Assembly (NCBI RefSeq): GCF_009930815.1
Contig: NZ_CP022222.1
Span: 1,654,501-1,718,500 of the forward strand
DNA length: 64,000 nucleotides
From: Bradyrhizobium sp. CCBAU 051011
Lineage (GTDB): Bacteria; Pseudomonadota; Alphaproteobacteria; Rhizobiales; Xanthobacteraceae
Direction of reading: 5' to 3'
Position numbers and translations under genes: made by a program
Notes under the pieces: generated by a model
Told to the model about the DNA's origin: nothing
The model's database searches: none
The model's input: only the letters and a program-made list of their open reading frames with translations
Part shown: in pieces, positions 1 to 64,000 of the stretch
Layout of the letters: the number at the start of each line of letters is the position of its first letter
How positions within the stretch are numbered: the first letter of the stretch is position 1

Positions 1-972
1 TTGCTCGGCGCCATGGGCGGCAGCGAAGGCGTCACGCGCGCGGCAAAAACCTACTTCACCATCCGGATCTGGTCGGCGCCGCTGGCGCTCGGCAATTATG
101 TCGTTCTGGGATGGCTGATCGGGCAGGCCCGCGCCAAATTGGCACTCGGCATGCAGATCACCATCAACCTCATCAACGTGGCGGCGGCCGTCGTGCTGGT
201 GCTCGCGCTCGACTTCGGAATTGCCGGCGCTGCCATCGCCGCGCTGATCGCGGAAGCCGCAGGCCTCGCGCTCGGATTGCTGATCGCGCGTCACCTTTCG
301 AAAGAGCAGTTCGCGGCATCCCGCGCGTTGCTATTCGATCGGACCAAGCTGATGCGGATGCTTTCGGTCAATCGTGACATCATGATCCGAACCGCATCGC
401 TGATAGCGGCGTTTCTGTTCTTCACTGCACAGGGCGCGCGTGCCGGCGATACGACGCTCGCCGCGAATGCGGTGCTCAACAATTTTCTGCTATTCGGTGC
501 CTTCTTCCTCGACGGCCTCGCCAACGCCGCCGAGCAACTCTGCGGCCGCGCCTATGGCGCCCGCGACAAGGCGGCCTTTGCAGGCGCCGTGAAGCTCGTT
601 GTGATGTGGGGCTTTGGCTTTGCGCTTGCGGTCGCCGCCAGTTTCCTGCTGTTTGGGCCTGCGTTTATCGACATCATGACGGCTAGCGTGGAGGTGCGGC
701 GCATCGCGCGAGACTATTTGCCCTTTGTGATCTTCGCACCGCTGCTTGGCGTGTTCGCCTTTGCCTTTGACGGCGTCTATATCGGCGCCACCTGGGCGCG
801 CGACATGCGCAATCTGATGGTGGCCTCGCTGGTGATCTTTCTCACCGCGTGGTTCGCACTGCGGTCGTTCGGCAATGCCGGACTATGGGGCGCGCTGTTG
901 GTGCACTACGCCGCGCGTGGCGGGCTCGAGGCGCTGCGGTATCCGGCGCTGTTGAAGAAGTCGTTTGGTTAG
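1..972 (+). CDS. MATE-family efflux transporter, 5' truncated by window edge
   Basis: The C-terminal 323 residues of a multidrug and toxic compound extrusion (MATE/DinF-type) inner-membrane antiporter. The frame is open from base 1 and the family is usually about 440-460 residues, so roughly the first quarter lies outside the window. The TTG at base 1 should not be taken as the start. Hydrophobic helices alternate with short Arg/Lys loops. The stretch around residues 150-185, with a conserved Asn-Phe then FFLDGLANAAEQ, matches the start of the second six-helix half of MATE proteins. Substrate unknown. Another MATE gene lies at 23390-24832. Confidence 0.85.
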   Translation: MLGAMGGSEGVTRAAKTYFTIRIWSAPLALGNYVVLGWLIGQARAKLALGMQITINLINVAAAVVLVLALDFGIAGAAIAALIAEAAGLALGLLIARHLSKEQFAASRALLFDRTKLMRMLSVNRDIMIRTASLIAAFLFFTAQGARAGDTTLAANAVLNNFLLFGAFFLDGLANAAEQLCGRAYGARDKAAFAGAVKLVVMWGFGFALAVAASFLLFGPAFIDIMTASVEVRRIARDYLPFVIFAPLLGVFAFAFDGVYIGATWARDMRNLMVASLVIFLTAWFALRSFGNAGLWGALLVHYAARGGLEALRYPALLKKSFG

Positions 973-1062
973 CAGCCCGGATGCAGCGAAGCGAAATCCG
1001 GGGTCTTCGTGCAAGCGGGTAAAATTGTCCCGGATTGCGCTGCGCTTCATCCGGGCTACGGT
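973..1062. repeat. Dispersed inverted repeat, AGCCCGGATG family
   Basis: Two arms face each other: AGCCCGGATGCAGCGAAGCG near 976 and its near-complement ending in ATCCGGGCTACG near 1061, around a variable core. A second copy of the same design lies at 57692-57782. It sits between a + strand gene end and the - strand pyrD end, so it may serve as a bidirectional terminator or simply be a REP-like element. Confidence 0.8.
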
Positions 1063-1063
1063 T

Positions 1064-2161
1064 CTACCGCACCGGCCAGTCTTCGGCGGTGATCGTCGCG
1101 GCATCCGCGCCGACGATTTCCGATAGCGAGTCGCGCCCCGTGCGCAACAGCGTCGAGGCGAGATCGTTCTTGATGCTATCCACCAACCCCAGCCCCTTGT
1201 AAACCAGTGACGAATAGAGCTGGATCAGGCTGGCGCCGGCGCGGATCTTCGTCAGCGCCGCGCCGCCCGAATCGATGCCGCCGACGCCGATCAGCGGAAA
1301 CGCGCCTTCGGTGCGCACATAGGTCTCCGCCACCATACGGGTCGACAATCGAAACAGCGGCCGGCCGGATAGGCCGCCCTGCTCTTTCGCCCTTGCCTGT
1401 TCGCGCAAGCTCGAGGGCCGCGCCAGCGTGGTATTGCCGACGATCATGCCATCGATACCGCGCGAGCGTGCGATGTGCACGACGTCGTCGAGTTCGGTCA
1501 GACTGAGATCCGGCGCGATTTTGAGCAGCACCGGCGAATCGCCGGCGTTCTTCCGCACCCGTTCGCGCGCATCGATCACCTTGGCCAGCAGTTCGTCCAG
1601 CGCCGCCGATTGCTGCAGATTGCGCAGGCCCGGCGTGTTCGGCGAGGAGACGTTGACGGTGAAATAGCTCGCGACCGGCGCAAAGGTCTCGATCAGCTTG
1701 ACGTAATCGGCGATGCGATCAGGCGAATCCTTGTTGGCCCCGACATTGACGCCGACGATGCCGCCATGATGGGCGCGCGCTGCCAGGCGTCGCAGCGCGG
1801 CTTCAGCGCCGTCATTGTTGAAGCCCATGCGGTTGATCACGGCCTCATCCCGCTCCAGCCGGAACAGCCGCGGCCGCGGATTGCCGCCCTGCGGCTTCGG
1901 CGTCACGGTGCCGATCTCGACGAAGCCGAAGCCGAGCCGCAACAGCCCGTCGGGCGCCTCCGCGCTCTTGTCGAAGCCCGCCGCCATCCCGATCGGGTTG
2001 GGAAAATTCAGGCCGAAGGCGCGCACCGCCAGCTTGTGGTCATCCGCCCGTGGCCTGACCGGCGGCAACAGCCGCAGGCCATGGATCGCCATGCGATGCG
2101 CGTCCTCCGGGTCGAACCAGCGCAGCAGCGGCAGCGAAAAGGCGTCGAAGGCGCGGATCAC
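1064..2161 (-). CDS. pyrD: Dihydroorotate dehydrogenase (quinone), class 2
   Basis: Oxidises dihydroorotate to orotate with quinone as acceptor at the inner membrane, in pyrimidine synthesis. About 365 residues, normal for class 2. The N-terminal amphipathic part (FSLPLLRWFDPEDAHRMA) is the membrane-binding extension of class 2 enzymes. GMAAGFDK, the NVSSPNTPGLR segment with its catalytic Ser, and a C-terminal GVGGI FMN-phosphate motif are all present. The frame stays open to 2656, but a GTG at 2161 overlaps the TGA of the DUF952 gene by four bases (GTGA), and the family N-terminus begins there, so GTG is preferred. Translational coupling with the upstream gene is likely. Confidence 0.93.
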   Translation of the reverse strand: MIRAFDAFSLPLLRWFDPEDAHRMAIHGLRLLPPVRPRADDHKLAVRAFGLNFPNPIGMAAGFDKSAEAPDGLLRLGFGFVEIGTVTPKPQGGNPRPRLFRLERDEAVINRMGFNNDGAEAALRRLAARAHHGGIVGVNVGANKDSPDRIADYVKLIETFAPVASYFTVNVSSPNTPGLRNLQQSAALDELLAKVIDARERVRKNAGDSPVLLKIAPDLSLTELDDVVHIARSRGIDGMIVGNTTLARPSSLREQARAKEQGGLSGRPLFRLSTRMVAETYVRTEGAFPLIGVGGIDSGGAALTKIRAGASLIQLYSSLVYKGLGLVDSIKNDLASTLLRTGRDSLSEIVGADAATITAEDWPVR

Positions 2162-2502
2162 GGTATAAGCTCCGGAATGTCGTGCGTGCCGTCGGACCGC
2201 GCGCGCATGTCGAGGATGGCGATCACTGCGCCGAGATCGAGCTCGCCATAGAGATGCGGGAACAGTTCGTCGTTGCGCGAAGGCTCCCAGCGCAACGCAT
2301 CGCCCAGCGCGTAGGCGTCGACCGCAACCAGGAATAGGCCGGTCTGGCCGAAATAATGCTTTCGCGCCGTCTCGGCGACCTGGGCGGCGGTTGAGAAATG
2401 AATGTATCCATCGCGCAGATCGTCCGCGCTGCCCCGATAGACGCCCTGCCTTTCGGCCTCGCGCCAGGCCGAGGCGGGGGTGATTTTGTAGATCGTAGGC
2501 AC
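2158..2502 (-). CDS. DUF952 family protein
   Basis: A 114-residue cytosolic protein beginning MPTIYKI. The family hallmarks are visible: a T/AW..A...G.Y.GS..D..DGYIHFS segment near residues 10-38, then LFLVAVDA and FPHLYGELDL near the C-terminus. DUF952 proteins have an ADP-ribosyl-transferase-like small fold but no established reaction. Its stop codon overlaps the pyrD start, so both are probably one transcript; the same pairing occurs in related alphaproteobacteria as far as I recall. Confidence 0.88.
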   Translation of the reverse strand: MPTIYKITPASAWREAERQGVYRGSADDLRDGYIHFSTAAQVAETARKHYFGQTGLFLVAVDAYALGDALRWEPSRNDELFPHLYGELDLGAVIAILDMRARSDGTHDIPELIP

Positions 2503-2685
2503 GGCTGTCCGGGCTTCCCCTACTTGTCGTTGACTCTCTTGGGATTTCCCGGAAATGGCCGGGCTGGCGGCCGACCGTAAAGGCGGCGGGCTGCCAACTC
2601 AAGCGCTGCCGCGGCAGGTGTGCGCGAAGATTGCGCAAAGGGGCCGGATCAGGCAATAATTCCTAGACCGCTCCAGGGATTTTCG

Positions 2686-3339
2686 ATGGCCAGGCACGCC
2701 AAGGCGCAACGGCTTCTGACCCACAGCCAGATCTGGACCGCGCTCGACCGGCTGGCGGAACGCGCCGGCATGTCGCCCTCAGGGCTGGCAAAGCGCGCCG
2801 GCCTTGACCCCACTACGTTCAATAAATCCAAGCGCATCACCGCCGACGGGCGCGAGCGCTGGCCTTCGACCGAATCGGTCTCCAAGGCGCTGGCCGCGAC
2901 CAATTCGTCGATCGACACCTTCGTGCAGTTGATCGGCGACGGCGCGCGCAGCCTGCAATCGGTGCCGCTGCTTGCACTGGCGCAAGCCGGCAGCGGCGGC
3001 CATTTCGACGAGAGCGGCTTTCCCGCCGGCAAAGGCTGGAACGAGGCGAAGCTGCCATCGGCCAGCGACGAGTACGCCTACGCGCTGGAAATCTCGGGCG
3101 ATTCGATGAGGCCGACCTATCGCGACGGCGACATCATCGTGGTATCGCCGGGCATGCCGATCCGGCGCGGCGATCGCGTGGTGCTCAAGACCTCGGACGG
3201 CGAAGTGATGGTCAAGGAATTGAAGCGGCGGACAACGAAGACGCTGGAGCTACAGTCGCTCAATCCGGCGCAGGCCGACCGCACGCTGGATGCCGATGAC
3301 GTCGCCTGGATCGCGCGCATCGTTTGGGCGAGCCAGTAG
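2686..3339 (+). CDS. S24/LexA-like helix-turn-helix repressor
   Basis: A 217-residue transcription factor. The N-terminal half carries a helix-turn-helix (ERAGMSPSGLAKRAGLDPTTFN, about residues 25-47). The C-terminal half is a LexA/UmuD-type S24 domain with catalytic Ser in SGDSM and catalytic Lys in VMVKEL. An Ala-Gly in the linker (LALAQAGSGG) could be the self-cleavage site. The ATG at 2686 has an AGGGA-like ribosome site eight bases upstream; an in-frame ATG at 2620 would add 22 unconserved residues. The glycosylase gene follows after 13 bases, so the two probably form an operon, which fits a DNA-damage link (inference). This is a phage-repressor-type paralogue rather than LexA itself. 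Confidence 0.87.
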   Translation: MARHAKAQRLLTHSQIWTALDRLAERAGMSPSGLAKRAGLDPTTFNKSKRITADGRERWPSTESVSKALAATNSSIDTFVQLIGDGARSLQSVPLLALAQAGSGGHFDESGFPAGKGWNEAKLPSASDEYAYALEISGDSMRPTYRDGDIIVVSPGMPIRRGDRVVLKTSDGEVMVKELKRRTTKTLELQSLNPAQADRTLDADDVAWIARIVWASQ

Positions 3340-3352
3340 GATTGCCGCTGCC

Positions 3353-3856
3353 GTGACGGACGTGCTGAGCGACCTGCTGCAACATTCCCTCCGCATCGTG
3401 CTGTGCGGGACCGCCGCCGGGACGACTTCCGCGGCCGAGCGAGCCTACTACGCGCACAAGCAAAACAAGTTCTGGACGATATTACACGAGACAAAGCTGA
3501 CGCCGGAGCGGCTGCAGCCGCATCAATATCGCGACCTGCTGCAACAAGGGATCGGCCTGACTGATCTCGTGAAAGCGGGCGCGGGGATGGACCGAGCGAC
3601 GCTGCCAAAATTGACGACGGCGGATCGCGCCCGGCTGCGCAGTGCGATCGCGACATTTCGTCCGCGATTTCTCGCGTTCACCAGCAAGACGGCCGGACAG
3701 AAATTCTTCGATACCAAACGAGATTACGGCGAGCAGCGTGAACTGATCGGCGATACCCGTGTGTGGATCTTGCCGTCGACTTCGGGCGCGGCCAATGGAA
3801 GCTGGCGGCCGGAAGTCTGGCACCGGTTTGCGAGTGAGGCGAGAGCAGCGGGCTGA
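3353..3856 (+). CDS. Mug/TDG-like mismatch-specific DNA glycosylase
   Basis: 167 residues from a GTG start. The uracil-DNA-glycosylase fold signature is recognisable: RIVLCGTAAG near the N-terminus, YYAHKQNKFW, GIGLTDLVK and FLAFTSKTA. Canonical Mug enzymes read G-I-N-P-G at the first motif with a functionally important Asn; here it reads G-T-A-A-G, so the classical Asn is missing and catalysis must differ or specificity has shifted. Located 13 bases downstream of the S24 regulator. Role: excision of uracil, mismatched T or deaminated purines from DNA (family inference). Confidence 0.8.
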   Translation: MTDVLSDLLQHSLRIVLCGTAAGTTSAAERAYYAHKQNKFWTILHETKLTPERLQPHQYRDLLQQGIGLTDLVKAGAGMDRATLPKLTTADRARLRSAIATFRPRFLAFTSKTAGQKFFDTKRDYGEQRELIGDTRVWILPSTSGAANGSWRPEVWHRFASEARAAG

Positions 3857-3878
3857 CGGAGTCGGGCGCGCGGATCTT

Positions 3879-4012
3879 CCCTTCTCCCCTTGTGGGGGAA
3901 GGTGCCTTGCTGAAGGCAAGGCGGATGAGGGGTTCTCTCCGCGGAAGCAGACCCCTCATCCCGCTGCCGCTACGCGCCAGCGATCCACCTTCTCCCACAA
4001 GGGGAGAAGGAA
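3879..4012. repeat. Long inverted repeat (CCTTCTCCC family)
   Basis: The left arm CCCTTCTCCCCTTGTGGGGG and the right arm CTCCCACAAGGGGAGAAGG flank an internal pair (GGATGAGGGG / CCCCTCATCC), so the roughly 130 bases can fold into a long branched hairpin. It lies between convergent genes. Intergenic repeats of this kind recur through the window. Confidence 0.8.
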
Positions 4013-4017
4013 GGAAG

Positions 4018-4800
4018 TCACGTCGCGTAGTCCGGCTCTTTCCGGTCCAGCATCCGCTTCAAGGCATCGAAATGCCGCTGGGCCGGGGTCGGTCCCTTGT
4101 AGAGATGATCGTCCTTGTAATCGCGCTTGGTTTTCTCCACCACAGGCGCGGGAAGCTGTTTCAGCCTCTGCCCGGTCCACATCGCATAGATCTGCACCTG
4201 GGCGGCCCGCTCGACGTAATAGAGCATGTCATAGGCTTCCGCGACGGTCGCGCCGACGGTGGAGATGCCGTGATTGGCCATGAACAATACGGTCTTGTCG
4301 CCAATAACTTTTGCCAGCCGCGCGCCTTCGGCGGGATCGAGGGCCGGGCCAGTATATTCGTCGTCATAGGCAATCGCGCCTGACAGCCCGACCTCGGTCT
4401 GTCCGATCTCCTTGATGCGGGGGTCCTCGAGCCGCGTCAGCGCGCTGGCGTGCGGCATGTGGGTGTGAAACACCGCCTTTGCCTGCGGGAGCGCCTTGTG
4501 GATCGGCGCATGGATGCAATAGCAGGAGCGCTCGACCTCGCCCTCGCCGCTTTTGACCTCGCCGTCGTCGATGCCGACTTCCATGAAGCAGGAAGCGGTG
4601 ACCTCCGACCAATGCGTGCCGAACGGAATCTGGTAGTAGCGGTCGCTCCTGCCCGGCACCACGAAGGTCAGATGGTTGAAGATGCCTTCGGAAAATCCCT
4701 GGATGAAGGCCAGCCGGTGCGCGGCCGCGAGATCGACCCGCGCCTGCCATTCCTCGGCGCTGTACTCGCTGAGCGACTTCGGCGAAACCCTGAATTGCAT
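4018..4800 (-). CDS. Class II aldolase/adducin family protein
   Basis: 260 residues. Members are Zn-dependent aldolases, epimerases or decarboxylases acting on phospho-sugars or hydroxy-acids. A Zn-binding HTHMPH sits in the middle, with a third His in MANHGIST further on. The N-terminus has the FSEGIFNHLTF segment, equivalent to G-x-x-S/N-H-x-S in the family. ATG at 4800 has a GGGAGAA ribosome site; the frame runs further upstream through repeat DNA that does not look coding. Substrate cannot be assigned. Confidence 0.87.
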   Translation of the reverse strand: MQFRVSPKSLSEYSAEEWQARVDLAAAHRLAFIQGFSEGIFNHLTFVVPGRSDRYYQIPFGTHWSEVTASCFMEVGIDDGEVKSGEGEVERSCYCIHAPIHKALPQAKAVFHTHMPHASALTRLEDPRIKEIGQTEVGLSGAIAYDDEYTGPALDPAEGARLAKVIGDKTVLFMANHGISTVGATVAEAYDMLYYVERAAQVQIYAMWTGQRLKQLPAPVVEKTKRDYKDDHLYKGPTPAQRHFDALKRMLDRKEPDYAT

Positions 4801-4942
4801 GAGCGTTCTCCCTGATTCCGTGTGGTGCCCGCCCCTCGGCGGAGGCTTTGGACGGCTGTTATTCAGGGCATTGTAGCGCAATCCGGCGCGGCCATCGCTG
4901 AAATTGCGGCGGACCTGCCATCCCGGTTTGCGGGGCAGGCAG

Positions 4943-5035
4943 GCTGTCATTGCCGGGCTTGACCCGGCAATCCATCGATCGAGAGCGTCTTGCGAAGCAA
5001 GATGGATGCGCGGGTCAAGCCCGCGCATGACGACT
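4943..5035. repeat. Inverted repeat with CGGGCTTGACCCGGCAATCC arms
   Basis: Two GC-rich palindromes, one around TGCCGGGCTTGACCCGGCA and one around GCGCGGGTCAAGCCCGCGC, sit in opposite orientation separated by about 45 bases. Together they form a REP-like unit between the aldolase start and the lysK end. Confidence 0.75.
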
Positions 5036-5049
5036 TTGGGTGTGGCGCC

Positions 5050-6726
<1,677 letters not shown>

Positions 6727-6734
6727 TTATAGCC

Positions 6735-6816
6735 GTCATTGCGAGCGAAGCGAAGCAATCCATTTCACGGTTTGCCGAGGCATGGATTGCTTCGTCGCTC
6801 CGCTCCTCGCAATGAC
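6735..6816. repeat. Dispersed inverted repeat, GTCATTGCGAGCGAAGCGAA family, copy 1
   Basis: The left arm GTCATTGCGAGCGAAGCGAA reads towards its complement ending in CTCGCAATGAC, with an AAGCAATCCA / TGGATTGCTT inner pair. Six copies of this family are in the window (others near 21619, 23270, 26413, 32903 and 46423), all intergenic. Confidence 0.9.
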
Positions 6817-6829
6817 GGGGGCGGAGCCG

Positions 6830-7747
6830 TCAGAACGGACTGATGGAAAAATACCGCAGCCACAAATCCGTAAAGCGGCCTTTTTCCCAGATCCGGAACA
6901 GCGCCCAGTTCAGCGACGTCCGCAGGAGATCATTGCCCTTGCGCACGGCGATGCCGATGCCCTCGCCGAAATAGCGGCTTTCGACAAAGGGTCCGCCCGA
7001 GAACGCGCAGCAATCGGCGGAATCGGTGCCATTGATCCAGAACGCCAATGAGATCGCGTCGCCGAAGATAAAATCGACTTCGCTTCGTCTGAGTGCGAGG
7101 CGCAGCGCATCGTCATTCGGGTAGGATTTGATCTCCGCGTCGGTGAACATCGCCTTCAGATAGGCCTCGTGCGAGGTGCCGCCGATGACGCCGACCTTCT
7201 TGCCTTCGAGATATTCGGGCCGGACCTCCGGCATGACGGCGTCGCGCCGCGACACGAAGCGCGCCGGGGCACGGTAATACGGATCGGTGAAATCGAGCCG
7301 GGCGCGCAGGGCCGGCGTCACCGCCATGGAGGCGATGATGGCGTCACCGCGGTTGCTGGTGATGGCGTCGACCAGCGTCTCGAACCGGCGCATCTGGATG
7401 GTGCAGGAAATCTTGATTTCGTCGCACAGCGCGCGCGCCAGATCGACATTGAAGCCGGCGGGATTGCCATCGGGGCCGGTGAAGTTGAACGGGGGGTAAT
7501 CGGTCTCGGTCAGGAAGCGGATCACGGTGAGGCGCGACATGTCCGGCCGGTCCGGGCGCCGCCGCGGGTCCCAGAAACCGGGCACCGCTTGCGGGGCTGC
7601 CTCCACCGCCGGGCGGGGCTGGGTTTGGGCGTAAGCCGCGCTGCCGCTGACAGCCGTCAGCGCAGCCGCAATAGACAGCCCGACCAGCCAGACGCTGACG
7701 GTTCGATGCAGACTTGCATTGGTTAACGGGACAGTAAGACTTGGCAT
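6830..7747 (-). CDS. Periplasmic amino-acid-type substrate-binding protein
   Basis: About 305 residues, with a signal peptide (hydrophobic VWLVGLSIAAALTAVSG, cleavage after AYA). The mature part is a family 3 solute-binding protein: FLTETDYPPFNFTGPDGNPAGFNVDLARALC, then MAVTPALRARLDFTDPYY and KVGVIGGTSHEAYL. No permease or ATPase gene is adjacent, so it is an orphan receptor or works with a remote transporter. The start is uncertain: ATG 7747 gives a normal signal peptide; ATG 7789 and 7834 are in frame. Confidence 0.85.
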   Translation of the reverse strand: MPSLTVPLTNASLHRTVSVWLVGLSIAAALTAVSGSAAYAQTQPRPAVEAAPQAVPGFWDPRRRPDRPDMSRLTVIRFLTETDYPPFNFTGPDGNPAGFNVDLARALCDEIKISCTIQMRRFETLVDAITSNRGDAIIASMAVTPALRARLDFTDPYYRAPARFVSRRDAVMPEVRPEYLEGKKVGVIGGTSHEAYLKAMFTDAEIKSYPNDDALRLALRRSEVDFIFGDAISLAFWINGTDSADCCAFSGGPFVESRYFGEGIGIAVRKGNDLLRTSLNWALFRIWEKGRFTDLWLRYFSISPF

Positions 7748-7839
7748 CTTCGGCAATGGCTTCGCGGAATTTCCGGCCTTATAGACCATCCGGCCGGCGA
7801 TGCGAGGGCCGTTTTGGCCCTTTCGGCCAGGCATGCCGC

Positions 7840-8430
7840 TCAGAGATAGCGCTTGAGGTCCTTGGCGGCTTCCTCCGGCGTCCGTTTCAGGTTGAAGGGC
7901 GCTACGAAATTGCCGTCGCGGTCCATCAGATAGACCAGCGCGGTGTGGTCCATGGTGTAATCGCCGTCCTTGAGCGGGACTTTCCTTGCATAGACCCGGT
8001 AGGACGAGATCACCTTGGCCACCGCCTCGGGCGCGCCGGTCAGCCCCTTCAGATGCGGATCGAAGCTGGAGAGATAGTCCTTCATCGCGGTTGCCGTGTC
8101 GCGCTCGGGATCGACGGAGACGAACCAGGCGTTGACGCGGTCGGCGTCCTTGCCCATTGCCTTCAGCACTTCCGAAATCTCAAACAGCGAGGTCGGGCAG
8201 ACATCCGGACAATGGGTGAAGCCGAAGAAGATCAGCGTCGGCTTGCCCTTCAAATTCTGTTCGGTGACGGTCTGGCCGGCCTGGTCGGTCAGTTGGAACG
8301 GCCCGCCGATCGCAGCCGGCGCCGTGACGGTGCGCAGGCCGCCGAGCGCCCACAGCATGATCACAAGACCGAGCGCGAGGCTGGCGGCAAAGGCAGCGAC
8401 GATCACCAGCGGGCGGATGGTCCGGTCCAT
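7840..8430 (-). CDS. SCO1/SenC family copper chaperone
   Basis: 196 residues with an N-terminal membrane anchor (residues 8-30) and a periplasmic thioredoxin-like domain. The copper site is complete: Cys74 and Cys78 in HCPDVCP and His162 in TMDHTA. SCO proteins deliver copper to the CuA site of cytochrome c oxidase. The small membrane gene just upstream probably shares its transcript. Confidence 0.93.
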   Translation of the reverse strand: MDRTIRPLVIVAAFAASLALGLVIMLWALGGLRTVTAPAAIGGPFQLTDQAGQTVTEQNLKGKPTLIFFGFTHCPDVCPTSLFEISEVLKAMGKDADRVNAWFVSVDPERDTATAMKDYLSSFDPHLKGLTGAPEAVAKVISSYRVYARKVPLKDGDYTMDHTALVYLMDRDGNFVAPFNLKRTPEEAAKDLKRYL

Positions 8431-8454
8431 GGGATGAAATTCCTTGTTGCCCGA

Positions 8455-8649
8455 TCAGAAGCAGGCCGAGATGCCAGCGGCGATCATTTCGAAAAACACC
8501 GCGGTGCCGTAATGGAACCACAATGCGGCCGCGCCGAGCACGGCCAGCGTGCCGAGGCCGGCAGCACCCCAGACGATCATGGACGCCACCCGGCCCTGCG
8601 GCCGGGCCGCCGCCATCATGCCCTGCTGGGTGGAAATCGGCTGAACCAT
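8455..8649 (-). CDS. Small single-span membrane protein upstream of SCO gene
   Basis: 64 residues with one transmembrane helix (IVWGAAGLGTLAVLGAAALW). It ends 24 bases before the SCO gene on the same strand, which suggests a partner role in copper or oxidase assembly (context inference only). The start is not secure: the frame is open to a TTG at 8739, but ATG 8649 leaves a compact protein. No family recognised. Confidence 0.6.
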   Translation of the reverse strand: MVQPISTQQGMMAAARPQGRVASMIVWGAAGLGTLAVLGAAALWFHYGTAVFFEMIAAGISACF

Positions 8650-8767
8650 TGGTTTGAGATAGGGCCAGTTCCCCGGGCAGGCAAGCGGAATGGCCGCCGG
8701 GGAAATCACGTCATGCGGAGGGAGAATGGCTGCGCACAAGTGAGGGCAGCGCTTCCAAACGGTCCGT

Positions 8768-8876
8768 CATGCCCGGGCATAAGCGCGAAGCGCGTCGACG
8801 TCCCTGGCATCCACGTCCTAACAGACCATCAGCAGGAAAGACGTGGATGGCCGGGACAAGCCCGGCCATGACGGAG
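8768..8876. repeat. Inverted repeat GTCATGCCCGGGC...GCCCGGCCATGAC
   Basis: The arms GTCATGCCCGGGC and CAAGCCCGGCCATGAC face each other, with an inner TCCACGTC / GACGTGGA pair, giving a fold-back of about 110 bases. It resembles the repeat at 4943-5035 in design. Confidence 0.75.
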
Positions 8877-8929
8877 AAGGAGAAAGAGTCTCAATTCAAA
8901 CGTGGGATGGCGGGAGCAGTTCGCCCGGC

Positions 8930-9400
8930 TTAGCGCGCTGCGGGCTTGTTGCTGGAGGCCTGGGCGTCGAGGTAGCAGGGCTTGTACATCGCCTGCAATT
9001 GCTTGCCGCGCAGGAAGATCATGCGCTGGGTCAGGCCGCCACGGGCCGCAATCCACTTCCGCACTGGTATCGGATACATCGAATACAACATCTGGGTTGC
9101 TTCGGCGTTGGTGACGGCGCGGCCATTGGCGCCGAAATCCCAGGCGGCGTGGAAGCCGAGATTGGCGTGCGAGGTGACGCAGATCCGGTCATGGGGAACC
9201 GCGCCGAGCACGATAGTGCAGGCCGAGGCGCACAGGCCATCGATGATGACGGTTTCGCCCGAGGTGCGCAGACCCTGGTACTTGTCGACATAGGTGCCGA
9301 TCCGGCCGCCGCGATCGTCGGCTATCCGCACCACAGCCTGGCTCGCCCCCACTCCCGCCAGCAGCAGCACCGCGGCAAGCAACCCCGTCACCAGCTTCAT
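8930..9400 (-). CDS. Secreted ClpP/crotonase-fold-like protein
   Basis: 156 residues with a clear signal peptide (LLAAVLLLAGVGASQA). The mature region has IDGLCASACTIVLGAVPHDRICV followed by LGFHAAW. A G-x-C-x-SAC turn followed by a His segment resembles periplasmic ClpP-like predicted proteases (COG3904 type), where the Ser of SAC would be the nucleophile and the later His the base. Catalysis is not proven. The gene stands alone; the 290 bases upstream show no other gene. Confidence 0.75.
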   Translation of the reverse strand: MKLVTGLLAAVLLLAGVGASQAVVRIADDRGGRIGTYVDKYQGLRTSGETVIIDGLCASACTIVLGAVPHDRICVTSHANLGFHAAWDFGANGRAVTNAEATQMLYSMYPIPVRKWIAARGGLTQRMIFLRGKQLQAMYKPCYLDAQASSNKPAAR

Positions 9401-9691
9401 ATCCCAGCCCCAGTCGAAGAAATGTCGAAACCGAATCTGCTTGTCTTAGTGATGCAAGACAGGATGTAGCGTCGTTGGAGATCGTGATTTTGTCTAGGCA
9501 ACGAAGGTCGCTCAAAACAAATTCAAATTAAGTGTTGCCGGGCCGCTGCACCCTCCGCGCGAAAAGGTCCCAAACTGGAACAAACGACTCGTTGCGTGGA
9601 TGGCGACGCGGTCACAAGGCAAGAAGGCGTTTGCCGTTGACCGCACGCGACGACGCGGGCTTGAATCATAAATGGCACGGGGGAGGAAACG

Positions 9692-11350
9692 ATGACTGAG
9701 GTCACAGACGTAATCGTGGTCGGCGCTGGACTGGCGGGACTGGTCGCGGCAACCGAGATCGCAGACGCCGGCAAGCGCGTCATCGTCGTCGACCAGGAAG
9801 GCGAACAAAGCCTTGGCGGACAAGCCTTTTGGTCGTTCGGCGGATTGTTTCTGGTCGATACTCCCGAACAGCGCCGGCTCGGCATCAAGGACTCCTACGA
9901 TCTCGCACTGCAAGACTGGATGGGGACCGCGGGCTTCGATCGCGACGACGACCATTGGCCGAAGCGATGGGCGGAAGCCTATGTCGCCTTTGCCGCCGGC
10001 GACAAGCGCGACTGGCTGCGCGCGATGGGTCACCGTATTTTTCCGGTGGTCGGCTGGGCCGAGCGCGGCGGCTATGACGCGATGGGCCACGGCAATTCGG
10101 TGCCGCGCTTTCACGTCACCTGGGGCACCGGTCCGGGCATCGTCGAGCCGTTCGAGCGCCGTGCGCGCGAAGCGCAACAAAAAGGCCGGCTAACGTTCAA
10201 GTTTCGCCACCGCGTCGACACACTCATGATGACGAACGGCGCGGTCGAGGGCGTCAGCGGTTCGGTGCTCGAACCTGACAGCGTCGAGCGCGGCAAAAGC
10301 TCATCGCGGAAAGTGATCGGCGATTTTACGCTGCGCGCGCAGGCGGTGGTGGTCGCCTCCGGCGGCATCGGGGGCAATCACGAGCTGGTTCGGCAGAACT
10401 GGCCGAAGCGTCTCGGCGAGCCGCCGAAATTCATGATCTCCGGCGTGCCCGAACATGTCGACGGCCGCATGATCGGCATTACAGAGGCCGCCGGCGCGCG
10501 GCTGATCAATCGCGACCGGATGTGGCATTACGTCGAGGGCATCCGAAACTGGAACCCGATCTGGCCGCGCCACGGCATCCGCATCCTGCCCGGCCCGTCC
10601 TCGATGTGGTTCGACGCCACGGGCAAGCGCCTGCCCGCGCCGCTGTTTCCCGGCTCCGACACGCTCGGCCAACTGCAATACATCATGTCGACCGGCCACG
10701 ATTACTCCTGGTTCATCCTGACCCAGAGCATCATCAAGAAGGAGTTCGCGCTCTCCGGCTCCGAGCAGAATCCCGACCTCACGGGAAAAAGCTGGCGCAT
10801 GACGATCAAGCGCGCCACCAACAAGGGCGCGCCGGCTCCAGTGGAAGCGTTCAAGCAGAACGGCGCCGACTTCATCGTGCGCGACAATCTCGCCGACCTC
10901 GTCAGCGCGATGAACGCGCTCGCAGGCAGCGACCTGCTCAAGCACGATCAGATCAAGGCGCAGATCGAAGCGCGCGACCGCGAGATCACCAACCCCTACG
11001 TGAAGGACGCGCAGGTGATGAACCTGCACAATGCGCGCCGCTACATCGGCGACAAACTGATCCGCACCGCAAAACCGCACAAAATTCTCGACCCCGAACA
11101 CGGCCCGCTGATCGCGGTGAAGCTAAACATCCTGACGCGCAAGACGCTGGGCGGCTTCGAGACCGATCTCGACTCGCGCGTGTTCGGCACGGACCGCCAG
11201 ATCATCCCAGGACTTTATGCCGCGGGCGAAGCCGCCGGCTTCGGCGGCGGCGGCGTGCACGGTTATCGTTCGCTGGAGGGCACGTTCCTGGGCGGCTGCC
11301 TGTTCTCGGGACGGAATGCGGGACGCGCCGCGGCGACGGCTGCGGGCTAG
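9692..11350 (+). CDS. FAD-binding dehydrogenase (KstD/fumarate-reductase-like)
   Basis: 552 residues. The N-terminus has a dinucleotide fold with GAGLAG (about residues 11-16) and Asp/Glu at the end of the second strand (VIVVDQE). LGGQAFWSFGGLF follows, and the C-terminal GLYAAGEAAGFGGGG is the second FAD-binding motif of the fumarate reductase/3-ketosteroid-dehydrogenase superfamily. Cytosolic; no signal peptide. The family is annotated as FAD-binding dehydrogenase with unknown substrate. A GGGGGAGGAAACG ribosome site precedes ATG 9692. The RidA gene downstream is 82 bases away and probably cotranscribed. Confidence 0.9.
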   Translation: MTEVTDVIVVGAGLAGLVAATEIADAGKRVIVVDQEGEQSLGGQAFWSFGGLFLVDTPEQRRLGIKDSYDLALQDWMGTAGFDRDDDHWPKRWAEAYVAFAAGDKRDWLRAMGHRIFPVVGWAERGGYDAMGHGNSVPRFHVTWGTGPGIVEPFERRAREAQQKGRLTFKFRHRVDTLMMTNGAVEGVSGSVLEPDSVERGKSSSRKVIGDFTLRAQAVVVASGGIGGNHELVRQNWPKRLGEPPKFMISGVPEHVDGRMIGITEAAGARLINRDRMWHYVEGIRNWNPIWPRHGIRILPGPSSMWFDATGKRLPAPLFPGSDTLGQLQYIMSTGHDYSWFILTQSIIKKEFALSGSEQNPDLTGKSWRMTIKRATNKGAPAPVEAFKQNGADFIVRDNLADLVSAMNALAGSDLLKHDQIKAQIEARDREITNPYVKDAQVMNLHNARRYIGDKLIRTAKPHKILDPEHGPLIAVKLNILTRKTLGGFETDLDSRVFGTDRQIIPGLYAAGEAAGFGGGGVHGYRSLEGTFLGGCLFSGRNAGRAAATAAG

Positions 11351-11432
11351 GCGACTTATCAATGCAAATAACGCAGTAGCCGTGGGGACGCGAGCGCGCT
11401 AAGAAGCCGCCGCCCCCTATCAGGAGAACAAT

Positions 11433-11783
11433 ATGACCATCCAGCGCTTCGAAACCGGACCTCGCATGAGCCAGGTCGTCGTCCACGGCAACACCGTCTA
11501 TCTCGCCGGCGTCGTCGCCGGCACCGCGGCTGGCAAGAGCGTGACCGAGCAGACGCAGGACATTCTGTCCATCATCGACGGCCATCTCGCCAAGGCCGGC
11601 ACCGACAAGTCGAAGCTGTTGTCAGCCACGATCTACATCACCGACATGAAGACGTTCCCTGAGATGAACGCGGTGTGGGACGGCTGGGTCTCGGCCGGCA
11701 ACACGCCGGCGCGCGCCACCGTCGAGGCCAAGCTGGCGGCGCCGCAGTACAATGTCGAGATCATGGTGGTCGCGGCGAAGTAA
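11433..11783 (+). CDS. RidA/YjgF/YER057c family protein
   Basis: 116 residues. RidA enzymes hydrolyse reactive enamine/imine intermediates to protect PLP enzymes. The characteristic tail with the catalytic Arg (NTPARATVEAKLA...YNVEIMVVA) and the N-terminal GNTVYLAGVV are present. Being downstream of a flavin dehydrogenase that could release an imine or enamine suggests a joint pathway (inference). Confidence 0.92.
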   Translation: MTIQRFETGPRMSQVVVHGNTVYLAGVVAGTAAGKSVTEQTQDILSIIDGHLAKAGTDKSKLLSATIYITDMKTFPEMNAVWDGWVSAGNTPARATVEAKLAAPQYNVEIMVVAAK

Positions 11784-11853
11784 GATCAACTCACCGCCAA
11801 CCGTCTTGCTGCCCCGGATTGCAGACGCGATCCGGGGCATTTTCATCTGCATC

Positions 11854-12981
11854 TCATGCGCTAATCCGTGCGCCCGCGACATCGCCGATGTCGGCCTGAA
11901 GCCAGCGGGCGATCCGGCGCCAGGAATGGCTCAGGGTCTTGCTTCCCATGAACAGGCCGAGGTGACCACACGGCTCGCAGGCCTGTTTCAGCAATGCGGG
12001 TCGCGTGCCGAGCAGCCGAGCGGTCGCGAGCGCCTGATCGCGCGGGACCACGATGTCGCTCTCTCCCGCCAGCAGGAAGACCGGCAGGCGCACCTCGGCG
12101 AGATCGATCCTGCGGCCGAGCGCGACGAAGCGCCCGCGCGCGATCTGGTTTTGGCGAAACACCCGCTCTGTCACCTCGAGGTAGTACGCCCCTGGCAGAT
12201 CCAGCGTCGCGCGATCCCAGCGCTCGAAGCGATCCAGCAGCACCCGTGCCTCATCCGATTCGTCACCGACATCCCTTTGCAACGCTGCTTCTACCTCGTG
12301 CTGACTGAACGGAATGTTCCAGAACCGGAGCATGTGCTCGCCGCTGACGACGCCGTCGCCCCGCTGCACCATCTGCTCGAACGCCGGCTGTGGAAGCGCG
12401 GCCACCATCTTCGAAAGTTCTGACGGCGTAGAAACATCGACCGGGGCGCCGGCGAGCACCAGCCGCCGCACCTTGCCGGGAAAACGGGCAGCATAGACCA
12501 GCGACAGCCATCCGCCCTGGCAGAGGCCGACAAGATCGACGGGCACCCCGATTTCGTCGATCGCCACATTGAGCTCGGCAATATAACTGTCGATCGACAG
12601 ATGGCGCATTTCCGGCGTCGCCGAGCACCAGTCGGCGACATAGACGCGGCTGATGCCGCCCTTGTGCAACGCCTCGACCAGGCTATGGCCCGGCGCAAAG
12701 TCAGCGATCTGCGCGCCATGCAGCGCATAAGGCGCGCAGACGAGAACCGGCCGTTGTGGCGCATTCCCATTCAAAAACTGCCGCAACCGCAGCGATGGAA
12801 GTTGCAGCGTCACCGTATTTGGCGTGGTCCACGCGAGCGGCGCTTGCTCGGGCGCACGGGAAGACGCGGGCCTGGGATCGGCGAACCATTGCGCGTAGCT
12901 GTCGAGCGCCAGCCTCGTTGCTTGCAGCGGCCACAGCCATACCTGTTGCGCCCAATCGGCGCCCTGCTGCTCCGGCGACAT
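11854..12981 (-). CDS. PhaC-like alpha/beta hydrolase
   Basis: About 375 residues. The nucleophile elbow is GLCQGGW (Cys154), the Cys-type lipase box of polyhydroxyalkanoate synthases rather than Ser; the acid is likely the Asp in AGESDIVV and the base the His in CGHLGLFMG. It resembles the catalytic domain of PhaC but is shorter than class I enzymes (about 590) and close to class III length (about 355). No phasin or phaE gene is nearby, so a PHA-synthase-like or depolymerase role is open. Start: ATG 12981 preferred; an in-frame TTG at 13035 is possible. Confidence 0.8.
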   Translation of the reverse strand: MSPEQQGADWAQQVWLWPLQATRLALDSYAQWFADPRPASSRAPEQAPLAWTTPNTVTLQLPSLRLRQFLNGNAPQRPVLVCAPYALHGAQIADFAPGHSLVEALHKGGISRVYVADWCSATPEMRHLSIDSYIAELNVAIDEIGVPVDLVGLCQGGWLSLVYAARFPGKVRRLVLAGAPVDVSTPSELSKMVAALPQPAFEQMVQRGDGVVSGEHMLRFWNIPFSQHEVEAALQRDVGDESDEARVLLDRFERWDRATLDLPGAYYLEVTERVFRQNQIARGRFVALGRRIDLAEVRLPVFLLAGESDIVVPRDQALATARLLGTRPALLKQACEPCGHLGLFMGSKTLSHSWRRIARWLQADIGDVAGARISA

Positions 12982-13183
12982 TGTCTTTTTTGTCACGCCC
13001 AAGCTTTGCTCCTGATCAGGAACCAACGAGGTCAAGGTTGTGCTTTTACGCCAGATCCGGCGCCGGCCCTAGCCCAATTGATCATCACCTCGAAATCCTT
13101 GACCTCCGAGGTAATCGATTAGCGCGCGCGAATTTCCAATAGTCGGTCAGCCGGCCCATTCGGCAAATGCGAAGGAGAGCACG

Positions 13184-13546
13184 ATGACCGACATCAACAA
13201 GATTGCCCGCGACTACATCGATCTGTGGAACGAACGGACGCCCGGCCGCCGCCGCGAAATGCTGGCCGCGAATTGGACCAGCGACGCCCGATATGTTGAC
13301 CCCCTAATGTCGGGCGACGGCCATGACGGCGTGGACGCGCTGATATCGGGCGTGCAGCAGCGGTTTCCGGATTTCAGGTTCAGGCTGATCGGCGAGCCCA
13401 ATGGCTTTGGCGATCACCTCCGCTTTTCCTGGGGGCTGGGTCCGGATGGCGGCGACAGCCCGATCAAGGGAACCGATTTCGCCGTGCTCAGCAACGGCCG
13501 CATCCGCAGCATCACCGGGTTCCTGGATCAGGTGCCGGCGGCGTAG
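13184..13546 (+). CDS. SnoaL/NTF2-like protein
   Basis: 120 residues, with a strong GAAGGAGAG ribosome site. The pattern (YIDLWNE...W..DARYVDPLMSGDGHDGVDALISGVQQRFPDF...FRLIG...F.WGLGP, then GTDFAVLSNGRIRSITGF) is that of the SnoaL-like polyketide-cyclase/nuclear transport factor 2 fold. These small cone-shaped proteins bind or isomerise hydrophobic ligands; no substrate can be given. Confidence 0.88.
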   Translation: MTDINKIARDYIDLWNERTPGRRREMLAANWTSDARYVDPLMSGDGHDGVDALISGVQQRFPDFRFRLIGEPNGFGDHLRFSWGLGPDGGDSPIKGTDFAVLSNGRIRSITGFLDQVPAA

Positions 13547-13548
13547 GG

Positions 13549-13621
13549 TGGGTTAGCCGAAGGCGTAACCCACCGATTTCTTTGCCGCGATGGTGGGTTA
13601 CGGCTTCGCCTAACCCACCCC
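13549..13621. repeat. Inverted repeat GTGGGTTAGCCGAAGGCGTA
   Basis: GGGTGGGTTAGCCGAAGGCG and the reversed CGGCTTCGCCTAACCCACCC form two arms, each with a GTAACCCACC/GGTGGGTTAC core, so the 73 bases fold into a near-perfect cruciform after the SnoaL gene stop. Confidence 0.85.
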
Positions 13622-13649
13622 ACGGCCACGCGGCTCCGAAAATATCTCA

Positions 13650-13678
13650 GGAACCTCTTCAACCCTGCCGCATCCAAC
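13650..13678 (+). promoter_or_regulatory. Putative ECF-type promoter of the sigma factor gene
   Basis: GGAACCTC, 14 bases, then ATCCAAC, 28 bases before the sigma factor ATG. The identical two-block arrangement with identical spacing recurs at 14402-14430 before the DUF4142 gene. GGAAC is the standard ECF -35 core. The match implies autoregulation. Confidence 0.72.
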
Positions 13679-13705
13679 CCCAATACCCTGTTATTGGTGA
13701 ACATC

Positions 13706-14395
13706 ATGCGTCAGGTCCCGATACCGAAGATCGCGCCGCTCGACACCGGCGACACCGAGTTGGTGCGGCGGGCGCTGGCCCGCGACGAGACGGCGGTGCG
13801 CACAATCATGCAGGCGAACAACCGCCGGCTTTACCGGCTCGCCCGCGGCATCCTGCGCAACGACGGCGAGGCCGAAGACGTCGTGCAGGAGGCTTACGTC
13901 CGCGCCTTCACCCATCTGGAAAGCTTTCGCGGCGAGTCCAGCCTGTCGACCTGGCTGTCGCGGATCACCATGAACGAGGCGCTCGGCCGGCTGCGCCGCC
14001 AGCGGCCCGCCGTCGAGATCGATTCATTGCCGCAGGGCAAGCTCGAAGCGGAGATCATCCAGTTTCCTCTTGCCGCGTCCGACGATCCGGAAAAATCCAT
14101 GGCCCAGCGTGAAATCCAGCATGTCGTCGAGCACGCCATCGATGAATTGCCGGAAGCGTTCCGCCTCGTCTTCATCACCCGTGTCATCGAGGGAATGAAT
14201 GTGGAGGAGACCGCCGAAATTCTTTCGCTAAAGCCGGAGACGGTGAAGACCCGTCTGCACCGAGCCCGCGCCATGCTGCGCGACAATGTCGAGCGAAAGA
14301 TCGGCCCCGTGGTGATGGAAGCGTTTCCCTTTGCCGGCCGGCGCTGCGAGCGCCTGACGGACGCCGTGCTGAAGCGGCTTGGTTTGGCGGAATAA
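13706..14395 (+). CDS. ECF RNA polymerase sigma factor
   Basis: 229 residues. Sigma region 2 spans about residues 30-95 (RLYRLARGILRNDGEAEDVVQEAYVRAF is the classic region 2.1-2.2 helix, then STWLSRITMNEALGRLRR). Region 4 spans about 145-200 (LPEAFRLVFITRVIEGMNVEETAEIL...VKTRLHRARAML). ATG 13706 is preferred because GGTGA lies five bases upstream; a GTG at 13697 is in frame. No anti-sigma gene is adjacent. The downstream DUF4142 and cupredoxin genes carry the same promoter motif and are the likely regulon core. Confidence 0.92.
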   Translation: MRQVPIPKIAPLDTGDTELVRRALARDETAVRTIMQANNRRLYRLARGILRNDGEAEDVVQEAYVRAFTHLESFRGESSLSTWLSRITMNEALGRLRRQRPAVEIDSLPQGKLEAEIIQFPLAASDDPEKSMAQREIQHVVEHAIDELPEAFRLVFITRVIEGMNVEETAEILSLKPETVKTRLHRARAMLRDNVERKIGPVVMEAFPFAGRRCERLTDAVLKRLGLAE

Positions 14396-14401
14396 TTTCC
14401 G

Positions 14402-14430
14402 GGAACCTCCGCGCGTTCCGACCATCCAAC
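14402..14430 (+). promoter_or_regulatory. Putative ECF-type promoter of DUF4142-cupredoxin genes
   Basis: GGAACCTC, 14 bases, ATCCAAC: same blocks and spacing as 13650-13678, ending 46 bases before the DUF4142 ATG. The shared sequence in two non-homologous gaps argues for one sigma factor using both. Confidence 0.72.
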
Positions 14431-14476
14431 GCCTGTGCAACAACGCGCGGTTCGCCGCGCCACAGGAGTGTCAAAC

Positions 14477-14998
14477 ATGTTCATTCGATTGAGCGCGGCG
14501 ATTGCCGCGTTGAGCCTTCTTGGCAGCGCCGCGCTGGCGCAGGGCGCAAAGCCCACCGATCCCCAGATCGCGCATATCGCCTACACCGCCGGCGTCCTCG
14601 ACATCAACGCCGCCAAGCAGGCGATCGCGAAAACTGGCAACAAGGACGTCAAGGCGTTCGCGGAAGACATGGTGCGCGACCATGAGGCCGTGAACAAGCA
14701 GGCGCTCGACCTCGTCAACAAGCTGAAGGTAACGCCGGAAGACAACGACACCAGCAAGGCGCTGTCGAAGCAGGCGACTGAGAAGCTCGCCGAACTCGAC
14801 AAGCTGAAAGGCGCCGAATACGACAAGGCTTATGTCGCCAACGAGGTCGCCTACCACAAGGCCGTCAACGGCGCGCTGGAGAGGCAGTTGATTCCGTCAG
14901 CCAGCAATGCCGAACTGAAGAGCCTGCTGCAAACCGGCCTCAAGATATTTCAGGGCCACCAGCAGCACGCCGAGGAAGTCGCCGCCAAGCTGAAGTGA
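14477..14998 (+). CDS. DUF4142 periplasmic protein
   Basis: 173 residues with a signal peptide (cleavage after AALA-Q). The mature part is a helical bundle: IAHIAYTAGVLDINAAKQA, KAFAEDMVRDHEAVNKQAL, VAYHKAVNGALE and GLKIFQGHQQHAEE. DUF4142 proteins are ferritin-like; the repeated H and E/D positions could hold metal, although no function is established. AGGAG nine bases upstream fixes the ATG at 14477. Cotranscribed with the cupredoxin gene ten bases downstream. Confidence 0.92.
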   Translation: MFIRLSAAIAALSLLGSAALAQGAKPTDPQIAHIAYTAGVLDINAAKQAIAKTGNKDVKAFAEDMVRDHEAVNKQALDLVNKLKVTPEDNDTSKALSKQATEKLAELDKLKGAEYDKAYVANEVAYHKAVNGALERQLIPSASNAELKSLLQTGLKIFQGHQQHAEEVAAKLK

Positions 14999-15008
14999 GG
15001 CGCCCGCC

Positions 15009-15329
15009 ATGCGTCCGGGCCGCTGTCTGCCTTTCGTCGCTGCCCTGCTCCTTGGCGCGACGGTCGTCCCGGCGCATGCGGCGACGATTCAAATCACGAT
15101 CGACGATCTGGTGTTTGCGCCGGCCGAGATCTCCGCCCGCGTCGGCGACACCATCGAATGGATCAACAAGGACGTGTTCGTACATACCGCGACCGCACGC
15201 AACGGCGATTTCGATGTGACCACGCCGCCGAAGAAGACGGTGACGTCGGTGCTGACGAAGGCCGGCAGCGTGGAGTATTACTGCCGGTACCATCCGAACA
15301 TGAAGGCGGTGCTGACGATTGCGCCGTAA
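15009..15329 (+). CDS. Periplasmic cupredoxin
   Basis: 106 residues with a signal peptide (cleavage after AHA). A plastocyanin/amicyanin-like fold with a complete type 1 copper site: His59 in VFVHTA, then Cys92, His95 and Met98 in YYCRYHPNMKA. It should be a small electron carrier or copper-binding protein. Last gene of the sigma/DUF4142/cupredoxin unit. Confidence 0.92.
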   Translation: MRPGRCLPFVAALLLGATVVPAHAATIQITIDDLVFAPAEISARVGDTIEWINKDVFVHTATARNGDFDVTTPPKKTVTSVLTKAGSVEYYCRYHPNMKAVLTIAP

Positions 15330-15377
15330 AGCGGGATGACGATTCTTCGAATCGTCATCCCGCTTTAGCTTTTTGTT
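15328..15377 (+). terminator. Rho-independent terminator after cupredoxin gene
   Basis: A perfect stem, AAAGCGGGATGACGATTC against GAATCGTCATCCCGCTTT, loop TTC, followed by AGCTTTTTGTTT. It overlaps the cupredoxin stop codon and can also work for the convergent chemoreceptor gene. Confidence 0.85.
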
Positions 15378-15378
15378 T

Positions 15379-15426
15379 GAGCATGATCTTTCGGAAAACC
15401 GCTACACACTTTTCCCGATCATGCTC
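15379..15426. repeat. Short palindromic repeat GAGCATGATC...GATCATGCTC
   Basis: A 48-base fold-back with 10-base perfect arms around TTTCGGAAAACCGC...CACTTTTCCC. Elements of this form are, from memory, abundant in Bradyrhizobium; only one copy is in this window. Confidence 0.65.
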
Positions 15427-15435
15427 TGGCGCGGT

Positions 15436-17511
15436 TCAGGCCGCGCGCACCGAAGAGAGGAATTTTCCAACTTCGCGCTTCAACCGGTCGCTTTCACCGG
15501 ACAGGGATTTGGCGGCCGTAAGCACCTGCGCCGAGGCGGAGCCGGTCTCGCTGGCGCCGCGCTGCACGTCGGTGATGTTGGCGGAAACCTGCTGCGTGCC
15601 GTGCGCGGCCTGCTGCACGTTGCGGGAAATTTCCTGGGTCGCCGCGCCCTGCTCTTCGACGGCGGCGGCGATGGTGGAAGCAATCTCGGACATCCGTCCG
15701 ATGGTGTCGCTGATCTCCTTGATGGCACCGACCGATTCCTGGGTCGCGGCCTGGATGCCCGATATCTGCTGGCTGATCTCGCCGGTCGCTTTCGCGGTCT
15801 GTTCGGCCAGCGCCTTCACTTCGGACGCGACCACCGCGAAGCCGCGGCCGGCCTCGCCGGCGCGCGCCGCCTCGATGGTAGCGTTCAGCGCCAGAAGGTT
15901 GGTCTGGCCGGCAATGGTGTTGATCAGTTCGACGACGTCGCCGATGCGGGCGGCCGCCTTGGCGAGCTCGGCGACGCGGTCGTTGGTCTTCTGCGCCTGC
16001 TCCACCGCCTCATTGGCGATACGCGCCGAGCCCTGCACCTGACGGCTGATCTCGTTGACGGACGATGCCATTTCTTCGGTGGCGGATGCGACCGATTGCA
16101 CATTGGTGGAGGCTTCCTCGGACGCCGCCGCCACCATGGTGGTTAGCTCTTCGGAACGCTCCGCAGTTGCCGTCAGCGTGCCGGCGGAGGCTTCCAGTTC
16201 GGTCGAGGCCGACGCCACGACCTCGACGATCTCGCCGATCATTGCCTCGAAATCGCTGGTGATCCGGTCGACGCGCTGGCCGCGCTGGATTTTGGCATCG
16301 GCTTCCACCGCGGCCGCCGCGTCGGCTGCCTTCTTGGCGATCAGGGCGTCTTTGAACACCTGCAGCGAGCCCGCCATGGCACCGATCTCGTCGGCCCGCG
16401 CGATGGTCGGGATCGTGACGTCATGCCGGCCGGCGGCGAGATCGCCGACCACGCCGGTCAGGTTTGCCAGCGGAGTGATCACGCGCCGCCGCAGCATCAC
16501 GGTGACGCCGGCAAGCACGGCGAGCAGCGCCACGACGGCAAGGCCCGCCAGCGCCAGCATCGTCAAGGCAGCGTCGCGTGCGGCGCCCGCGCGTTCGGCG
16601 GCCTCCATGAGCGCTGCATCGCGCACCGCGAAGAAGGCCTGCACCGCCGGGACGATCGCGCCGGCGAGTTGCTCGGCGTTGATCGCGTATTTGCCCTCGG
16701 CGCGCCCGATCGCCATTTCCTTTTCAAGCCATGGCGCGGCCTTGCCGAAATAGCCCTCGACGGCATCGTTCATCGCTTTGGCAAGGCGCGGCGGACTGCC
16801 GATCTGATCGACGCCAGCCTCGATCCGCTCGCGGTCGAGATCGACGCGGCCCTGGGCGCGGTCGGTGATCGATATTTCAGCCGCCGTCAGCGGCCGCCGC
16901 GTGCTGATCGCAAGTGACATGGTGGCGGCCCGGCCGCCGGCCGAGATCCGCAGGTCCTGCGCGGTGCGAGCGACATTCAACAGCGCTGTCAGCGACGCAT
17001 CCGCCATCGCCACCTGGTTTTCCAGCCGGTTCAACAGCGGCTCGAGAATCCCGACAACGGCGGCAATGCCCGGCAGAAATCCCTTGATCGCCGCCGGGTC
17101 GCGCCCGCTCATCGGCAACGCCAGCGCGCGGTCGCTCACGGCGCGAACCTCGGCGAGCTTGGCGGCAGCCTGGTTCAGGCCCTGGACGATCGCCGCGCCA
17201 TCGTTGAGCGCGCCGACCACCATTTTCGCTTTGGCGAACGCGGCATCCGCGGCTTGCACCGCTTTCGCAGCCGTCTCCATCTGCGCGGGCGTTGCGGCGG
17301 CTTCCTGGAACAGCGGGCCGACATAAGGCGCCCGGAAGCCGGCGACCTGCTGGCCAACCGCCAGCACCGCGCCATAGGCCTCTACGGTCTTAATCGCCTC
17401 ACTCTTGCTGGCAAAGGTTCGATATTGCGGGACGAGAACGCCGGCGCCAAGGACGACCGCCAGGATCGTCACCGAAAGCATCGATAGTGCAAAGAGCCGA
17501 CCGATCCGCAT
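15436..17511 (-). CDS. Methyl-accepting chemotaxis protein
   Basis: 691 residues. One membrane span near residues 6-28, a periplasmic helical sensor of about 280 residues, a second span near 313-337, then a HAMP domain ([21 protein letters not shown]) and the signalling domain. The hairpin tip is intact ([20 protein letters not shown]), so it should couple to CheA/CheW. Ligand unknown. No che genes are adjacent, so it is a stand-alone receptor. Confidence 0.94.
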
Positions 17512-17629
17512 GTTGTGTTTCCGCTGAGTGAAGGAGCGGTCAACGTAGGCGGAACCCAGCTAAGGCAGCCTTAATGCAGGCTTTAATGCAGGCCGGTAGA
17601 ACTACGGGGCTGCACGCGGCTCCGGCACG

Positions 17630-18196
17630 TCAGTACCGCCGCAAGATCATCGTCAGCCGCACCGCCACCGCCGCCTGCCAGAGCGGATAGAGCAGCGAGA
17701 CCTTGTCGTCGAACCCGAGCGCGTCATCGAGCGCGAGCAGCGTGCCGGCCAGCGCGCCCGTGATCAGCATCGGCCACCACGCCGCGGGCTGCCGCGGCCC
17801 CGCCGGCAACAGCGCCATCCCGAGCGCCATGATGGCCGCGCCGACCAGACCACCGGTCAGGCCGGCGAGGAGATAGCGCATGACCCGGGGAGCATCGCCG
17901 GTATTCCCCTCGACGAGGACCGCAGCATCCACCGCGCAGACGAAAGCGATCATGGTGACGATGGTGGCGATCAGCGCCGCCCACCATCGATTGGCACTGA
18001 AGCGCCGCACGAGGACGAAGACGAGCACGGCGAACGGCACCGCGACCAATGATATGCGAAACTGGCCGTTGGGGCCGGTGATCCTGTCGATCAGCAGCGG
18101 CGACAGCGGCGTGAGGATGCCGGTGACGATGCCGCCGGCGGCGACCATCAGGAGATTGTTGCGCGAAGTGTCAGCGGAGGTGGCCGCTTCGGTCAA
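17630..18196 (-). CDS. Multi-span inner-membrane protein of unknown function
   Basis: 188 residues with about five hydrophobic helices (LLMVAAGGIVTGIL, ISLVAVPFAVLVFVLV, WAALIATIVTMIAFVCAV, LAGLTGGLVGAAIMALGMALL, MLITGALAGTLLAL). No family recognised. The start is TTG at 18196, well supported by a GGAGGTGA ribosome site six bases upstream. Confidence 0.75.
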   Translation of the reverse strand: MTEAATSADTSRNNLLMVAAGGIVTGILTPLSPLLIDRITGPNGQFRISLVAVPFAVLVFVLVRRFSANRWWAALIATIVTMIAFVCAVDAAVLVEGNTGDAPRVMRYLLAGLTGGLVGAAIMALGMALLPAGPRQPAAWWPMLITGALAGTLLALDDALGFDDKVSLLYPLWQAAVAVRLTMILRRY

Positions 18197-18352
18197 CGCT
18201 CACCTCCATGTCCTGTAATTAAACTTGGCACCATTTCCGGCTCCCCTTTGAAAGGTTGACGCCGCACTATACACATCCATGGGTTGCTGGTGTTATCCAG
18301 CTCATCCCCTGCAGAATGTCGTCCCTCCCACCTTATCGCCCTTGACCAGCAA

Positions 18353-19501
18353 ATGAGAGTAGTCCGTCGCCTGTTTCTCGGCCTTGCCACGGTCATGGCC
18401 GCGCTTGCCATGGCGCTTCTCTCCCTCGCAATCGTCGCGACCATCAAATTCTACAGCGACCGCGATCCGGCATTATCCGCGCGCCCTCTTGCGACAAGCT
18501 CCGATGCGCCTTTGAGGCTTTCACGTATTGAACGCCAGAGCATCGCAACAGAGTATCCAACCTATTTCAGCCGCGGGAAGGAGCAGACATATCTGACGCT
18601 GGCCGAGTGGTACCAGGTATATAGTTACAATGAATTTGGCGACTTCCTTGCAAGCGGTGGACGACAGACAGACTTTCCGTTTGCGACGGCCATCAGCAAT
18701 TTCTGGAACTGCTACTTCCTGTCGCTCGAGCAAAGCAAGGGCCACGAATTCAACTGGCAGTACAATTTTGGTTCGTGGGTAATCGGCATCAATTTGACGG
18801 TTGAGTACGGCGTCAAGTTCGCCTACGAGAATACGATTGGCCGCATCACCCAGGCGATTGCGGGGAGCGAGACCGAAGCCGATCGTTTCATTGCAAAATC
18901 CTGGAACAGCTACGCCAAGACGCTGTATCAGACGACGTGGTACCACTACCCCTACTTCGCCGATCTCTCGGGCATCTGGCACGAAACCACACTCTTCAGC
19001 AGAACGTTCATCAGGAATGCCGAGCGGCAAGCCGCGTTCTCGGTCTCATACCTGCTCAAGGGATCATACGCGCAATTGTGGCTCCTCAGTGCAGAGCAAA
19101 AGGACAATCAGACGTTCAGCGTCGTCCACGCCGCCAATCGCGCGCATCTGGACGATGACGGCATCAAGGTCCTGAAGGAATTGAGCGGGAATCGCTTTCT
19201 CATCGAAACCGAACGATACGCCGGCTTCAAAGCCGCGCTTGTGAAGCTGATCGAAAGAAACGTGTCGTTCGTCGAGATCATGGGACACGAAACGATCGCG
19301 CTCGCGTATCTTTCGAAGAACACCAAGGAACCGATTTCCGATTCGGCATCGGTCAAGATGATCGATCGGCGAGAACTGTTTTACCATCCGGAAGGCTACA
19401 GATACCGGGTTACCCTCGAGGCACGTGTCGACGCGTTGAAGGATACGCTTCGCCTGCTCGCTGAAAACGGTTCGAAATTCGAGATGATCTACGATTTCTG
19501 A
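18353..19501 (+). CDS. Membrane-anchored orphan protein beside tRNA-Gly
   Basis: 382 residues from ATG 18353. One N-terminal transmembrane helix (LFLGLATVMAALAMALLSLAIVATI), then a soluble domain rich in Tyr/Trp/Phe (TYLTLAEWYQVYSYNEFGDFL, TTWYHYPYFADLSGIWHETTLFS). I recognise no family. The coding stretch looks less GC-rich than its neighbours and ends 43 bases from the tRNA-Gly 3' end, which fits acquisition beside a tRNA, but no integrase or direct repeat is seen. A longer start at 18284 is possible. Confidence 0.75.
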   Translation: MRVVRRLFLGLATVMAALAMALLSLAIVATIKFYSDRDPALSARPLATSSDAPLRLSRIERQSIATEYPTYFSRGKEQTYLTLAEWYQVYSYNEFGDFLASGGRQTDFPFATAISNFWNCYFLSLEQSKGHEFNWQYNFGSWVIGINLTVEYGVKFAYENTIGRITQAIAGSETEADRFIAKSWNSYAKTLYQTTWYHYPYFADLSGIWHETTLFSRTFIRNAERQAAFSVSYLLKGSYAQLWLLSAEQKDNQTFSVVHAANRAHLDDDGIKVLKELSGNRFLIETERYAGFKAALVKLIERNVSFVEIMGHETIALAYLSKNTKEPISDSASVKMIDRRELFYHPEGYRYRVTLEARVDALKDTLRLLAENGSKFEMIYDF

Positions 19502-19544
19502 ACCCGGTGTGAGTAAAGGCCAAGGGCGACCGATGCCGGGAGGT

Positions 19545-19618
19545 TGGAGCGGGCGAAGGGAATCGAACCCTCGTATGCAGCTTGGGAAGCTGCCGTTCTA
19601 CCATTGAACTACGCCCGC
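19545..19618 (-). tRNA. tRNA-Gly (anticodon CCC)
   Basis: Read on the minus strand, a 74-base cloverleaf begins GCGGGCGTAGTTCAATGGTA and ends with an encoded CCA. Acceptor stem GCGGGCG/CGCCCGC, anticodon stem GCAGC/GCTGC with loop TTCCCAA (anticodon CCC, reads GGG), and T arm GAGGGTTCGATTCCCTT are all intact. Confidence 0.95.
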
Positions 19619-19761
19619 GGATCGTACCCCATGATTAGCCGACCGCGCGCCATTCGCCAAGCTGTTCCATTGTTCGTCTGGCCTTACTGTTAACTTCCCC
19701 AAAATTCCAGATGCGATTCAACGCGCCGATGCTATCATCCCAGGCTAGGGCTGGGCGGCTT

Positions 19762-20340
19762 ATGGCGGGGCGTGGGTACACCATATTTGACACGGCGATC
19801 GGCCGCTGCGGGATTTCGTGGAGCCCGGCGGGCATTATCGGCGTGCAGCTCCCCGAAGTTCGCGAGATCGATACGCGGCGACGGCTCTATCAGCTTTATC
19901 CCGACGCCCGCGAGCTTCGCCCGCCGGCGAATATCCAGATCGCGATCGAAGGCATCGCAGCCCTGCTGCGCGGGGCGACGTGCGATCTTGCCGACATCAC
20001 GCTGGATATGACCGGCATTCCTGCCTTCAGCCAGCGCGTCTACGCCTATGCGCGCCAGATCCCGCGCGGCGAGACCCGGACCTATGCGGAAGTAGCTAGC
20101 AGCCTTCGCGCCTCCGGCGCGATCTATTCGGTGGCGCAAGCGATCGGCCGCAACCCCTTCATGATCATCGTGCCCTGCCATCGCGTGCTCGAAGCGGGCA
20201 ATTACGCCGACAAGATCTCAGCCTTTGGCGGGGCGATCTCCAAGCGGCGGCTGCTCTCGATCGAGGGCGCCAGCCCGACCGTCAGCAAGACGCTGTTCGA
20301 TGTGCTGCTGCCGGTTGCACCGCCCCGCGCGCATCCCTAA
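19762..20340 (+). CDS. ogt: Methylated-DNA-protein cysteine S-methyltransferase
   Basis: 192 residues from ATG 19762. Removes alkyl groups from O6-alkylguanine to its own Cys in a one-shot repair. The active site is PCHRV (Cys139). The recognition helix region (YAEVASSLRASGA, SVAQAIGRNP) matches Ogt/AGT. In-frame ATGs at 19711 and 19729 would extend it; the 19762 start places YTIFDTAIGRCGISWS at the expected family N-terminus. An AraC gene follows after nine bases, on the same strand, so the two may be cotranscribed. Confidence 0.9.
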   Translation: MAGRGYTIFDTAIGRCGISWSPAGIIGVQLPEVREIDTRRRLYQLYPDARELRPPANIQIAIEGIAALLRGATCDLADITLDMTGIPAFSQRVYAYARQIPRGETRTYAEVASSLRASGAIYSVAQAIGRNPFMIIVPCHRVLEAGNYADKISAFGGAISKRRLLSIEGASPTVSKTLFDVLLPVAPPRAHP

Positions 20341-20349
20341 ATCTGCGGG

Positions 20350-21189
20350 ATGATCGCGACCACGCTCATCGAGCGCAAATCCATCTCCGTGTCGGACTTT
20401 CGCTGCAGTGCGGGGCCCGGCGACACGCCATTTGCGGAGCAGCACCGCTGCCACTCGATCTCCTATGTGCGCAAGGGCAGCTTTGGCCTGCACTGCCGCG
20501 GCAAGTTCAATGAGCTGGTGGCGGGATCGGTGCTGATCGGCCATCCCGGCGACGAGTATACCTGCACCCATGAGCACGTTTGCGGCGACGAATGCCTGTC
20601 ATTCTTCCTCAGCCCTGAAGTTGTGGACGCGCTCGGCGACAGCCAGACGCTGTGGCAGATCGGAGCCGCGCCGCCGCTGCCGGAGCTCGTGGTGCTCGGC
20701 GAGCTGGCTCAATCGGCAGCAGATGGCAGCAGCGACATCGGCCTCGACGAAATCGGCCAGGTGCTCGCAAGCCGCTTCGTCGAGGTGGTGTCAGGCAAGG
20801 CGCGTAAATCTGGTCCCGATGCGGCGCGTAACCGCCGCCGCGCGGTGGAAACCGCGCTGTGGATCGACGCCAATTCGCACCGTCAGATCAATCTGGAGGA
20901 CGCGGCCGCGCAGGCCGGGATCAGCCCGTTCCATTTCCTGCGGCTGTTTTCCGAAGTGCTCGGCGTCACCCCGCACCAATATCTGGTGCGCTCGCGGCTG
21001 CGCCATGCCGCGCGGCGTCTCGCCGACGACGACAGCCCGGTCACTGACATTGCCTATGACGTCGGCTTTGCCGATCTCTCCAATTTCGTGCGCACCTTCC
21101 ATCGCGCCGCCGGCGCCTCGCCGCTGAAGTTCCGCCAGGCCTCCCGCGGCCAGCGCAAGATTTTCCAAGAACGGCTGGCCCTCAACTAG
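20350..21189 (+). CDS. AraC-family transcriptional regulator
   Basis: 279 residues. The N-terminal half is a cupin-like ligand domain ([17 protein letters not shown]...[11 protein letters not shown]). The C-terminal half has two helix-turn-helix motifs ([33 protein letters not shown] and [25 protein letters not shown]). It follows the alkyltransferase gene closely. Several Cys/His residues in the N-domain ([11 protein letters not shown]) could sense metal or alkylation, by analogy only. Confidence 0.92.
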
Positions 21190-21242
21190 CTAGGCTTTCT
21201 CCAGGCCGCGCGAACTCGCGGCACTTTTGACTGGAGAATATC

Positions 21243-21602
21243 ATGTACGACCACATCGGATTACGCGTCGGCGACCTCGACGCCAGCGTGCGCTTCTATA
21301 CGGCGGCGCTGGCGCCGCTCGGCTTCGTGCTGTGCTCGCGCGACGATTCCGGCGCGGGCTTCGGACCGAAGGACGCGCCTGCGCTCTGGCTGCATCTACA
21401 CAAGGGCCAAGCCGCAACCGGCGCGCATGTCGCGTTCCGCGCCAAGGATCATGCCGCGATCAAAAAATTCCACGCCGAGGGCCTGAAGGCCGGCGGCCGC
21501 GACAATGGCGGCGCCGGACTGCGCGCGGATTACAGTCCGACCCATTACGCCGCGTTCCTGATCGATCCGGACGGCAACAATGTCGAGGCGGTTTGTACGT
21601 AA
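21243..21602 (+). CDS. VOC family (glyoxalase/bleomycin-resistance fold) protein
   Basis: 119 residues. Single betaalphabetabetabeta repeat: MYDHIGLRVGDLDASVRFYTAALAPLGF at the start and YAAFLIDPDGNNVEAVC at the end, with His4 and Glu near the C-terminus as likely metal ligands. GGAGA precedes the ATG. Substrate unknown. Confidence 0.92.
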   Translation: MYDHIGLRVGDLDASVRFYTAALAPLGFVLCSRDDSGAGFGPKDAPALWLHLHKGQAATGAHVAFRAKDHAAIKKFHAEGLKAGGRDNGGAGLRADYSPTHYAAFLIDPDGNNVEAVCT

Positions 21603-21618
21603 GCCCCTGCGCTTTCTA

Positions 21619-21702
21619 CGTCATTGCGAGGAGCGAAGCGACGAAGCAATCCATGCCTCGGCAAGCGGAGAGATGGATTGCTTCGCTCCGCTCGCAATGA
21701 CG
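21619..21702. repeat. GTCATTGCGAGCGAAGC family repeat, copy 2
   Basis: Same two-armed design as 6735-6816, with an AAGCAATCCATGCCTCGGCA half close in sequence to copy 1. It occupies the gap between the VOC and SRPBCC genes. Confidence 0.9.
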
Positions 21703-21738
21703 ACTGAACGTCTATCCTCTTTCAACAAGGACTCGCTC

Positions 21739-22140
21739 ATGGCCTCCATCCACAAGGAAATCCTCATCGACGCCAACCCTGACGACGTCTGGGACGCATT
21801 GCGCGATTTCGGCGCGCTGCATACGCGGCTCGTTCCGGGCTTCGTGACCGACACCAAACTCGACGGTGACGCGCGCATTGTCACCTTCGCAAACGGTACG
21901 GTGGCACGCGAAATCCTGGTCGACTGCGACGAGGCGCGGCGGCGGCTGGTCTATGCCATTGTCAGCGAACGTATCAGGCAGCACAGCGCTTCCGCACAGG
22001 TCTTTGCCGAAAGCGACGGCCGCACCCGCTTCGTGTGGATCGCCGACGTGCTTCCGAACGAGATCGCGCCCTACATGGACGCGCAGATGGATCTGGGCCT
22101 CAACGCCATGCAGAAGGCATTGGGACGCAGCGCGGCATGA
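21739..22140 (+). CDS. SRPBCC family protein
   Basis: 133 residues. Starts MASIHKEILIDANPDDVWDALRDFGALHTRLVPGFV, the standard start of the polyketide-cyclase/START-like ligand-binding fold, and ends with a long C-terminal helix (MDAQMDLGLNAMQKALG). ATG 21739 is chosen over upstream in-frame codons because those lie in repeat DNA. Its TGA overlaps the next ATG (ATGA), indicating coupled translation. Confidence 0.9.
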   Translation: MASIHKEILIDANPDDVWDALRDFGALHTRLVPGFVTDTKLDGDARIVTFANGTVAREILVDCDEARRRLVYAIVSERIRQHSASAQVFAESDGRTRFVWIADVLPNEIAPYMDAQMDLGLNAMQKALGRSAA

Positions 22141-22667
22141 TATCCGCATTTCTCGACGCGCTCGGCGCGGACGGCCCCTCGGCCGACCGCGCCGGCAAAA
22201 TGGATCTCTACGGCCGCTTCGTCGGCTCCTGGGATCTCGATGTCAGGCAATTTTCCGAAGACGGCACGGAGCGCCGCCGCGCCGGCGAATGGCATTTTGG
22301 CTGGGCGCTGGAGGGGCGCGCGATCCAGGATGTCTGGATCGTGCCGCCACGCGGCGAACTGCGGCACGGCGATGCTTCGGCCAATTTCAACTCGTACGGC
22401 ACCACGCTGCGGGTTTACGATCCCGATATCGACGCCTGGCGGATTCAGTGGACCGACCCGGTGACGCGGAATTTCCTGCAGATGATCGGCCGCGCGGAAG
22501 GCCGCGACATCGTGCAGCTGGGCACACGGCCGGACGGCCAACTGGCCCGCTGGAGTTTTGCAGACATCACCGCCGATTCATTCCTCTGGCGCGGCGAAGT
22601 CTCGGCGGATGCGGGCACAACATGGCGTGTCATCACCGAGTTCACCGCCCGCCGCAGGGGGGCGTGA
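22137..22667 (+). CDS. Conserved hypothetical, lipocalin-like beta protein
   Basis: 176 residues. FVGSWDLDVRQFSEDGTERRRAGEWHFGWALEGRAIQDVWIVP followed by alternating beta strands resembles DUF1579-like/lipocalin-like barrels. The ATG overlaps the SRPBCC stop by four bases, so the pair forms an operon of two small hydrophobic-pocket proteins. Reaction unknown. Confidence 0.8.
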   Translation: MISAFLDALGADGPSADRAGKMDLYGRFVGSWDLDVRQFSEDGTERRRAGEWHFGWALEGRAIQDVWIVPPRGELRHGDASANFNSYGTTLRVYDPDIDAWRIQWTDPVTRNFLQMIGRAEGRDIVQLGTRPDGQLARWSFADITADSFLWRGEVSADAGTTWRVITEFTARRRGA

Positions 22668-22764
22668 TCTTTCTCACAGATCGGCTCACGACCCGCTCCT
22701 AGCCTCGGCGTGTGCGTCCGAATGGCGCCGCGCCCGCGGCCGCCCGCGCATGAGGAGTCGAGCC

Positions 22765-23262
22765 ATGACTGGAGCTGACAAGGTCGTCTGCCACGCAGCC
22801 ACGCTGCTGTTGCTGTTCACCCTGACATCGATGCCGGCCAAGGCCCAATTCGCCGGCTTCGGCGGCGGTGGTGGCAACGGCCAGGACATGATGACGCAGA
22901 TGGCGCCGATGCTGGAAATGATGAAGGCGAAGATGGGCAAGCGCCGCTTCGCCGCGATGATGCAGACCATGGGCCCGATGATGAGCCGCATGATGGAGGG
23001 CGGCGGCGGAGGTCTTGGTGGCATGATGGGCGGCGGCATCCCCGGCGGTTTTGGCGGAGGAATTCCGGCCGGCGGCGGTTTCGTGTCCGACAGTTACGGC
23101 ATTGGCACCGGCGGCATGAATTTCGGCGGCATGGGCGGCGGCGATTTCATGGGCATGCTCGGCGGTGCCGGAGGCGGCGAATTGATGACCATGGTCCCGC
23201 AACTGATGCGCATGGCCAATGTCGGCGGCGGCCGTCATGGCCGGCGGCGCGCGCGGCGGTAG
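22765..23262 (+). CDS. Secreted Met/Gly-rich protein
   Basis: 165 residues with a signal peptide (LLLLFTLTSMPAKA-Q). The mature chain is strikingly biased: residues 40-75 are packed with Met (DMMTQMAPMLEMMKAKMGKR) and the rest alternates GGG runs with GGM/GGI. A TGAGGAG site precedes ATG 22765. Clustered methionines can bind Cu(I) or act as oxidant traps, but no known metal-binding family is recognised. The bias makes composition-only false matches likely. Confidence 0.75.
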   Translation: MTGADKVVCHAATLLLLFTLTSMPAKAQFAGFGGGGGNGQDMMTQMAPMLEMMKAKMGKRRFAAMMQTMGPMMSRMMEGGGGGLGGMMGGGIPGGFGGGIPAGGGFVSDSYGIGTGGMNFGGMGGGDFMGMLGGAGGGELMTMVPQLMRMANVGGGRHGRRRARR

Positions 23263-23269
23263 TTTCATC

Positions 23270-23385
23270 CGTCATTGCGAGCCAACGGGCCGCGCGAATG
23301 CGCGCCCGATGACAGGCTCCGCGAAGCAATCCATCTTCCACGCACGCGGAAGATGGATTGCTTCGTCGCTTCGCTCGCGATGACG
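23270..23385. repeat. GTCATTGCGAGC family repeat, copy 3 (enlarged)
   Basis: The outer arms GTCATTGCGAGC and GCTCGCGATGAC enclose AAGCAATCCATCTTCC and its complement, with about 30 extra bases (AACGGGCCGCGCGAATGCGC) inserted in the left arm relative to other copies. Confidence 0.88.
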
Positions 23386-23389
23386 GGTA

Positions 23390-24832
23390 TTACGGCAACG
23401 CCGGTCTAACCGCGGGCGCAGGCTGCGGCTTCGGCCCCCAGCGCGTCAGCATGACGCTGACGCAGGAGAGCACGCCGAGCAGCACCATCGAGGCTGCCGC
23501 CAGCACGAAGAAGTTCTGCGCAGTGCCGTCATGCGCCAACAACCACCAGCCACCGGCGCTGATAAACAACAGCCGCGCGGTCTGCGCCAGCACCGGGCCG
23601 ATCACCTTGGCCGCGCCTTGCGATGAAAAATAGCACGTCGTGGCAAGGCCGAGGAAGGCATACATCGGCGCCGCCGTAGACAAATACTGCCGGCTGGCAG
23701 CACGCACGCTCGAATCATCGGTGAACAGATTTACCCAGATGTCGGGGAATGCAGCGATGAAGGTTGCGACCGCGCCGACCGAGACGAAGGCCACGAGCCC
23801 CGCGATCCAACAAATCCTGCGGGCCCGCGCAATGCGCTCTGCCCCGATCGCCATGCCGACCATCGGCACCGTGGCAATGCCGACGGCGAATGCGATCGAG
23901 GTCAGCATGAATTCGAGCCGCGCGCCGATGCCGTAGCCGGCGAGGATCTCGGTGCCGAAACTCGCCAGCATGTGGGTGAAGATGCTGATGGTGAGCACCG
24001 ACTGGAGCGGCGAGAAGCAGGCAATGGCGCCGACCTTCAAAATGTCGATGAACATCGGCCAGCGAATGCGAAGGCCCCGGATCTTCGGAACGACGCGCGC
24101 GCGGCCCGAGAACAGATACCATGTCATCACGGAAATGCTGATGAGATAGGCGATCAGCGAGCCGGCCGCGACGCCGCGCATGCCGAATTGCGGAATCGGG
24201 CCGAGGCCCAAGCCCAGCGTGCCGCCGAGAATGATCTGGCAAACCGCCGATGAGAGCATCAAGGCCGACGGCAGCTTCATGTTGCCGGTGCCGCGCAAGA
24301 TGCCCGACATCGTGTTCATCAGCCACGGCACCACGGCGCCGCCGAAGAAGATTTGCGTATAGGCGACCGCCTGCGTCAGCACGTTGCCGCGGCCGCCGAG
24401 CAGTTCGAGCAGTGCGGGCCCGAAAATCAGCATGCCCAGCATGAAGACGAGACCGAAGCACAAGCCGATCAATAGCGCGTGCGAAGCAAGGGCGGAGGCA
24501 CGATCGCGGTCGCCGGCACCGAGCGCACGCGCGATCGCCGATGCCACGCCGCCGCCCATCGCACCGCCGGACATCGTCATCGTCAGGATCACGGTCGGAA
24601 ACACCAGCGCCATCGCCGCCAGCGATTCCACGCCCAGGCGCCCGATATAGGAGGTCTCGGCGATGACGACGCAGGTGCCTGCGGTGAGCGCGATCACGTT
24701 CGGCCAGGCAAGCCACAACAATGTGCGCAGGATCGGCCCGTCGAGCAGCGCGTTCTTCGCCCGCGGCTCCGGCGGCGGCAGCGGACGCTCCTTTTCGTCC
24801 ACGGGAATTTCGGCGACGCCGAGGTCGGACAT
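23390..24832 (-). CDS. MATE-family efflux transporter
   Basis: 480 residues, a full-length MATE antiporter with twelve predicted helices. [20 protein letters not shown] and the mid-protein [26 protein letters not shown] mark the two six-helix halves. ATG 24832 follows a GGGGAGCAGAA ribosome site; the longer open frame upstream is noncoding. Drives cation-coupled export of an unknown compound. Divergent from the sugar dehydrogenase gene. Confidence 0.93.
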
Positions 24833-25005
24833 TTCTGCTCCCCGCGCGCGGTCTCTGGTGGCCGCGGCGCGCTGTTTCCTAGCATGGCAGGGGACGATTC
24901 CGCGTGCACGGGGCGCAATGGGGGCCTGCGGGATTGCAGGCGGCGCCATACGCCCACCACCTGCGCGGGCCACGCCGCCGGCCAGCCACTTCACAGGGAA
25001 TTCAT

Positions 25006-25032
25006 GCCGGCTCGACGAACGTTCGAGCCGGC
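25006..25032. promoter_or_regulatory. Hairpin in divergent MATE/dehydrogenase promoter region
   Basis: GCCGGCTCGA, loop CGAACGT, TCGAGCCGGC: ten perfect pairs and no T-run, 38 bases before the dehydrogenase ATG. It could be an operator palindrome or an mRNA leader hairpin. Confidence 0.5.
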
Positions 25033-25069
25033 ACCGCATTGTCAAGGCAATAATCCCGGGAACCTCGCC

Positions 25070-26404
25070 ATGCGCAAGCAAATCCCTTTGGCCATCTGCG
25101 TCGGCGCGTTGGCGCTGCCGCTGGCCGCCTGCAACGATCCCAAGGAGACCGCGACGGTGGCGCAGACCTATGGTCCTTCGCCGACGCTGCCGCCGCCGGA
25201 ACATTCATGGATCCCGACCGTCGAGATCGCCTCGGTCAACCGCTGGCCGGACGGCGCCAAGCCGACCGCCGCCAATGGCATGACGGTCACCGCCTTTGCC
25301 ACCGGGCTCGATCACCCGCGCACCGTCTACACGCTGCCGAATGGCGACGTGCTGGTCGCCGAGAGCAACGCGCCGCCGAAGCAGAGCGGCTTCAGCATCA
25401 AGGGCTTCATCTACGGGTTGGCACAGAGCTGGGCGGGCGCGGGCGTGCCGAGCGCCAACCGCATCACGCTGTTGCGCGACGCGGATGGCGACGGCGTGGC
25501 CGAGACCCGCAGCGTGTTTCTGAGCAACCTGAATTCGCCGTTCGGCATGGCGCTGGTCGGCGAAGATTTCTATGTCGCCAATGCCGACGCGATCGTGAAA
25601 TTCTCGTACCGCGAGGGGGACACCAAGATCAGTGCGCCCGGCGTCAAGCTGGCGGACCTGCCGGCCGGCCCCCTCAATCATCACTGGACCAAGGACCTGA
25701 CGGCGAGCGCCGACGGCAGCAAGCTGTATGCAACTGTCGGCTCCAATAGCAATATCGGCGAGAACGGCATGGAGGCCGAGAAGGATCGCGCCGCGGTGCT
25801 GGAGGTCGACCGTGCCAGCGGCCAATGGCGTGTGTTCGCGTCGGGCCTGCGCAATCCCAATGGTCCGGCATGGAATCCGACGACGGGCGAGCTCTGGGTC
25901 GTCGTCAACGAGCGCGACGAGCTCGGCAACGATCTGGTGCCCGATTACATGACTTCGGTGAAGGACGGCGCGTTCTACGGCTGGCCGTACAGCTATTTTG
26001 GCGATCGCGTCGATACCCGCGTCGAACCGCGGCGGCCCGACCTGGTGCAGAAGGCGATGGCGCCCGATTATGCGCTCGGCGCGCATACGGCGTCGCTCGG
26101 GCTTGCGTTCAACACCGGCAATCTGTTTCCGCCGGATATGGAGGGCGGCGCCTTCATCGGCCAGCACGGCTCGTGGAATCGCAAGCCGCGCTCAGGCTAC
26201 AAGGTGATCTTTGTGCCCTTCAAGGACGGCAAGCCATCGGGTCCGCCGCAGGACGTGCTGACCGGCTTCCTCAACGACAACGGCGAAGAGCAGGGCCGTC
26301 CCGTCGGCGTGCGGCTCGACAAGCAGGGCGCGCTGCTGGTGGCTGACGATGTCGGCAACACGGTGTGGCGCGTGACGCCGGCGGCGAAATCGGCGGCGCG
26401 GTAG
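25070..26404 (+). CDS. PQQ-type sugar/sorbosone dehydrogenase lipoprotein
   Basis: 444 residues. N-terminal lipobox LPLAAC (lipidated Cys21). The rest is a six-bladed propeller of the soluble glucose/sorbosone dehydrogenase (GSDH) family: [90 protein letters not shown], then [17 protein letters not shown]. It should oxidise aldoses or aldehydes in the periplasm with PQQ. No cytochrome gene is adjacent. The ATG has a GGGAACC site upstream. Confidence 0.9.
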
Positions 26405-26412
26405 CGCTTCGC

Positions 26413-26515
26413 CGTCATTGCTAGCGAAGCGACGTGTCCGCCCCTGCTTTAGCCAAGGCGGAAGCAATCCATCGTACGGCATAACGGATAGATGGATTGT
26501 TTCCTCGCAATGACG
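26413..26515. repeat. GTCATTGC family repeat, copy 4 (diverged)
   Basis: Opens with GTCATTGCTAGCGAAGCGAC and closes with CCTCGCAATGAC, with GAAGCAATCCATCG / GATGGATTG inner arms. It sits between convergent genes. Confidence 0.85.
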
Positions 26516-26527
26516 GCGAACGGTGAG

Positions 26528-27634
26528 CTACACCCTGAAATGCTTGCTCAGCTTCAGCCCCTGCGCCTGATAGTTCGAGCCGATGCGCTGGCCGTACATG
26601 GCGTCGGGGCGCGACAGCATCTTCTCATAGACCAGGCGGCCGACGATCTGGCCGTGCTCGAGGATGAACGGCACCTCGCGCGAGCGCACTTCGAGCACGG
26701 CGCGCGCGCCCTGCCCGCCGGCGCCGGCATAGCCGAAGCCGGGATCGAAGAATCCCGCATAGTGCACGCGGAATTCGCCGACCAGCGGATCGAACGGCAC
26801 CATTTCGGCGGCGTAATCCGGCGGCACCTGCACGGCCTCCTTGGAGGCCAGGATGTAGAACTCGCCGGGATCGAGGATGAGGCTGCCGTCGGATCGCGCC
26901 GGGATCGGCTCCCAGAATTCGTCGACGCCATAGCCGCCGCGACGGTCGACATCGACGACACCGGTGTGGCGCTTGGCGCGGTAGCCGACGAAGCCGCCGG
27001 AATTCTTGCCGGACAGATCAACCGAGAGTGCGACGCCATTGGCCAGATCGGCGTCGTCGATGTCGACCAGCCGTTCGGCGTCATGCAGCGCATCGAGTTC
27101 GTCGGCATTAAGGATGGCGTCACCGGTGCGGAAGCGCACCTGGCTGAGCCGCGAGCCTTCGCGCAGCAGCACCGGAAACGTCTTCGGGCTGATCTCGGCA
27201 TAGAGCGGGCCGTGATAGCCGGCGCCGATCATGTCGAAGCGGCGGGTGCCGTCGGCAATCACGCGCGTGAACACGTCGAGCCGCCCCGTCGAGCTCTTCG
27301 GATTGGCGGCGGCCACGATCTCGGGCGGCAAGGCGAGACTTTCCAGCAGCGGGACGATGTAGACGCAATTGGTCTCCAATACCGCGCCGTCGGAGAGATT
27401 TATTTCATGCAACTTCAATTCGTCGATGCGCTCGGCAACGGTCGCGCCGGGACCGGGCAGGAAGCTCGCCCGCACCCGGTAGGCGATGTCGCCAAGGCGC
27501 AGGTCGAGGCTCGCCGGCTGGATCTGGCTTTCGACAAAGGGATAGGCCGGCAGGATCAGGCCCGCATCCGCCATCGCCGCGATCATGCGGTCGGGCAGAA
27601 TCCCGTTGGCGTCGGGCGGTAGCGTGAACGACAC
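26528..27634 (-). CDS. dcd: 2'-deoxycytidine 5'-triphosphate deaminase, two-domain
   Basis: 368 residues, about twice the E. coli Dcd length: an internally duplicated alphaproteobacterial form. Both halves carry Dcd motifs (IQPASLDLRLG and NPKSSTGRLDVFTRV in the first; FDPGFGYAGAGGQGARAVLEVRS and GQIVGRLVYEKM in the second). Converts dCTP to dUTP for thymidylate synthesis. GTG 27634 has AGAGGA seven bases upstream and gives the usual family length; the frame extends further but through the divergent metZ promoter. Confidence 0.9.
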   Translation of the reverse strand: MSFTLPPDANGILPDRMIAAMADAGLILPAYPFVESQIQPASLDLRLGDIAYRVRASFLPGPGATVAERIDELKLHEINLSDGAVLETNCVYIVPLLESLALPPEIVAAANPKSSTGRLDVFTRVIADGTRRFDMIGAGYHGPLYAEISPKTFPVLLREGSRLSQVRFRTGDAILNADELDALHDAERLVDIDDADLANGVALSVDLSGKNSGGFVGYRAKRHTGVVDVDRRGGYGVDEFWEPIPARSDGSLILDPGEFYILASKEAVQVPPDYAAEMVPFDPLVGEFRVHYAGFFDPGFGYAGAGGQGARAVLEVRSREVPFILEHGQIVGRLVYEKMLSRPDAMYGQRIGSNYQAQGLKLSKHFRV

Positions 27635-27724
27635 GGCGCGGTCCTCTGAGGTGGCCCTTTCGGATGCCCAAATGTCATCCAAACCTCGCAAATATGGGCT
27701 TTTAGGGGTTATCTGATGGCCGCC

Positions 27725-27753
27725 TTGACTGAAAGGGCGCAAGCGAATATCAG
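27725..27753 (+). promoter_or_regulatory. Putative sigma-70 promoter of metZ
   Basis: TTGACT, exactly 17 bases, TATCAG. This places transcription start just before the riboswitch at 27765. It overlaps the region upstream of the divergent dcd gene. Confidence 0.6.
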
Positions 27754-27764
27754 CATGACTTATC

Positions 27765-27820
27765 CCGTGGTGATTTGAGCCGGCCGGCTTGCAGCCACGT
27801 TAAATAAATCGCTAAACAGG
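27765..27820 (+). ncRNA. SAM-II riboswitch
   Basis: The SAM-II (metA) aptamer layout is recognisable. P1 stem is CGTGG (27766-27770) with CCACG (27795-27799); the loop includes TGATTTG and CTTGCAG; the conserved 3' pseudoknot strand is TTAAATAAATCGCTAAA. SAM-II binds S-adenosylmethionine and in alphaproteobacteria is known upstream of metA and metZ-type genes, which matches the downstream gene here. Confidence 0.93.
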
Positions 27821-27838
27821 CCGGGGACACGTGTGATC

Positions 27839-27872
27839 CCGGCCTGTGGAAATTTTTCCAGGCCGGTTTTTT
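27839..27872 (+). terminator. Riboswitch-controlled terminator before metZ
   Basis: CCGGCC-TG-TGGAAA pairs with TTTCCAGGCCGG, then six T residues. The same left arm (CCCGGCCTG, 27838-27846) can instead pair with CAGGCCGGG at 27817-27825, directly abutting the aptamer, so two exclusive hairpins are possible. Another hairpin, GTGACCA/TGGTCAC at 27873-27894, stands just before the GGAGG ribosome site. Confidence 0.82.
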
Positions 27873-27906
27873 GTGACCATTTTCCAGTGGTCACGGCGGA
27901 GGTCAC

Positions 27907-29100
27907 ATGTCTGAAGTTGGTTCTACCAAGCGCTATCGTCCCGAAACCCGCCTCGTCCATGGCGGCACCCTGCGCTCGCAATTCGGCGAGACGTCGGAAG
28001 CGCTGTTTCTCACCCAGGGTTACGTCTACGAGAGCGCCGAGCAATGCGAGGCGCGCTTCAAGGGCGAGGATCCCGGTTTTATCTATTCGCGCTATTCCAA
28101 TCCCACGATCTCGATGTTCGAGCGCCGCATGATCGAGCTCGAGGGCGCGGAAGCCGCCCGCTCCACCGCCACCGGCATGGCCGCGGTGACGACCGCGATC
28201 CTGGCGCCGCTCAGGGCCGGCGATCACGTGGTCGCCTCGAAGGCCCTGTTCGGCTCGTGCCTTTACGTTGTGCAGGACCTCCTGCCGCGCTACGGCATCG
28301 AAACGACGCTGGTCGACGGTCTCGATCTCGACCAATGGCAGCGCGCATTGCGGCCCAACACCAAGACCTTCTTCCTGGAGAGTCCGACCAATCCGACGCT
28401 CGATGTGCTCGATATTCCCTCGATTGCCGAGATCGCGCACAAGGGAGGCGCCCGGCTGGTCGTCGACAACGTCTTCGCCACCCCGATCTGGCAGAGCCCG
28501 CTGTCGCTCGGCGCCGACGTCGTGGTCTACTCCGCGACCAAGCACATCGACGGCCAGGGCCGCTGCCTCGGCGGCATCATTCTCTCGTCCGAAGCCTTCA
28601 TCGCCGAGCACCTGCACAACTTCATGCGCCAGACCGGGCCGTCGCTGTCGCCGTTCAACGCCTGGGTCCTGCTCAAGGGCCTGGAGACGCTTGGCGTGCG
28701 GGTGCGCGCGCAGACCGACAACGCGGCGAAGCTCGCCGAGACGCTGGCAAGCCATCCGAAGATCTCGCGATTGATCTATCCCGGCCGCGCCGATCATCCG
28801 CAGGCGGAGCTGGTGAAGAAGCAGATGCGCGGCGGTTCGACGCTGGTCGGCTTCGAGGTGAAGGGCGGCAAGGCGGCCGCCTTCCGCGTCCTCAATGCCT
28901 TGAGGCTTGCGAAGATCTCCAACAATCTCGGCGACGCCAAGAGCCTCGTCACCCATCCCGCGACGACGACGCATCAGCGCCTCACGCCCGAGGCGCGCGC
29001 CGAGCTCGGCATCAGCGAGGGCTTCATTCGCTTCTCGGCAGGCCTCGAGCATGCGGACGATCTGATCGAGGATGTTGCGCAGGCGCTGGAGAAGGCGTAG
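27907..29100 (+). CDS. metZ: O-succinylhomoserine sulfhydrylase
   Basis: 397 residues, a PLP enzyme of the Cys/Met metabolism family that makes homocysteine from O-succinylhomoserine and sulfide. Motifs: YSRYSNPT, STATGMAAVT, DNVFATP and the PLP lysine in YSATKHIDGQGR. GGAGG lies just before the ATG. Control by SAM through the leader riboswitch is expected, closing a feedback loop on methionine supply. Confidence 0.94.
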   Translation: MSEVGSTKRYRPETRLVHGGTLRSQFGETSEALFLTQGYVYESAEQCEARFKGEDPGFIYSRYSNPTISMFERRMIELEGAEAARSTATGMAAVTTAILAPLRAGDHVVASKALFGSCLYVVQDLLPRYGIETTLVDGLDLDQWQRALRPNTKTFFLESPTNPTLDVLDIPSIAEIAHKGGARLVVDNVFATPIWQSPLSLGADVVVYSATKHIDGQGRCLGGIILSSEAFIAEHLHNFMRQTGPSLSPFNAWVLLKGLETLGVRVRAQTDNAAKLAETLASHPKISRLIYPGRADHPQAELVKKQMRGGSTLVGFEVKGGKAAAFRVLNALRLAKISNNLGDAKSLVTHPATTTHQRLTPEARAELGISEGFIRFSAGLEHADDLIEDVAQALEKA

Positions 29101-29160
29101 CGGGCGGATGGCGAATAGCATCTTCACCATTCGCTATTCGCTACTTCCTATTCGCCAACA

Positions 29161-30189
29161 TCACATCGGCCGATAGGCCCGCACATCCGCCGGCACGGCG
29201 ACGCCGAGCTTGATCTGGCCGACCGACTTGATGATGTCGTCGCCGAGCAGTTGGGCGAAGCAGGCGTAGCCCCAGTCGCTCATGTGCAGGCCGTCGGCGA
29301 TCACGAAATTCTCGATCGGGATCGCCTGCTTTTCGTGCCAGTCCTTCATCACCGCAAAGCGCGGGAAGACGCCGACCTTGCGCAGCTCGGCGACCTTGTT
29401 GAGCAGTGACATCATCTTGCCGGCGCTTTCGGCGTGCTCGTTGACGCGCGGCGAATATTGCGGATCGATCAGCACGACGTCGGCGCCCGCGGCCTGAATG
29501 CGCCCGATGCCTTCCTCGACGAGCTTTGCGGTCTCGGCGGGATCGAGATTACGCAGCACCGCGTTGGTGCCGACCTGCCAGATCACCAGATCCGGATGCA
29601 TATCGAGAACGGAGGTCTCCAGCCGCTTCATCATTTCCGGCGCGTCCTCGCCACCCTTGCCGGCATTGACGACGGCGATGTTCGCGGTCGGATATTGCCG
29701 GCGCAATTGCGCGGCGAGCCGGTTGGGATAGTTGAATTCCGGCGAGGTCGCGCCGTAGCCCGCAGTCGACGACGATCCGAACGCCACGATCACCACCGGC
29801 TGGCCGGCGACGAGCTTGCTCGCGACGCGCGGCAGCGACCCCATCGATTTGGAGCCGCCCTTGGGCGGCAGGCACGGAACGCGGTTAAATATGTCGCTGG
29901 CCGATTTCGCGACCTCCTTCACCTTGTCGATCGCCATGCCGGTAACGCCCCTCTGCGCCGCAGGATTGGCGGCCGCCGACGGCGCGGCCTTTGGCGCGGT
30001 GGTTTCGGCCGGCTTCCTCTCAGCCTTGTTTTCAGTTTGGGCGCTATCGGACAGCGCCGCTTGCTGGGCGGTCTGTTGCGGGGCCGTCTGGGCATGCATC
30101 GGCAAGACCGAGGCAGGCGTCAGCAGCGCCAGGCCCGCGGCGGAGACAGTCAGCAATATCGACAAACGAAAAGGGCAGTGACGACTCAT
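29161..30189 (-). CDS. Periplasmic SGNH/GDSL hydrolase-like protein 1
   Basis: 342 residues. Signal peptide at the N-terminus, then an Ala/Pro/Thr-rich linker (residues 33-80). The SGNH core is complete: block I FGSSSTAG near 138-144 (Ser nucleophile), block II NAGKGGED, block III GTN at 207-209, and block V DGLHMSDWGY with Asp299 and His302. Such enzymes hydrolyse or transfer acyl esters on sugars. Third gene of an opgC operon, 13 bases after the second SGNH gene; an acyl-handling role on periplasmic glucans is inferred from context. Confidence 0.85.
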   Translation of the reverse strand: MSRHCPFRLSILLTVSAAGLALLTPASVLPMHAQTAPQQTAQQAALSDSAQTENKAERKPAETTAPKAAPSAAANPAAQRGVTGMAIDKVKEVAKSASDIFNRVPCLPPKGGSKSMGSLPRVASKLVAGQPVVIVAFGSSSTAGYGATSPEFNYPNRLAAQLRRQYPTANIAVVNAGKGGEDAPEMMKRLETSVLDMHPDLVIWQVGTNAVLRNLDPAETAKLVEEGIGRIQAAGADVVLIDPQYSPRVNEHAESAGKMMSLLNKVAELRKVGVFPRFAVMKDWHEKQAIPIENFVIADGLHMSDWGYACFAQLLGDDIIKSVGQIKLGVAVPADVRAYRPM

Positions 30190-30202
30190 CAACGCTAGTT
30201 CC

Positions 30203-30964
30203 CTAGTTCTGCTGCGCCTGGTCGAGGCGGGCCGCATCGAGCACAAACTTCGACAATGCGCGGCCAAGGCAGGCATGAACCCGTTTGGCCATGTCGGTCC
30301 CGTGAAAAGTACTGAACAGGTCGAAATCTCCGGCGTCGTTCCAGTGACGCATGATGGCAAAGCGGTCGAACAGGGGAACCCCGTGCTGCTGCGCCACCAC
30401 GCGCATATTATCTAGGTACGGCGGCGCGGAAATCATGGTTTCCGTCCGCGGGCTGTATTGCAGATTGACCAAAATCACATCAGTTCCCGCATTTTGCAGC
30501 GCAACAACGCCGTCATCGACAGCACCGCGAAAGTCGTCGGGATCGACGGATCGCATAGCATCGACGGTTCCGGTCTGCCAGATGACCAAAGTAGGCCTTT
30601 TTGCTTCCACCAGCTTAACAAGCGTGGTGTCCACCTCCTCGGCGGTCTTCCCGCTCTGTAGTTCTACGGAGAGGTTGACCGGGATCGAGGGTAGCTTCTC
30701 CTTCAGGGCGGCCTGCAGCTTGGCCGGATAGGCACTGGCCTCGGAGGACAGGATGGTGGACGACCGGCTCCCGACCACCAGGACGGTCAGCGGCCGGGCG
30801 TTCTTGACGGCCTCGGCGACCTTCGGAAGCGTACTCTCGGTGGAGAGAAGATAGCCGGGAACTTCACAGCTCTGCGGGGCAGCATCCTGGGCACGCGCGG
30901 AAGCCGTGGCTGCCAGACCCGCCAGCAGCGTCAGGGCCAGCACAGCTCCGGAGCGGGGCCTCAT
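30203..30964 (-). CDS. Periplasmic SGNH-like protein 2 (degenerate active site)
   Basis: 253 residues with a signal peptide (cleavage after ARA). Same overall fold as its neighbour (LTVLVVGSRSSTI; VIWQTGTVDAM; DVILVNLQYSPR) but block III reads GTV in place of GTN and no clear D-x-x-H block V is seen (FHGTDMAKRVHACLG instead). It may be inactive or use altered residues. Its ATG overlaps the opgC stop by four bases (ATGA). Both SGNH proteins look like an old duplication. Confidence 0.8.
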   Translation of the reverse strand: MRPRSGAVLALTLLAGLAATASARAQDAAPQSCEVPGYLLSTESTLPKVAEAVKNARPLTVLVVGSRSSTILSSEASAYPAKLQAALKEKLPSIPVNLSVELQSGKTAEEVDTTLVKLVEAKRPTLVIWQTGTVDAMRSVDPDDFRGAVDDGVVALQNAGTDVILVNLQYSPRTETMISAPPYLDNMRVVAQQHGVPLFDRFAIMRHWNDAGDFDLFSTFHGTDMAKRVHACLGRALSKFVLDAARLDQAQQN

Positions 30965-32223
30965 ACGCTTCCCCCCGCCATATCGGCATTGATGACCGGC
31001 TTTTTCGTTTTCGACGCTCCCTTGTCGGCCGAATGCTTGTACCACGAAATCACCCACGCCACGCCCCACATGATGAGGATGCCGGCAAGGCTGATCAGGG
31101 CGTGCATGAGGGCACCCCCGCCAACTTCGGCCAGCACGAAATGCCCTGCAAAGGCCAGGAAGACGCCAAGGCAGAATATCTCAAGCGAATGCTGGCCGCA
31201 GAGGATCAATGGTCGCAGCCAGCGCGATTTGAGGCCCGACCAACTCCGGGGCAGGAAACGCACGGTGAGCGCCGCCAGCGCCAGGAAATGGGCGAACCGC
31301 AGCACGTCCAGGTCGGTCTTGGTGATCGGATACATCCACTGTTCGATCCGCTTCGGCATCAGGAAGCTGAGCTGCGGAATGTGCCAGGTCAGCGTGACGA
31401 AGAACGCAAACAGCAGATAGGTGATGCAGATCCACATCGTCACCGGCGACGACAGGATCCGCGACATCCGCGCGGCGCCGCCGAGCGCGCACCAGGCGCC
31501 GAACACGAACATCAACTGCCAGCAGAACGGATTGAATATCCAGAAGCCGCTTGGATAGGCCGTCAGGTACCAGTCGAACTGCCAGGTCAGCGCGTACAAG
31601 AGCACCGACATCCCCAACGCGACGTCGGCCCGCCACTTCATCAGCCACAGGATAATCGGCAGGAACAGCATCAGCACGATGTAGAGCGGCAGCACGTCCA
31701 TGTTGACGGGACGGAATCGCAGCAGCAGCGCCTGGATGATGGTCACATCCGGCTGCTTGAGGAAATCCATGATGCCCATTTCCTCGCTGTAGAGCGGGTT
31801 CTCGAAACGGGTGGCGACGTAGGATATTTCGGCGAGGAAGATCGTGAACAGGAAGACATGGGCGACGTAGATCTGCCAGACGCGCCGCATGATGCGCGCG
31901 GTCGCCACCACGAAACCGGCCTCGAGCATCGCGCGGCCGTAGACGAAGGCGGCGGTGTAGCCGGAGATGAAAATGAAGATTTCGGTGGCGTCGGAAAATC
32001 CGTAATTGCGGATCGTGAACCAGGTCAGGATATTGGCCGGCAGATGGTCGATGAAGATCAGCCACAGCGCCATGCCGCGAAACAGATCCAGCCGCAATTC
32101 GCGCTCGCCGGCCACCGGCAGCGCAATCGCCGGCGCGGCGGCCTTTACCTCGCTAGCCTTTACCTCGCTAGCCTTGGCATCGCTGAGCGGCGTTCCGGCA
32201 ACAGGATCGGCAATGGACGACAT
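30961..32223 (-). CDS. opgC: OpgC-family membrane acyltransferase
   Basis: 420 residues with about ten transmembrane helices. ERELRLDLFRGMALWLIFIDHLP is the hallmark first helix with the family Arg/Asp and His. In other bacteria OpgC adds succinyl groups to osmoregulated periplasmic glucans. ATG 32223 chosen. A tandem duplication (SEVKASEVKA) in the N-terminal tail comes from a repeated 15-base unit. First gene of an operon with two SGNH proteins. Confidence 0.9.
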   Translation of the reverse strand: MSSIADPVAGTPLSDAKASEVKASEVKAAAPAIALPVAGERELRLDLFRGMALWLIFIDHLPANILTWFTIRNYGFSDATEIFIFISGYTAAFVYGRAMLEAGFVVATARIMRRVWQIYVAHVFLFTIFLAEISYVATRFENPLYSEEMGIMDFLKQPDVTIIQALLLRFRPVNMDVLPLYIVLMLFLPIILWLMKWRADVALGMSVLLYALTWQFDWYLTAYPSGFWIFNPFCWQLMFVFGAWCALGGAARMSRILSSPVTMWICITYLLFAFFVTLTWHIPQLSFLMPKRIEQWMYPITKTDLDVLRFAHFLALAALTVRFLPRSWSGLKSRWLRPLILCGQHSLEIFCLGVFLAFAGHFVLAEVGGGALMHALISLAGILIMWGVAWVISWYKHSADKGASKTKKPVINADMAGGSV

Positions 32224-32465
32224 CGGGCACCGTTTGGGCAGTTGAGCTTCTACGCGTGCACTGTCCCGGAAAGATAATATCGGCCAGCAACTTGCACACA
32301 AGATACGCAAGCAGGAGATACGGAGCCGGGCAGCGCGCGGTTGCGCTCTAGAATGGAACTATGTTGAAACCGCGATGAGGCAAGCGGCAACCCGGCGGCG
32401 CGGAGATTGGTTCCCCCGGCATTCCCGGCTATGATGCGAGACAGGATTTCCGAAAGCTTGTCCGC

Positions 32466-32858
32466 ATGTATCGCGCCGTCACCCGCCAGATCGAAGTTAC
32501 TGTCGAACCGAACTTCCTTCCCGAACGCTCGTCGGTCGATAAGGGCCAGTATTTCTGGTCCTACACCATCGTCATCACCAACACCGGCGCCGAGACCGTC
32601 CAGCTTCGTACCCGGCACTGGATCATCACCGACGCCACCGGCCGCAAGCAGGAAGTCCGCGGCGAAGGCGTGGTCGGCGAGCAGCCTGTTTTGGCGCCGG
32701 GCGAACGCTTCGAATACACCTCCGGCGTGCCGCTGCCGACCGCCTCGGGCTTTATGACCGGGCGCTATCAGATGGTCAGCGAAAGCGGCGAGCGGTTCGA
32801 GATCGACGTGCCGACGTTCTCGCTTGATAGCCCGGATAACCGGCGGGTTTTGAATTAG
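32466..32858 (+). CDS. apaG: ApaG/Co2+-Mg2+ efflux family protein
   Basis: 130 residues, exact family length. YFWSYTIVITNTGAETVQLRTRHWIITDATG, the GEGVVGEQPVLAPGERFEYTSG block with its Gly-rich loop, and a closing GRYQMVSESGE...VPTFSL all match. Fibronectin-III-like fold; a partner of Ap4A metabolism by gene context in enterobacteria, function unsettled. Divergent from opgC with 240 bases of promoter space between. Confidence 0.95.
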   Translation: MYRAVTRQIEVTVEPNFLPERSSVDKGQYFWSYTIVITNTGAETVQLRTRHWIITDATGRKQEVRGEGVVGEQPVLAPGERFEYTSGVPLPTASGFMTGRYQMVSESGERFEIDVPTFSLDSPDNRRVLN

Positions 32859-32902
32859 AGGCACGGATTTCGTCGCCATCTCGTAGCCCGGCGCTCCATC
32901 CA

Positions 32903-32984
32903 CGTCATTGCGAGCGAAGCAAAGCAATCCATCCTTCCGCGTATGAGGTGATAATGGATTGCTTCGCTGCACTCGCAATGACGT
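32903..32984. repeat. GTCATTGCGAGCGAAGC family repeat, copy 5
   Basis: GTCATTGCGAGCGAAGCAAA to CACTCGCAATGAC, with AAGCAATCCATCC inner arms. Immediately followed by a different, longer repeat-like tract. Confidence 0.9.
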
Positions 32985-33000
32985 GGATATGGTTTCGCGA

Positions 33001-33655
33001 TCTCGCGACAAGCTTGCCCGAGGTTTGCAATTCGTTTGCCCTCATCGAGGGCGCAGGGAAGACCGGGTGCTTGCTGCACCCGAGGTCTCGTGTGCAATTG
33101 CGCATAGCAAAAAGCGCACACGAGCATACAGGTACAGCGGAAACACTCCGGCCTTCCCTGCGCAATGGCTTTACGGCTTATAACGTGCTCTCCCCGGCGA
33201 ACGGCTCTTTTGCCACCGTCGCTACGCGGAAAACTCCACGCAACTTCATGCCAGCACCGCGACATCAGGACCACACGACTTCGCCGTACGCGTACCGCGC
33301 GCAACGTCCAGCGCGCCATCTGCGTCCATCGCATCTCACCGCGCGTTCGTGACGATCGCGAAGCGCCCCTCATCTTGCGGTGAGACGAGCGGAGTTATGC
33401 GACTGATTTGGGCGAGAACGGAAGCGGAATATTTTGATTTCGGGGACTTGACACGATTTCTGAAAATCAGAAATGATTTGCCCGTCGTGCCAGTTTGCCC
33501 AAGCAGCCAGATGAAATTGCGCTTGCGCGCGGGGCAAATCAGTTCGCTGCCCGTCGGGTTGGTAAAGCAAGCCGCTGCCGGTGCGGCCCGGTCCTTCGGT
33601 GCAAAGCCTTTCAGCATCGACGAGATCTTATCTCGTGCGATCGGTGACATTTAGT
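33001..33655. repeat. Composite dispersed repeat tract without a real gene
   Basis: Roughly 650 noncoding bases. The first half (GGCGCAGGGAAGACCGGGTG then GCAATTGCGCATAGC) is, from memory, a repeat seen widely in Bradyrhizobium genomes and often mis-annotated as small proteins. The second half (33336-33650, minus frame) encodes a peptide-like string with KISSMLKGFAPKDRAAPA that resembles residues of HslO encoded at about 41970-42012. Neither half has a ribosome site or a protein-like whole. Treated as repeat or remnant DNA. Confidence 0.65.
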
Positions 33656-33728
33656 CTCCGGCTGCAGGAACCATTGCCCTACCAACCAATTGGCTTCATG
33701 ACACAGCTACTTTTGGAAAGAGAACAAC

Positions 33729-34046
33729 ATGAAAAATCTCGCGATCTATCTGGCGGCCGGAGCAAGTGCGCTTCTCGCGACAGCTGCTTCCGCTGCTCCG
33801 CTTGCCGCCGATCTATCAATCGTACCGGAAAGCAATATTCAAAACGTCCGCATGGTGTGCAACGAGGCGGGCCAATGCCGGCGCGAGCGAGGTCAGCGTC
33901 GCGTCATCATCCGTGAGCACAGCGACTCATACGGATATGCTCCGCGCCGCGAGCGCTATATCGAGCGTCGTGGCTACGGGGAAGGTGGCGGAGTCGGCAT
34001 CCGCGCGCCCGGCGTCAGCGTCGGAATCGGCACCGATCGCTACTGA
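33729..34046 (+). CDS. Small secreted basic/Gly-rich protein
   Basis: 105 residues. Signal peptide (cleavage after ASA). Mature part has two Cys (VCNEAGQCRRE) that could form a disulfide, then Arg/Tyr-rich and Gly/Val tail (GVGIRAPGVSVGIGTDRY). A GGAAAGAGAAC ribosome site precedes ATG. Similar orphan secreted proteins are common in Bradyrhizobium; no function known. Confidence 0.8.
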   Translation: MKNLAIYLAAGASALLATAASAAPLAADLSIVPESNIQNVRMVCNEAGQCRRERGQRRVIIREHSDSYGYAPRRERYIERRGYGEGGGVGIRAPGVSVGIGTDRY

Positions 34047-34076
34047 GAAAGCCGACAACAGTCTGAATATGAGCAA

Positions 34077-34103
34077 AGCCGCGGATTTATCCGCGGCTTT
34101 TTT
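34077..34103 (+). terminator. Rho-independent terminator
   Basis: AGCCGCGGAT, loop TT, ATCCGCGGCT, then TTTTTT. Thirty bases after the small secreted protein's stop. Confidence 0.92.
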
Positions 34104-34190
34104 CGGGTGCAAACTCGAATAGCTCGGAGCGGATGGTCAGCCGGCACCGAGCCGGTGCTCCGACATGCGACGCGCAGCTCGGGCCGGTTT

Positions 34191-34313
34191 TCACACGTGA
34201 GGGGCGTTTGCTCCCCGCAGCCGTTCCGCCAACCAAAAAGCCCCGATCGTAACGAACGCGAGAACGAAAAATGCTCCGCAGGCAAGGAAGGTCGGCACTG
34301 AACTGATATCCAT
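34191..34313 (-). CDS. 40-residue single-span membrane protein
   Basis: Reads MDISSVPTFLACGAFFVL then a second hydrophobic stretch and WLAERLRGANAPHV. One transmembrane helix with a basic C-terminal tail. A perfect GGAGG lies five bases before ATG 34313. It is too short for standard gene callers. No family known; strength of the ribosome site and helix is the support. Confidence 0.65.
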   Translation of the reverse strand: MDISSVPTFLACGAFFVLAFVTIGAFWLAERLRGANAPHV

Positions 34314-34419
34314 GGCATCCTCCAGGAGGTTGAGCGCTTGCAGTTTTTTTGTTCGCGACTAATGGAGCGCCCGCCCGGTCGGCCACGTCGCCTCGACTGA
34401 TCAGATCAATCGTTCACTT

Positions 34420-34680
34420 TCAAAAATCTGCGGCGACCAGATCGTAAGATCCCCGGCTTCCACGGACGTAAACCTTCGCAGCCGCGGCGCATATCACATC
34501 ACGGTTGCAATCGAACGCTTTCAGGAAACCGGCCTCGTCGAGGTGAGCATCTGGTTGAATGCGCCTCAACGCGCCCTCTTCTATGAAGAATGTCGTTTCC
34601 AGCGCGCTATCGTGTCCCCAAAAACGCACGGCTCGCCGCGTTTGATCATATGAACGACTATGATTTGGAAACTCAATCAT
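34420..34680 (-). CDS. DUF1488-like small protein
   Basis: 86 residues from ATG 34680: IEFPNHSRSYDQTRRAVRFWGHD then FDCNRDVICAAAAKVYVRGSRGSYDLVAADF. This pattern matches DUF1488, a small family common in rhizobia with no known role. The frame is open further upstream but the extra 76 residues are Arg-rich noise. Confidence 0.78.
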   Translation of the reverse strand: MIEFPNHSRSYDQTRRAVRFWGHDSALETTFFIEEGALRRIQPDAHLDEAGFLKAFDCNRDVICAAAAKVYVRGSRGSYDLVAADF

Positions 34681-35070
34681 GGATGGGCACCGCCAGATTC
34701 TCCGCAAACGCGTCACGGACCCAGCCGGCTCTCGCGCGACCAGGGTCGAGAACACTCGATAGCCACGGGTTGATCTTACCGATGAACCGAACACCAAAGC
34801 GGCGCGCAATGGGTCAAGGTTGTTGACAAGAGTCGCCGTGGTTAAGCTTCGCACTGCCAGGCGATGCTGAAGTAATATGACGGCGCTGGCATTGAAGTGG
34901 CTACTCAATGCCGCATTACAAGCCTCGTCAGAGCCTACGCGCTAAACAAACTGCAATTCTTCTCGCTAATCCGTAGATAGTCACTATATGTAAGATATCA
35001 CCGCGCGCCTCGGGCTGTTATCGGTGACTGAGAGCGTTGCGCTCCCGCCCTCAACCCAAAGGGCGATCAT
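34681..35070. other. 390 bases without a gene; leader motif at its end
   Basis: Between divergent small genes. Apart from the leader motif at 35020-35065 I see no ORF with a ribosome site, no tRNA and no inverted repeat. Base composition is lower in GC than the surrounding core. Confidence 0.5.
35020..35065 (+). promoter_or_regulatory. Conserved leader motif, copy A
   Basis: ATCGGTGACTGAGAG then CTCCCGCC (35042-35049), 21 bases before ATG 35071. CGCCCT (35046-35051) can pair with AGGGCG (35060-35065), which covers the ribosome binding site. Copies B and C lie at 38272 and 40636 before two other small genes. Confidence 0.6.
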
Positions 35071-35178
35071 ATGCCAAAACTCCCCGCATTCAATTTTCGT
35101 GAGTGGCTGGTACCCCCGGTATTGATGCCGATCTTTCTTGTGATGCTGGTCGCCGCTGCGATGGTCATTCAATGGTGA
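35071..35178 (+). CDS. 35-residue single-span membrane protein
   Basis: MPKLPAFNFREWLVPPVLMP followed by IFLVMLVAAAMVIQW: an amphipathic start then one transmembrane helix. AAGGGCG serves as ribosome site and is the arm of a possible leader hairpin. Its stop overlaps the next gene's ATG region (the reading frame at 35172 starts inside it). Similar proteins are, from memory, frequent in Bradyrhizobium. Confidence 0.62.
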   Translation: MPKLPAFNFREWLVPPVLMPIFLVMLVAAAMVIQW

Positions 35179-35405
35179 TCGAGCGTAGTGCGGCTTCACT
35201 GCAGGGCGGCCTATCTCCGATCAAACAAACCCAATCGTCGCTAGAACACGATCTGGACGCCAGGGCGGTAATCGCCCTGGACGAGGCTCGCGAGATGCCA
35301 GCGGGGGATGAGCGCACCGAGGCGATCCACAAAGCGATCGTCCTTCGAAATGCAGCGGATCTTCACAAACTTCTCTCCGGCAAGCGCGGCGCGCCCGGCA
35401 TATGA
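35172..35405 (+). CDS. Small helical hypothetical protein
   Basis: 77 residues from ATG 35172, which overlaps the previous stop (translational coupling). SLEHDLDARAVIALDEAREMPAGDERTEAIHKAIVLRNAADLHKLL is a two-helix charged segment. It resembles, in style, the protein at 40692-40916. Function unknown. Confidence 0.62.
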   Translation: MVIERSAASLQGGLSPIKQTQSSLEHDLDARAVIALDEAREMPAGDERTEAIHKAIVLRNAADLHKLLSGKRGAPGI

Positions 35406-35483
35406 CTGTGCGGCTTATCCCCGCAGGGTTGTCCCGGATCGAACGCCTGTCCCGATCGACAGCCGTTGCCCGCGAGCGCCTTC

Positions 35484-35870
35484 ATGATGGTACTTGACCA
35501 TTCATGCATTCCCGCTGTCGTTCTCATTGTCGAGGACGAGATGGTGCTCCGCATGCGCGTGGTCGACATGGTGGAAGACGCCGGATACACGCCACTCGAG
35601 GCGCTGAACGCCGCCGAAGCCGTCGCCATCCTGGAATCCCGATCCGACGTCGTGCTGATGTGCACCGATATCCAGATGCCAGGCCAAATGGATGGCGTCG
35701 GACTTGCGCATGCCGTGCATGATCGTTGGCCGACCATCAGGATCATCGTGGTATCGGGGCAATTGGACCTGCCGCACCTTGATCTTCCTCCCCGAAGCAG
35801 GTTTCTCGGCAAGCCGCTCAATGCCGGGGAAGTAATAGCCGAAATGCGCGACATGATCGGCTACGCCTGA
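35484..35870 (+). CDS. Single-domain response regulator receiver
   Basis: 128 residues, a CheY-like receiver with no output domain. VVLIVEDEMVLRMRVVDMVE gives the acidic pair; phospho-Asp lies in VLMCTDIQMPG; the switch Thr/Ser in VVSGQ and the Lys in FLGKPLN are present. It lies 87 bases before an HWE-type kinase gene, so the two probably act together. Start ATG 35484 or 35487. Confidence 0.9.
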   Translation: MMVLDHSCIPAVVLIVEDEMVLRMRVVDMVEDAGYTPLEALNAAEAVAILESRSDVVLMCTDIQMPGQMDGVGLAHAVHDRWPTIRIIVVSGQLDLPHLDLPPRSRFLGKPLNAGEVIAEMRDMIGYA

Positions 35871-35957
35871 GACGCCAGCAATTTGACGCCGAATACGGCC
35901 CAGATCGCGTGATTGCACACAAACCGAGTCACTGAAGATCAGCGCGGTACCCAGCTC

Positions 35958-36746
35958 ATGATGATACGATCAACGATATCTGAAGGTGATCTCCGGACGG
36001 AACCGCGTCCCGCAGCCCAACATCAAGACGAACTGGCAGCAGAAAATGTCAGCCTGCGGCTTCTGCTCGCGCAGGCTGAGATCAATGCGCAGAATTTGCT
36101 TGCCACGGCCGGCATCGACGCCAGAGAGCGCGAGGCGGCCGACAAGCTGCAGAAGCTAATCCTCGAGGAGTTGCACCACCGCATCAAGAATACGCTCGCA
36201 ACCGTCGGCGCCATCGTTTCGCAGAGCCTGCGCGACCTGCCCGAAGCCAGGCACGCGCAGCACGCCATTGAGGGCCGGCTGCTCGCGCTCGGGCGTGCGC
36301 ACGACCTGCTTTTGCAGGCAAGATGGACCAGCGCGAACCTTGGCACGATCGTCCGCAGCGCTACCGAAGCCTTCGATAATCCCGACGAGCCGAAGTTCTC
36401 GAGTTCGGGGCCCGATATCCGGATGACGTCTGGTGCCCTCATCGCCGTCGCGATGACACTGAACGAGCTTTGCACCAACACCACGAAATTTGGCGCCTTG
36501 TCGGTCCCGCAAGGGCGAGTCGACATTAACTGGACGCTGGATGAACAGGCGCAGCGCCTCCACCTCACATGGACCGAGAAGAACGGTGCGGCAGTGCACC
36601 CGCCCAAACAGCGTAGCTTTGGGACACGGCTGATCGAGACGCTCGGCAGGCAGCTCCGCGGCGAGGTGCGACTGACCTATGCGCCGACCGGTTTCGTCTA
36701 CGCACTCGACGTGCCGATGGCTTCTCTGACTTCAGCGGCCGCATAA
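35958..36746 (+). CDS. HWE/HisKA_2-type sensor histidine kinase
   Basis: 262 residues, soluble. N-terminal coiled coil (about residues 25-70), then the dimerisation/phospho-acceptor segment EELHHRIKNTLATV (His73/His74). The ATPase domain has LNELCTNTTKFGALS (N-box), WTEKNG and SFGTRLIE. No sensor or membrane domain, so input may come through the coiled coil. This kinase class typically feeds receivers such as PhyR partners in alphaproteobacterial stress signalling; the adjacent receiver is the obvious target (inference). Confidence 0.9.
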   Translation: MMIRSTISEGDLRTEPRPAAQHQDELAAENVSLRLLLAQAEINAQNLLATAGIDAREREAADKLQKLILEELHHRIKNTLATVGAIVSQSLRDLPEARHAQHAIEGRLLALGRAHDLLLQARWTSANLGTIVRSATEAFDNPDEPKFSSSGPDIRMTSGALIAVAMTLNELCTNTTKFGALSVPQGRVDINWTLDEQAQRLHLTWTEKNGAAVHPPKQRSFGTRLIETLGRQLRGEVRLTYAPTGFVYALDVPMASLTSAAA

Positions 36747-37104
36747 GCTTGGATTCGGGTATTGCGGAAGCCAAATCGTATTTGGGAAGAACGGCCCCAG
36801 CACGGGTGCGCACTGAGGCCGTCATTCATCGGATGCCAGGGGCATAGCATCCGGTCGCCCCCAATCAATCGATCTCGGCGACAACAGTTCCAAACTGTAT
36901 TCGTGTCAGGAACAGTTGCCAGCGATGAAGCCCGTCACGCGGCGCCACACCCACGGGCGCTAATGGGATCGTGTCCGTGACATATGATGTGGTGATTTGT
37001 CACCGGTGCTCGTTATTCGACCCTCCGATCCCCATATAAAGCCTATCCTCGTCAACCATCGAGCTTGGTCAGAATGCGCGGAGACTCCAACGAAAGGACC
37101 CGGC
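36747..37104. other. 358-base gap with no visible gene
   Basis: Short mixed-frame ORFs only, none with a ribosome site and protein-like composition. No inverted repeat or terminator with a T-run found after the kinase gene. Confidence 0.5.
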
Positions 37105-37605
37105 ATGTTCAGATCTCAGCAGCATCGTGAAAAGGCAGCCGTATACGGCGAATTGATCAAGCGTTCGAGTGATCAGCGCGAAAACGACGAACTTCACAAA
37201 CTAAGGGATCGCCACTCAGCGCTCGCGGATAACGAGCAGGGACTCGCCGATGACTACGACAGCGCCGTAAACGCAACCGGACAGAATCGCGTTCGCGGCC
37301 TGGCCCTTGCGGCCGAAGAGGAGCACATCTTGCGATGTCTCGGCGCAGCCATCATCATGCAATGGAACGCGCTGCCAAAGTCCATGCAACGGGAGATCTT
37401 TGACACCGCCGCATCGGTCGGCGAGGTATTGGAGACGGCGGCGCTTCGCGGGCAGATCGCCCGTTTTCTGCACAAGCATAAGGATTGTGCCGATCGCAAG
37501 AAGGCTTCGACGGAGGATGCGCATGGCGACGCGAAATCGCGCGCCGCGGCGCTGTCGCGATGGGACGATGAGGGAGGCGCAGTCCCCGACGGACTGCCGA
37601 GGTGA
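37105..37605 (+). CDS. Charged helical hypothetical protein with SRWDDEGGA tail
   Basis: 166 residues. N-terminal helical part (HREKAAVYGELIKRSSDQREND), a middle segment (MQWNALPKSMQREIFDTAAS), then a linker and the tail DAKSRAAALSRWDDEGGA. The tail is repeated in frame in the ORF at 40937-41056 with high DNA identity. GAAAGGACC precedes ATG 37105. No family known to me. Confidence 0.72.
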   Translation: MFRSQQHREKAAVYGELIKRSSDQRENDELHKLRDRHSALADNEQGLADDYDSAVNATGQNRVRGLALAAEEEHILRCLGAAIIMQWNALPKSMQREIFDTAASVGEVLETAALRGQIARFLHKHKDCADRKKASTEDAHGDAKSRAAALSRWDDEGGAVPDGLPR

Positions 37606-37632
37606 CCCCATTTCGGCAACGGAAGGATAGCC

Positions 37633-37890
37633 ATGTCACTTACAGAAAAGCAGAGAACGTGTGTCGGTCCGATGAGCACTCAGACGAGTCAGCACCTCAC
37701 GATTTGTGCGGCGCTTCCTCTAATGCCCACAGCAGGAGAGCATTGCGACACTTCAACAATCCGAAAACAAACAAATAGAAATGACGCCGTGCGCGCTGCG
37801 AAAGCAGAGATAAGTCGGCGCCGATCACTCAAGAAACAGCGCGAGGAGCAAACGGCTCATCTCTATTTTCGAGAATCCAGTTCACGATAA
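37633..37890 (+). CDS. Doubtful small ORF downstream of 37105 gene
   Basis: 85 residues with a GGAAGGATAG ribosome site. Its first codons (ATGTCACTTACAGAAAAG) resemble those inside the gene at 41085 (ATGTCACTGACAAAATTC), consistent with a duplicated junction. The rest has a basic C-terminal helix but does not look like any known protein. Could be a decayed copy. Confidence 0.35.
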   Translation: MSLTEKQRTCVGPMSTQTSQHLTICAALPLMPTAGEHCDTSTIRKQTNRNDAVRAAKAEISRRRSLKKQREEQTAHLYFRESSSR

Positions 37891-38063
37891 AGGGTTCGCA
37901 AATATGATAGGCCTTCCACGGTCAGACGATGCTCGTCTCGTTCTCCTTCGATATACCTTTTCATAAGATGCTTGGACAGCTGCTCCCGCACACCTTGCAG
38001 CTCGGCGCGATCGGCGAGGGCCCCATAAATATTCAGCGCGCGGTCAACTGGCAGTATGTTCAT
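37863..38063 (-). CDS. Small hypothetical protein, 66 residues
   Basis: NIYGALADRAELQGVREQLS then KRYIEGERDEHRLTVEGLSYLRTLYRELD: an all-helical charged protein that looks like a compact winged-helix or coiled-coil unit. AGAGGA lies five bases before the ATG. Overlaps the end of the doubtful ORF 37633-37890 on the other strand. Confidence 0.68.
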   Translation of the reverse strand: MNILPVDRALNIYGALADRAELQGVREQLSKHLMKRYIEGERDEHRLTVEGLSYLRTLYRELDSRK

Positions 38064-38208
38064 CGGATTCCTCTAGGATATTTGGGCATTCAAGTAACGG
38101 GATGCTCAATCGTTCCCAAAATAGACGCTTAACGCCGCAACTTCTGTTGTCCTGATGTGACCTTAACGCGGCATGGATCGCCTTCCCGCCCAAGGCATCC
38201 TTCAATAG

Positions 38209-38224
38209 TGGTCAATATTGACCA
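38209..38224. promoter_or_regulatory. 16-base perfect palindrome TGGTCAATATTGACCA
   Basis: An operator-like palindrome 97 bases before the zinc-ribbon start. The half-site ATTGACCA recurs as AATTGACCAG at 39874 and 40338 and as AATTGAACAG at 39922, all upstream of small genes in this region. Confidence 0.55.
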
Positions 38225-38271
38225 GCCCCGCATTGGTGTTTGGGGTAAGACAGGCTCCGCCCGAATGGGCA

Positions 38272-38304
38272 ATCGGCGACAGAGAGATCGATAATGCTCC
38301 CGCC
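38272..38304 (+). promoter_or_regulatory. Conserved leader motif, copy B
   Basis: ATCGGCGACAGAGAG then CTCCCGCC, 16 bases before ATG 38321. The hairpin over the GAGGGA ribosome site is weaker here than in copies A and C (only CCC/GGG). Confidence 0.55.
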
Positions 38305-38320
38305 CAAATACGAGGGAAGC

Positions 38321-38503
38321 ATGATGTCATCTATCCAACCAAACCCATTATACAGCCGCGCGGAAATCGGAATTCTTCCGTGTTCCAAGTGCGGCAAGCC
38401 TATGCGGTTGGCTTGCATCGAGCCTGCTCGACCCGGTCATGAAGTCCGCACCTTCGAGTGCCCGGAATGCAAGACGACTGGGAGTTTTGCGGTCGCGATC
38501 TAG
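38321..38503 (+). CDS. Zinc-ribbon microprotein 1
   Basis: 60 residues. Two CxxC pairs, CSKCGK and CPECKT, 28 residues apart: a rubredoxin/zinc-ribbon knuckle pair. Ribosome site GAGGGA. An in-frame ATG at 38294 lies inside the conserved leader motif, so 38321 is preferred. Related to the protein at 40011-40229 (shared CxxC, RTFEC segment). Could be a small redox or nucleic-acid-binding protein. Confidence 0.7.
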   Translation: MMSSIQPNPLYSRAEIGILPCSKCGKPMRLACIEPARPGHEVRTFECPECKTTGSFAVAI

Positions 38504-38759
38504 CCGCGACTAGTCCAGTTTTGCGACCTGTTGGGTCCGGATCTGGCTTCGCTTTTTGTTGACCGCTCCATTGGTTATCCGCACCGAATGCTCTTCGGCC
38601 GCTTGATCTCACATGCCATTTCCATGAAGCGCGAGATTGCTCAGGGCGGGGCTCCCTGTTCCATGCTGCTGCGAAAAGCCCCGGCGTGCGGCACTTTTAC
38701 TTCAAACGCCGCCGGCGTGAATGGTAAGGTAGACATCCCACTGCGGGACGAAACGGGAC

Positions 38760-39440
38760 ATGCCAAACAATACCAACCAAGCAATATTTGATCCCAAGGA
38801 ATTTCTCGCCAAGGTCGGCGAAGGGAAGACCATCCTTGAATTTCGCAAGGACGAGATCGTCTTTGCGCAGGGCGACGTGGCAGATACGGTCTTCTACATT
38901 CAAAAAGGCCGGGTCAAGGTTGTCGTCATATCCGAGCAGGGCAAGGAAGCCGTGGTCGGCATTTTGGAGCCGGGCCAGTTCTTTGGCGAAGGCTGCATGA
39001 ACGGCCATTCGCTGCGTATCGCCACGGCGACGGCGCTGGAGGAGTGCCTGGTCACCGCGATAACGAAGACGGCCATGCTTGCGGCACTACACGATCAACC
39101 AAAGTTTTCCGAGTTGTTCATGACTTATCTGCTGACCCGCAATAGCCGGATTGAAGAGGATCTGATCGACCAGCTCTTCAACTCCAGTGAGAAACGGCTG
39201 GCGCGCCTGCTGCTCCTGCTGGCGAATTTCGGCAAGGAGGGCAGCCCTCAGCCGATCAGTCCGGGTATTAGCCAGGAAACATTGGCCGAAATGATTGGAA
39301 CGACGCGATCCCGCGTCAGCTTCTTCATGAACAAATTCCGCAAGCTTGGCTTCATCAGCTACAACGGGAAAATCGAGGTCAACAGTTCATTGCTGAACGC
39401 GGTCTTGTACGACAAGCCCGAGATCAAGCGCGAGCCCTGA
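38760..39440 (+). CDS. Crp/Fnr family transcriptional regulator
   Basis: 226 residues. Cyclic-nucleotide-type jelly roll (GKTILEFRKDEIVFAQGDVADTVFYIQKGRVKV, GILEPGQFFGEGCM), long dimer helix, and a C-terminal winged helix (ISQETLAEMIGTTRSRVSFFMNKFRKLGFI). No Cys cluster of FNR/FixK type, so not an oxygen Fe-S sensor. Possibly the regulator of the adjacent small stress genes (inference). Confidence 0.93.
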   Translation: MPNNTNQAIFDPKEFLAKVGEGKTILEFRKDEIVFAQGDVADTVFYIQKGRVKVVVISEQGKEAVVGILEPGQFFGEGCMNGHSLRIATATALEECLVTAITKTAMLAALHDQPKFSELFMTYLLTRNSRIEEDLIDQLFNSSEKRLARLLLLLANFGKEGSPQPISPGISQETLAEMIGTTRSRVSFFMNKFRKLGFISYNGKIEVNSSLLNAVLYDKPEIKREP

Positions 39441-39516
39441 GCTGATATCTCGTCGCGTCATCGATCGCCACTTCTGTTGCGGAACCAGACCTCGCCCGGC
39501 GCGAGCGGCGTCGTAT

Positions 39517-39810
39517 CTATCGACGCCACCAGCTCCTTTGCCACCCCCATCCGCCGCCTCGAACGAGGCGCACGATGAACAGGAGCAGTACGGCACCGAT
39601 TGTGGCGTTGACGATTGCGCTGATCAATCCGGTCCCGACATGGATCCCGAGTTGTGGCAGCAACCAGCTTCCAATAAAGGCACCCAGGATTCCGACGACA
39701 AGGTCGCCGATGAGTCCGAAGCCGGTCCCTTGCACGATCTGGCCGGCGAGCCAGCCGGCAACGAGGCCAACAAACAATATGACCAACAGGCTTTCGCTCG
39801 ACATGTGCAT
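39517..39810 (-). CDS. GlsB/YeaQ/YmgE family membrane protein
   Basis: 97 residues, three transmembrane helices: LLVILFVGLVAGWLAGQIV, GLIGDLVVGILGAFIGSWLLP, AIVNATIGAVLLLFIV. This is the transglycosylase-associated small membrane family, commonly induced by stress. Function unknown. ATG 39810 or 39804. Confidence 0.88.
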   Translation of the reverse strand: MHMSSESLLVILFVGLVAGWLAGQIVQGTGFGLIGDLVVGILGAFIGSWLLPQLGIHVGTGLISAIVNATIGAVLLLFIVRLVRGGGWGWQRSWWRR

Positions 39811-39914
39811 TTGGTGACCTCGCGGTTTGCCCGAGAGGAAGCATCACCAACTGGCTTGCTGCTGTCTGTATCGAATTGACCAGTCGGCTGCACGGCGCCT
39901 AAATTTTTTGGGAA

Positions 39915-39931
39915 TGAGCAAAATTGAACAG
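39915..39931 (+). promoter_or_regulatory. Shared upstream motif TGAGCAAAATTGAACAG
   Basis: 17 bases, 15 of them identical to TGAGCAGAATTGACCAG at 40331-40347. Stands 80 bases before the second zinc-ribbon gene; the other copy stands upstream of the gene at 40692. Confidence 0.5.
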
Positions 39932-40010
39932 TGGGGTCAGTCCGACTTGCGCCATGCTGGTTCAATCACCCTGTCAACGGCGTCCACCGGAAATCGCAAG
40001 GGAATGCACC

Positions 40011-40229
40011 ATGCCAGAACTACATACGCGCCCCGAGCCTTGCCTGCTTCCGATCCGCCGGCCCGGATGTCCGAAATGCGAAAGCCGCATGATGCTGGCG
40101 GCGATTATGCCTGGCCTGGAAGGCTTTGAGCTGCGCACCTTTGAATGCAGGAAATGCGACCACAGCTTCACCGACGCGGTCGCCAAGGACCCGATGAGGT
40201 CTCAGCCCGCTGCATTGCCGGCGGGTTGA
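40011..40229 (+). CDS. Zinc-ribbon microprotein 2
   Basis: 72 residues. CPKCES and CRKCDH form a CxxC/CxxC zinc ribbon; FELRTFECRKC parallels HEVRTFECPEC in the protein at 38321. AAGGGA lies ten bases before ATG 40011. A paralogue of the first microprotein, placed on the other side of the Crp/Fnr gene. Confidence 0.72.
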   Translation: MPELHTRPEPCLLPIRRPGCPKCESRMMLAAIMPGLEGFELRTFECRKCDHSFTDAVAKDPMRSQPAALPAG

Positions 40230-40691
40230 AGCCGCCGACCTAGACGCCGTCCACTGGGGGCGCGCCTTGCAGCGCCCACTCATCTCACGGCCGCGCTGAC
40301 ATGCGCTCCGGTTCATTAATTTTTCGAAAGTGAGCAGAATTGACCAGCGGCGGGAGAGCAGGAGGCCGATGGTGTTCCTCGTGACGTGGCAGAGAACCTT
40401 GCCGAAACGGCTGTGGCCGAGGAGTTATAATTCGAAACCATTTGGCTTCGTGCCTGCACGGTCATCCTAAACGGCACACCCGGCAAAGCCGATCCAGTTA
40501 GCTTTGGGGCGGGCCAACCGCTTGTGGCAGATGTCCAAGTCCTCGAATTAAATTCAGACTGTATGCACTAGTGCTCTTATATTCGATGGACAGGATACCC
40601 ATCTTCATATCATCGCCGCCCCTTACGTGGTATCTATCGGCGACTGAGAGACAGTTGCGCTCCCGCCTTACGCGAAAGAGGGCGCAGAGCG
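40230..40691. other. 460-base gap with two regulatory motifs
   Basis: Contains TGAGCAGAATTGACCAG at 40331-40347 and leader motif C at its end. An acidic peptide-like frame ending near 40430 (reading DVAENLAETAVAEEL) has no start codon and may be a gene remnant. Nothing else is recognisable. Confidence 0.5.
40636..40684 (+). promoter_or_regulatory. Conserved leader motif, copy C
   Basis: ATCGGCGACTGAGAG then CTCCCGCC (40660-40667). CGCCTT (40664-40669) pairs with AGGGCG (40679-40684), with one U-G wobble relative to copy A, again covering the ribosome binding site, seven bases before ATG 40692. Confidence 0.6.
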
Positions 40692-40916
40692 ATGCAGAAC
40701 CGACGACACCGGTCCACACAGTACCGATACCGTTTCGCAAAGACGCAGCCTCTTGAAGAGCGGCTAATTGAACACGCAACGCGGCTGCGTGATGAAGCCA
40801 AATCGCTTCCGCCTGGTGTCGTGCGCGAGGCGATTCTAAGGCGGGCTGGGCAGGCGGAAGCTGGCGCGCACATGAGCCAGTGGCTACGCTCGCCTGATTC
40901 AAAGAGTAACGCGTAA
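40692..40916 (+). CDS. Small basic helical protein
   Basis: 74 residues: EERLIEHATRLRDEAKSLPPGVVREAILRRAGQAEAGAHMSQWLRSP. I recognise this LR-EA-LPPG-RE-LLR-A-Q-E-A-HMSEWL pattern from many small Bradyrhizobium proteins, which suggests a real family without assigned role. Preceded by leader motif C. Confidence 0.72.
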   Translation: MQNRRHRSTQYRYRFAKTQPLEERLIEHATRLRDEAKSLPPGVVREAILRRAGQAEAGAHMSQWLRSPDSKSNA

Positions 40917-40936
40917 TCTGCAAAGCATTAAGAACC

Positions 40937-41056
40937 ATGCCGGCCCACAAGACGGCTTCGAGTGAGGATGCGCATGGCGACGCCAAATCGCGCGCCGCGG
41001 CTCTGTCGCGATGGCACGACGAGGGAGGCGCAGACCCCGGCGGACTGCCGCGGTGA
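40937..41056 (+). CDS. 39-residue ORF made of the SRWxDEGGA tail module
   Basis: Reads MPAHKTASSEDAHGDAKSRA and on through ALSRWHDEGGADPGGLPR. It is the C-terminal tail of the 37105-37605 protein, with about 88 percent DNA identity over 105 bases. No strong ribosome site. Either a gene remnant or an independent mini-protein that uses the same tail. Confidence 0.5.
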   Translation: MPAHKTASSEDAHGDAKSRAAALSRWHDEGGADPGGLPR

Positions 41057-41084
41057 ACCAACGCCTGCAACAGGAGGATTCCCG

Positions 41085-41471
41085 ATGTCACGTAAAAATA
41101 TGTCACTGACAAAATTCGCCATCGATGACGGCCCGCACAACATGGACGGGCTGCGGCTTCTCGCGCGGGACGGAGCTGAGCGGATCGAGGCTTTCATAGG
41201 CCGGAAGGTGATGGACGTCTGGGTCGAATCCATCGAGCACCGGGGAAGCCGGCAGAGTCTGTTCCGCGATCAGTACAACGCGTTGGGCAAGCGCAATCTT
41301 ACGGCTATCGAGCGGATCGTGACCGCGAAATACCAGCGCGGCGCCGCTCACAACCGTCAGCATCCCTATGTCGAGGTGCTGTTCTCGGATATCACTGAAA
41401 GCGGCGAGGAACTGGATCTCGGCGGCCTTATACGCCTGCCCTTGCCGCCGGAATTTGTCAGGCTGGGTTAA
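41085..41471 (+). CDS. Hypothetical protein, 128 residues
   Basis: AGGAGG seven bases before ATG 41085 gives strong start support. MSLTKFAIDDGPHNMDGLRLLARDGAERIEAFIGRKVMDVWV then VEVLFSDITESGEELDLGG. Compact alpha/beta composition; no family recognised. The upstream junction resembles that at 37606-37650, pointing to a local duplication. Confidence 0.75.
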   Translation: MSRKNMSLTKFAIDDGPHNMDGLRLLARDGAERIEAFIGRKVMDVWVESIEHRGSRQSLFRDQYNALGKRNLTAIERIVTAKYQRGAAHNRQHPYVEVLFSDITESGEELDLGGLIRLPLPPEFVRLG

Positions 41472-41607
41472 GCCCAGTCGAACGTACGACACTCCGACGA
41501 TGTCTGGAAGTATCCGCCGGATTTTCCGCGATGCCGCGCCTCAGCACGGCCGACGCCCTCTCGCCGTCCGGACCGACCAAACATCACAACCAGCAAAAGG
41601 ACCGCAG

Positions 41608-41835
41608 ATGAAAAAGCCCATTCTCTCGATTGAAGAACCCGAGCCGAAAAAGGCAGCGCGAGCCGACCGGCCTCCTACCGAAGGTTTCGTGACGGTTGTC
41701 GACGGCCATTTCAAGTCAGAATTCAATACAGCGGAGGCTGCCGAAGCAGCGGGCAGAAAACTGAAGACGGCTTATCCGATGCTCCAGATTGAAATCTACG
41801 ATGCCGCCACCCAGGTCCGCACGTTGTTGAGTTAG
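41608..41835 (+). CDS. Small hypothetical protein, 75 residues
   Basis: MKKPILSIEEPEPKKAARAD then a compact part FVTVVDGHFKSEFNTAEAAEAAGRKLKTAYPMLQIEIYDA. AAAAGGACC precedes ATG 41608. Likely a small alpha-beta protein; no family recognised. Confidence 0.7.
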   Translation: MKKPILSIEEPEPKKAARADRPPTEGFVTVVDGHFKSEFNTAEAAEAAGRKLKTAYPMLQIEIYDAATQVRTLLS

Positions 41836-41882
41836 CCTCCGGCCGCGTGCGGCAATCCGTTCACGCCTGCAGTCGAGCCACC

Positions 41883-42878
41883 CTATTCCACGCCCGCCTC
41901 ATGCGGAGTGAACTGGTAGACCGAGGAGCAGAACTCGCAGGTCACCACCACCTTGTCGTCCTTGACCATCTCGGCGCGATCCTTGGGCGCGAAGCTTTTC
42001 AGCATCGCCGACACCGCCTCCCGCGAGCAGGAGCATTGCGCGCGCAGGGGCAGCGGCGTGAACACGCGCACGCCGCGCTCGTGAAACAAGCGATATAGCA
42101 GCCGCTCGCCCGACAGATCGGGATCGATCAGTTCGACGTCCTCGACGGTGCCGATCAGCGACTGGCCCTCGACCCAGGCATCGTCCTCGGCAACGGTGTG
42201 CGTCACCGTACCGTCAGGCGCATCACCCGGATGCAGATCGGCCTGCCGCGCCCGCTCGGGCGACTTCGGCAGGAATTGCAGCAGCATGCCGCCAGCGCGC
42301 CAGCGATGCTTGCCGCCGCCGCGCAATTCCTCGCCGACCGCGAGCCGCACGCGGGTCGGGATCTGTTCGGAGCGCAGGAAATATTCATGCGCCGCGTCTT
42401 CCAGGCTGCCGCCGTCGAGCGCGACGAGACCCTGATAGCGGCTCATGTCCGCGCCCTGGTCGATGGTCATGGCGAGATGGCCCTTGCCGAGCAGCGCGCC
42501 CGAACTCTGGCCGTCCTTCAGCCGCCGCGTGTCATAGCGCGCATAGGCGCGCAGCCGATCCGGCGACTGGAAATCCACGATCAGGAACGACACCGGGCCG
42601 TCGGTCTGCGTCTGCAGGATGAAGCGGCCTTCGAATTTCAACGCCGTGCCGAGCAGCGTCGCCAGCACGATCGCCTCGCCGAGCAGTTTGCCGACCGGCG
42701 CCGGATAATCGTGCTTGGTCAGGATGTCGTCGAGCGCCGGGCCGAGCCGGGTCAGCCGTCCGCGCAGATCGAGCGAGGCGACCTCGAACGGCAGCACCGC
42801 GTCATCGACGGGAACGGACGAGGGCGCGCGAACGGGCGCCTCGGGTGTGATTTTGATGTCGGGGGAATCTGAAACCAT
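41883..42878 (-). CDS. hslO: Hsp33 redox-regulated chaperone
   Basis: 331 residues. Hsp33 holds unfolding proteins when oxidised. The C-terminal zinc switch is intact: CSC in AQCSCSRE and CEFC in VVTCEFCSS. The body has FILQTQTDGPVSFLIVDFQSPDRLRAYARYD and GKGHLAMTIDQGADMSRYQG as in the family. Alphaproteobacterial members carry the extended Pro-rich N-terminus seen here. A stretch encoding AMLKSFAPKDRA is partly repeated in the 33001-33655 tract. Confidence 0.95.
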   Translation of the reverse strand: MVSDSPDIKITPEAPVRAPSSVPVDDAVLPFEVASLDLRGRLTRLGPALDDILTKHDYPAPVGKLLGEAIVLATLLGTALKFEGRFILQTQTDGPVSFLIVDFQSPDRLRAYARYDTRRLKDGQSSGALLGKGHLAMTIDQGADMSRYQGLVALDGGSLEDAAHEYFLRSEQIPTRVRLAVGEELRGGGKHRWRAGGMLLQFLPKSPERARQADLHPGDAPDGTVTHTVAEDDAWVEGQSLIGTVEDVELIDPDLSGERLLYRLFHERGVRVFTPLPLRAQCSCSREAVSAMLKSFAPKDRAEMVKDDKVVVTCEFCSSVYQFTPHEAGVE

Positions 42879-42948
42879 GGCGCTCTATCTGGGGTCGGCA
42901 AGAGAAAAGTGAAGGGGGTGAAGAGCGGCGAAACTTTCTCCACGCGTC

Positions 42949-43086
42949 GTCCCTGCGAAAGCAGGGACCCATAACCACAGGCGTTTATCGTCACGAACGA
43001 TGTCTGCCATACCGCGCAAAGAACGCGAGATCACGCGGTATGGGTCCCTGCTCCCGTGCGCAATCGCGCACTAGGCAGGGACGACA
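42949..43086. repeat. Inverted repeat GTCGTCCCTGCGAAAGCAGG
   Basis: The left arm GTCGTCCCTGCGAAAGCAGG leads to ATGGGTCCCTGCTCCC and AGGCAGGGACGAC on the right, between hslO and argF. A further copy of its left arm is at 63935-63984. Confidence 0.82.
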
Positions 43087-43093
43087 TCAAGGC

Positions 43094-44023
43094 CTACGCC
43101 ACTTCGTTGAAACACCAGGCCAGAATGCCCTTTTGCGCGTGCAGGCGATTTTCGGCCTCGTCGAACACCACCGATTGCGGGCCGTCGATCACCTCATCGG
43201 TGACCTCCTCGCCGCGATGGGCGGGCAGGCAGTGCATGAAGATCGCGTCCTTGCTGGCCAGCGACATCAGCTTCTCATTGACCTGATAGGGCTTCAGCAC
43301 GTTGTGGCGGTGCTCGCCCTCCTTGTCGCCCATCGAGACCCAGGTGTCGGTGACGACGCAATCGGCGCCGCGCACGGCGGCTTCCGGATCGGTACCAAGC
43401 ACGATCGGCGCGCCGGTCGCCTTGATCCAGTCGCGCATCACCTTTTTCGGCGCAAGCTCCGGCGGGGTCGCGACATTGAGCTGGAACTTGAAACGCTCGG
43501 CCGCGTGCGCCCAGGACGCCAGCACGTTGTTGTCGTCGCCGGTCCAGGCCACGGTCTTGCCCTCGATCGGCCCGCGATGCTCTTCGAAGGTCATCAGGTC
43601 GGCCATCACCTGGCAGGGGTGCGAGCGCCGCGTCAGGCCGTTGATCACGGGCACGGTGGCGTGCGCGGCAAGCTCGAGCAGCGCATCGTGGTTGAGGATG
43701 CGGATCATGATCGCATCGACATAGCGCGACAGCACGCGCGCGGTGTCGGCGATGGTCTCGCCGCGGCCGAGCTGCATCTCCGCGCCCGTCAGCATGATCG
43801 ACTCGCCGCCGAGCTGGCGCATGCCGACGTCGAACGAGACGCGCGTGCGGGTCGAGGGACGTTCGAAGATCATCGCCAGCGTCTTGCCTTCGAGCGGCTT
43901 CTTGCCCTTTTCATGAGCCTTGAGCTTCGCCTTCATGTCGGCGCCCAGCGCCAGCATGTTGCGCAGCTCCTTTGGCGGCAACTCGTTGATGTCGAGGAAA
44001 TGGCGGACGGACTTGCTCATCAT
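43094..44023 (-). CDS. argF: Ornithine carbamoyltransferase
   Basis: 309 residues; forms citrulline from ornithine and carbamoyl phosphate in arginine synthesis. Carbamoyl-phosphate loop [24 protein letters not shown], and the ornithine site [12 protein letters not shown] are present. Its ATG overlaps the argD stop, so both are translated from one mRNA. Confidence 0.96.
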
Positions 44024-45228
44024 CCCGCCGCCTTCTTCAACTGCGTAGCCGACAGCGCGCCGCAGGCGCGTTCCAGCATCTGGATGGATTGATCGATCTC
44101 GGCCTCGGTCACGATCAAGGGCGCGAGGAATCGCACCACATTGTCGCCGGCGCCGACGGTGAGCAATTTCTGGTCACGCAACGCATTGACGAGATCGCCC
44201 GAGGGCACCACGGCCTTGACGCCGACCAGAAGTCCCTCGCCGCGCACTTCCGAGAGCACGGCAGGATAGCGATCGACCACCGAGGCGAGTTTCTGTTTCA
44301 ACAGCAGCGACATTTTCTGCACATGATCGAAGAAGCCGGGCTTCAGCATCACGTCGAGCACGGCGTTGGCGGCTGAAATCGCCAGCGGATTGCCGCCGAA
44401 GGTCGAGCCGTGCGAGCCGGGCGTCATGCCGCTCGCGGCCTCCGCCGTCGCCAGCACCGCACCGATCGGAAAACCGCCGCCGAGCGCTTTCGCCAGCGAC
44501 ATCACATCCGGCGTGACGCCGACGCGCTTGTAGGCAAACAGATCGCCGGTGCGGCCCATGCCGGTCTGCACCTCGTCGAACGCGAGCAACAGGCCCTTCT
44601 CGTCGCAGAGCTGGCGCAGCGCCTTGAAGAAGGATTGCGGCGCCGAGCGCACGCCGCCTTCGCCCTGCACCGGCTCGATCAGGATGCCCGCGGTGTTGGG
44701 ACCGATCGCCTTCTTCACGGCTTCCAAATCGCCATGCGGCACCTGGTCAAAACCGTCCATGGGCGGGCCAAAGCCTTCGAGATATTTGGCGGAGCCGGTG
44801 GCCGCGAGCGTGCCCAGCGTGCGGCCGTGGAAGGCGCCCTCGAAGGTGACGAGGCGATAGCGCTCGGGATGGCCCTTGGAGAATTGATAGCGGCGCACGA
44901 CCTTGATCACGCCTTCCATCGCCTCGGCGCCCGAATTGCAGAAAAACACCAGGTCGGCAAAGCTCTGCTCGCACAGCCGCGCGGCCAGCTTCTCGCCATC
45001 GGGCGACTTGAACAGGTTCGACATGTGCCAGAGTTTCGTCGCCTGTTCCTGCAGCGCCTTGATCAGATGCGGATGGCAGTGACCCAGCGCATTCACCGCG
45101 ACGCCCGAGGTGAAATCGAGATAGCGCTCGCCATTGGTTGCGGTCAGCCAGCAGCCCTCGCCGCTTTCGAAGCCGAGATCGACCCTGGCGAAGACGGGAA
45201 GCAGATGCGACGTGGCGCTATTGGTCAT
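44020..45228 (-). CDS. argD: Acetylornithine aminotransferase
   Basis: 402 residues, PLP class III aminotransferase. [56 protein letters not shown] and the PLP Lys in [11 protein letters not shown] are present. Makes N-acetylornithine from N-acetylglutamate semialdehyde. ATG 45228 chosen; GTG 45237 is in frame. Forms an argD-argF operon. Confidence 0.95.
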
Positions 45229-45310
45229 GGCAATCACAAAAGGTTTGCACTGAAGGTTGACCGGCCGGGGACACGCAGGCAGTGGCGCGAACGCGGCAGC
45301 AGCCGGTCTG

Positions 45311-45347
45311 GCGAAAACGAAACGTGCCGCCTCTTAAGGGCGGCACG
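45311..45347 (-). terminator. Hairpin with T-rich tail upstream of argD
   Basis: On the minus strand CGTGCCGCC, loop CTTAAGA, GGCGGCACG, then TTTCGTTTT. It lies about 90 bases before the argD start and there is no upstream gene on this strand to terminate, so it may be a leader attenuator for argD-argF. Confidence 0.55.
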
Positions 45348-45500
45348 TGAGAGGTATTCTATGTCGGCCGGGAGCGCTGTCAACACGCCACGGAACGGCC
45401 TTTCCTGCAGTGCAAGATGCCAAAATCCGTAGGATTGCGGTGTGGTGGAAAACACGCAGTGAAACGCCTAGATGTCAGAAGATGTGGACGTTGGGGCGCG

Positions 45501-45647
45501 GACTCTTGCGCCCGAGTCACGCCATATTGTAGCGTTTGGGCTGTCGGGTACGACATCTCGTGCGGCAGTTCTGATCCCTAAGAGTCCATTTGTGCAGGCG
45601 TAAACGTTCGGGCGCGGTTAACGCGCCCGGCGAGGGCTAAGGGATTC
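45501..45647. promoter_or_regulatory. Cluster of four GANTC (CcrM) sites upstream of gcrA
   Basis: GACTC at 45501, GAGTC at 45514, GAGTC at 45582 and GATTC at 45643 within about 150 bases. GANTC is the CcrM methylation site; GcrA acts at methylated GANTC promoters in Caulobacter. A palindrome GGGCGCGGTTAACGCGCCC lies at 45610-45628. Confidence 0.6.
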
Positions 45648-45727
45648 TGACCGCAGGGATTTTTGAGACGAATGACATCGCCCGCGCTGCCCTCGATTGG
45701 CCGGCGCGATGCGAAGGGAAGATTACG

Positions 45728-46240
45728 ATGACGGTTTTGACCTGGTCCGACGATCGCGTCGAGCAGCTGAAGAAGCTCTGGGAAGCCGGATTGTCCGCGA
45801 GCCAGATTGCCGCGGAACTCGGAAATGTGACGCGAAACGCCGTAATCGGCAAAGTGCACCGGCTGGGCCTGTCCGGCCGAGCCAAGAGTCCCTCCTCGGC
45901 CGCTCCGCGGCAGCGCAAGGCACGCCCCGCCGCCCAGCAGATGATGCGGGTGTCGCGCCCGGTCTCGCGCGGCAACACCGCGCTGGCGCACGCTTTCGAG
46001 GTGGAGATCGAGGCCGATCCGGTCGCCTTCGACAATGTAGTGCCGATGAGCCAGCGGCTGTCGCTGCTCGAACTGAACGAGGCGACCTGCCACTGGCCGG
46101 TCGGCGATCCTTCGAGCCCGGAATTCTTCTTCTGCGGCGGCAAGGCGCTCAGCGGCCTGCCCTACTGCGCGCATCACTCGCGCGTGGCGTATCAACCGGC
46201 CGCCGATCGGCGGCGGCAGCAGCCGAAGCAGACGAGGTAA
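45728..46240 (+). CDS. gcrA: Cell-cycle regulator GcrA
   Basis: 170 residues. The conserved N-terminus WSDDRVEQLKKLWEAGLSASQIAAELG...RNAVIGKVHRLGL is the DNA/sigma-70-binding domain. The C-terminal segment LLELNEATCHWPVGDPSSPEFFFCGG...YCAHHSRVAYQP is the second GcrA domain. In Caulobacter it activates S-phase genes with sigma-70. Start ATG 45728 with GGGAAGATTACG upstream. Confidence 0.95.
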   Translation: MTVLTWSDDRVEQLKKLWEAGLSASQIAAELGNVTRNAVIGKVHRLGLSGRAKSPSSAAPRQRKARPAAQQMMRVSRPVSRGNTALAHAFEVEIEADPVAFDNVVPMSQRLSLLELNEATCHWPVGDPSSPEFFFCGGKALSGLPYCAHHSRVAYQPAADRRRQQPKQTR

Positions 46241-46286
46241 GGCGCGCTCATTTGCGCGAGACGTAAGCGCTCCGCGCAAGGTGCGC

Positions 46287-46400
46287 TCCCTCGCCCCGCT
46301 CTTGCGGGGCCACGACGAGCGAAGCTCGCGCTGAGAGGGTTGGGGTGAGGGACTCTGTCCGCGATTGTGGTCTATCGATAGACCTGTGCCCCCTCACCCG
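46287..46400. repeat. CCCTCGCCCC-CTATCGATAG repeat, copy 1
   Basis: GACGAGCGAAGCTCGC, then GTGAGGGACTCT, then the palindrome TCTATCGATAGA and CCCCCTCACCC. The same order of blocks is at 58670-58831. Confidence 0.82.
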
Positions 46401-46422
46401 GATCGCCGATGCGGCAACCACC

Positions 46423-46538
46423 GTCATTGCCAGCGACAAACGCCGAAGCTTTTGCGCAAGGGAACGAAAGCGACGAAGCAATCCATACTTGCCGCGTGGC
46501 ACTATGGATTGCTTCGCTTCGCTTCGCTCGCAATGACG
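46423..46538. repeat. GTCATTGC family repeat, copy 6 (enlarged)
   Basis: GTCATTGCCAGCGACAAACG ... GAAGCAATCCATACTTGCCG ... GCTCGCAATGAC. As in copy 3, the left arm carries an insertion, here of about 25 bases. Confidence 0.85.
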
Positions 46539-46599
46539 ATGAGAGAGCTGCCGCTTTGCCGGGGACGACGGTGGAGTTTGCGCGGATGATAGCGAAGCC

Positions 46600-47304
46600 T
46601 TACGGCTCCACCTTGGCAAACCGGTCATCCAGCGCATAACCGGCGCCGCGCACGGTACGGATCGGGTCCTGCTCGCGGCCGGGGTTGAGCAGCTTGCGCA
46701 GGCGGCCGATGTGGACGTCGACGGTGCGTTCGTCGATATAGATGTCGCGGCCCCAGACGCTGTCGAGCAATTGCTCGCGGCTGAACACGCGGCCGGGATG
46801 TTCGAGGAAAAATTCCAGCAGGCGATATTCGGTCGGGCCGAGGTCGATCTGGCGGCCGGAGCGCGCGACGCGGCGTTTCTCGCGGTCGAGTTCGATGTCG
46901 CCATAGGTCAGCACGGTAGCGAGCCGCTCCGGGCTTGCCCGACGCAACAGGCCTTTCACCCGCGCCAGGAGTTCCGGCACCGAGAACGGCTTGACGATGT
47001 AGTCGTCGGCACCGGTCGCAAGCCCCCGCACCCGCTCGCTCTCCTCGCCGCGCGCGGTCAGCATGATGATCGGTAGTTGCTTGGTTTCGGGGCGAGCGCG
47101 CAGGCGGCGGCACAGCTCGATGCCGGAGAGGCCCGGCAGCATCCAGTCGAGCACGACGAGGTCGGGCACGCGCTCCTTCAGCCGCGTATCGGCGTCGTCG
47201 CCGCGGCCTACGGTCTCGACCTCATAGCCTTCAGCGTCGAGGTTGTAGCGCAACAGCGTGGTCAGCGCTTCCTCGTCCTCGACCACCATAATGCGTGCGC
47301 TCAT
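46600..47304 (-). CDS. phoB: Phosphate regulon response regulator PhoB
   Basis: 234 residues. Receiver domain (VVEDEEALTTLLRYNL, phospho-Asp in VVLDWMLPG, Lys in IVKPFSVPE) and an OmpR-type winged helix (LGPTEYRLLEFFLEHPGRVFSREQLLDSVWG, DERTVDVHIGRLRK). Binds Pho boxes when phosphorylated by PhoR. ATG 47304 gives a normal start; the longer frame is noncoding. Last gene of the pst/pho cluster. Confidence 0.96.
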   Translation of the reverse strand: MSARIMVVEDEEALTTLLRYNLDAEGYEVETVGRGDDADTRLKERVPDLVVLDWMLPGLSGIELCRRLRARPETKQLPIIMLTARGEESERVRGLATGADDYIVKPFSVPELLARVKGLLRRASPERLATVLTYGDIELDREKRRVARSGRQIDLGPTEYRLLEFFLEHPGRVFSREQLLDSVWGRDIYIDERTVDVHIGRLRKLLNPGREQDPIRTVRGAGYALDDRFAKVEP

Positions 47305-47377
47305 CCTTTTCTTGCCTCTTCTGTCTGACGCGTTTTCTTCACGCGAACCGGCCTCCACTTCGCTCGAAAACGCTACG

Positions 47378-48094
47378 TCAACTATTCGGCACGGTCGTAG
47401 CAAACGTCGTCATGTCGCCCTTCGGGCGCTTGTCGAGCATCTGCTGTCCCTCGATCATGTAGAACACGGTTTCGGCGATGTTGGTCGCGTGGTCGCCGAT
47501 CCGCTCAATATTCTTGGCGCAGAACATCAAATGAATGCAGAACGAGATGTTGCGCGGGTCTTCCATCATGTAGGTGAGAAGTTCGCGGAACAGCGAGGTG
47601 CAGATGGCGTCGACTTCCTCGTCGCCTTTCCAGACCGCCATTGCCGCCGGCAGGTCGTGCGCGGCATAGGCGTCCAGCACCGACTTGACCTGCGTTTGCA
47701 CCAGATCGGTCATGTGTTCGAGGCCGCGCATCAGCTTCAGCGGCTGGAAATCGTTCTCCAGGGCCGCGACCCGCTTGCCCATGTTCTTGGCGAGATCGCC
47801 GATCCGCTCCAGATCGGTGGCGACGCGCATGGCGCCGACGATTTCGCGCAAGTCGATCGCCATCGGCTGGCGGCGGGCGATGGTCAATACCGCTCGCTCC
47901 TCGATCAAATGCTGCAGGCGGTCGATCTCGACATCGGTTGCGACGACGCGCTTGCCGAGTGCGACGTCGCGGCGGACCAGCGCGTCGACAGATTCGGTGA
48001 TCATGCGTTCGGCCAGGCCGCCCATCTCCGCGACCAGGCGGGTGAGTTCCTGAAGGTCGCTGTCGAACGCCTTGGCGGTGTGCTCGGAAGCCAT
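47378..48094 (-). CDS. phoU: Phosphate-transport accessory protein PhoU
   Basis: 238 residues, two PhoU three-helix repeats, each with the metal-binding E/D pattern (TDVEIDRLQHLIEERAVLTIARRQPMAIDLREIVGAMRVATDLERIGDLAKN and NISFCIHLMFCAKNIERIGDHATNIAE). Links Pst transporter state to PhoR. Eleven bases after pstB. Confidence 0.96.
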   Translation of the reverse strand: MASEHTAKAFDSDLQELTRLVAEMGGLAERMITESVDALVRRDVALGKRVVATDVEIDRLQHLIEERAVLTIARRQPMAIDLREIVGAMRVATDLERIGDLAKNMGKRVAALENDFQPLKLMRGLEHMTDLVQTQVKSVLDAYAAHDLPAAMAVWKGDEEVDAICTSLFRELLTYMMEDPRNISFCIHLMFCAKNIERIGDHATNIAETVFYMIEGQQMLDKRPKGDMTTFATTVPNS

Positions 48095-48105
48095 GTCTTG
48101 TCTCC

Positions 48106-48927
48106 TCAGCCGAACCGGCCGGTGATGTAATCCTGGGTGCGTCGGTCGCTCGGCGAAGTGAAGATCTTGTTGGTGTCGTCGAATTCGATCAGCTCGCCGA
48201 GATACATGAAGGCGGTCTTGTCGGAGACGCGCGCCGCCTGCTGCATATTATGGGTGACGATGGCGATGGTGTAGTCCTCCGCCAGTTCCTGAATCAGTTC
48301 CTCGATCTTGGCGGTCGAGATCGGGTCGAGCGCCGAACAGGGTTCGTCAAACAGGATTACCTCGGGCCTGACAGCGACCGTGCGGGCGATGCAGAGCCGC
48401 TGCTGCTGGCCGCCGGACAGCGAGAGGCCGGAGGCGTTCAGCTTGTCCTTGACCTCGTTCCACAGCGCGCCGCCGCGCAGCGCCTTCTCGACCCGGCCGT
48501 CCATTTCCGACTTCGAGATCTTCTCATAGAGGCGGATGCCGAAGGCGATGTTTTCGTAGATCGTCATCGGGAACGGCGTCGGCTTCTGGAACACCATGCC
48601 GACGCGGGCCCGCAGCAAATTGAGGTCGAGCTTGGGGTCAAGGATGTTGGTCTGGTCGAGCATCAGCTGACCGGTCGCCTTCTGGCCGGGATAAAGGTCG
48701 TACATCCGGTTGAAGATCCGCAGCAGCGTGGACTTGCCGCAGCCGGATGGGCCGATGAAGGCGGTGACGCGGTGGGTGCCGAGCGTCAGGTTGATGTTCT
48801 TCAGCGCGTGATGTTCGCCATAGTAGAAGTTCAGGCCGCGGGCGGTCACCTTCGGCGCGGCCTCGGGCAGCGCTACCTGCGGAACGGGCCCGCTCGCGGA
48901 ACTCACGGATACGGAGAGATCGGTCAT
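48106..48927 (-). CDS. pstB: Phosphate ABC transporter ATPase PstB
   Basis: 273 residues. Walker [11 protein letters not shown]-loop [10 protein letters not shown], signature LSGGQQQR, Walker [13 protein letters not shown], and the H-loop in [11 protein letters not shown] 48927 overlaps the pstA stop (ATGA). The longer open frame upstream only shadows pstA. Confidence 0.97.
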
Positions 48928-49769
48928 TTGGATGTCCTCTCGGCGCCAAGAATGCGCGCGCCAATATTCAGGGCAAGTACGGTGAGCGTGATCAGCAGGG
49001 CCCCGGCCCAGGCGAGCTGCTTCCAGTAGGCATAGGGGCTCTGGACGAAGTTGTTGATGGTGACCGGCAGGTTCGCCATCGTCTTGGTCATATCCAGGCT
49101 GAAGAACTGGTTGGACAGCGCGGTGAACAGCAGCGGCGCGGTTTCGCCGGCGACGCGGGCGGTGGCCAGCAGGACGCCGGTGATCAGGCCGGCGCGCGCG
49201 GCGCGGTAGGCGATCCGCCGGATCACCAGCGAGCGCGGCATGCCGAGCGCGGACGCCGCCTCGCGCAAGGGATTGGGCACCAGGCCGAGCATGTCCTCGG
49301 TGGTGCGGACCACCACCGGGATCACGATCACGGCGAGCGCCAGACAGCCGGCGAAGGCCGAGAAGCCGCCCATCGGCACCACGATGGCGCCGTAGATGAA
49401 CAGGCCGATGATGATCGACGGCGCGCTCAGCAGGATGTCGTTGATGAAGCGGATCACCGAGGTGAGCTTGTCGTGCTTGCCGTATTCGGCGAGATACGTA
49501 CCTGCGAACAGGCCGAGCGGCGCGCCGATGCCGACCCCGATCACGGTCATCATGATCGAGCCGATGATGGCGTTGCGCAAGCCGCCATCGGTCGAACCCG
49601 GCGGCGGCGTATCCTGGGTGAAGACGGCGAGATTGAGCCCGGTGACGCCGTTGTAGAACAGCGTGAACAGGATCAGCGCCAGCCAGGTCACGCCGAACAA
49701 CGCGGCGCCCAGGCAAAGGAACTTGACGATGATGTTGTTGCGGCGGCGGGATACGTAAATCGGATTCAT
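48924..49769 (-). CDS. pstA: Phosphate ABC transporter permease PstA
   Basis: 281 residues, six membrane spans. The EAA loop is [31 protein letters not shown]. Starts four bases after pstC ends, so translation is likely coupled. Confidence 0.96.
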
Positions 49770-49773
49770 GATC

Positions 49774-50772
49774 TCAGTTCCCCGCTTTCTTTTCCAGCCG
49801 CATCAGCATCAGCCTTGCGGCAGCAAGAACGAAGAACGTCAGCACGAACAGCAGCAAGCCAAGCAGGATCAGGCCGGATTGATGTAGCCCGTCGCTCTCG
49901 GCGAATTCGGAAGCGATGGCGGCGGATATCGTGGTGCCCGGCGCGAAGATCGAGGACTGGATCTTGAACGAATTGCCGATGATGAAGGTCACCGCCATGG
50001 TCTCGCCGAGCGCGCGGCCGAGCGCCAGCATGATGCCACCGATCACTCCGACTCGGGTGTAGGGGATCACCACGTTGCGAACGACTTCCCAGTTGGTACA
50101 CCCCACCCCGTAGGCGGCCTCTTTGAGCACCGGCGGGACCGTCTTGAAGACGTCGACCGAGATCGCGGTGATGAAGGGCAATACCATGATCGCCAGAATC
50201 AATGACGCGTTGAACAAGCTGAGATAGGACGGCGGACCAGCGAAGATCGTCCCCAGCACGGGAACGCCGTCGAACACGCTGATCATCAACGGCTGGAAGG
50301 TGTTGGCCAGGAACGGGCCCAGCACGAAGAAACCCCACATGCCGTAGATGATGGAGGGAATGCCGGCCAGCAGTTCGATGGCAAGTCCGATCGGACGGCG
50401 CAGCCAGATCGGACAGATCTCGGTGAGGAAAATCGCGATGCCGAGGCCGACGGGAATGGCGATCATCATCGCGATCACGGAGGTGATCAGCGTGCCATAG
50501 ATCGGGCCGAGCGCGCCCAACACCGGCGGATCGGCCGAGGGCGCCCAGCGTTGCGTCCACAGGAAGGCTGCGCCATATTCACGGATGGCGGGCCAGGCGC
50601 CAACAATGAGCGAAATGATGATGCCGCCGAGGATGAGCAGAACCGAGATCGCGCAGGCGCGCGTGATCCAGTAGAAGGTGACGTCGCCGAGCTTGAACGC
50701 GCTGAGAGCCCTCGCGCGATCATAGGGCCCAGCAGCATCCATTACGTCGCTATCAACCGTCATTTCTGCCAC
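49774..50772 (-). CDS. pstC: Phosphate ABC transporter permease PstC
   Basis: 332 residues, six spans. EAA loop [34 protein letters not shown] 50772 is preferred over ATG 50763 since AGGGG lies seven bases upstream of GTG. Confidence 0.95.
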
Positions 50773-50869
50773 GCCAATCCCCTGTACTTATAGCCCAATG
50801 ACCCGGACTTCGGTGCACGGCTTTTTCGGCTCGCGCTTTGTTCTTGCCTCTCCTGTCCCGAGAGGGGTG

Positions 50870-50895
50870 CTCAACCCGGGGCATCCCGGGTTGAG
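50870..50895. promoter_or_regulatory. Stem-loop between pstS and pstC
   Basis: CTCAACCCGGG, loop GCAT, CCCGGGTTGAG: eleven perfect pairs without a T-run. Such hairpins after binding-protein genes in ABC transporter operons usually protect the upstream mRNA so that more binding protein than permease is made. Confidence 0.75.
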
Positions 50896-50922
50896 CGATC
50901 GTGTAGCGAAGTGCTGGACCGA

Positions 50923-51933
50923 TCAGCTCTTGATCTCGGACGACCAGGTCTTTTCGATCTGCTTGACCACCGAGTCCGGCATCGGGATGTAGTCGAGCTC
51001 TTCGGCCATCTTGTCGCCCTTCTCAAACGCCCATTTGAAGAACTTGATGGCCTCCTGGGACGCCGCCTTGTCGGTCGCATCCTTGTGCATCAGGATGAAG
51101 GTCGCGCCGGTGATCGGCCACGACGCATCGCCGGGCTGGTCGGTCAGGATGACGAAGTAGTTCTTGGCGCCGGCCCAATCGGCATTGGCGGCCGCGGCCT
51201 GGAATGCGCCAATCGTCGGCTGCACGGTCTTGCCGGCCTTGTTGATGACAGCACCGTAGGTCAGCTTGTTCTGCTTGGCATAGGCGTACTCGACATAGCC
51301 AATCGAGTTCTTGGTCTGACTGACATTGCCGGCGACGCCTTCGTTACCCTTGGCGCCAACGCCCGTCGGCCACTCAACCGCGGTACCGGCACCGGCCTTC
51401 GCCTTCCACTCGGCATTGGTCTTCGAGAGATAGTCGGTCCAGATGAACGTGGTGCCGGAGCCGTCCGAACGGCGCACCACCGTGATCGCGTCGGAGGGCA
51501 GCTTGACCTTAGGATTGAGCTTAGCGATCGCGGGATCGTCCCACTTCTTGATCTTGCCGAGATAGATGTCGCCGAGGAGCTCGCCGGAGAACACCAACTC
51601 ACCCGGCTTGATGCCCTCGAGGTTCACGACCGGCACCAGCGCGCCCATCGCCTGCGGCCACTGAATCATGCCGTCCTTTTCAAGCTGCTCCGGCTTCAGC
51701 GGCATATCGCTGGCGCCGAAGGTCACGGTCTTGGCCTGGATCTGCTTAATGCCGGCGCCAGAGCCGATCGACTGATAGTTCAGACCGTTGCCGGTCTCCT
51801 TCTTGTAGGCATCAGCCCACTTCGAATAGAGCGGGAAGGGGAAGGTCGCGCCCGCGCCGGTGATATCGGCAGCGAAGGCCGACGTCGAAGCGGCGACCAG
51901 GCCGGCAGCGACGATAGCTTTCATGAAATTCAT
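50923..51933 (-). CDS. pstS: Phosphate-binding protein PstS
   Basis: 336 residues with a signal peptide (cleavage after AFA). Mature start ADITGAGATFPFPLYSKWADAY, the SGAG/DMPL and RSDGSGTTFIWTDYLSK phosphate-binding segments are standard. GGAG precedes ATG 51933. Expression by PhoB through the upstream Pho box. Confidence 0.97.
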   Translation of the reverse strand: MNFMKAIVAAGLVAASTSAFAADITGAGATFPFPLYSKWADAYKKETGNGLNYQSIGSGAGIKQIQAKTVTFGASDMPLKPEQLEKDGMIQWPQAMGALVPVVNLEGIKPGELVFSGELLGDIYLGKIKKWDDPAIAKLNPKVKLPSDAITVVRRSDGSGTTFIWTDYLSKTNAEWKAKAGAGTAVEWPTGVGAKGNEGVAGNVSQTKNSIGYVEYAYAKQNKLTYGAVINKAGKTVQPTIGAFQAAAANADWAGAKNYFVILTDQPGDASWPITGATFILMHKDATDKAASQEAIKFFKWAFEKGDKMAEELDYIPMPDSVVKQIEKTWSSEIKS

Positions 51934-52030
51934 GGTTGGTCTCCATCTGGTGAGCGAAGCGCCAATGCGCCCGATCGCGCTCACGCACCGTCCATCTAGG
52001 GGCGGTCGATAGAGCTTTTACGAAGGTTCG

Positions 52031-52048
52031 ATGACAGTTGGATGACAG
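52031..52048 (-). promoter_or_regulatory. Pho box of the pst operon
   Basis: Minus strand CTGTCATCCAACTGTCAT: two perfect CTGTCAT half-sites 11 bases apart, as in the PhoB consensus. It lies 98 bases upstream of the pstS ATG, between phoR and pstS, giving pstS its own PhoB-driven promoter inside the cluster. Confidence 0.93.
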
Positions 52049-52074
52049 TTCTAAGCGATTGAAATCGCTTAGAT

Positions 52075-53373
52075 TCAATGCGCTACAGGGGTTTTCGCCT
52101 GGGGAAAACAGGCGGTAAAGGTGGCCCCGTTCTTGGGCACGCTTTCGATCAAAAGCCGGCCGCGATGGCGGTTAAGAATATGTTTCACCAGGGATAAACC
52201 GAGCCCGGTTCCACCCTGGGCGCGGCTGTCGCCGACATCGACCCGGTAGAACCGTTCAGTGAGCCGCGGCAGATGCTCCGGGGCGATGCCGGGGCCGAAA
52301 TCGCGGACCATGACGCGGAGTTCCGGCGCACCCTCAGCAGATGTCGCCTGCCTCAGCGAGACGACCACCCGCTCGCCGGACGCGCCATATTTGAGCGCGT
52401 TCTCGATCAGGTTCTCGAACAGCCGCAGCAGTTCCTCGCGGTCGCCCGCGATCGTCGCCGATGCGGGCAGATCGATTTCGATCGCAACCTGCCGCTCGCG
52501 CGCCAGCGGCTCCAGCCCGTCGGCGACCTGGCGGATGATCGGCACGATATCGACGCAGGCGTCGGGCCGGACATGGGCCGACAATTCGACCCGCGACAGC
52601 GACAGGAGATCGTCGATCAGCCGCGCCATCCGCGTCGCCTGCGTATGCATGATCGACAGAAAGCGCTCGCGGGCCTTGGCGTCGTCCTTGGCGGGACCCT
52701 GCAGCGTATCGATGAAACCCGACAACGCCGCGAGCGGCGTGCGCAATTCATGGCTGGCATTGGCGACGAAGTCGGCGCGCATCTCCTCGACCCGCCGCAG
52801 CGGCGTCTGGTCGTGGAAGGTCAGCAGCATGCATTTCTCGGTGCCGCCGAACAGGGTGGGGACCGGCACCGGCGTGATGATCAGTTCCATCCAACGGTCG
52901 ACCGGCACCTGGTCCAGATAGGTCGCCCGGCGCGGCTCGGTGGTCGCGATCGCCTCGCGCAGCGCGGTGATGATTTCCGGCGAGCGCAGCGCGAACTGCG
53001 CGAGTTCGTTCTTGCGCAGCGCGGGCGCAAGCTGGGCGGCCGCCGCATTGAGATGAATGACGCGCCCGGCGCGGTCGAGCAGCACGGCCGGATCCGGCAT
53101 GCCGGCAACGACCGCGCTGACGGCAGCGGACTCGACCGGGCTGACGGCCCGGACATCGTCTCGCGAGGCCGCCACATGATGCAGCCGCCACGGCACCAGC
53201 GCTGCGGCCGAGATGCAGATGAAAACGGCGACGGCGCGGGCCAGCGAGAGATCGGCCAATACCACGAGCGCGCAAAGCGCGAGGCCGGCGGCCAGCAGGA
53301 TGATGGCCGAGTGCCGCAACCGGTCAGGCCACGGTGCGAAGAAGGAGGAAGAGTGGGAATCGTCGATCGCCAT
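52075..53373 (-). CDS. phoR: Phosphate regulon sensor kinase PhoR
   Basis: 432 residues. Two N-terminal membrane spans (about 21-40 and 45-62), a PAS domain (GMPDPAVLLDRAGRVIHLNAAA), the dimerisation helix FVANASHELRTPLAALSGFI with the phospho-His, and an ATPase domain (LFENLIENALKYG, VRDFGPGIAPEHLPRLTERFYRVD, GGTGLGLSLVKHIL). Phosphorylates PhoB when phosphate is low. Confidence 0.96.
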   Translation of the reverse strand: MAIDDSHSSSFFAPWPDRLRHSAIILLAAGLALCALVVLADLSLARAVAVFICISAAALVPWRLHHVAASRDDVRAVSPVESAAVSAVVAGMPDPAVLLDRAGRVIHLNAAAAQLAPALRKNELAQFALRSPEIITALREAIATTEPRRATYLDQVPVDRWMELIITPVPVPTLFGGTEKCMLLTFHDQTPLRRVEEMRADFVANASHELRTPLAALSGFIDTLQGPAKDDAKARERFLSIMHTQATRMARLIDDLLSLSRVELSAHVRPDACVDIVPIIRQVADGLEPLARERQVAIEIDLPASATIAGDREELLRLFENLIENALKYGASGERVVVSLRQATSAEGAPELRVMVRDFGPGIAPEHLPRLTERFYRVDVGDSRAQGGTGLGLSLVKHILNRHRGRLLIESVPKNGATFTACFPQAKTPVAH

Positions 53374-53414
53374 GGCGCAGGCTTTCCTCTAATCGCGAAG
53401 CCCCCGCCGCGTCA

Positions 53415-54473
53415 TCAGGTGCCCGTGTCTCCACGCTCGCGCACATAGACGGGGGCTTCATGCCTCGGCTCGGGATCGGCGGCAGACGCCAGTTGGCGCA
53501 GGCGCTTCGATCGCGCGCCGATGATAATCTCCCGAAGCGTCAGCAAGATTACAGATATGACAAAGGGCCCGATATAATAGAGGACGCGGAACAGCAGCAT
53601 GCCGGCCAGCAGTTCCTCCCGGTCCATCTGCCAGAGGCCGACCAGCATGGCGGCATCGAACACGCCGAGCCCGCCCGGGGAATGACTGGCAAAGCCCAGC
53701 AGGGTCGCGGAGACGAAGATCACGGCGACGACGACGAAGCCGATCTGGGGCTCGTCCGGCACCAGCATGTACATCGCCAGCGCGCAGAAGCCGAGATCAA
53801 CGATGCCGATGGCGATCTGCAGCAGCGTCAGTGGGCCGCCCGGCAGCGTGACCGTCCACGGCCCGCGGCCGACGCTGCGGGGCTGGGCCCAGACCCAGAC
53901 GACATATCCGACCAGTCCGATGATGATGGCGAACGCCGCGATGCGGTTGAGCCAGGCGGGCAGTTGATCGATCGAGGCGGCGGCTTCCGGGTGGTAGGCG
54001 ATGCCCAGTCCCAGGACCGCGGCATTGCCGAGCCAGAAGGTGAGCCCGGCGAGAAAGCAGATCTTGGCGACGTCGATCGCGTTCAGCCCCCAGGCCGAAT
54101 AGATCCGGTAGCGCACCGCGCCGCCGGTGAAGACACTGGCGCCGACATTGTGTCCGATCGAATAGGAGGTGAAGGCGGCCAGCGCGTTGACGCGATAGGG
54201 CACATGGTGCTGGCCGATCGCGCGGACCGCGAACCAATCATAGAAGGTGAGCGTAAAATAGCCCGCCGCCACGAACAGGGCCGCCAGCGCGATCTGGCTC
54301 GGTTCGGTGCCCTTGATGGCGTCGATCACCTCGTTGGTGTCGATGCCACGGAGCATGTGATAGAGCACGTAGCACGCAACGGCGATGACCGTGATGCTGA
54401 TGACGACCCCGAGCTTATGCAGGACCTGTTTCTGGCGCAGAAACGAAGTTGCCCTGCGTATTGCTTCCAGCAT
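53415..54473 (-). CDS. UPF0104 family membrane protein
   Basis: 352 residues, about eight transmembrane helices; the lysylphosphatidylglycerol-synthase transmembrane (flippase-like) domain family. SYSIGHNVGASVFTGGAVRYRIYSAWGL and FASHSPGGLGVFDAAMLVGL are the conserved loops. No synthetase domain is attached. May move lipids across the inner membrane (family inference). Confidence 0.9.
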   Translation of the reverse strand: MLEAIRRATSFLRQKQVLHKLGVVISITVIAVACYVLYHMLRGIDTNEVIDAIKGTEPSQIALAALFVAAGYFTLTFYDWFAVRAIGQHHVPYRVNALAAFTSYSIGHNVGASVFTGGAVRYRIYSAWGLNAIDVAKICFLAGLTFWLGNAAVLGLGIAYHPEAAASIDQLPAWLNRIAAFAIIIGLVGYVVWVWAQPRSVGRGPWTVTLPGGPLTLLQIAIGIVDLGFCALAMYMLVPDEPQIGFVVVAVIFVSATLLGFASHSPGGLGVFDAAMLVGLWQMDREELLAGMLLFRVLYYIGPFVISVILLTLREIIIGARSKRLRQLASAADPEPRHEAPVYVRERGDTGT

Positions 54474-54750
54474 CTACACCTCGAATTGCGCTTCTGCGAC
54501 GACGGCAATGGCGCGAACCCCGCCGACGCTACGCTGCTCCCTCGCCCCTCTGGTAGCGCGTTTTGAGCCGGAGTGGAATTCGCCTGACGACAATAAAACG
54601 CGCCTCTTCAACATATTAGGCGAGGTCCATGACAGCACTGGCACGGTTTTACTGAAATCCCGCCGCCCTATAGGGGTTCCGGACCATAGAAGGGACTGGT
54701 CAACAACCCGTGACAATGACAGCGGTAAAGTTGACCGGCGCATGAGGCAA

Positions 54751-55053
54751 TCAGGCCGGCGGCGCGGTGCGCGAGACCACCCAGTCGCGCAACCACGATC
54801 CGACCGCACAACCGCAGAGATAAAGGCCGAACATGATCAGGCCGAGATCGAGCCAGTAGCCGAAACGGCCCGGCACGACACGCGCGACCGCGGCTGCGAC
54901 CAGTGCCGCGACCAGCGCCGAGAGCCACCACTGCCATTTCCGCGGGACACCGTCGCCGTGCTGGACCACGGATATCCAGCCCATGGCGAAGCCGAGCAGC
55001 ACCGATCCCAACAGCCAGCCCCAGTAAAATGTGGTCAAATAGCCCATGCTCAC
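54751..55053 (-). CDS. Small membrane protein coupled to OmpA/BON gene
   Basis: 100 residues, three hydrophobic segments (FYWGWLLGSVLLGFAMGWISVV, WWLSALVAALVAAAVARVV, YWLDLGLIMFGLYLCGCAVG). GTG 55053 overlaps the TGA of the OmpA gene (GTGA); ATG 55047 is the alternative. Probably a partner of the preceding envelope protein. Confidence 0.75.
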   Translation of the reverse strand: MSMGYLTTFYWGWLLGSVLLGFAMGWISVVQHGDGVPRKWQWWLSALVAALVAAAVARVVPGRFGYWLDLGLIMFGLYLCGCAVGSWLRDWVVSRTAPPA

Positions 55054-56444
55054 TTCACCACGAAATCGATGCGACGATTTTGCGCCTTGCCCTGGTCGGT
55101 ATCGTTACCGGCAATCGGCTGCGTCGAACCATAGCCGACCGCGCTGAACCGGCTGGCCGGCAATCCCGCCCTGACCAGATAGTCGGCAACCGCCTGCGCC
55201 CGCTTCTCGGACAGCGCCTGGTTGGCCCCCTCGTCGCCGTCGGCATCGGTATGGCCTGATATCTCGATATTGGCGGTCGGGCAGCGCAGCGCGGTTTCGA
55301 TCAGGCGGTCGAGCAGGCCGGCGGAATCAGCGACAATCTCGGCCTTGCCGGGTTCGAAGCGGATCCGGGCCTTGCCGAGCAGATCAGTGAATAGCTGCTG
55401 GCACACCGTCGCATCGACCGGCGCGGCGGGCGGCTTTACCGAGATTTCCGGCTTGAACTGCCAGCCCTGCGGAAAGTCCTTGCCGAGGCCGGCGCGGATC
55501 TGGCTGGCGGCCGTCTCATACAGCGCATCGCCCGACAGCTTCACCTCGCGGTCGGAGACGACGAGCGTGCCAGTCGACAGCCGCGAAAGCGCGCCGAGCG
55601 CCGGCACCACCGCGCTGGCAAAGCCCGACGGCGCGCCGATGCTCGCCTTCAGATTGTCGACGACTTTTTCGCTGAAGAACTTGCGTCCCGCCGCCGCCAC
55701 CAGCGCGGCGTGGACATTGCTGTCGGGCACATTGCCGGTCAGCGTCAGCGTCACCGCGACCGGATCCTTGTAGGCCTGGAAGACATAAGGCGGCGCCTTG
55801 ACCTCATTGGCTGCGACCGAAAAACCTTCGGGCAGATTTTTCAGCGCGGCGGCGATGGCTTCCCGGCCGCCGAGCTCGCGCGCCATGCCGGACAGGCTGA
55901 CCTGGTTATCCGACAGCGTGATCTTGCCTTCCTTCAGCTTGCCGATCTGATCGAGCAGCAACAGCGCCGCATTGTCGAAACGCGGCGGCGCGCCGCGCGA
56001 CAGATCCATCCGGTCGACCACTTCGACGCCGCCGAGATTGGCGCGCGCCGCCTCCATCAACCTGCTCTTGCTTGCCGGCAGCGGCGAACTTCCCGACAGC
56101 GTCACCCGAACGACATCGCGTTCGGCCGACCAGACGAACGGCTTGGCCTCGGGAACGAGCCGGGTTTCATCGTTAACCAGCCGCACCCCCAGCACCGTCT
56201 CCACCGACGCCACAGCGCTCTGCCGGCCGTCTTCCGAAAACGCATCTGCGGCCAGGGTCACGTCGCGGCCGGCGACCGAAATTCGCGTTTTATTGAGGAC
56301 GGTGTCCTTGAGCGCGGCGGCCGAACGCTGCGCCAGATCGGCTTCCAGCGGTTCTGTGCTCGTCCAGGCCGCGATCGCCCAAAAGATGACCAGAGGAATA
56401 ACGCCCGGCCACCATTTGCTACTCCACTTGAAAAGTCCGCGCAT
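55050..56444 (-). CDS. OmpA-domain envelope protein with BON-like repeats
   Basis: 464 residues. One N-terminal membrane anchor (GVIPLVIFWAIAAWTS), a middle of BON-like repeats (LKDTVLNKTRISVAGRDVTLAADAFSEDG, LKNLPEGFSVAANEVKAPPYVF), then a C-terminal OmpA peptidoglycan-binding domain (IEISGHTDADGDEGANQALSEKRAQAV, NRRIDFVV). Architecture resembles the Mycobacterium ArfA/OmpATb type. Likely links inner membrane to peptidoglycan. Confidence 0.88.
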   Translation of the reverse strand: MRGLFKWSSKWWPGVIPLVIFWAIAAWTSTEPLEADLAQRSAAALKDTVLNKTRISVAGRDVTLAADAFSEDGRQSAVASVETVLGVRLVNDETRLVPEAKPFVWSAERDVVRVTLSGSSPLPASKSRLMEAARANLGGVEVVDRMDLSRGAPPRFDNAALLLLDQIGKLKEGKITLSDNQVSLSGMARELGGREAIAAALKNLPEGFSVAANEVKAPPYVFQAYKDPVAVTLTLTGNVPDSNVHAALVAAAGRKFFSEKVVDNLKASIGAPSGFASAVVPALGALSRLSTGTLVVSDREVKLSGDALYETAASQIRAGLGKDFPQGWQFKPEISVKPPAAPVDATVCQQLFTDLLGKARIRFEPGKAEIVADSAGLLDRLIETALRCPTANIEISGHTDADGDEGANQALSEKRAQAVADYLVRAGLPASRFSAVGYGSTQPIAGNDTDQGKAQNRRIDFVVK

Positions 56445-56617
56445 TCGAGTTCCTGCCGGGTCCGGAAGGCAGAGAAAACAAACCCTTGCGAGGCTGTCAA
56501 ACCCGAAATGTCGCAGGCGCGAAAGGGGTGCGGAATCGGTCCGGCTAACTGTTTGTTCAGCGGTCTGTCGCTAATTTCAGCCCCTGTAATACAACCGGGC
56601 ATCCCCCCAACCACAAA

Positions 56618-57676
56618 ATGAAACTGCTTCGCAACACCGTTATTCGCGCCGGGCTGGAAGCGCTGTACTTCTCCGGAGCGCATTACCTGCTGCGACCAAT
56701 CTTCGCAGGTGTCGGCGTCATTTTCATGCTGCACCATGTCCGTCCTCGCCGCGACGGCGCATTTCAGCCCAATCACCATCTCGAGGTCGAGCCGGAATTC
56801 TTGCGGGCGATGCTGGCGCATCTTCGTAACCTCGACGTCGACATCGTCACCATGGATGAAGCGTATCAGCGTCTCCAGCAGCGCAATTTTGCGCGGCGCT
56901 TCGCCTGCTTCACCCTGGATGACGGCTATCGCGACAACCGCGATTACGCTTTGCCGGTGATGCGTGAATTTGACGCGCCGATGACCGTCTACGTCACGAG
57001 CGATTTCGCCGAAGGCACCGGAAGGTTGTGGTGGGTCGCGCTCGAGAGGGCAATCGCCAAAGCGTCCTCGATCGAAGTACCGATCGGTGGCACAGCGACC
57101 CGCCTCGATACCTCGACGCCAGCGGCCAAACAGGCCGCCTTCGACGGGCTGCACGACTGGCTGCGTACGCTGCCGGGTGAGCACGACCTGCTGCGCGAAA
57201 TCTCCGCGCTATGCACGCGCCACGAGGTGGACGAAATTCCGATCGCGCGCGAGTTCTGCATGTCCTGGGAAGAATTGAAGGCGTTCGCGGACGATCCCCT
57301 GGTGACGATCGGCGCGCATACGATCACGCATTGCAATCTGGCACGGCAGAGCGAAGATACCGCCTCGTTCGAACTGGCGGAGAGCCGCGCGCGGATCGAA
57401 GCGGCATTGCAGCGGCCCGCGCTGCATCTCGCCTATCCCTATGGCGACCGCATCGCGGCCGGGCAGCGCGAATTCGCCCTGGCGAAGGCTGCAGGGTTCA
57501 AGACCGCGGTCACGACGCGGCCGGGCATGCTCTTCCCGGAAAGCGCCGACCACATGACCGCGCTGCAGCGGGTCTCGCTCAACGGCAACTACCAGGACGC
57601 GCGCATCCTCCCAGTCCTGACATCAGGCGCGGCCACGGCGATGTGGAACGGTTTTCGACGCGTTGATGCGGCGTAG
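56618..57676 (+). CDS. Polysaccharide deacetylase family protein
   Basis: 352 residues, NodB-homology fold. MLHHVRP, the TLDDGYRDN motif (catalytic Asp-Asp) and the metal-binding H-x-x-x-H in GAHTITH are all there. The long spacer between motifs 1 and 2 resembles deacetylases that act on exopolysaccharide or lipid-linked sugars. No signal peptide. Divergent from the OmpA/BON gene. Confidence 0.9.
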   Translation: MKLLRNTVIRAGLEALYFSGAHYLLRPIFAGVGVIFMLHHVRPRRDGAFQPNHHLEVEPEFLRAMLAHLRNLDVDIVTMDEAYQRLQQRNFARRFACFTLDDGYRDNRDYALPVMREFDAPMTVYVTSDFAEGTGRLWWVALERAIAKASSIEVPIGGTATRLDTSTPAAKQAAFDGLHDWLRTLPGEHDLLREISALCTRHEVDEIPIAREFCMSWEELKAFADDPLVTIGAHTITHCNLARQSEDTASFELAESRARIEAALQRPALHLAYPYGDRIAAGQREFALAKAAGFKTAVTTRPGMLFPESADHMTALQRVSLNGNYQDARILPVLTSGAATAMWNGFRRVDAA

Positions 57677-57691
57677 GGACTATCCGTAGTT

Positions 57692-57782
57692 CGTAGCCCG
57701 GATGAAGCGGAGCGTAATCCGGGGCCTCTCACAAGCCGGCAGATTTTCCCCGGATTGCGCTTCGCTCCATCCGGGCTACGGG
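57692..57782. repeat. AGCCCGGATG inverted repeat, second copy
   Basis: CGTAGCCCGGATGAAGCGGA on the left and GCTCCATCCGGGCTACG on the right, as at 973-1062. Confidence 0.88.
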
Positions 57783-57849
57783 TCCATTCCCTTCCTTGAC
57801 TCGCACTCCTCCTCCCCCCAAAACCAAGACAAAGTTAATGGAGGATCGC

Positions 57850-58650
57850 ATGTTCAAGGATCTGTTTTCACTCAATGGCCGCGTCGCGCTGGTGACGGGC
57901 GGCTCGCGCGGCATCGGCAAGATGATCGCGGCGGGTTTTCTCGCGCAGGGCGCGGCGAAGGTTTACATCACCGCGCGCAAGGCGGGTCCCTGCGAAGCCA
58001 CCGCGAAAGAACTCACCGCCGCCTACGGCGGCGAATGCATCGCGCTGCCGATCGATATCTCCACCGTCGCGGGCTGCGAAAAACTCGCTTCGGAAATCAT
58101 CAAGCTGGAGCCGAAGCTCGACATTCTCGTCAACAATGCAGGCGCGGCCTGGGGCGCGGAGTTCGACGAATTTCCGGAAAGCGGCTGGGACAAGGTCATG
58201 GACCTCAACGTCAAGTCGCTGTTCTTCCTGACCAAGGCGCTGGCAAAACCGCTGCGCGCGGCGGCAAGCGCCGAGCGGCCGGCCAAGGTCATCAATATCG
58301 CGTCCATCGACGGAATCTTCGTCAATCCGACGGAGACCTATTCCTATGCCGCGAGCAAGGCCGCGGTGATCCATCTGACGCGGCGCATGGCGACCAAGCT
58401 GATCAAGGAGAACATCAACGTCACCGCGATTGCGCCGGGCGCCTTCAAGTCGGACATGAACCGCGCCGCGCGCGACCATGGCGACGAGGTCGCAAAGCGC
58501 GTCCCGGCGCGCCGCATCGGCAGCGATGAAGATATGGCGGGAGTTGCGATCTATCTCGCCTCGCGGGCGGGCGACTATGTGGTCGGCAACACCATCGCGG
58601 TCGACGGCGGCGTGGTGTATGCGAGCGCGGGGAGCGAGATTGCGGGGTAG
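57850..58650 (+). CDS. Short-chain dehydrogenase/reductase
   Basis: 266 residues, classical SDR. NAD(P) site TGGSRGIGK, NNAG motif, catalytic Ser in IASIDG and Y-x-x-x-K in YSYAASKAA; C-terminal GNTIAVDGG. GGAGG five bases before ATG 57850; ATG 57838 is in frame but would overlap this site. Substrate unknown. Confidence 0.93.
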   Translation: MFKDLFSLNGRVALVTGGSRGIGKMIAAGFLAQGAAKVYITARKAGPCEATAKELTAAYGGECIALPIDISTVAGCEKLASEIIKLEPKLDILVNNAGAAWGAEFDEFPESGWDKVMDLNVKSLFFLTKALAKPLRAAASAERPAKVINIASIDGIFVNPTETYSYAASKAAVIHLTRRMATKLIKENINVTAIAPGAFKSDMNRAARDHGDEVAKRVPARRIGSDEDMAGVAIYLASRAGDYVVGNTIAVDGGVVYASAGSEIAG

Positions 58651-58669
58651 GCGAGCGGCAACGGCGGTG

Positions 58670-58831
58670 CACTCCCTCGCCCCGTCCTTCACGGGGTCGA
58701 GACGAGCGAAGCTCGCTCTTAGAGGGTCGGAGTGAGGGGCTCTCTCCGCGAGCCGTGATCTATCGATAGACCTGTACCCCCTCACCCGCCGCGCAAGCGC
58801 GCAGCGACCTCTCCCCGTTAGCGGGGAGAGG
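58670..58831. repeat. CCCTCGCCCC-CTATCGATAG repeat, copy 2
   Basis: Same block order as 46287-46400 (GACGAGCGAAGCTCGC, AGTGAGGGGCTCT, TCTATCGATAGACC, CCCCCTCACCC), here followed by GACCTCTCCCCGTTAGCGGG. Confidence 0.85.
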
Positions 58832-59119
58832 TTAGATCCCCTCACCTTCATCGTATTCGAAATCAGCCTTCGGCGCGTCGGGCAGTTCGCGCTCCAACGC
58901 TTCGCGATACCGCAGACAGCCGCGCAAGAATTTCGGCCATGGAGGGACGGCCACTTCGGGCGTGATCCGTTCGGGCAACAGGCCCCAGAGATCGGGGTGG
59001 TGCCAGCACAAGTCGTGACCGGTGCTGTCGCGATGCGCGCGGATTCCCGCCCTCAGACGCTTCACCTCCGCGACCAGTTGGTCGCGGTTCAGTTTTTCGA
59101 GGTCGCGATCGGGGTCCAT
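58832..59119 (-). CDS. Small conserved protein downstream of boxB
   Basis: 95 residues: DRDLEKLNRDQLVAEVKRLRAGIRAHRDSTGHDLCWHHPDLWGLLPE...WPKFLRGCLRYREALE. An N-terminal coiled coil plus His/Cys-rich centre. GGGGAG eight bases before ATG 59119. It follows boxB by 29 bases on the same strand, so it may belong to the benzoate operon, though the family is wider than that pathway. Confidence 0.78.
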   Translation of the reverse strand: MDPDRDLEKLNRDQLVAEVKRLRAGIRAHRDSTGHDLCWHHPDLWGLLPERITPEVAVPPWPKFLRGCLRYREALERELPDAPKADFEYDEGEGI

Positions 59120-59148
59120 GTTTACGGCTCCCCGATTTGCGGGGTGGT

Positions 59149-60594
59149 TCAGGTTTCGATCTTCACGTACTCGAAATCGCCGGGCTTGTTGTCGATGCCG
59201 ACCTTCGGCGGCGAGATCCAGGAGGCGTACTGCCCGGCTTCGGTCACCGGCTTCATCAGCGAGGCGATGAAGTCGCCGTCCTGCGACGAAGGCAACCATT
59301 CGCCCTTGCGTTGGTTCCAGGTGGCGTCGTCGATCAGCACGCCGTCGGGCGTGGCGTTGATATCCTTGAACTCGCCGATCTGGCGGTGGAACGCGACGTT
59401 GGGCAGCGTCAGCTTGTACTGATAGCCGGCGGTCGAAATCACCTTGTTCCAGCGCAGCATGCCCTTGACGCAATCCTGCGTGTAGTCGTCGCGCAGGCGC
59501 ATGTTGAGCGCGGTCAACGCCGGCTCGTCGACCCGCTTGATCACGCCGTCGACCAGCTTCAGCACCGGATAGGTGGCGTTCTTGAGCTGGTGGTCGTCGT
59601 CGATCTGGGTTTCCTTGTAGCGGCCCTTGATGCCGGCGTTGAAGGCATTCGCCGCGTTGGTCGAGACTTCCGAACCAAAGAGATCGAGCGACAGCGAATA
59701 GTGCAGGTTCAGCTTCTTCTGGATGGTCGGCAGGTCGATCACCCCTAACGCACGCACCTTGGCGATGTCGGTGGGATCGGTGATGCCGGCTTCCTTCATC
59801 GCCTCGCAGGTGCGCTGCACGACGCGGCTGATGCCGGTCTCGCCGACGAACATGTGATGCGCCTCTTCGGTCAGCATGAAGCGGCAGGTGCGCGACAGCG
59901 GGTCGAAGCCGGACTGCGCCAGCGAGTGCAACTGCATCTTGCCGTCGCGGTCGGTGAAGTAGGTGAACATGAAGAACGACAGCCAGTCCGGCGTCGCCTC
60001 GTTGAAGGCGCCGAGCATGCGCGGGGAATCCGCGTCGCCCGAGCGGCGGCGCAACAAATCATCGGCTTCCTCGCGGCCGTCGCGGCCGAAATATTTCTGC
60101 AGGAGATAGACCATCGCCCAGAGGTGACGGCCTTCCTCGACATTAACCTGGAACAGGTTGCGCAGGTCATAGAGCGAGGGCGCGGTCTTACCGAGATGGC
60201 GCTGCTGTTCGACGGAAGCGGGCTCGGTGTCGCCCTGGATCACGATCAGGCGGCGCAGCGTGGCGCGGTGCTCGCCCGGGACTTCCTGCCAGGCCGGCTT
60301 GCCGTAATTCTCGCCGAACGGAATGACGCGGTTCTCTTCCTGCGGCGCCAGCAAAATGCCCCAGCGGTATTCCGGCATCTTGACGTAATCGAACTTGGCC
60401 CAGCCGCGCGGATCGACCGAATAGGCGGTGCGCAGATAGACCAGCGACTGCTGAAAGCCTTCCGGCCCCATGTCGCCCCACCAGTCCATGTAGCCGGGAT
60501 GCCAGCCCTCCAGCGCTTTGAGCACCTGGCGGTCTTCGCTGAGATTAACGTTGTTGGGAATCTTGGTCGAATAGTCGACGTTCATGTAATTCAT
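59149..60594 (-). CDS. boxB: Benzoyl-CoA 2,3-epoxidase, oxygenase subunit BoxB
   Basis: 481 residues, family length. A diiron enzyme that epoxidises benzoyl-CoA with O2 in the aerobic CoA-dependent benzoate pathway. Diiron ligand segments FQVNVEEGRHLWAM and MLTEEAHHMFVGE are seen. Works with the reductase BoxA, which is not in this window. Confidence 0.96.
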   Translation of the reverse strand: MNYMNVDYSTKIPNNVNLSEDRQVLKALEGWHPGYMDWWGDMGPEGFQQSLVYLRTAYSVDPRGWAKFDYVKMPEYRWGILLAPQEENRVIPFGENYGKPAWQEVPGEHRATLRRLIVIQGDTEPASVEQQRHLGKTAPSLYDLRNLFQVNVEEGRHLWAMVYLLQKYFGRDGREEADDLLRRRSGDADSPRMLGAFNEATPDWLSFFMFTYFTDRDGKMQLHSLAQSGFDPLSRTCRFMLTEEAHHMFVGETGISRVVQRTCEAMKEAGITDPTDIAKVRALGVIDLPTIQKKLNLHYSLSLDLFGSEVSTNAANAFNAGIKGRYKETQIDDDHQLKNATYPVLKLVDGVIKRVDEPALTALNMRLRDDYTQDCVKGMLRWNKVISTAGYQYKLTLPNVAFHRQIGEFKDINATPDGVLIDDATWNQRKGEWLPSSQDGDFIASLMKPVTEAGQYASWISPPKVGIDNKPGDFEYVKIET

Positions 60595-60611
60595 AGCCGT
60601 GCTCCTTTAAG

Positions 60612-60722
60612 GCTCTCGTGTCCCGGGGCGTAAGTGCGAGGCGAAACGATGCGCCGCAGATCTGGGACCTGTTAAGGTTCTGCGGGCCGCGCCACCTGCG
60701 CCGAACGGCGCCCGGGACACGA
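60612..60722. repeat. Inverted repeat CGTGTCCCGGG...CCCGGGACACG
   Basis: Arms TCGTGTCCCGGGGC and GCGCCCGGGACACGA fold back over about 110 bases between boxB and boxC. As an mRNA hairpin it could affect the ratio of the two proteins. Confidence 0.8.
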
Positions 60723-60724
60723 AA

Positions 60725-62413
60725 TCAAACCCGCGTCATGTCGAATTGCGCCTTCTGACCGGTGCCGTAACGGCGCAGCGCACCGTCTTCACCCACCGCG
60801 TTGGGGCGCTGGAAGATCCAGTTCTGCCACGCCGTGAGGCGCGAGAAGATTTTCGATTCCATGGTCTCTGGCCCGACGAAGCGCAAATTGGCTTCCATGC
60901 CGGTGAGGCCGTCGGGCGAAAACGACGTGCGCTCCTCCAGGAACACCCGCACCTCGTCGTCCCAATCGATATCGTCGAGCGCGAAGGTGACGAGGCCGAG
61001 TTCTTCGGCGGCCTCCGCATCGAGCGTCGTGCCGATGGTCGATTCCGCGCGCTCCAGATCGGACGGATCGGCCTGGAAGCGCGATTGCAGGCGGGTCAGG
61101 CCGTGGCTCATCGGATAAGGGCCGAAATTCAACGAGGTCAACTGGATCGCGGGCGGCTGGCGATTGTCACCCTGCCGCGAGCCGATCAGCATGTAGGAGC
61201 GGTCGGCGGCGAACACGAGTTCGGCCAGCGTGCCGGCGAAGCAGGAGCCGGGCTCGACCAGCGTCACCAGCGTGCGCGACGTGACGTCGATGCGCTTGAG
61301 CACGCGCTTCCAGTAGTGCCTGATCTCGTTGACCAGCCAGTGCGCCTTGTTGGTTTCGAGGAAGGCGTCGCAGGCGACGATGTTGGCGGGATCGCCGTGG
61401 CTCTTGAACACCAGCATCGCGATTTCAAGTTCGTTGATGCGCAAATGCAGGATCGCGTCATCAAGCTCGCGCGCCACCTGCAGCGGCCAGAACGAGGCGC
61501 CCTGCCCGATCAAGCCGTCGATATCGGCCGGTGGCGCGGCTTCCGGCGCCTTGATGGAGATGGTCGCGATCCGCGCGGCGCGGTCGATGTCGACGCTGAC
61601 GAAGCCATAGCGGATGCCGGCTTCGTCGATGGTGCGGTTGAGCGGCTCGAGCGTGATGCCCTTGCCGGTGCCGTTACGCTTCGAGGCGACCGCGAACTCT
61701 TTCGCCCGCTCGGCGACCTTGGCTTCGAGCTTGCTGTTCGGCGCGATCTCGTCGACCAGCCGCCAGGCAACGGCGCGCTTGCCCTTGATGCCTTCCTCGA
61801 TGGTGCAGAAGAAGTCGGCATGGTCGCGGCGCACCTTGCGCTTGTCGACCACGCGCGTCAGCCCGCCGGTGCCCGGCAGCACCGCGAGCAGCGGCACTTC
61901 CGGCAGCGCGACGGCGGCGGCGCCATCGTCGGCCATGATGATGTGATCGGTTGCGAGCGCCAGCTCGTAGCCGCCGCCGGCCGCGGTGCCGTTGACGACG
62001 GTGATGAAGCGCTGCCCGGAATTTTCAGATGAATCTTCCAGGCCGTTGCGGGTCTCGTTGGTGAATTTGCAGAAGTTGACTTTGTGCGCGTGGGTCGCGC
62101 CCGCCAGCATGCGGATGTTGGCACCGGCGCAGAACACGCGGTTCTTAGCCGATCGCATCACCACCACTTTCACTTCGGGATGCTCGAAGCGCAGCCGCTG
62201 CACGGCATCCGCCAGCTCGATGTCGACGCCGAGATCGTAGGAATTCAGCTTGAGCTGATAGCCCTCGAACAGCCCGGCGTTCTCGTCGACATCCATGGTG
62301 AGCGTCGCGACATCGCCCTCCACCGCCAGCTTCCAATGGCGATAGCGCGACGGATCGGTTTGAAAATCGATGTATTTCGCGCCGCCTGCAAGGACGCGAT
62401 CTTCACCGGCCAT
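60725..62413 (-). CDS. boxC: 2,3-epoxybenzoyl-CoA dihydrolase BoxC
   Basis: 562 residues. Opens the epoxide of BoxB with two water molecules, releasing formate. Crotonase-fold features: VVVMRSAKNRVFCAGANIRML and NGTAAGGGYELALATDHIIMADD (oxyanion loop), then ALPEVPLLAVLPGTGGL. ATG 62413. First gene after the operator at 62456-62473. Confidence 0.96.
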   Translation of the reverse strand: MAGEDRVLAGGAKYIDFQTDPSRYRHWKLAVEGDVATLTMDVDENAGLFEGYQLKLNSYDLGVDIELADAVQRLRFEHPEVKVVVMRSAKNRVFCAGANIRMLAGATHAHKVNFCKFTNETRNGLEDSSENSGQRFITVVNGTAAGGGYELALATDHIIMADDGAAAVALPEVPLLAVLPGTGGLTRVVDKRKVRRDHADFFCTIEEGIKGKRAVAWRLVDEIAPNSKLEAKVAERAKEFAVASKRNGTGKGITLEPLNRTIDEAGIRYGFVSVDIDRAARIATISIKAPEAAPPADIDGLIGQGASFWPLQVARELDDAILHLRINELEIAMLVFKSHGDPANIVACDAFLETNKAHWLVNEIRHYWKRVLKRIDVTSRTLVTLVEPGSCFAGTLAELVFAADRSYMLIGSRQGDNRQPPAIQLTSLNFGPYPMSHGLTRLQSRFQADPSDLERAESTIGTTLDAEAAEELGLVTFALDDIDWDDEVRVFLEERTSFSPDGLTGMEANLRFVGPETMESKIFSRLTAWQNWIFQRPNAVGEDGALRRYGTGQKAQFDMTRV

Positions 62414-62455
62414 GAGCCATCCTCTGTCGTTTTCTCAAAGTGTTGCTTGGTTCGT

Positions 62456-62473
62456 TGCATGCACAATAGTGCA
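62456..62473. promoter_or_regulatory. BoxR/BzdR-type operator before boxC
   Basis: TGCATGCACAATAGTGCA: TGCA-N6-TGCA (62460-62473) with an extra TGCA in front and another at 62510. BoxR and BzdR of Azoarcus bind TGCA repeats of this layout. Lies 43-60 bases before the boxC ATG. Confidence 0.8.
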
Positions 62474-62520
62474 TGTTTTTTGTTTAGTCTAGCCTAGAAC
62501 GCCAGAACATGCATTTTGTT

Positions 62521-63033
62521 TCATGTTCGGCTCGCGGCCGCAATGGTCACCCAATCGGTCTTGGCGAGCTGCGGCCGCTCCAATTTGTCCTTGATGACGG
62601 CTGCCAGGGCCGGAAAACAATCGGCAAAGCCGTCGCCGCCGGCATGGCGCAGACCCAGCGCCTCGAGCTCGCCGAGCGCCTCGCCCAGCATCCGGGCCGC
62701 GACGTGCGGCTTCTGCATGCGCAGCCGCAAGTTCGCGGTCGCGATCAGGATGCAGGCGCGGAGCAGAATCCGTTCGCGGCCGCCCTGCGGCGCTGCCGCC
62801 CACACCGCTTCCAGGATCTCCTGCGCCTCCCAGAAATAGCCGTGGTCGTTGAGCGTGATGCCGTAACGCAGCGCCGGGTGCCGTGCCGGCACGTAGCCGC
62901 CGAAGCGCGGCGGCACGAGAGCTGCGATCTGCCTCAGCGTTTCGTAGTCGGCGTTCGCCGTGCCGGGGTCGCCCGGTACGTAGGCCCAGCGCGGCAATGG
63001 AAGATGACCGGCGGCTCGGGACTGTGTCGTCAT
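62521..63033 (-). CDS. DUF309 family protein
   Basis: 170 residues. The DUF309 core is clear: YFWEAQEILEAVW and RACILIATANLRLRMQKPHVAARMLGEALG, a helical fold of unknown role. Same strand as box genes, between the hydrolase and boxC. The operator lies between it and boxC, so it may be on a separate transcript. Confidence 0.88.
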   Translation of the reverse strand: MTTQSRAAGHLPLPRWAYVPGDPGTANADYETLRQIAALVPPRFGGYVPARHPALRYGITLNDHGYFWEAQEILEAVWAAAPQGGRERILLRACILIATANLRLRMQKPHVAARMLGEALGELEALGLRHAGGDGFADCFPALAAVIKDKLERPQLAKTDWVTIAAASRT

Positions 63034-63069
63034 CGGGGCGCGGCCCCGGAACGCGCATGCGGAAATGCG

Positions 63070-63888
63070 TTACGCGGCCCGTCCCTGCGAGCCACTACCT
63101 GTGTGCAACACCGCCTTTGCGAATTCCGAAATCGCATCCAGCGTCGCCTCCGGCGCTTCGCGATGCGGCTGATGTCCCGCGCCCGGGATCACAGTCACAT
63201 CGACCGGACAGTAGCACTCTTCCCTGGCGATCTCGACCTGGCGCATGGTTCCATATTGGTCGTCGACGCCCTGCAGGATCGCCACCGGTACGCGGATATA
63301 GGCGAGGTATTCAGAAATATCCCAGTTGCGGAAATCCGGATCGAGCCAGGCGCCGTTCCAGCCGTAGAAGGCATTGTCGACGTCCCGGTGCCAGCGCGAC
63401 AGCCTCCCCTTCAGGTTCGTGGTCTCGTAGGCGTTGCGGATCTCGGCAATCGAGGCGACCGAAATATCCTCGACGATGAAATGCGGCGCGATCAGCGCGA
63501 GGCCCTGCACGCGGTGGTCCTGATGCGAGCCGGTATAGATCGCCGCGATCGAGGCGCCGTCGGAATGGCCGAGTAAAAGTCCGCGGCGGAAGCCGATCTT
63601 GTCGAGCAGTTTCGGCAGCACGTCGAGCGCCTCGACATGCATGTAGTCGAGCGGCCTCGGCAGTTTTACGGGCGTCGACGCGCCATAGCCTGCGCGCGAA
63701 TAGGCGAACACGCCGGCGCCAGTCGCGGCCTGCAGCTTTTCGGGAAAGTCGCCCCACAGGCCGGCCGAGCCGAGGCCTTCATGCAGCATCACGATCGTTG
63801 GCGCGCTCTCAGGCGACGGGCCGATCATGCGGTATTCGAGATGCGAGGCGCCGACTGTGAGGAAGCCCGAGGGGGTAAGGGTTGTCAT
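63070..63888 (-). CDS. Alpha/beta-fold hydrolase
   Basis: 272 residues. Nucleophile in LLLGHSDGASIA (Ser), acid in LQGVDDQYG (Asp), His in IPGAGHQPHRE; HEGLGSAGLWGDFPEKL forms the oxyanion region. Placed upstream of box genes; a thioesterase or lactonase for the benzoate route is plausible but not shown. ATG 63888 with GGAAAG upstream. Confidence 0.88.
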   Translation of the reverse strand: MTTLTPSGFLTVGASHLEYRMIGPSPESAPTIVMLHEGLGSAGLWGDFPEKLQAATGAGVFAYSRAGYGASTPVKLPRPLDYMHVEALDVLPKLLDKIGFRRGLLLGHSDGASIAAIYTGSHQDHRVQGLALIAPHFIVEDISVASIAEIRNAYETTNLKGRLSRWHRDVDNAFYGWNGAWLDPDFRNWDISEYLAYIRVPVAILQGVDDQYGTMRQVEIAREECYCPVDVTVIPGAGHQPHREAPEATLDAISEFAKAVLHTGSGSQGRAA

Positions 63889-63934
63889 GTCGTGAGCTTT
63901 CCGAAAGTGATCCAGACGTCGAACTCCTCGCTTA

Positions 63935-63984
63935 CGTCGTCCCTGCGAAAGCAGGACCCATAACCACCGGCCCCCGTCGTGACC
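63935..63984. repeat. GTCGTCCCTGCGAAAGCAGG repeat, partial at window end
   Basis: The left arm matches 42949-42980 (GTCGTCCCTGCGAAAGCAGG then ACCCATAACCAC) with one base missing. The right arm is outside the window or lost. Confidence 0.75.
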
Positions 63985-64000
63985 AAAAGTCTTGCACATC

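What the first reader, a model, noticed from the sequence alone, without database searches (positions are those of the whole stretch)
35020..40684. A leader motif shared by three small orphan genes that may hide the ribosome binding site
Directly seen: ATCGGYGACWGAGAG followed after 7-10 bases by CTCCCGCC occurs at 35020-35049, 38272-38304 and 40636-40667. Each copy ends 16-24 bases before the ATG of a non-homologous small gene (a 35-residue membrane protein, a zinc-ribbon protein, a 74-residue helical protein). In copies A and C, CGCCCT or CGCCTT can pair with AGGGCG at the ribosome site; the C-to-T change keeps pairing as U-G. Inference: a thermometer-like or ligand/protein-binding translational control element for a set of stress microproteins. 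I know of no described element with this sequence.
Basis: partly seen in the sequence, partly recalled or inferred. Interest (0 to 1): 0.8.

Follow-up and report, generated by a model that had tools for sequence, protein, structure and literature searches.

The report
Shared RNA switch before small genes
The three short repeats are copies of a structured RNA leader, apparently undescribed, found in several orders of Alphaproteobacteria just ahead of many different small-protein and regulator genes, whose translation it probably controls.

Summary
The genome (Bradyrhizobium by similarity) has 9 exact copies of the core (reversed control: 1) and about 25 by covariance model. 58 of 59 sampled genus-mates and 31 of 47 family genera match; copies also occur in four other alphaproteobacterial orders. 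The structure covaries (score: 0/500 shuffles, two alignments), and P1 mismatches are G-U rather than A-C, 116 cells to 5, so selection acts on RNA. A -10 box puts the predicted start at that A; leaders are 77 nt at the median. The octamer CUCCCGCC (exact in 174 of 196) lies 14-31 nt before a start codon in 147 of 158 copies and can pair with the Shine-Dalgarno (SD) region. Alternatively CUC can pair with GAG (P2), and GCC with a P1-loop GGC (pseudoknot: two compensations, several breaks). Twenty protein families follow it, including Crp/Fnr regulators and PAS/HisKA_2 kinases. No Rfam match. Best reading: a translational switch, riboswitch-like or protein-bound, signal unknown. A ROSE thermometer is not supported; evidence for the switch itself is indirect.

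The parts
34985..34990 (+). Copy A predicted -10 box (TATATG)
   Evidence: Position logo over 158 copies: T/A/T at -12/-11/-10 and T at -7 relative to the A of ATCACCG; CACTAT conserved in three Bradyrhizobium orthologous stretches
34997..35003 (+). Copy A predicted start of transcript (A 34997) and P1 5' strand UCACCG (34998-35003)
   Evidence: R2 match 34994-35053, E 5.1e-16; covariation
35022..35027 (+). Copy A P1 3' strand CGGUGA
35030..35034 (+). Copy A GAGAG, proposed 5' strand of P2
   Evidence: Conserved; pairing with CUC rests mainly on conservation
35042..35049 (+). Copy A octamer CUCCCGCC
35060..35065 (+). Copy A ribosome-binding region AGGGCG, complementary to CGCCCU
   Evidence: Sequence; paired in the minimum-energy fold
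35071..35178 (+). Gene A, 35-aa predicted membrane microprotein (EWLVPP group)
   Evidence: ORF; in a 41-member group behind the element; no Pfam family above cut-off
38177..38182 (+). Copy B possible P1 5' strand (AUCGCC), separated by an insertion of about 70 nt
   Evidence: R2 match 38174-38308, E 2.8e-8; alternative: UCCGCC at 38256-38261 (read)
38209..38224 (+). Palindrome TGGTCAATATTGACCA, possible transcription-factor site of copy B's promoter
   Evidence: Related sites lie about -50 to -35 before other copies
38274..38279 (+). Copy B P1 3' strand CGGCGA
38282..38286 (+). Copy B GAGAG
38297..38304 (+). Copy B octamer CUCCCGCC
38321..38503 (+). Gene B, 60-aa zinc-ribbon-like protein
   Evidence: ORF; in a 53-member group behind the element; zinc-ribbon matches all below cut-off
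40612..40618 (+). Copy C predicted transcript start (A 40612) and P1 5' strand UCGCCG (40613-40618)
   Evidence: R2 match 40609-40671, E 1.5e-18; compensatory to CGGCGA
40638..40643 (+). Copy C P1 3' strand CGGCGA
40646..40650 (+). Copy C GAGAG
40660..40667 (+). Copy C octamer CUCCCGCC
40679..40684 (+). Copy C ribosome-binding region AGGGCG
40692..40916 (+). Gene C, 74-aa basic protein (group of about 66-aa proteins ending EWLxSPGLQxP)
   Evidence: ORF; in a 60-member group behind the element; no Pfam family above cut-off

Best explanation
Each copy is a cis-acting structured mRNA leader (median 77 nt) that controls translation of the next gene. Shown by computation: conserved hairpin P1, selected as RNA; a fixed place between a -10 box and the start codon; conserved GAGAG and CUCCCGCC; SD regions that can pair with the octamer region more strongly than control windows. 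Inferred: in the OFF state the octamer region (NGCGCUCCCGCC) pairs with the SD. In the ON state a compact fold holds the octamer away from the SD, CUC on GAG (P2) and GCC on GGC of the P1 loop (pseudoknot). A bound small molecule, ion or protein would tip the balance. The signal is unknown; a small-molecule riboswitch is somewhat favoured because the unpaired core is kept across orders while the downstream genes differ.
For: P1: 6 of 6 pairs with two-sided changes and 98.6% of cells paired in 110 distinct rows; in 103 rows from the family and other orders 98.4% of cells, 5 of 6 pairs, 43 two-sided cells against 9.9 (sd 2.5) in shuffles. The covariation score of the whole structure (P1+P2) is reached by 0/500 shuffles in both. 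Non-Watson-Crick P1 cells: G-U 116, A-C 5 (cells, not independent events). Start codon 14-31 nt after the octamer in 147 of 158 copies; ATG ORF of 45 aa or more in 104 of 158, against 8 and 12 of 158 in two controls. -10 logo; TA...T at -12 in 36 of 156, against 0-3 at ten other offsets. Octamer-region/SD duplex -13.4 kcal/mol on average over 177 copies, against -10.7 with 62 SD windows of other genes and -9.7 with shuffled windows. Pseudoknot compensations L164 (GGU/ACC) and L226 (GAC/GUC). Different promoter motifs before different gene groups but the same leader. 20 multi-member protein groups behind it.
Against: P2 hardly varies: the first GAG fits 98.2% of cells without any two-sided change, the second 90.2% with three. 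At the fixed position the pseudoknot does not fit in 28 of 115 class I and 5 of 35 class II copies (at least 11 and 4 of them look shifted by one base); class III was partly defined by its GG, so its 46 of 46 is circular. Swapping SD windows within a class gives almost the same duplex energy: 7 of 300 shuffles reach it overall, 104 of 300 in class I. With the bare octamer, element SDs pair only slightly better than controls (-7.6 against -6.9), pair much better with the 16S anti-SD (-7.7 against -5.5), and are relatively less biased to the octamer than controls are: strong SDs explain part of the complementarity. Folding gives SD:anti-SD above 0.5 in 73 of 178 and P2 above 0.5 in 31 of 178. 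Single-sequence folds of A, B and C are 1-2 sd better than shuffles and do not show P1, although A shows it with other boundaries. In A, P2 and the SD helix can coexist. No expression or binding data.
Confidence: 0.6

Rival explanations
1. Protein-bound leader: one RNA-binding protein recognises GAGAG/CUCCCGCC next to P1 and represses or activates all these mRNAs, much as CsrA does for its targets (recalled); the protein sets the regulon.
For: One conserved core before 20 protein groups, without an evident common pathway, fits a global regulator.
Against: No candidate protein was identified or sought. A pseudoknot and an SD-complementary octamer are more than a binding site needs.
Confidence: 0.25
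2. Conserved translation or stability element without a switch: P1 and core protect the 5' end or tune initiation at a constant level.
For: The two-state behaviour is not supported by energies or by SD co-change.
Against: The near-invariant core next to P1 and its SD complementarity are more than a protective hairpin needs.
Confidence: 0.08
3. RNA thermometer: the SD helix melts on warming.
For: SD complementarity; ROSE thermometers are known in Bradyrhizobium (PMC11342760, passages seen).
Against: U(U/C)GCU in 2 of 202 copies; predicted SD pairing 0.52 at 28 C and 0.51 at 45 C; a simple thermometer needs no conserved P1 or core; no Rfam match at the element.
Confidence: 0.04
4. DNA repeat (REP or miniature transposon) or DNA operator, with no RNA role.
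For: Up to 38 copies per genome.
Against: G-U kept over A-C; fixed place between -10 box and start codon; no Br-REP1 consensus in the window with up to 3 mismatches, none of three Br-REP1-derived strings near 202 copies.
Confidence: 0.03

Closest known systems
Translational riboswitches of Alphaproteobacteria, such as SAM-II (SAM_alpha, RF00521)
   Same: Compact leader just before the start codon; pseudoknot and SD control (SAM-II architecture recalled). One lies in this window at 27757-27836
   Different: No Rfam match at the element; different genes follow; no ligand known
ROSE RNA thermometers
   Same: SD held by a complementary strand; known in Bradyrhizobium (PMC11342760, passages)
   Different: U(U/C)GCU missing in 200 of 202 copies; conserved P1 and GAGAG core; predicted pairing not temperature-sensitive
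Br-REP1 and Br-REP2 (PMC5082802)
   Same: Dispersed, structured elements of Bradyrhizobium
   Different: Different consensus, described in 3' UTRs (abstract and passages)
CsrA/RsmA-type leaders (recalled)
   Same: One short motif before many unrelated genes
   Different: Conserved core is not a GGA loop; no protein identified

Membership tests
Riboswitch | Lies in the 5' UTR of the mRNA it controls | tested here: met
   By prediction: start at the A of P1 and start codon 14-31 nt after the octamer in 147 of 158 copies; no mapped transcripts seen
Riboswitch | Conserved secondary structure shown by covariation | tested here: met
   P1; P2 and pseudoknot only partly
Riboswitch | Alternative pairing that exposes or hides the SD | tested here: inconclusive
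   SD complementarity above controls, but weak co-change, partly explained by strong SDs, and no energy support for two states
Riboswitch | Direct binding of a small molecule or ion | not testable with these tools
   Needs in-line probing
ROSE RNA thermometer | U(U/C)GCU opposite the SD | tested here: not met
   2 of 202 copies, in the 26 nt ending at the octamer
ROSE RNA thermometer | SD helix melts in the physiological range | tested here: not met
   Prediction only: mean pairing 0.52 to 0.51 from 28 to 45 C over 178 leaders
Any family of Rfam 15 | Covariance-model match at the element | tested here: not met
   No match at the element: window at gathering score; window 34900-40800, 9 loci and 14 loci at E-value thresholds 5, 1 and 0.5
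Br-REP1 | CCGGAATCTCGAGATTCCGG | tested here: not met
   0 in window with up to 3 mismatches; none of three derived strings near 202 copies

The most novel reading that the evidence does not exclude
An undescribed class of alphaproteobacterial riboswitch that senses a common physiological signal, perhaps a signalling nucleotide or ion, and through one pseudoknotted leader switches a large regulon of microproteins, Crp/Fnr regulators and sensor kinases.
Probability: 0.37. Interest if true: 0.92.

Novelty: new variant of a known kind. Interest (0 to 1): 0.8.

Why it matters
If right, this is a structured cis-regulatory RNA present in several alphaproteobacterial orders, in up to 38 copies per genome, without an Rfam family. 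It would tie many short proteins of unknown function, together with transcription regulators and kinases, into one post-transcriptional regulon. The signal it reads could be sought by standard probing, and would give a first common function for these proteins. In Bradyrhizobium, nitrogen-fixing plant symbionts, it may affect how cells adapt to soil and nodule.

Tried and rejected
DNA repeat or operator: rejected on G-U/A-C asymmetry and placement. ROSE thermometer: rejected as ROSE; a thermometer in general is made unlikely by prediction only. EcfG-type promoter (GGAAC/CGTT, recalled): not visible in the upstream logo, which shows a TATNNT-like -10 box. Known RNA families: none at the element; L412 has a sub-threshold cspA thermoregulator match (36.5 bits, cut-off 78, E 5.6e-6) outside the element.

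Literature: no paper describing the element was found in searches, nor in a letter search (850 papers hold one of the short strings; the 20 listed are, by title, on other subjects). Seen: PMC5082802, abstract and passages; PMC4842269 and PMC11342760, passages; PMC8632094, one passage; PMC11109978, word counts only, all zero for six alphaproteobacterial and gene terms. Supplements were not read. The library lacks most subscription papers, including one on an extended-SD small mRNA of Bradyrhizobium that I recall but that was not in the listing.

Weak or contrary results: single-sequence folds. In one search a third constraint was mis-specified and its 'no-upstream-octamer' lines are discarded. 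The first random test of P1 (22 of 34 variant pairs fully paired, 17.7 expected, maximum 24) is not significant, because G-U is allowed and the consensus dominates; 165 of 187 parsed copies pair in all six positions. SD co-change within class is weak. One search went against an octamer-specific SD bias. Control gene starts are rough (first ATG with an SD-like word). Of 201 copies, 14 were unparsed and 5, and left out of those counts. Three non-alphaproteobacterial hits (L401-L403) and one class hit (L388) look like false positives on inspection, so E below 1e-4 is not error-free.
Full report
WHAT IS THERE. Its core, GACWGAGAG-N5-15-CTCCCGCC, occurs 9 times in the 9,099,371-base genome; the reversed pattern occurs once. 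Reading upstream of the nine showed a second conserved strand, TCACCG, before CGGTGA in most of them. A covariance model of seven copies (R1) finds 27 places at E up to 1 in the own genome: 24 at E below 1e-3, copy B at 0.007 and two weaker ones that look like chance.

HOW WIDE. R1 matches at E up to 0.01 in 58 of 59 other genomes of the genus, with 2-38 copies, and in 10 of 40 genomes of other families of the order, there weakly (E 3e-4 to 8e-3). A broader model R2 (129 rows) matches at E up to 1e-4 in 163 of 296 genomes and 31 of 47 genera of the family, own genus included, in 13 of 385 genomes drawn from the class (two are this genus, and one hit, L388, looks false) and in 21 of 398 from the phylum (3 non-alphaproteobacterial hits look false). 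In these large searches only 13-18 candidates per genome were scored, so real counts may be higher. NCBI places Sphingobium in Sphingomonadales, Skermanella in Rhodospirillales, Rubellimicrobium in Rhodobacterales and the Pseudoroseomonas species in Acetobacterales. Two hits in genomes labelled Acidobacteriaceae and Armatimonadetes may be misbinned contigs.

STRUCTURE. In alignment A3 (110 distinct rows) P1 pairs in 98.6% of cells and all six pairs show changes on both sides; sliding the partner drops the whole structure to 33-66% paired. In A4 (103 distinct rows from the family and other orders) P1 pairs in 98.4% of cells, five of six pairs have two-sided changes, and there are 43 two-sided cells against 9.9, sd 2.5, in shuffles; slides give 27-72%. 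The covariation score of the whole structure is reached by 0/500 shuffles in both; the number of pairs with two-sided changes in A4 is reached by 77/500. Both alignments were fitted to the structure by the model, which favours it. Copies read by eye show P1 strands such as TCGACG/CGTCGA (L414), TCGGCG/CGCCGA (L226, L386, L415) and CCATCGC/GCGATGG (L380). Non-Watson-Crick P1 cells are G-U 116 times, A-C 5 times and other 14 times, which fits RNA pairing on this strand rather than a DNA site.

THE CORE. The octamer is exactly CTCCCGCC in 174 of 196 parsed copies. Pairing of the first GAG with CUC fits 98.2% of cells but shows no two-sided change; the second GAG fits 90.2%. GGC in the P1 loop can pair with GCC of the octamer: 87 of 115 (class I), 30 of 35 (class II), 46 of 46 (class III, partly circular because GG was used to define it). 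Two copies changed both sides (L164 GGU/ACC, L226 GAC/GUC); several in-register copies break it, such as L033, L095, L105, L109 and L238. I treat the pseudoknot as likely, not shown.

POSITION AND TRANSCRIPT. Of 158 distinct copies fetched from the genus, 152 have an ORF of at least 28 aa starting 8-55 nt after the octamer, 147 of them at 14-31 nt. An ATG ORF of at least 45 aa follows in 104 of 158, against 8 (opposite strand) and 12 (60 nt upstream) of 158. The ORF was chosen with a score that favours SD-like words and ATG, so the distances are somewhat biased; the 104-against-8-and-12 count is not. Upstream, a -10 logo lies at -12 to -7 from the A of ATCACCG (TA...T there in 36 of 156), so that A is the predicted transcript start; the A-to-start length is 77 nt at the median over 152 copies. 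CTCGCTA lies near -35 in 24 of 156 regions, 21 of them before 32-35-aa-type membrane genes; TGAGCAATATTGACC-like sites near -42 match in 25, before other gene groups. The leader is thus shared while promoters differ.

GENES. 342 distinct elements (158 genus, 44 family, the rest) gave 321 ORFs: 20 groups of two or more and 34 singletons by single-linkage BLAST, so groups are loose and a few ORFs may be wrong. Largest: 60 (gene C group), 53 (zinc-ribbon-like, gene B), 41 (32-35-aa membrane, gene A), 25 (TFLGRK), 23 (DUF6894; Pfam confirms three members) and 20 Crp/Fnr-like (two members searched, both with HTH_Crp_2 and cNMP_binding). In sphingomonads two sensor kinases with HisKA_2 and PAS_4 follow (L261, L295; HWE_HK just below its cut-off). 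In the window, a Crp/Fnr gene (38760-39440), an HWE kinase (35913-36746) and a response regulator (35466-35870) lie between the copies. I saw no leader before that Crp gene; a Crp/Fnr gene of Reyranella (L264) that resembles it has one.

MECHANISM. The octamer region with 7 flanking bases pairs with the SD window better than with control windows (mean -13.4, -10.7, -9.7 kcal/mol), but the bare octamer hardly better (-7.6 against -6.9), and element SDs are strong in general. SD words differ by gene group: GGCG in 18 of 30 of the membrane group against 2 of 39 and 6 of 32 in the two largest, GGGAG in 0 of 30 against 11 of 39 and 12 of 32; both words complement part of the octamer. Within classes, swapping SD windows makes little difference. 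Folding puts the SD in the anti-SD helix with mean probability 0.52 and CUC with the upstream arm at 0.18, almost unchanged from 28 to 45 C. From this I infer a default-OFF leader opened by something that stabilises P1, P2 and the loop contact. In A, P2 and the SD helix can coexist, so there the loop contact would have to do the opening. The signal is unknown.

NOVELTY. No Rfam 15 family matches at the element, and the searches named in Tried and rejected found no description. I class it as a new sort of leader within the known kind of structured translational control RNAs.

Noticed in passing
window 27757-27836 (+): SAM-II (SAM_alpha) riboswitch, 87.9 bits.
   Followed up: no
window 39960-40229 (+): A further zinc-ribbon-like gene (start near 40011) whose upstream region looks like a decayed copy of the element: ATCACC and GGC remain, GAGAG and the octamer are gone (read).
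   Followed up: no
window 37500-37605 and 40950-41056 (+): Two similar stretches (EDAHGDAKSRAAALSRW) suggest a partial duplication of a small gene near copy C (read).
   Followed up: no
window 38209-38224 and upstream of other copies: Palindrome TGGTCAATATTGACCA and variants near -42 of the predicted start; looks like a transcription-factor site.
   Followed up: partly
L363-L377: 15 viral contigs carry the exact motif; 12 of 15 show an ORF of 35-101 aa behind it. Whether they are true phage genes or host flanks was not tested.
   Followed up: partly
own genome, 5.340-5.347 Mb and 5.986-5.999 Mb: Copies cluster, on both strands: four in the first stretch and five in the second.
   Followed up: no
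L412:1-303 (-): Sub-threshold cspA thermoregulator match (E 5.6e-6) near an element copy.
   Followed up: no
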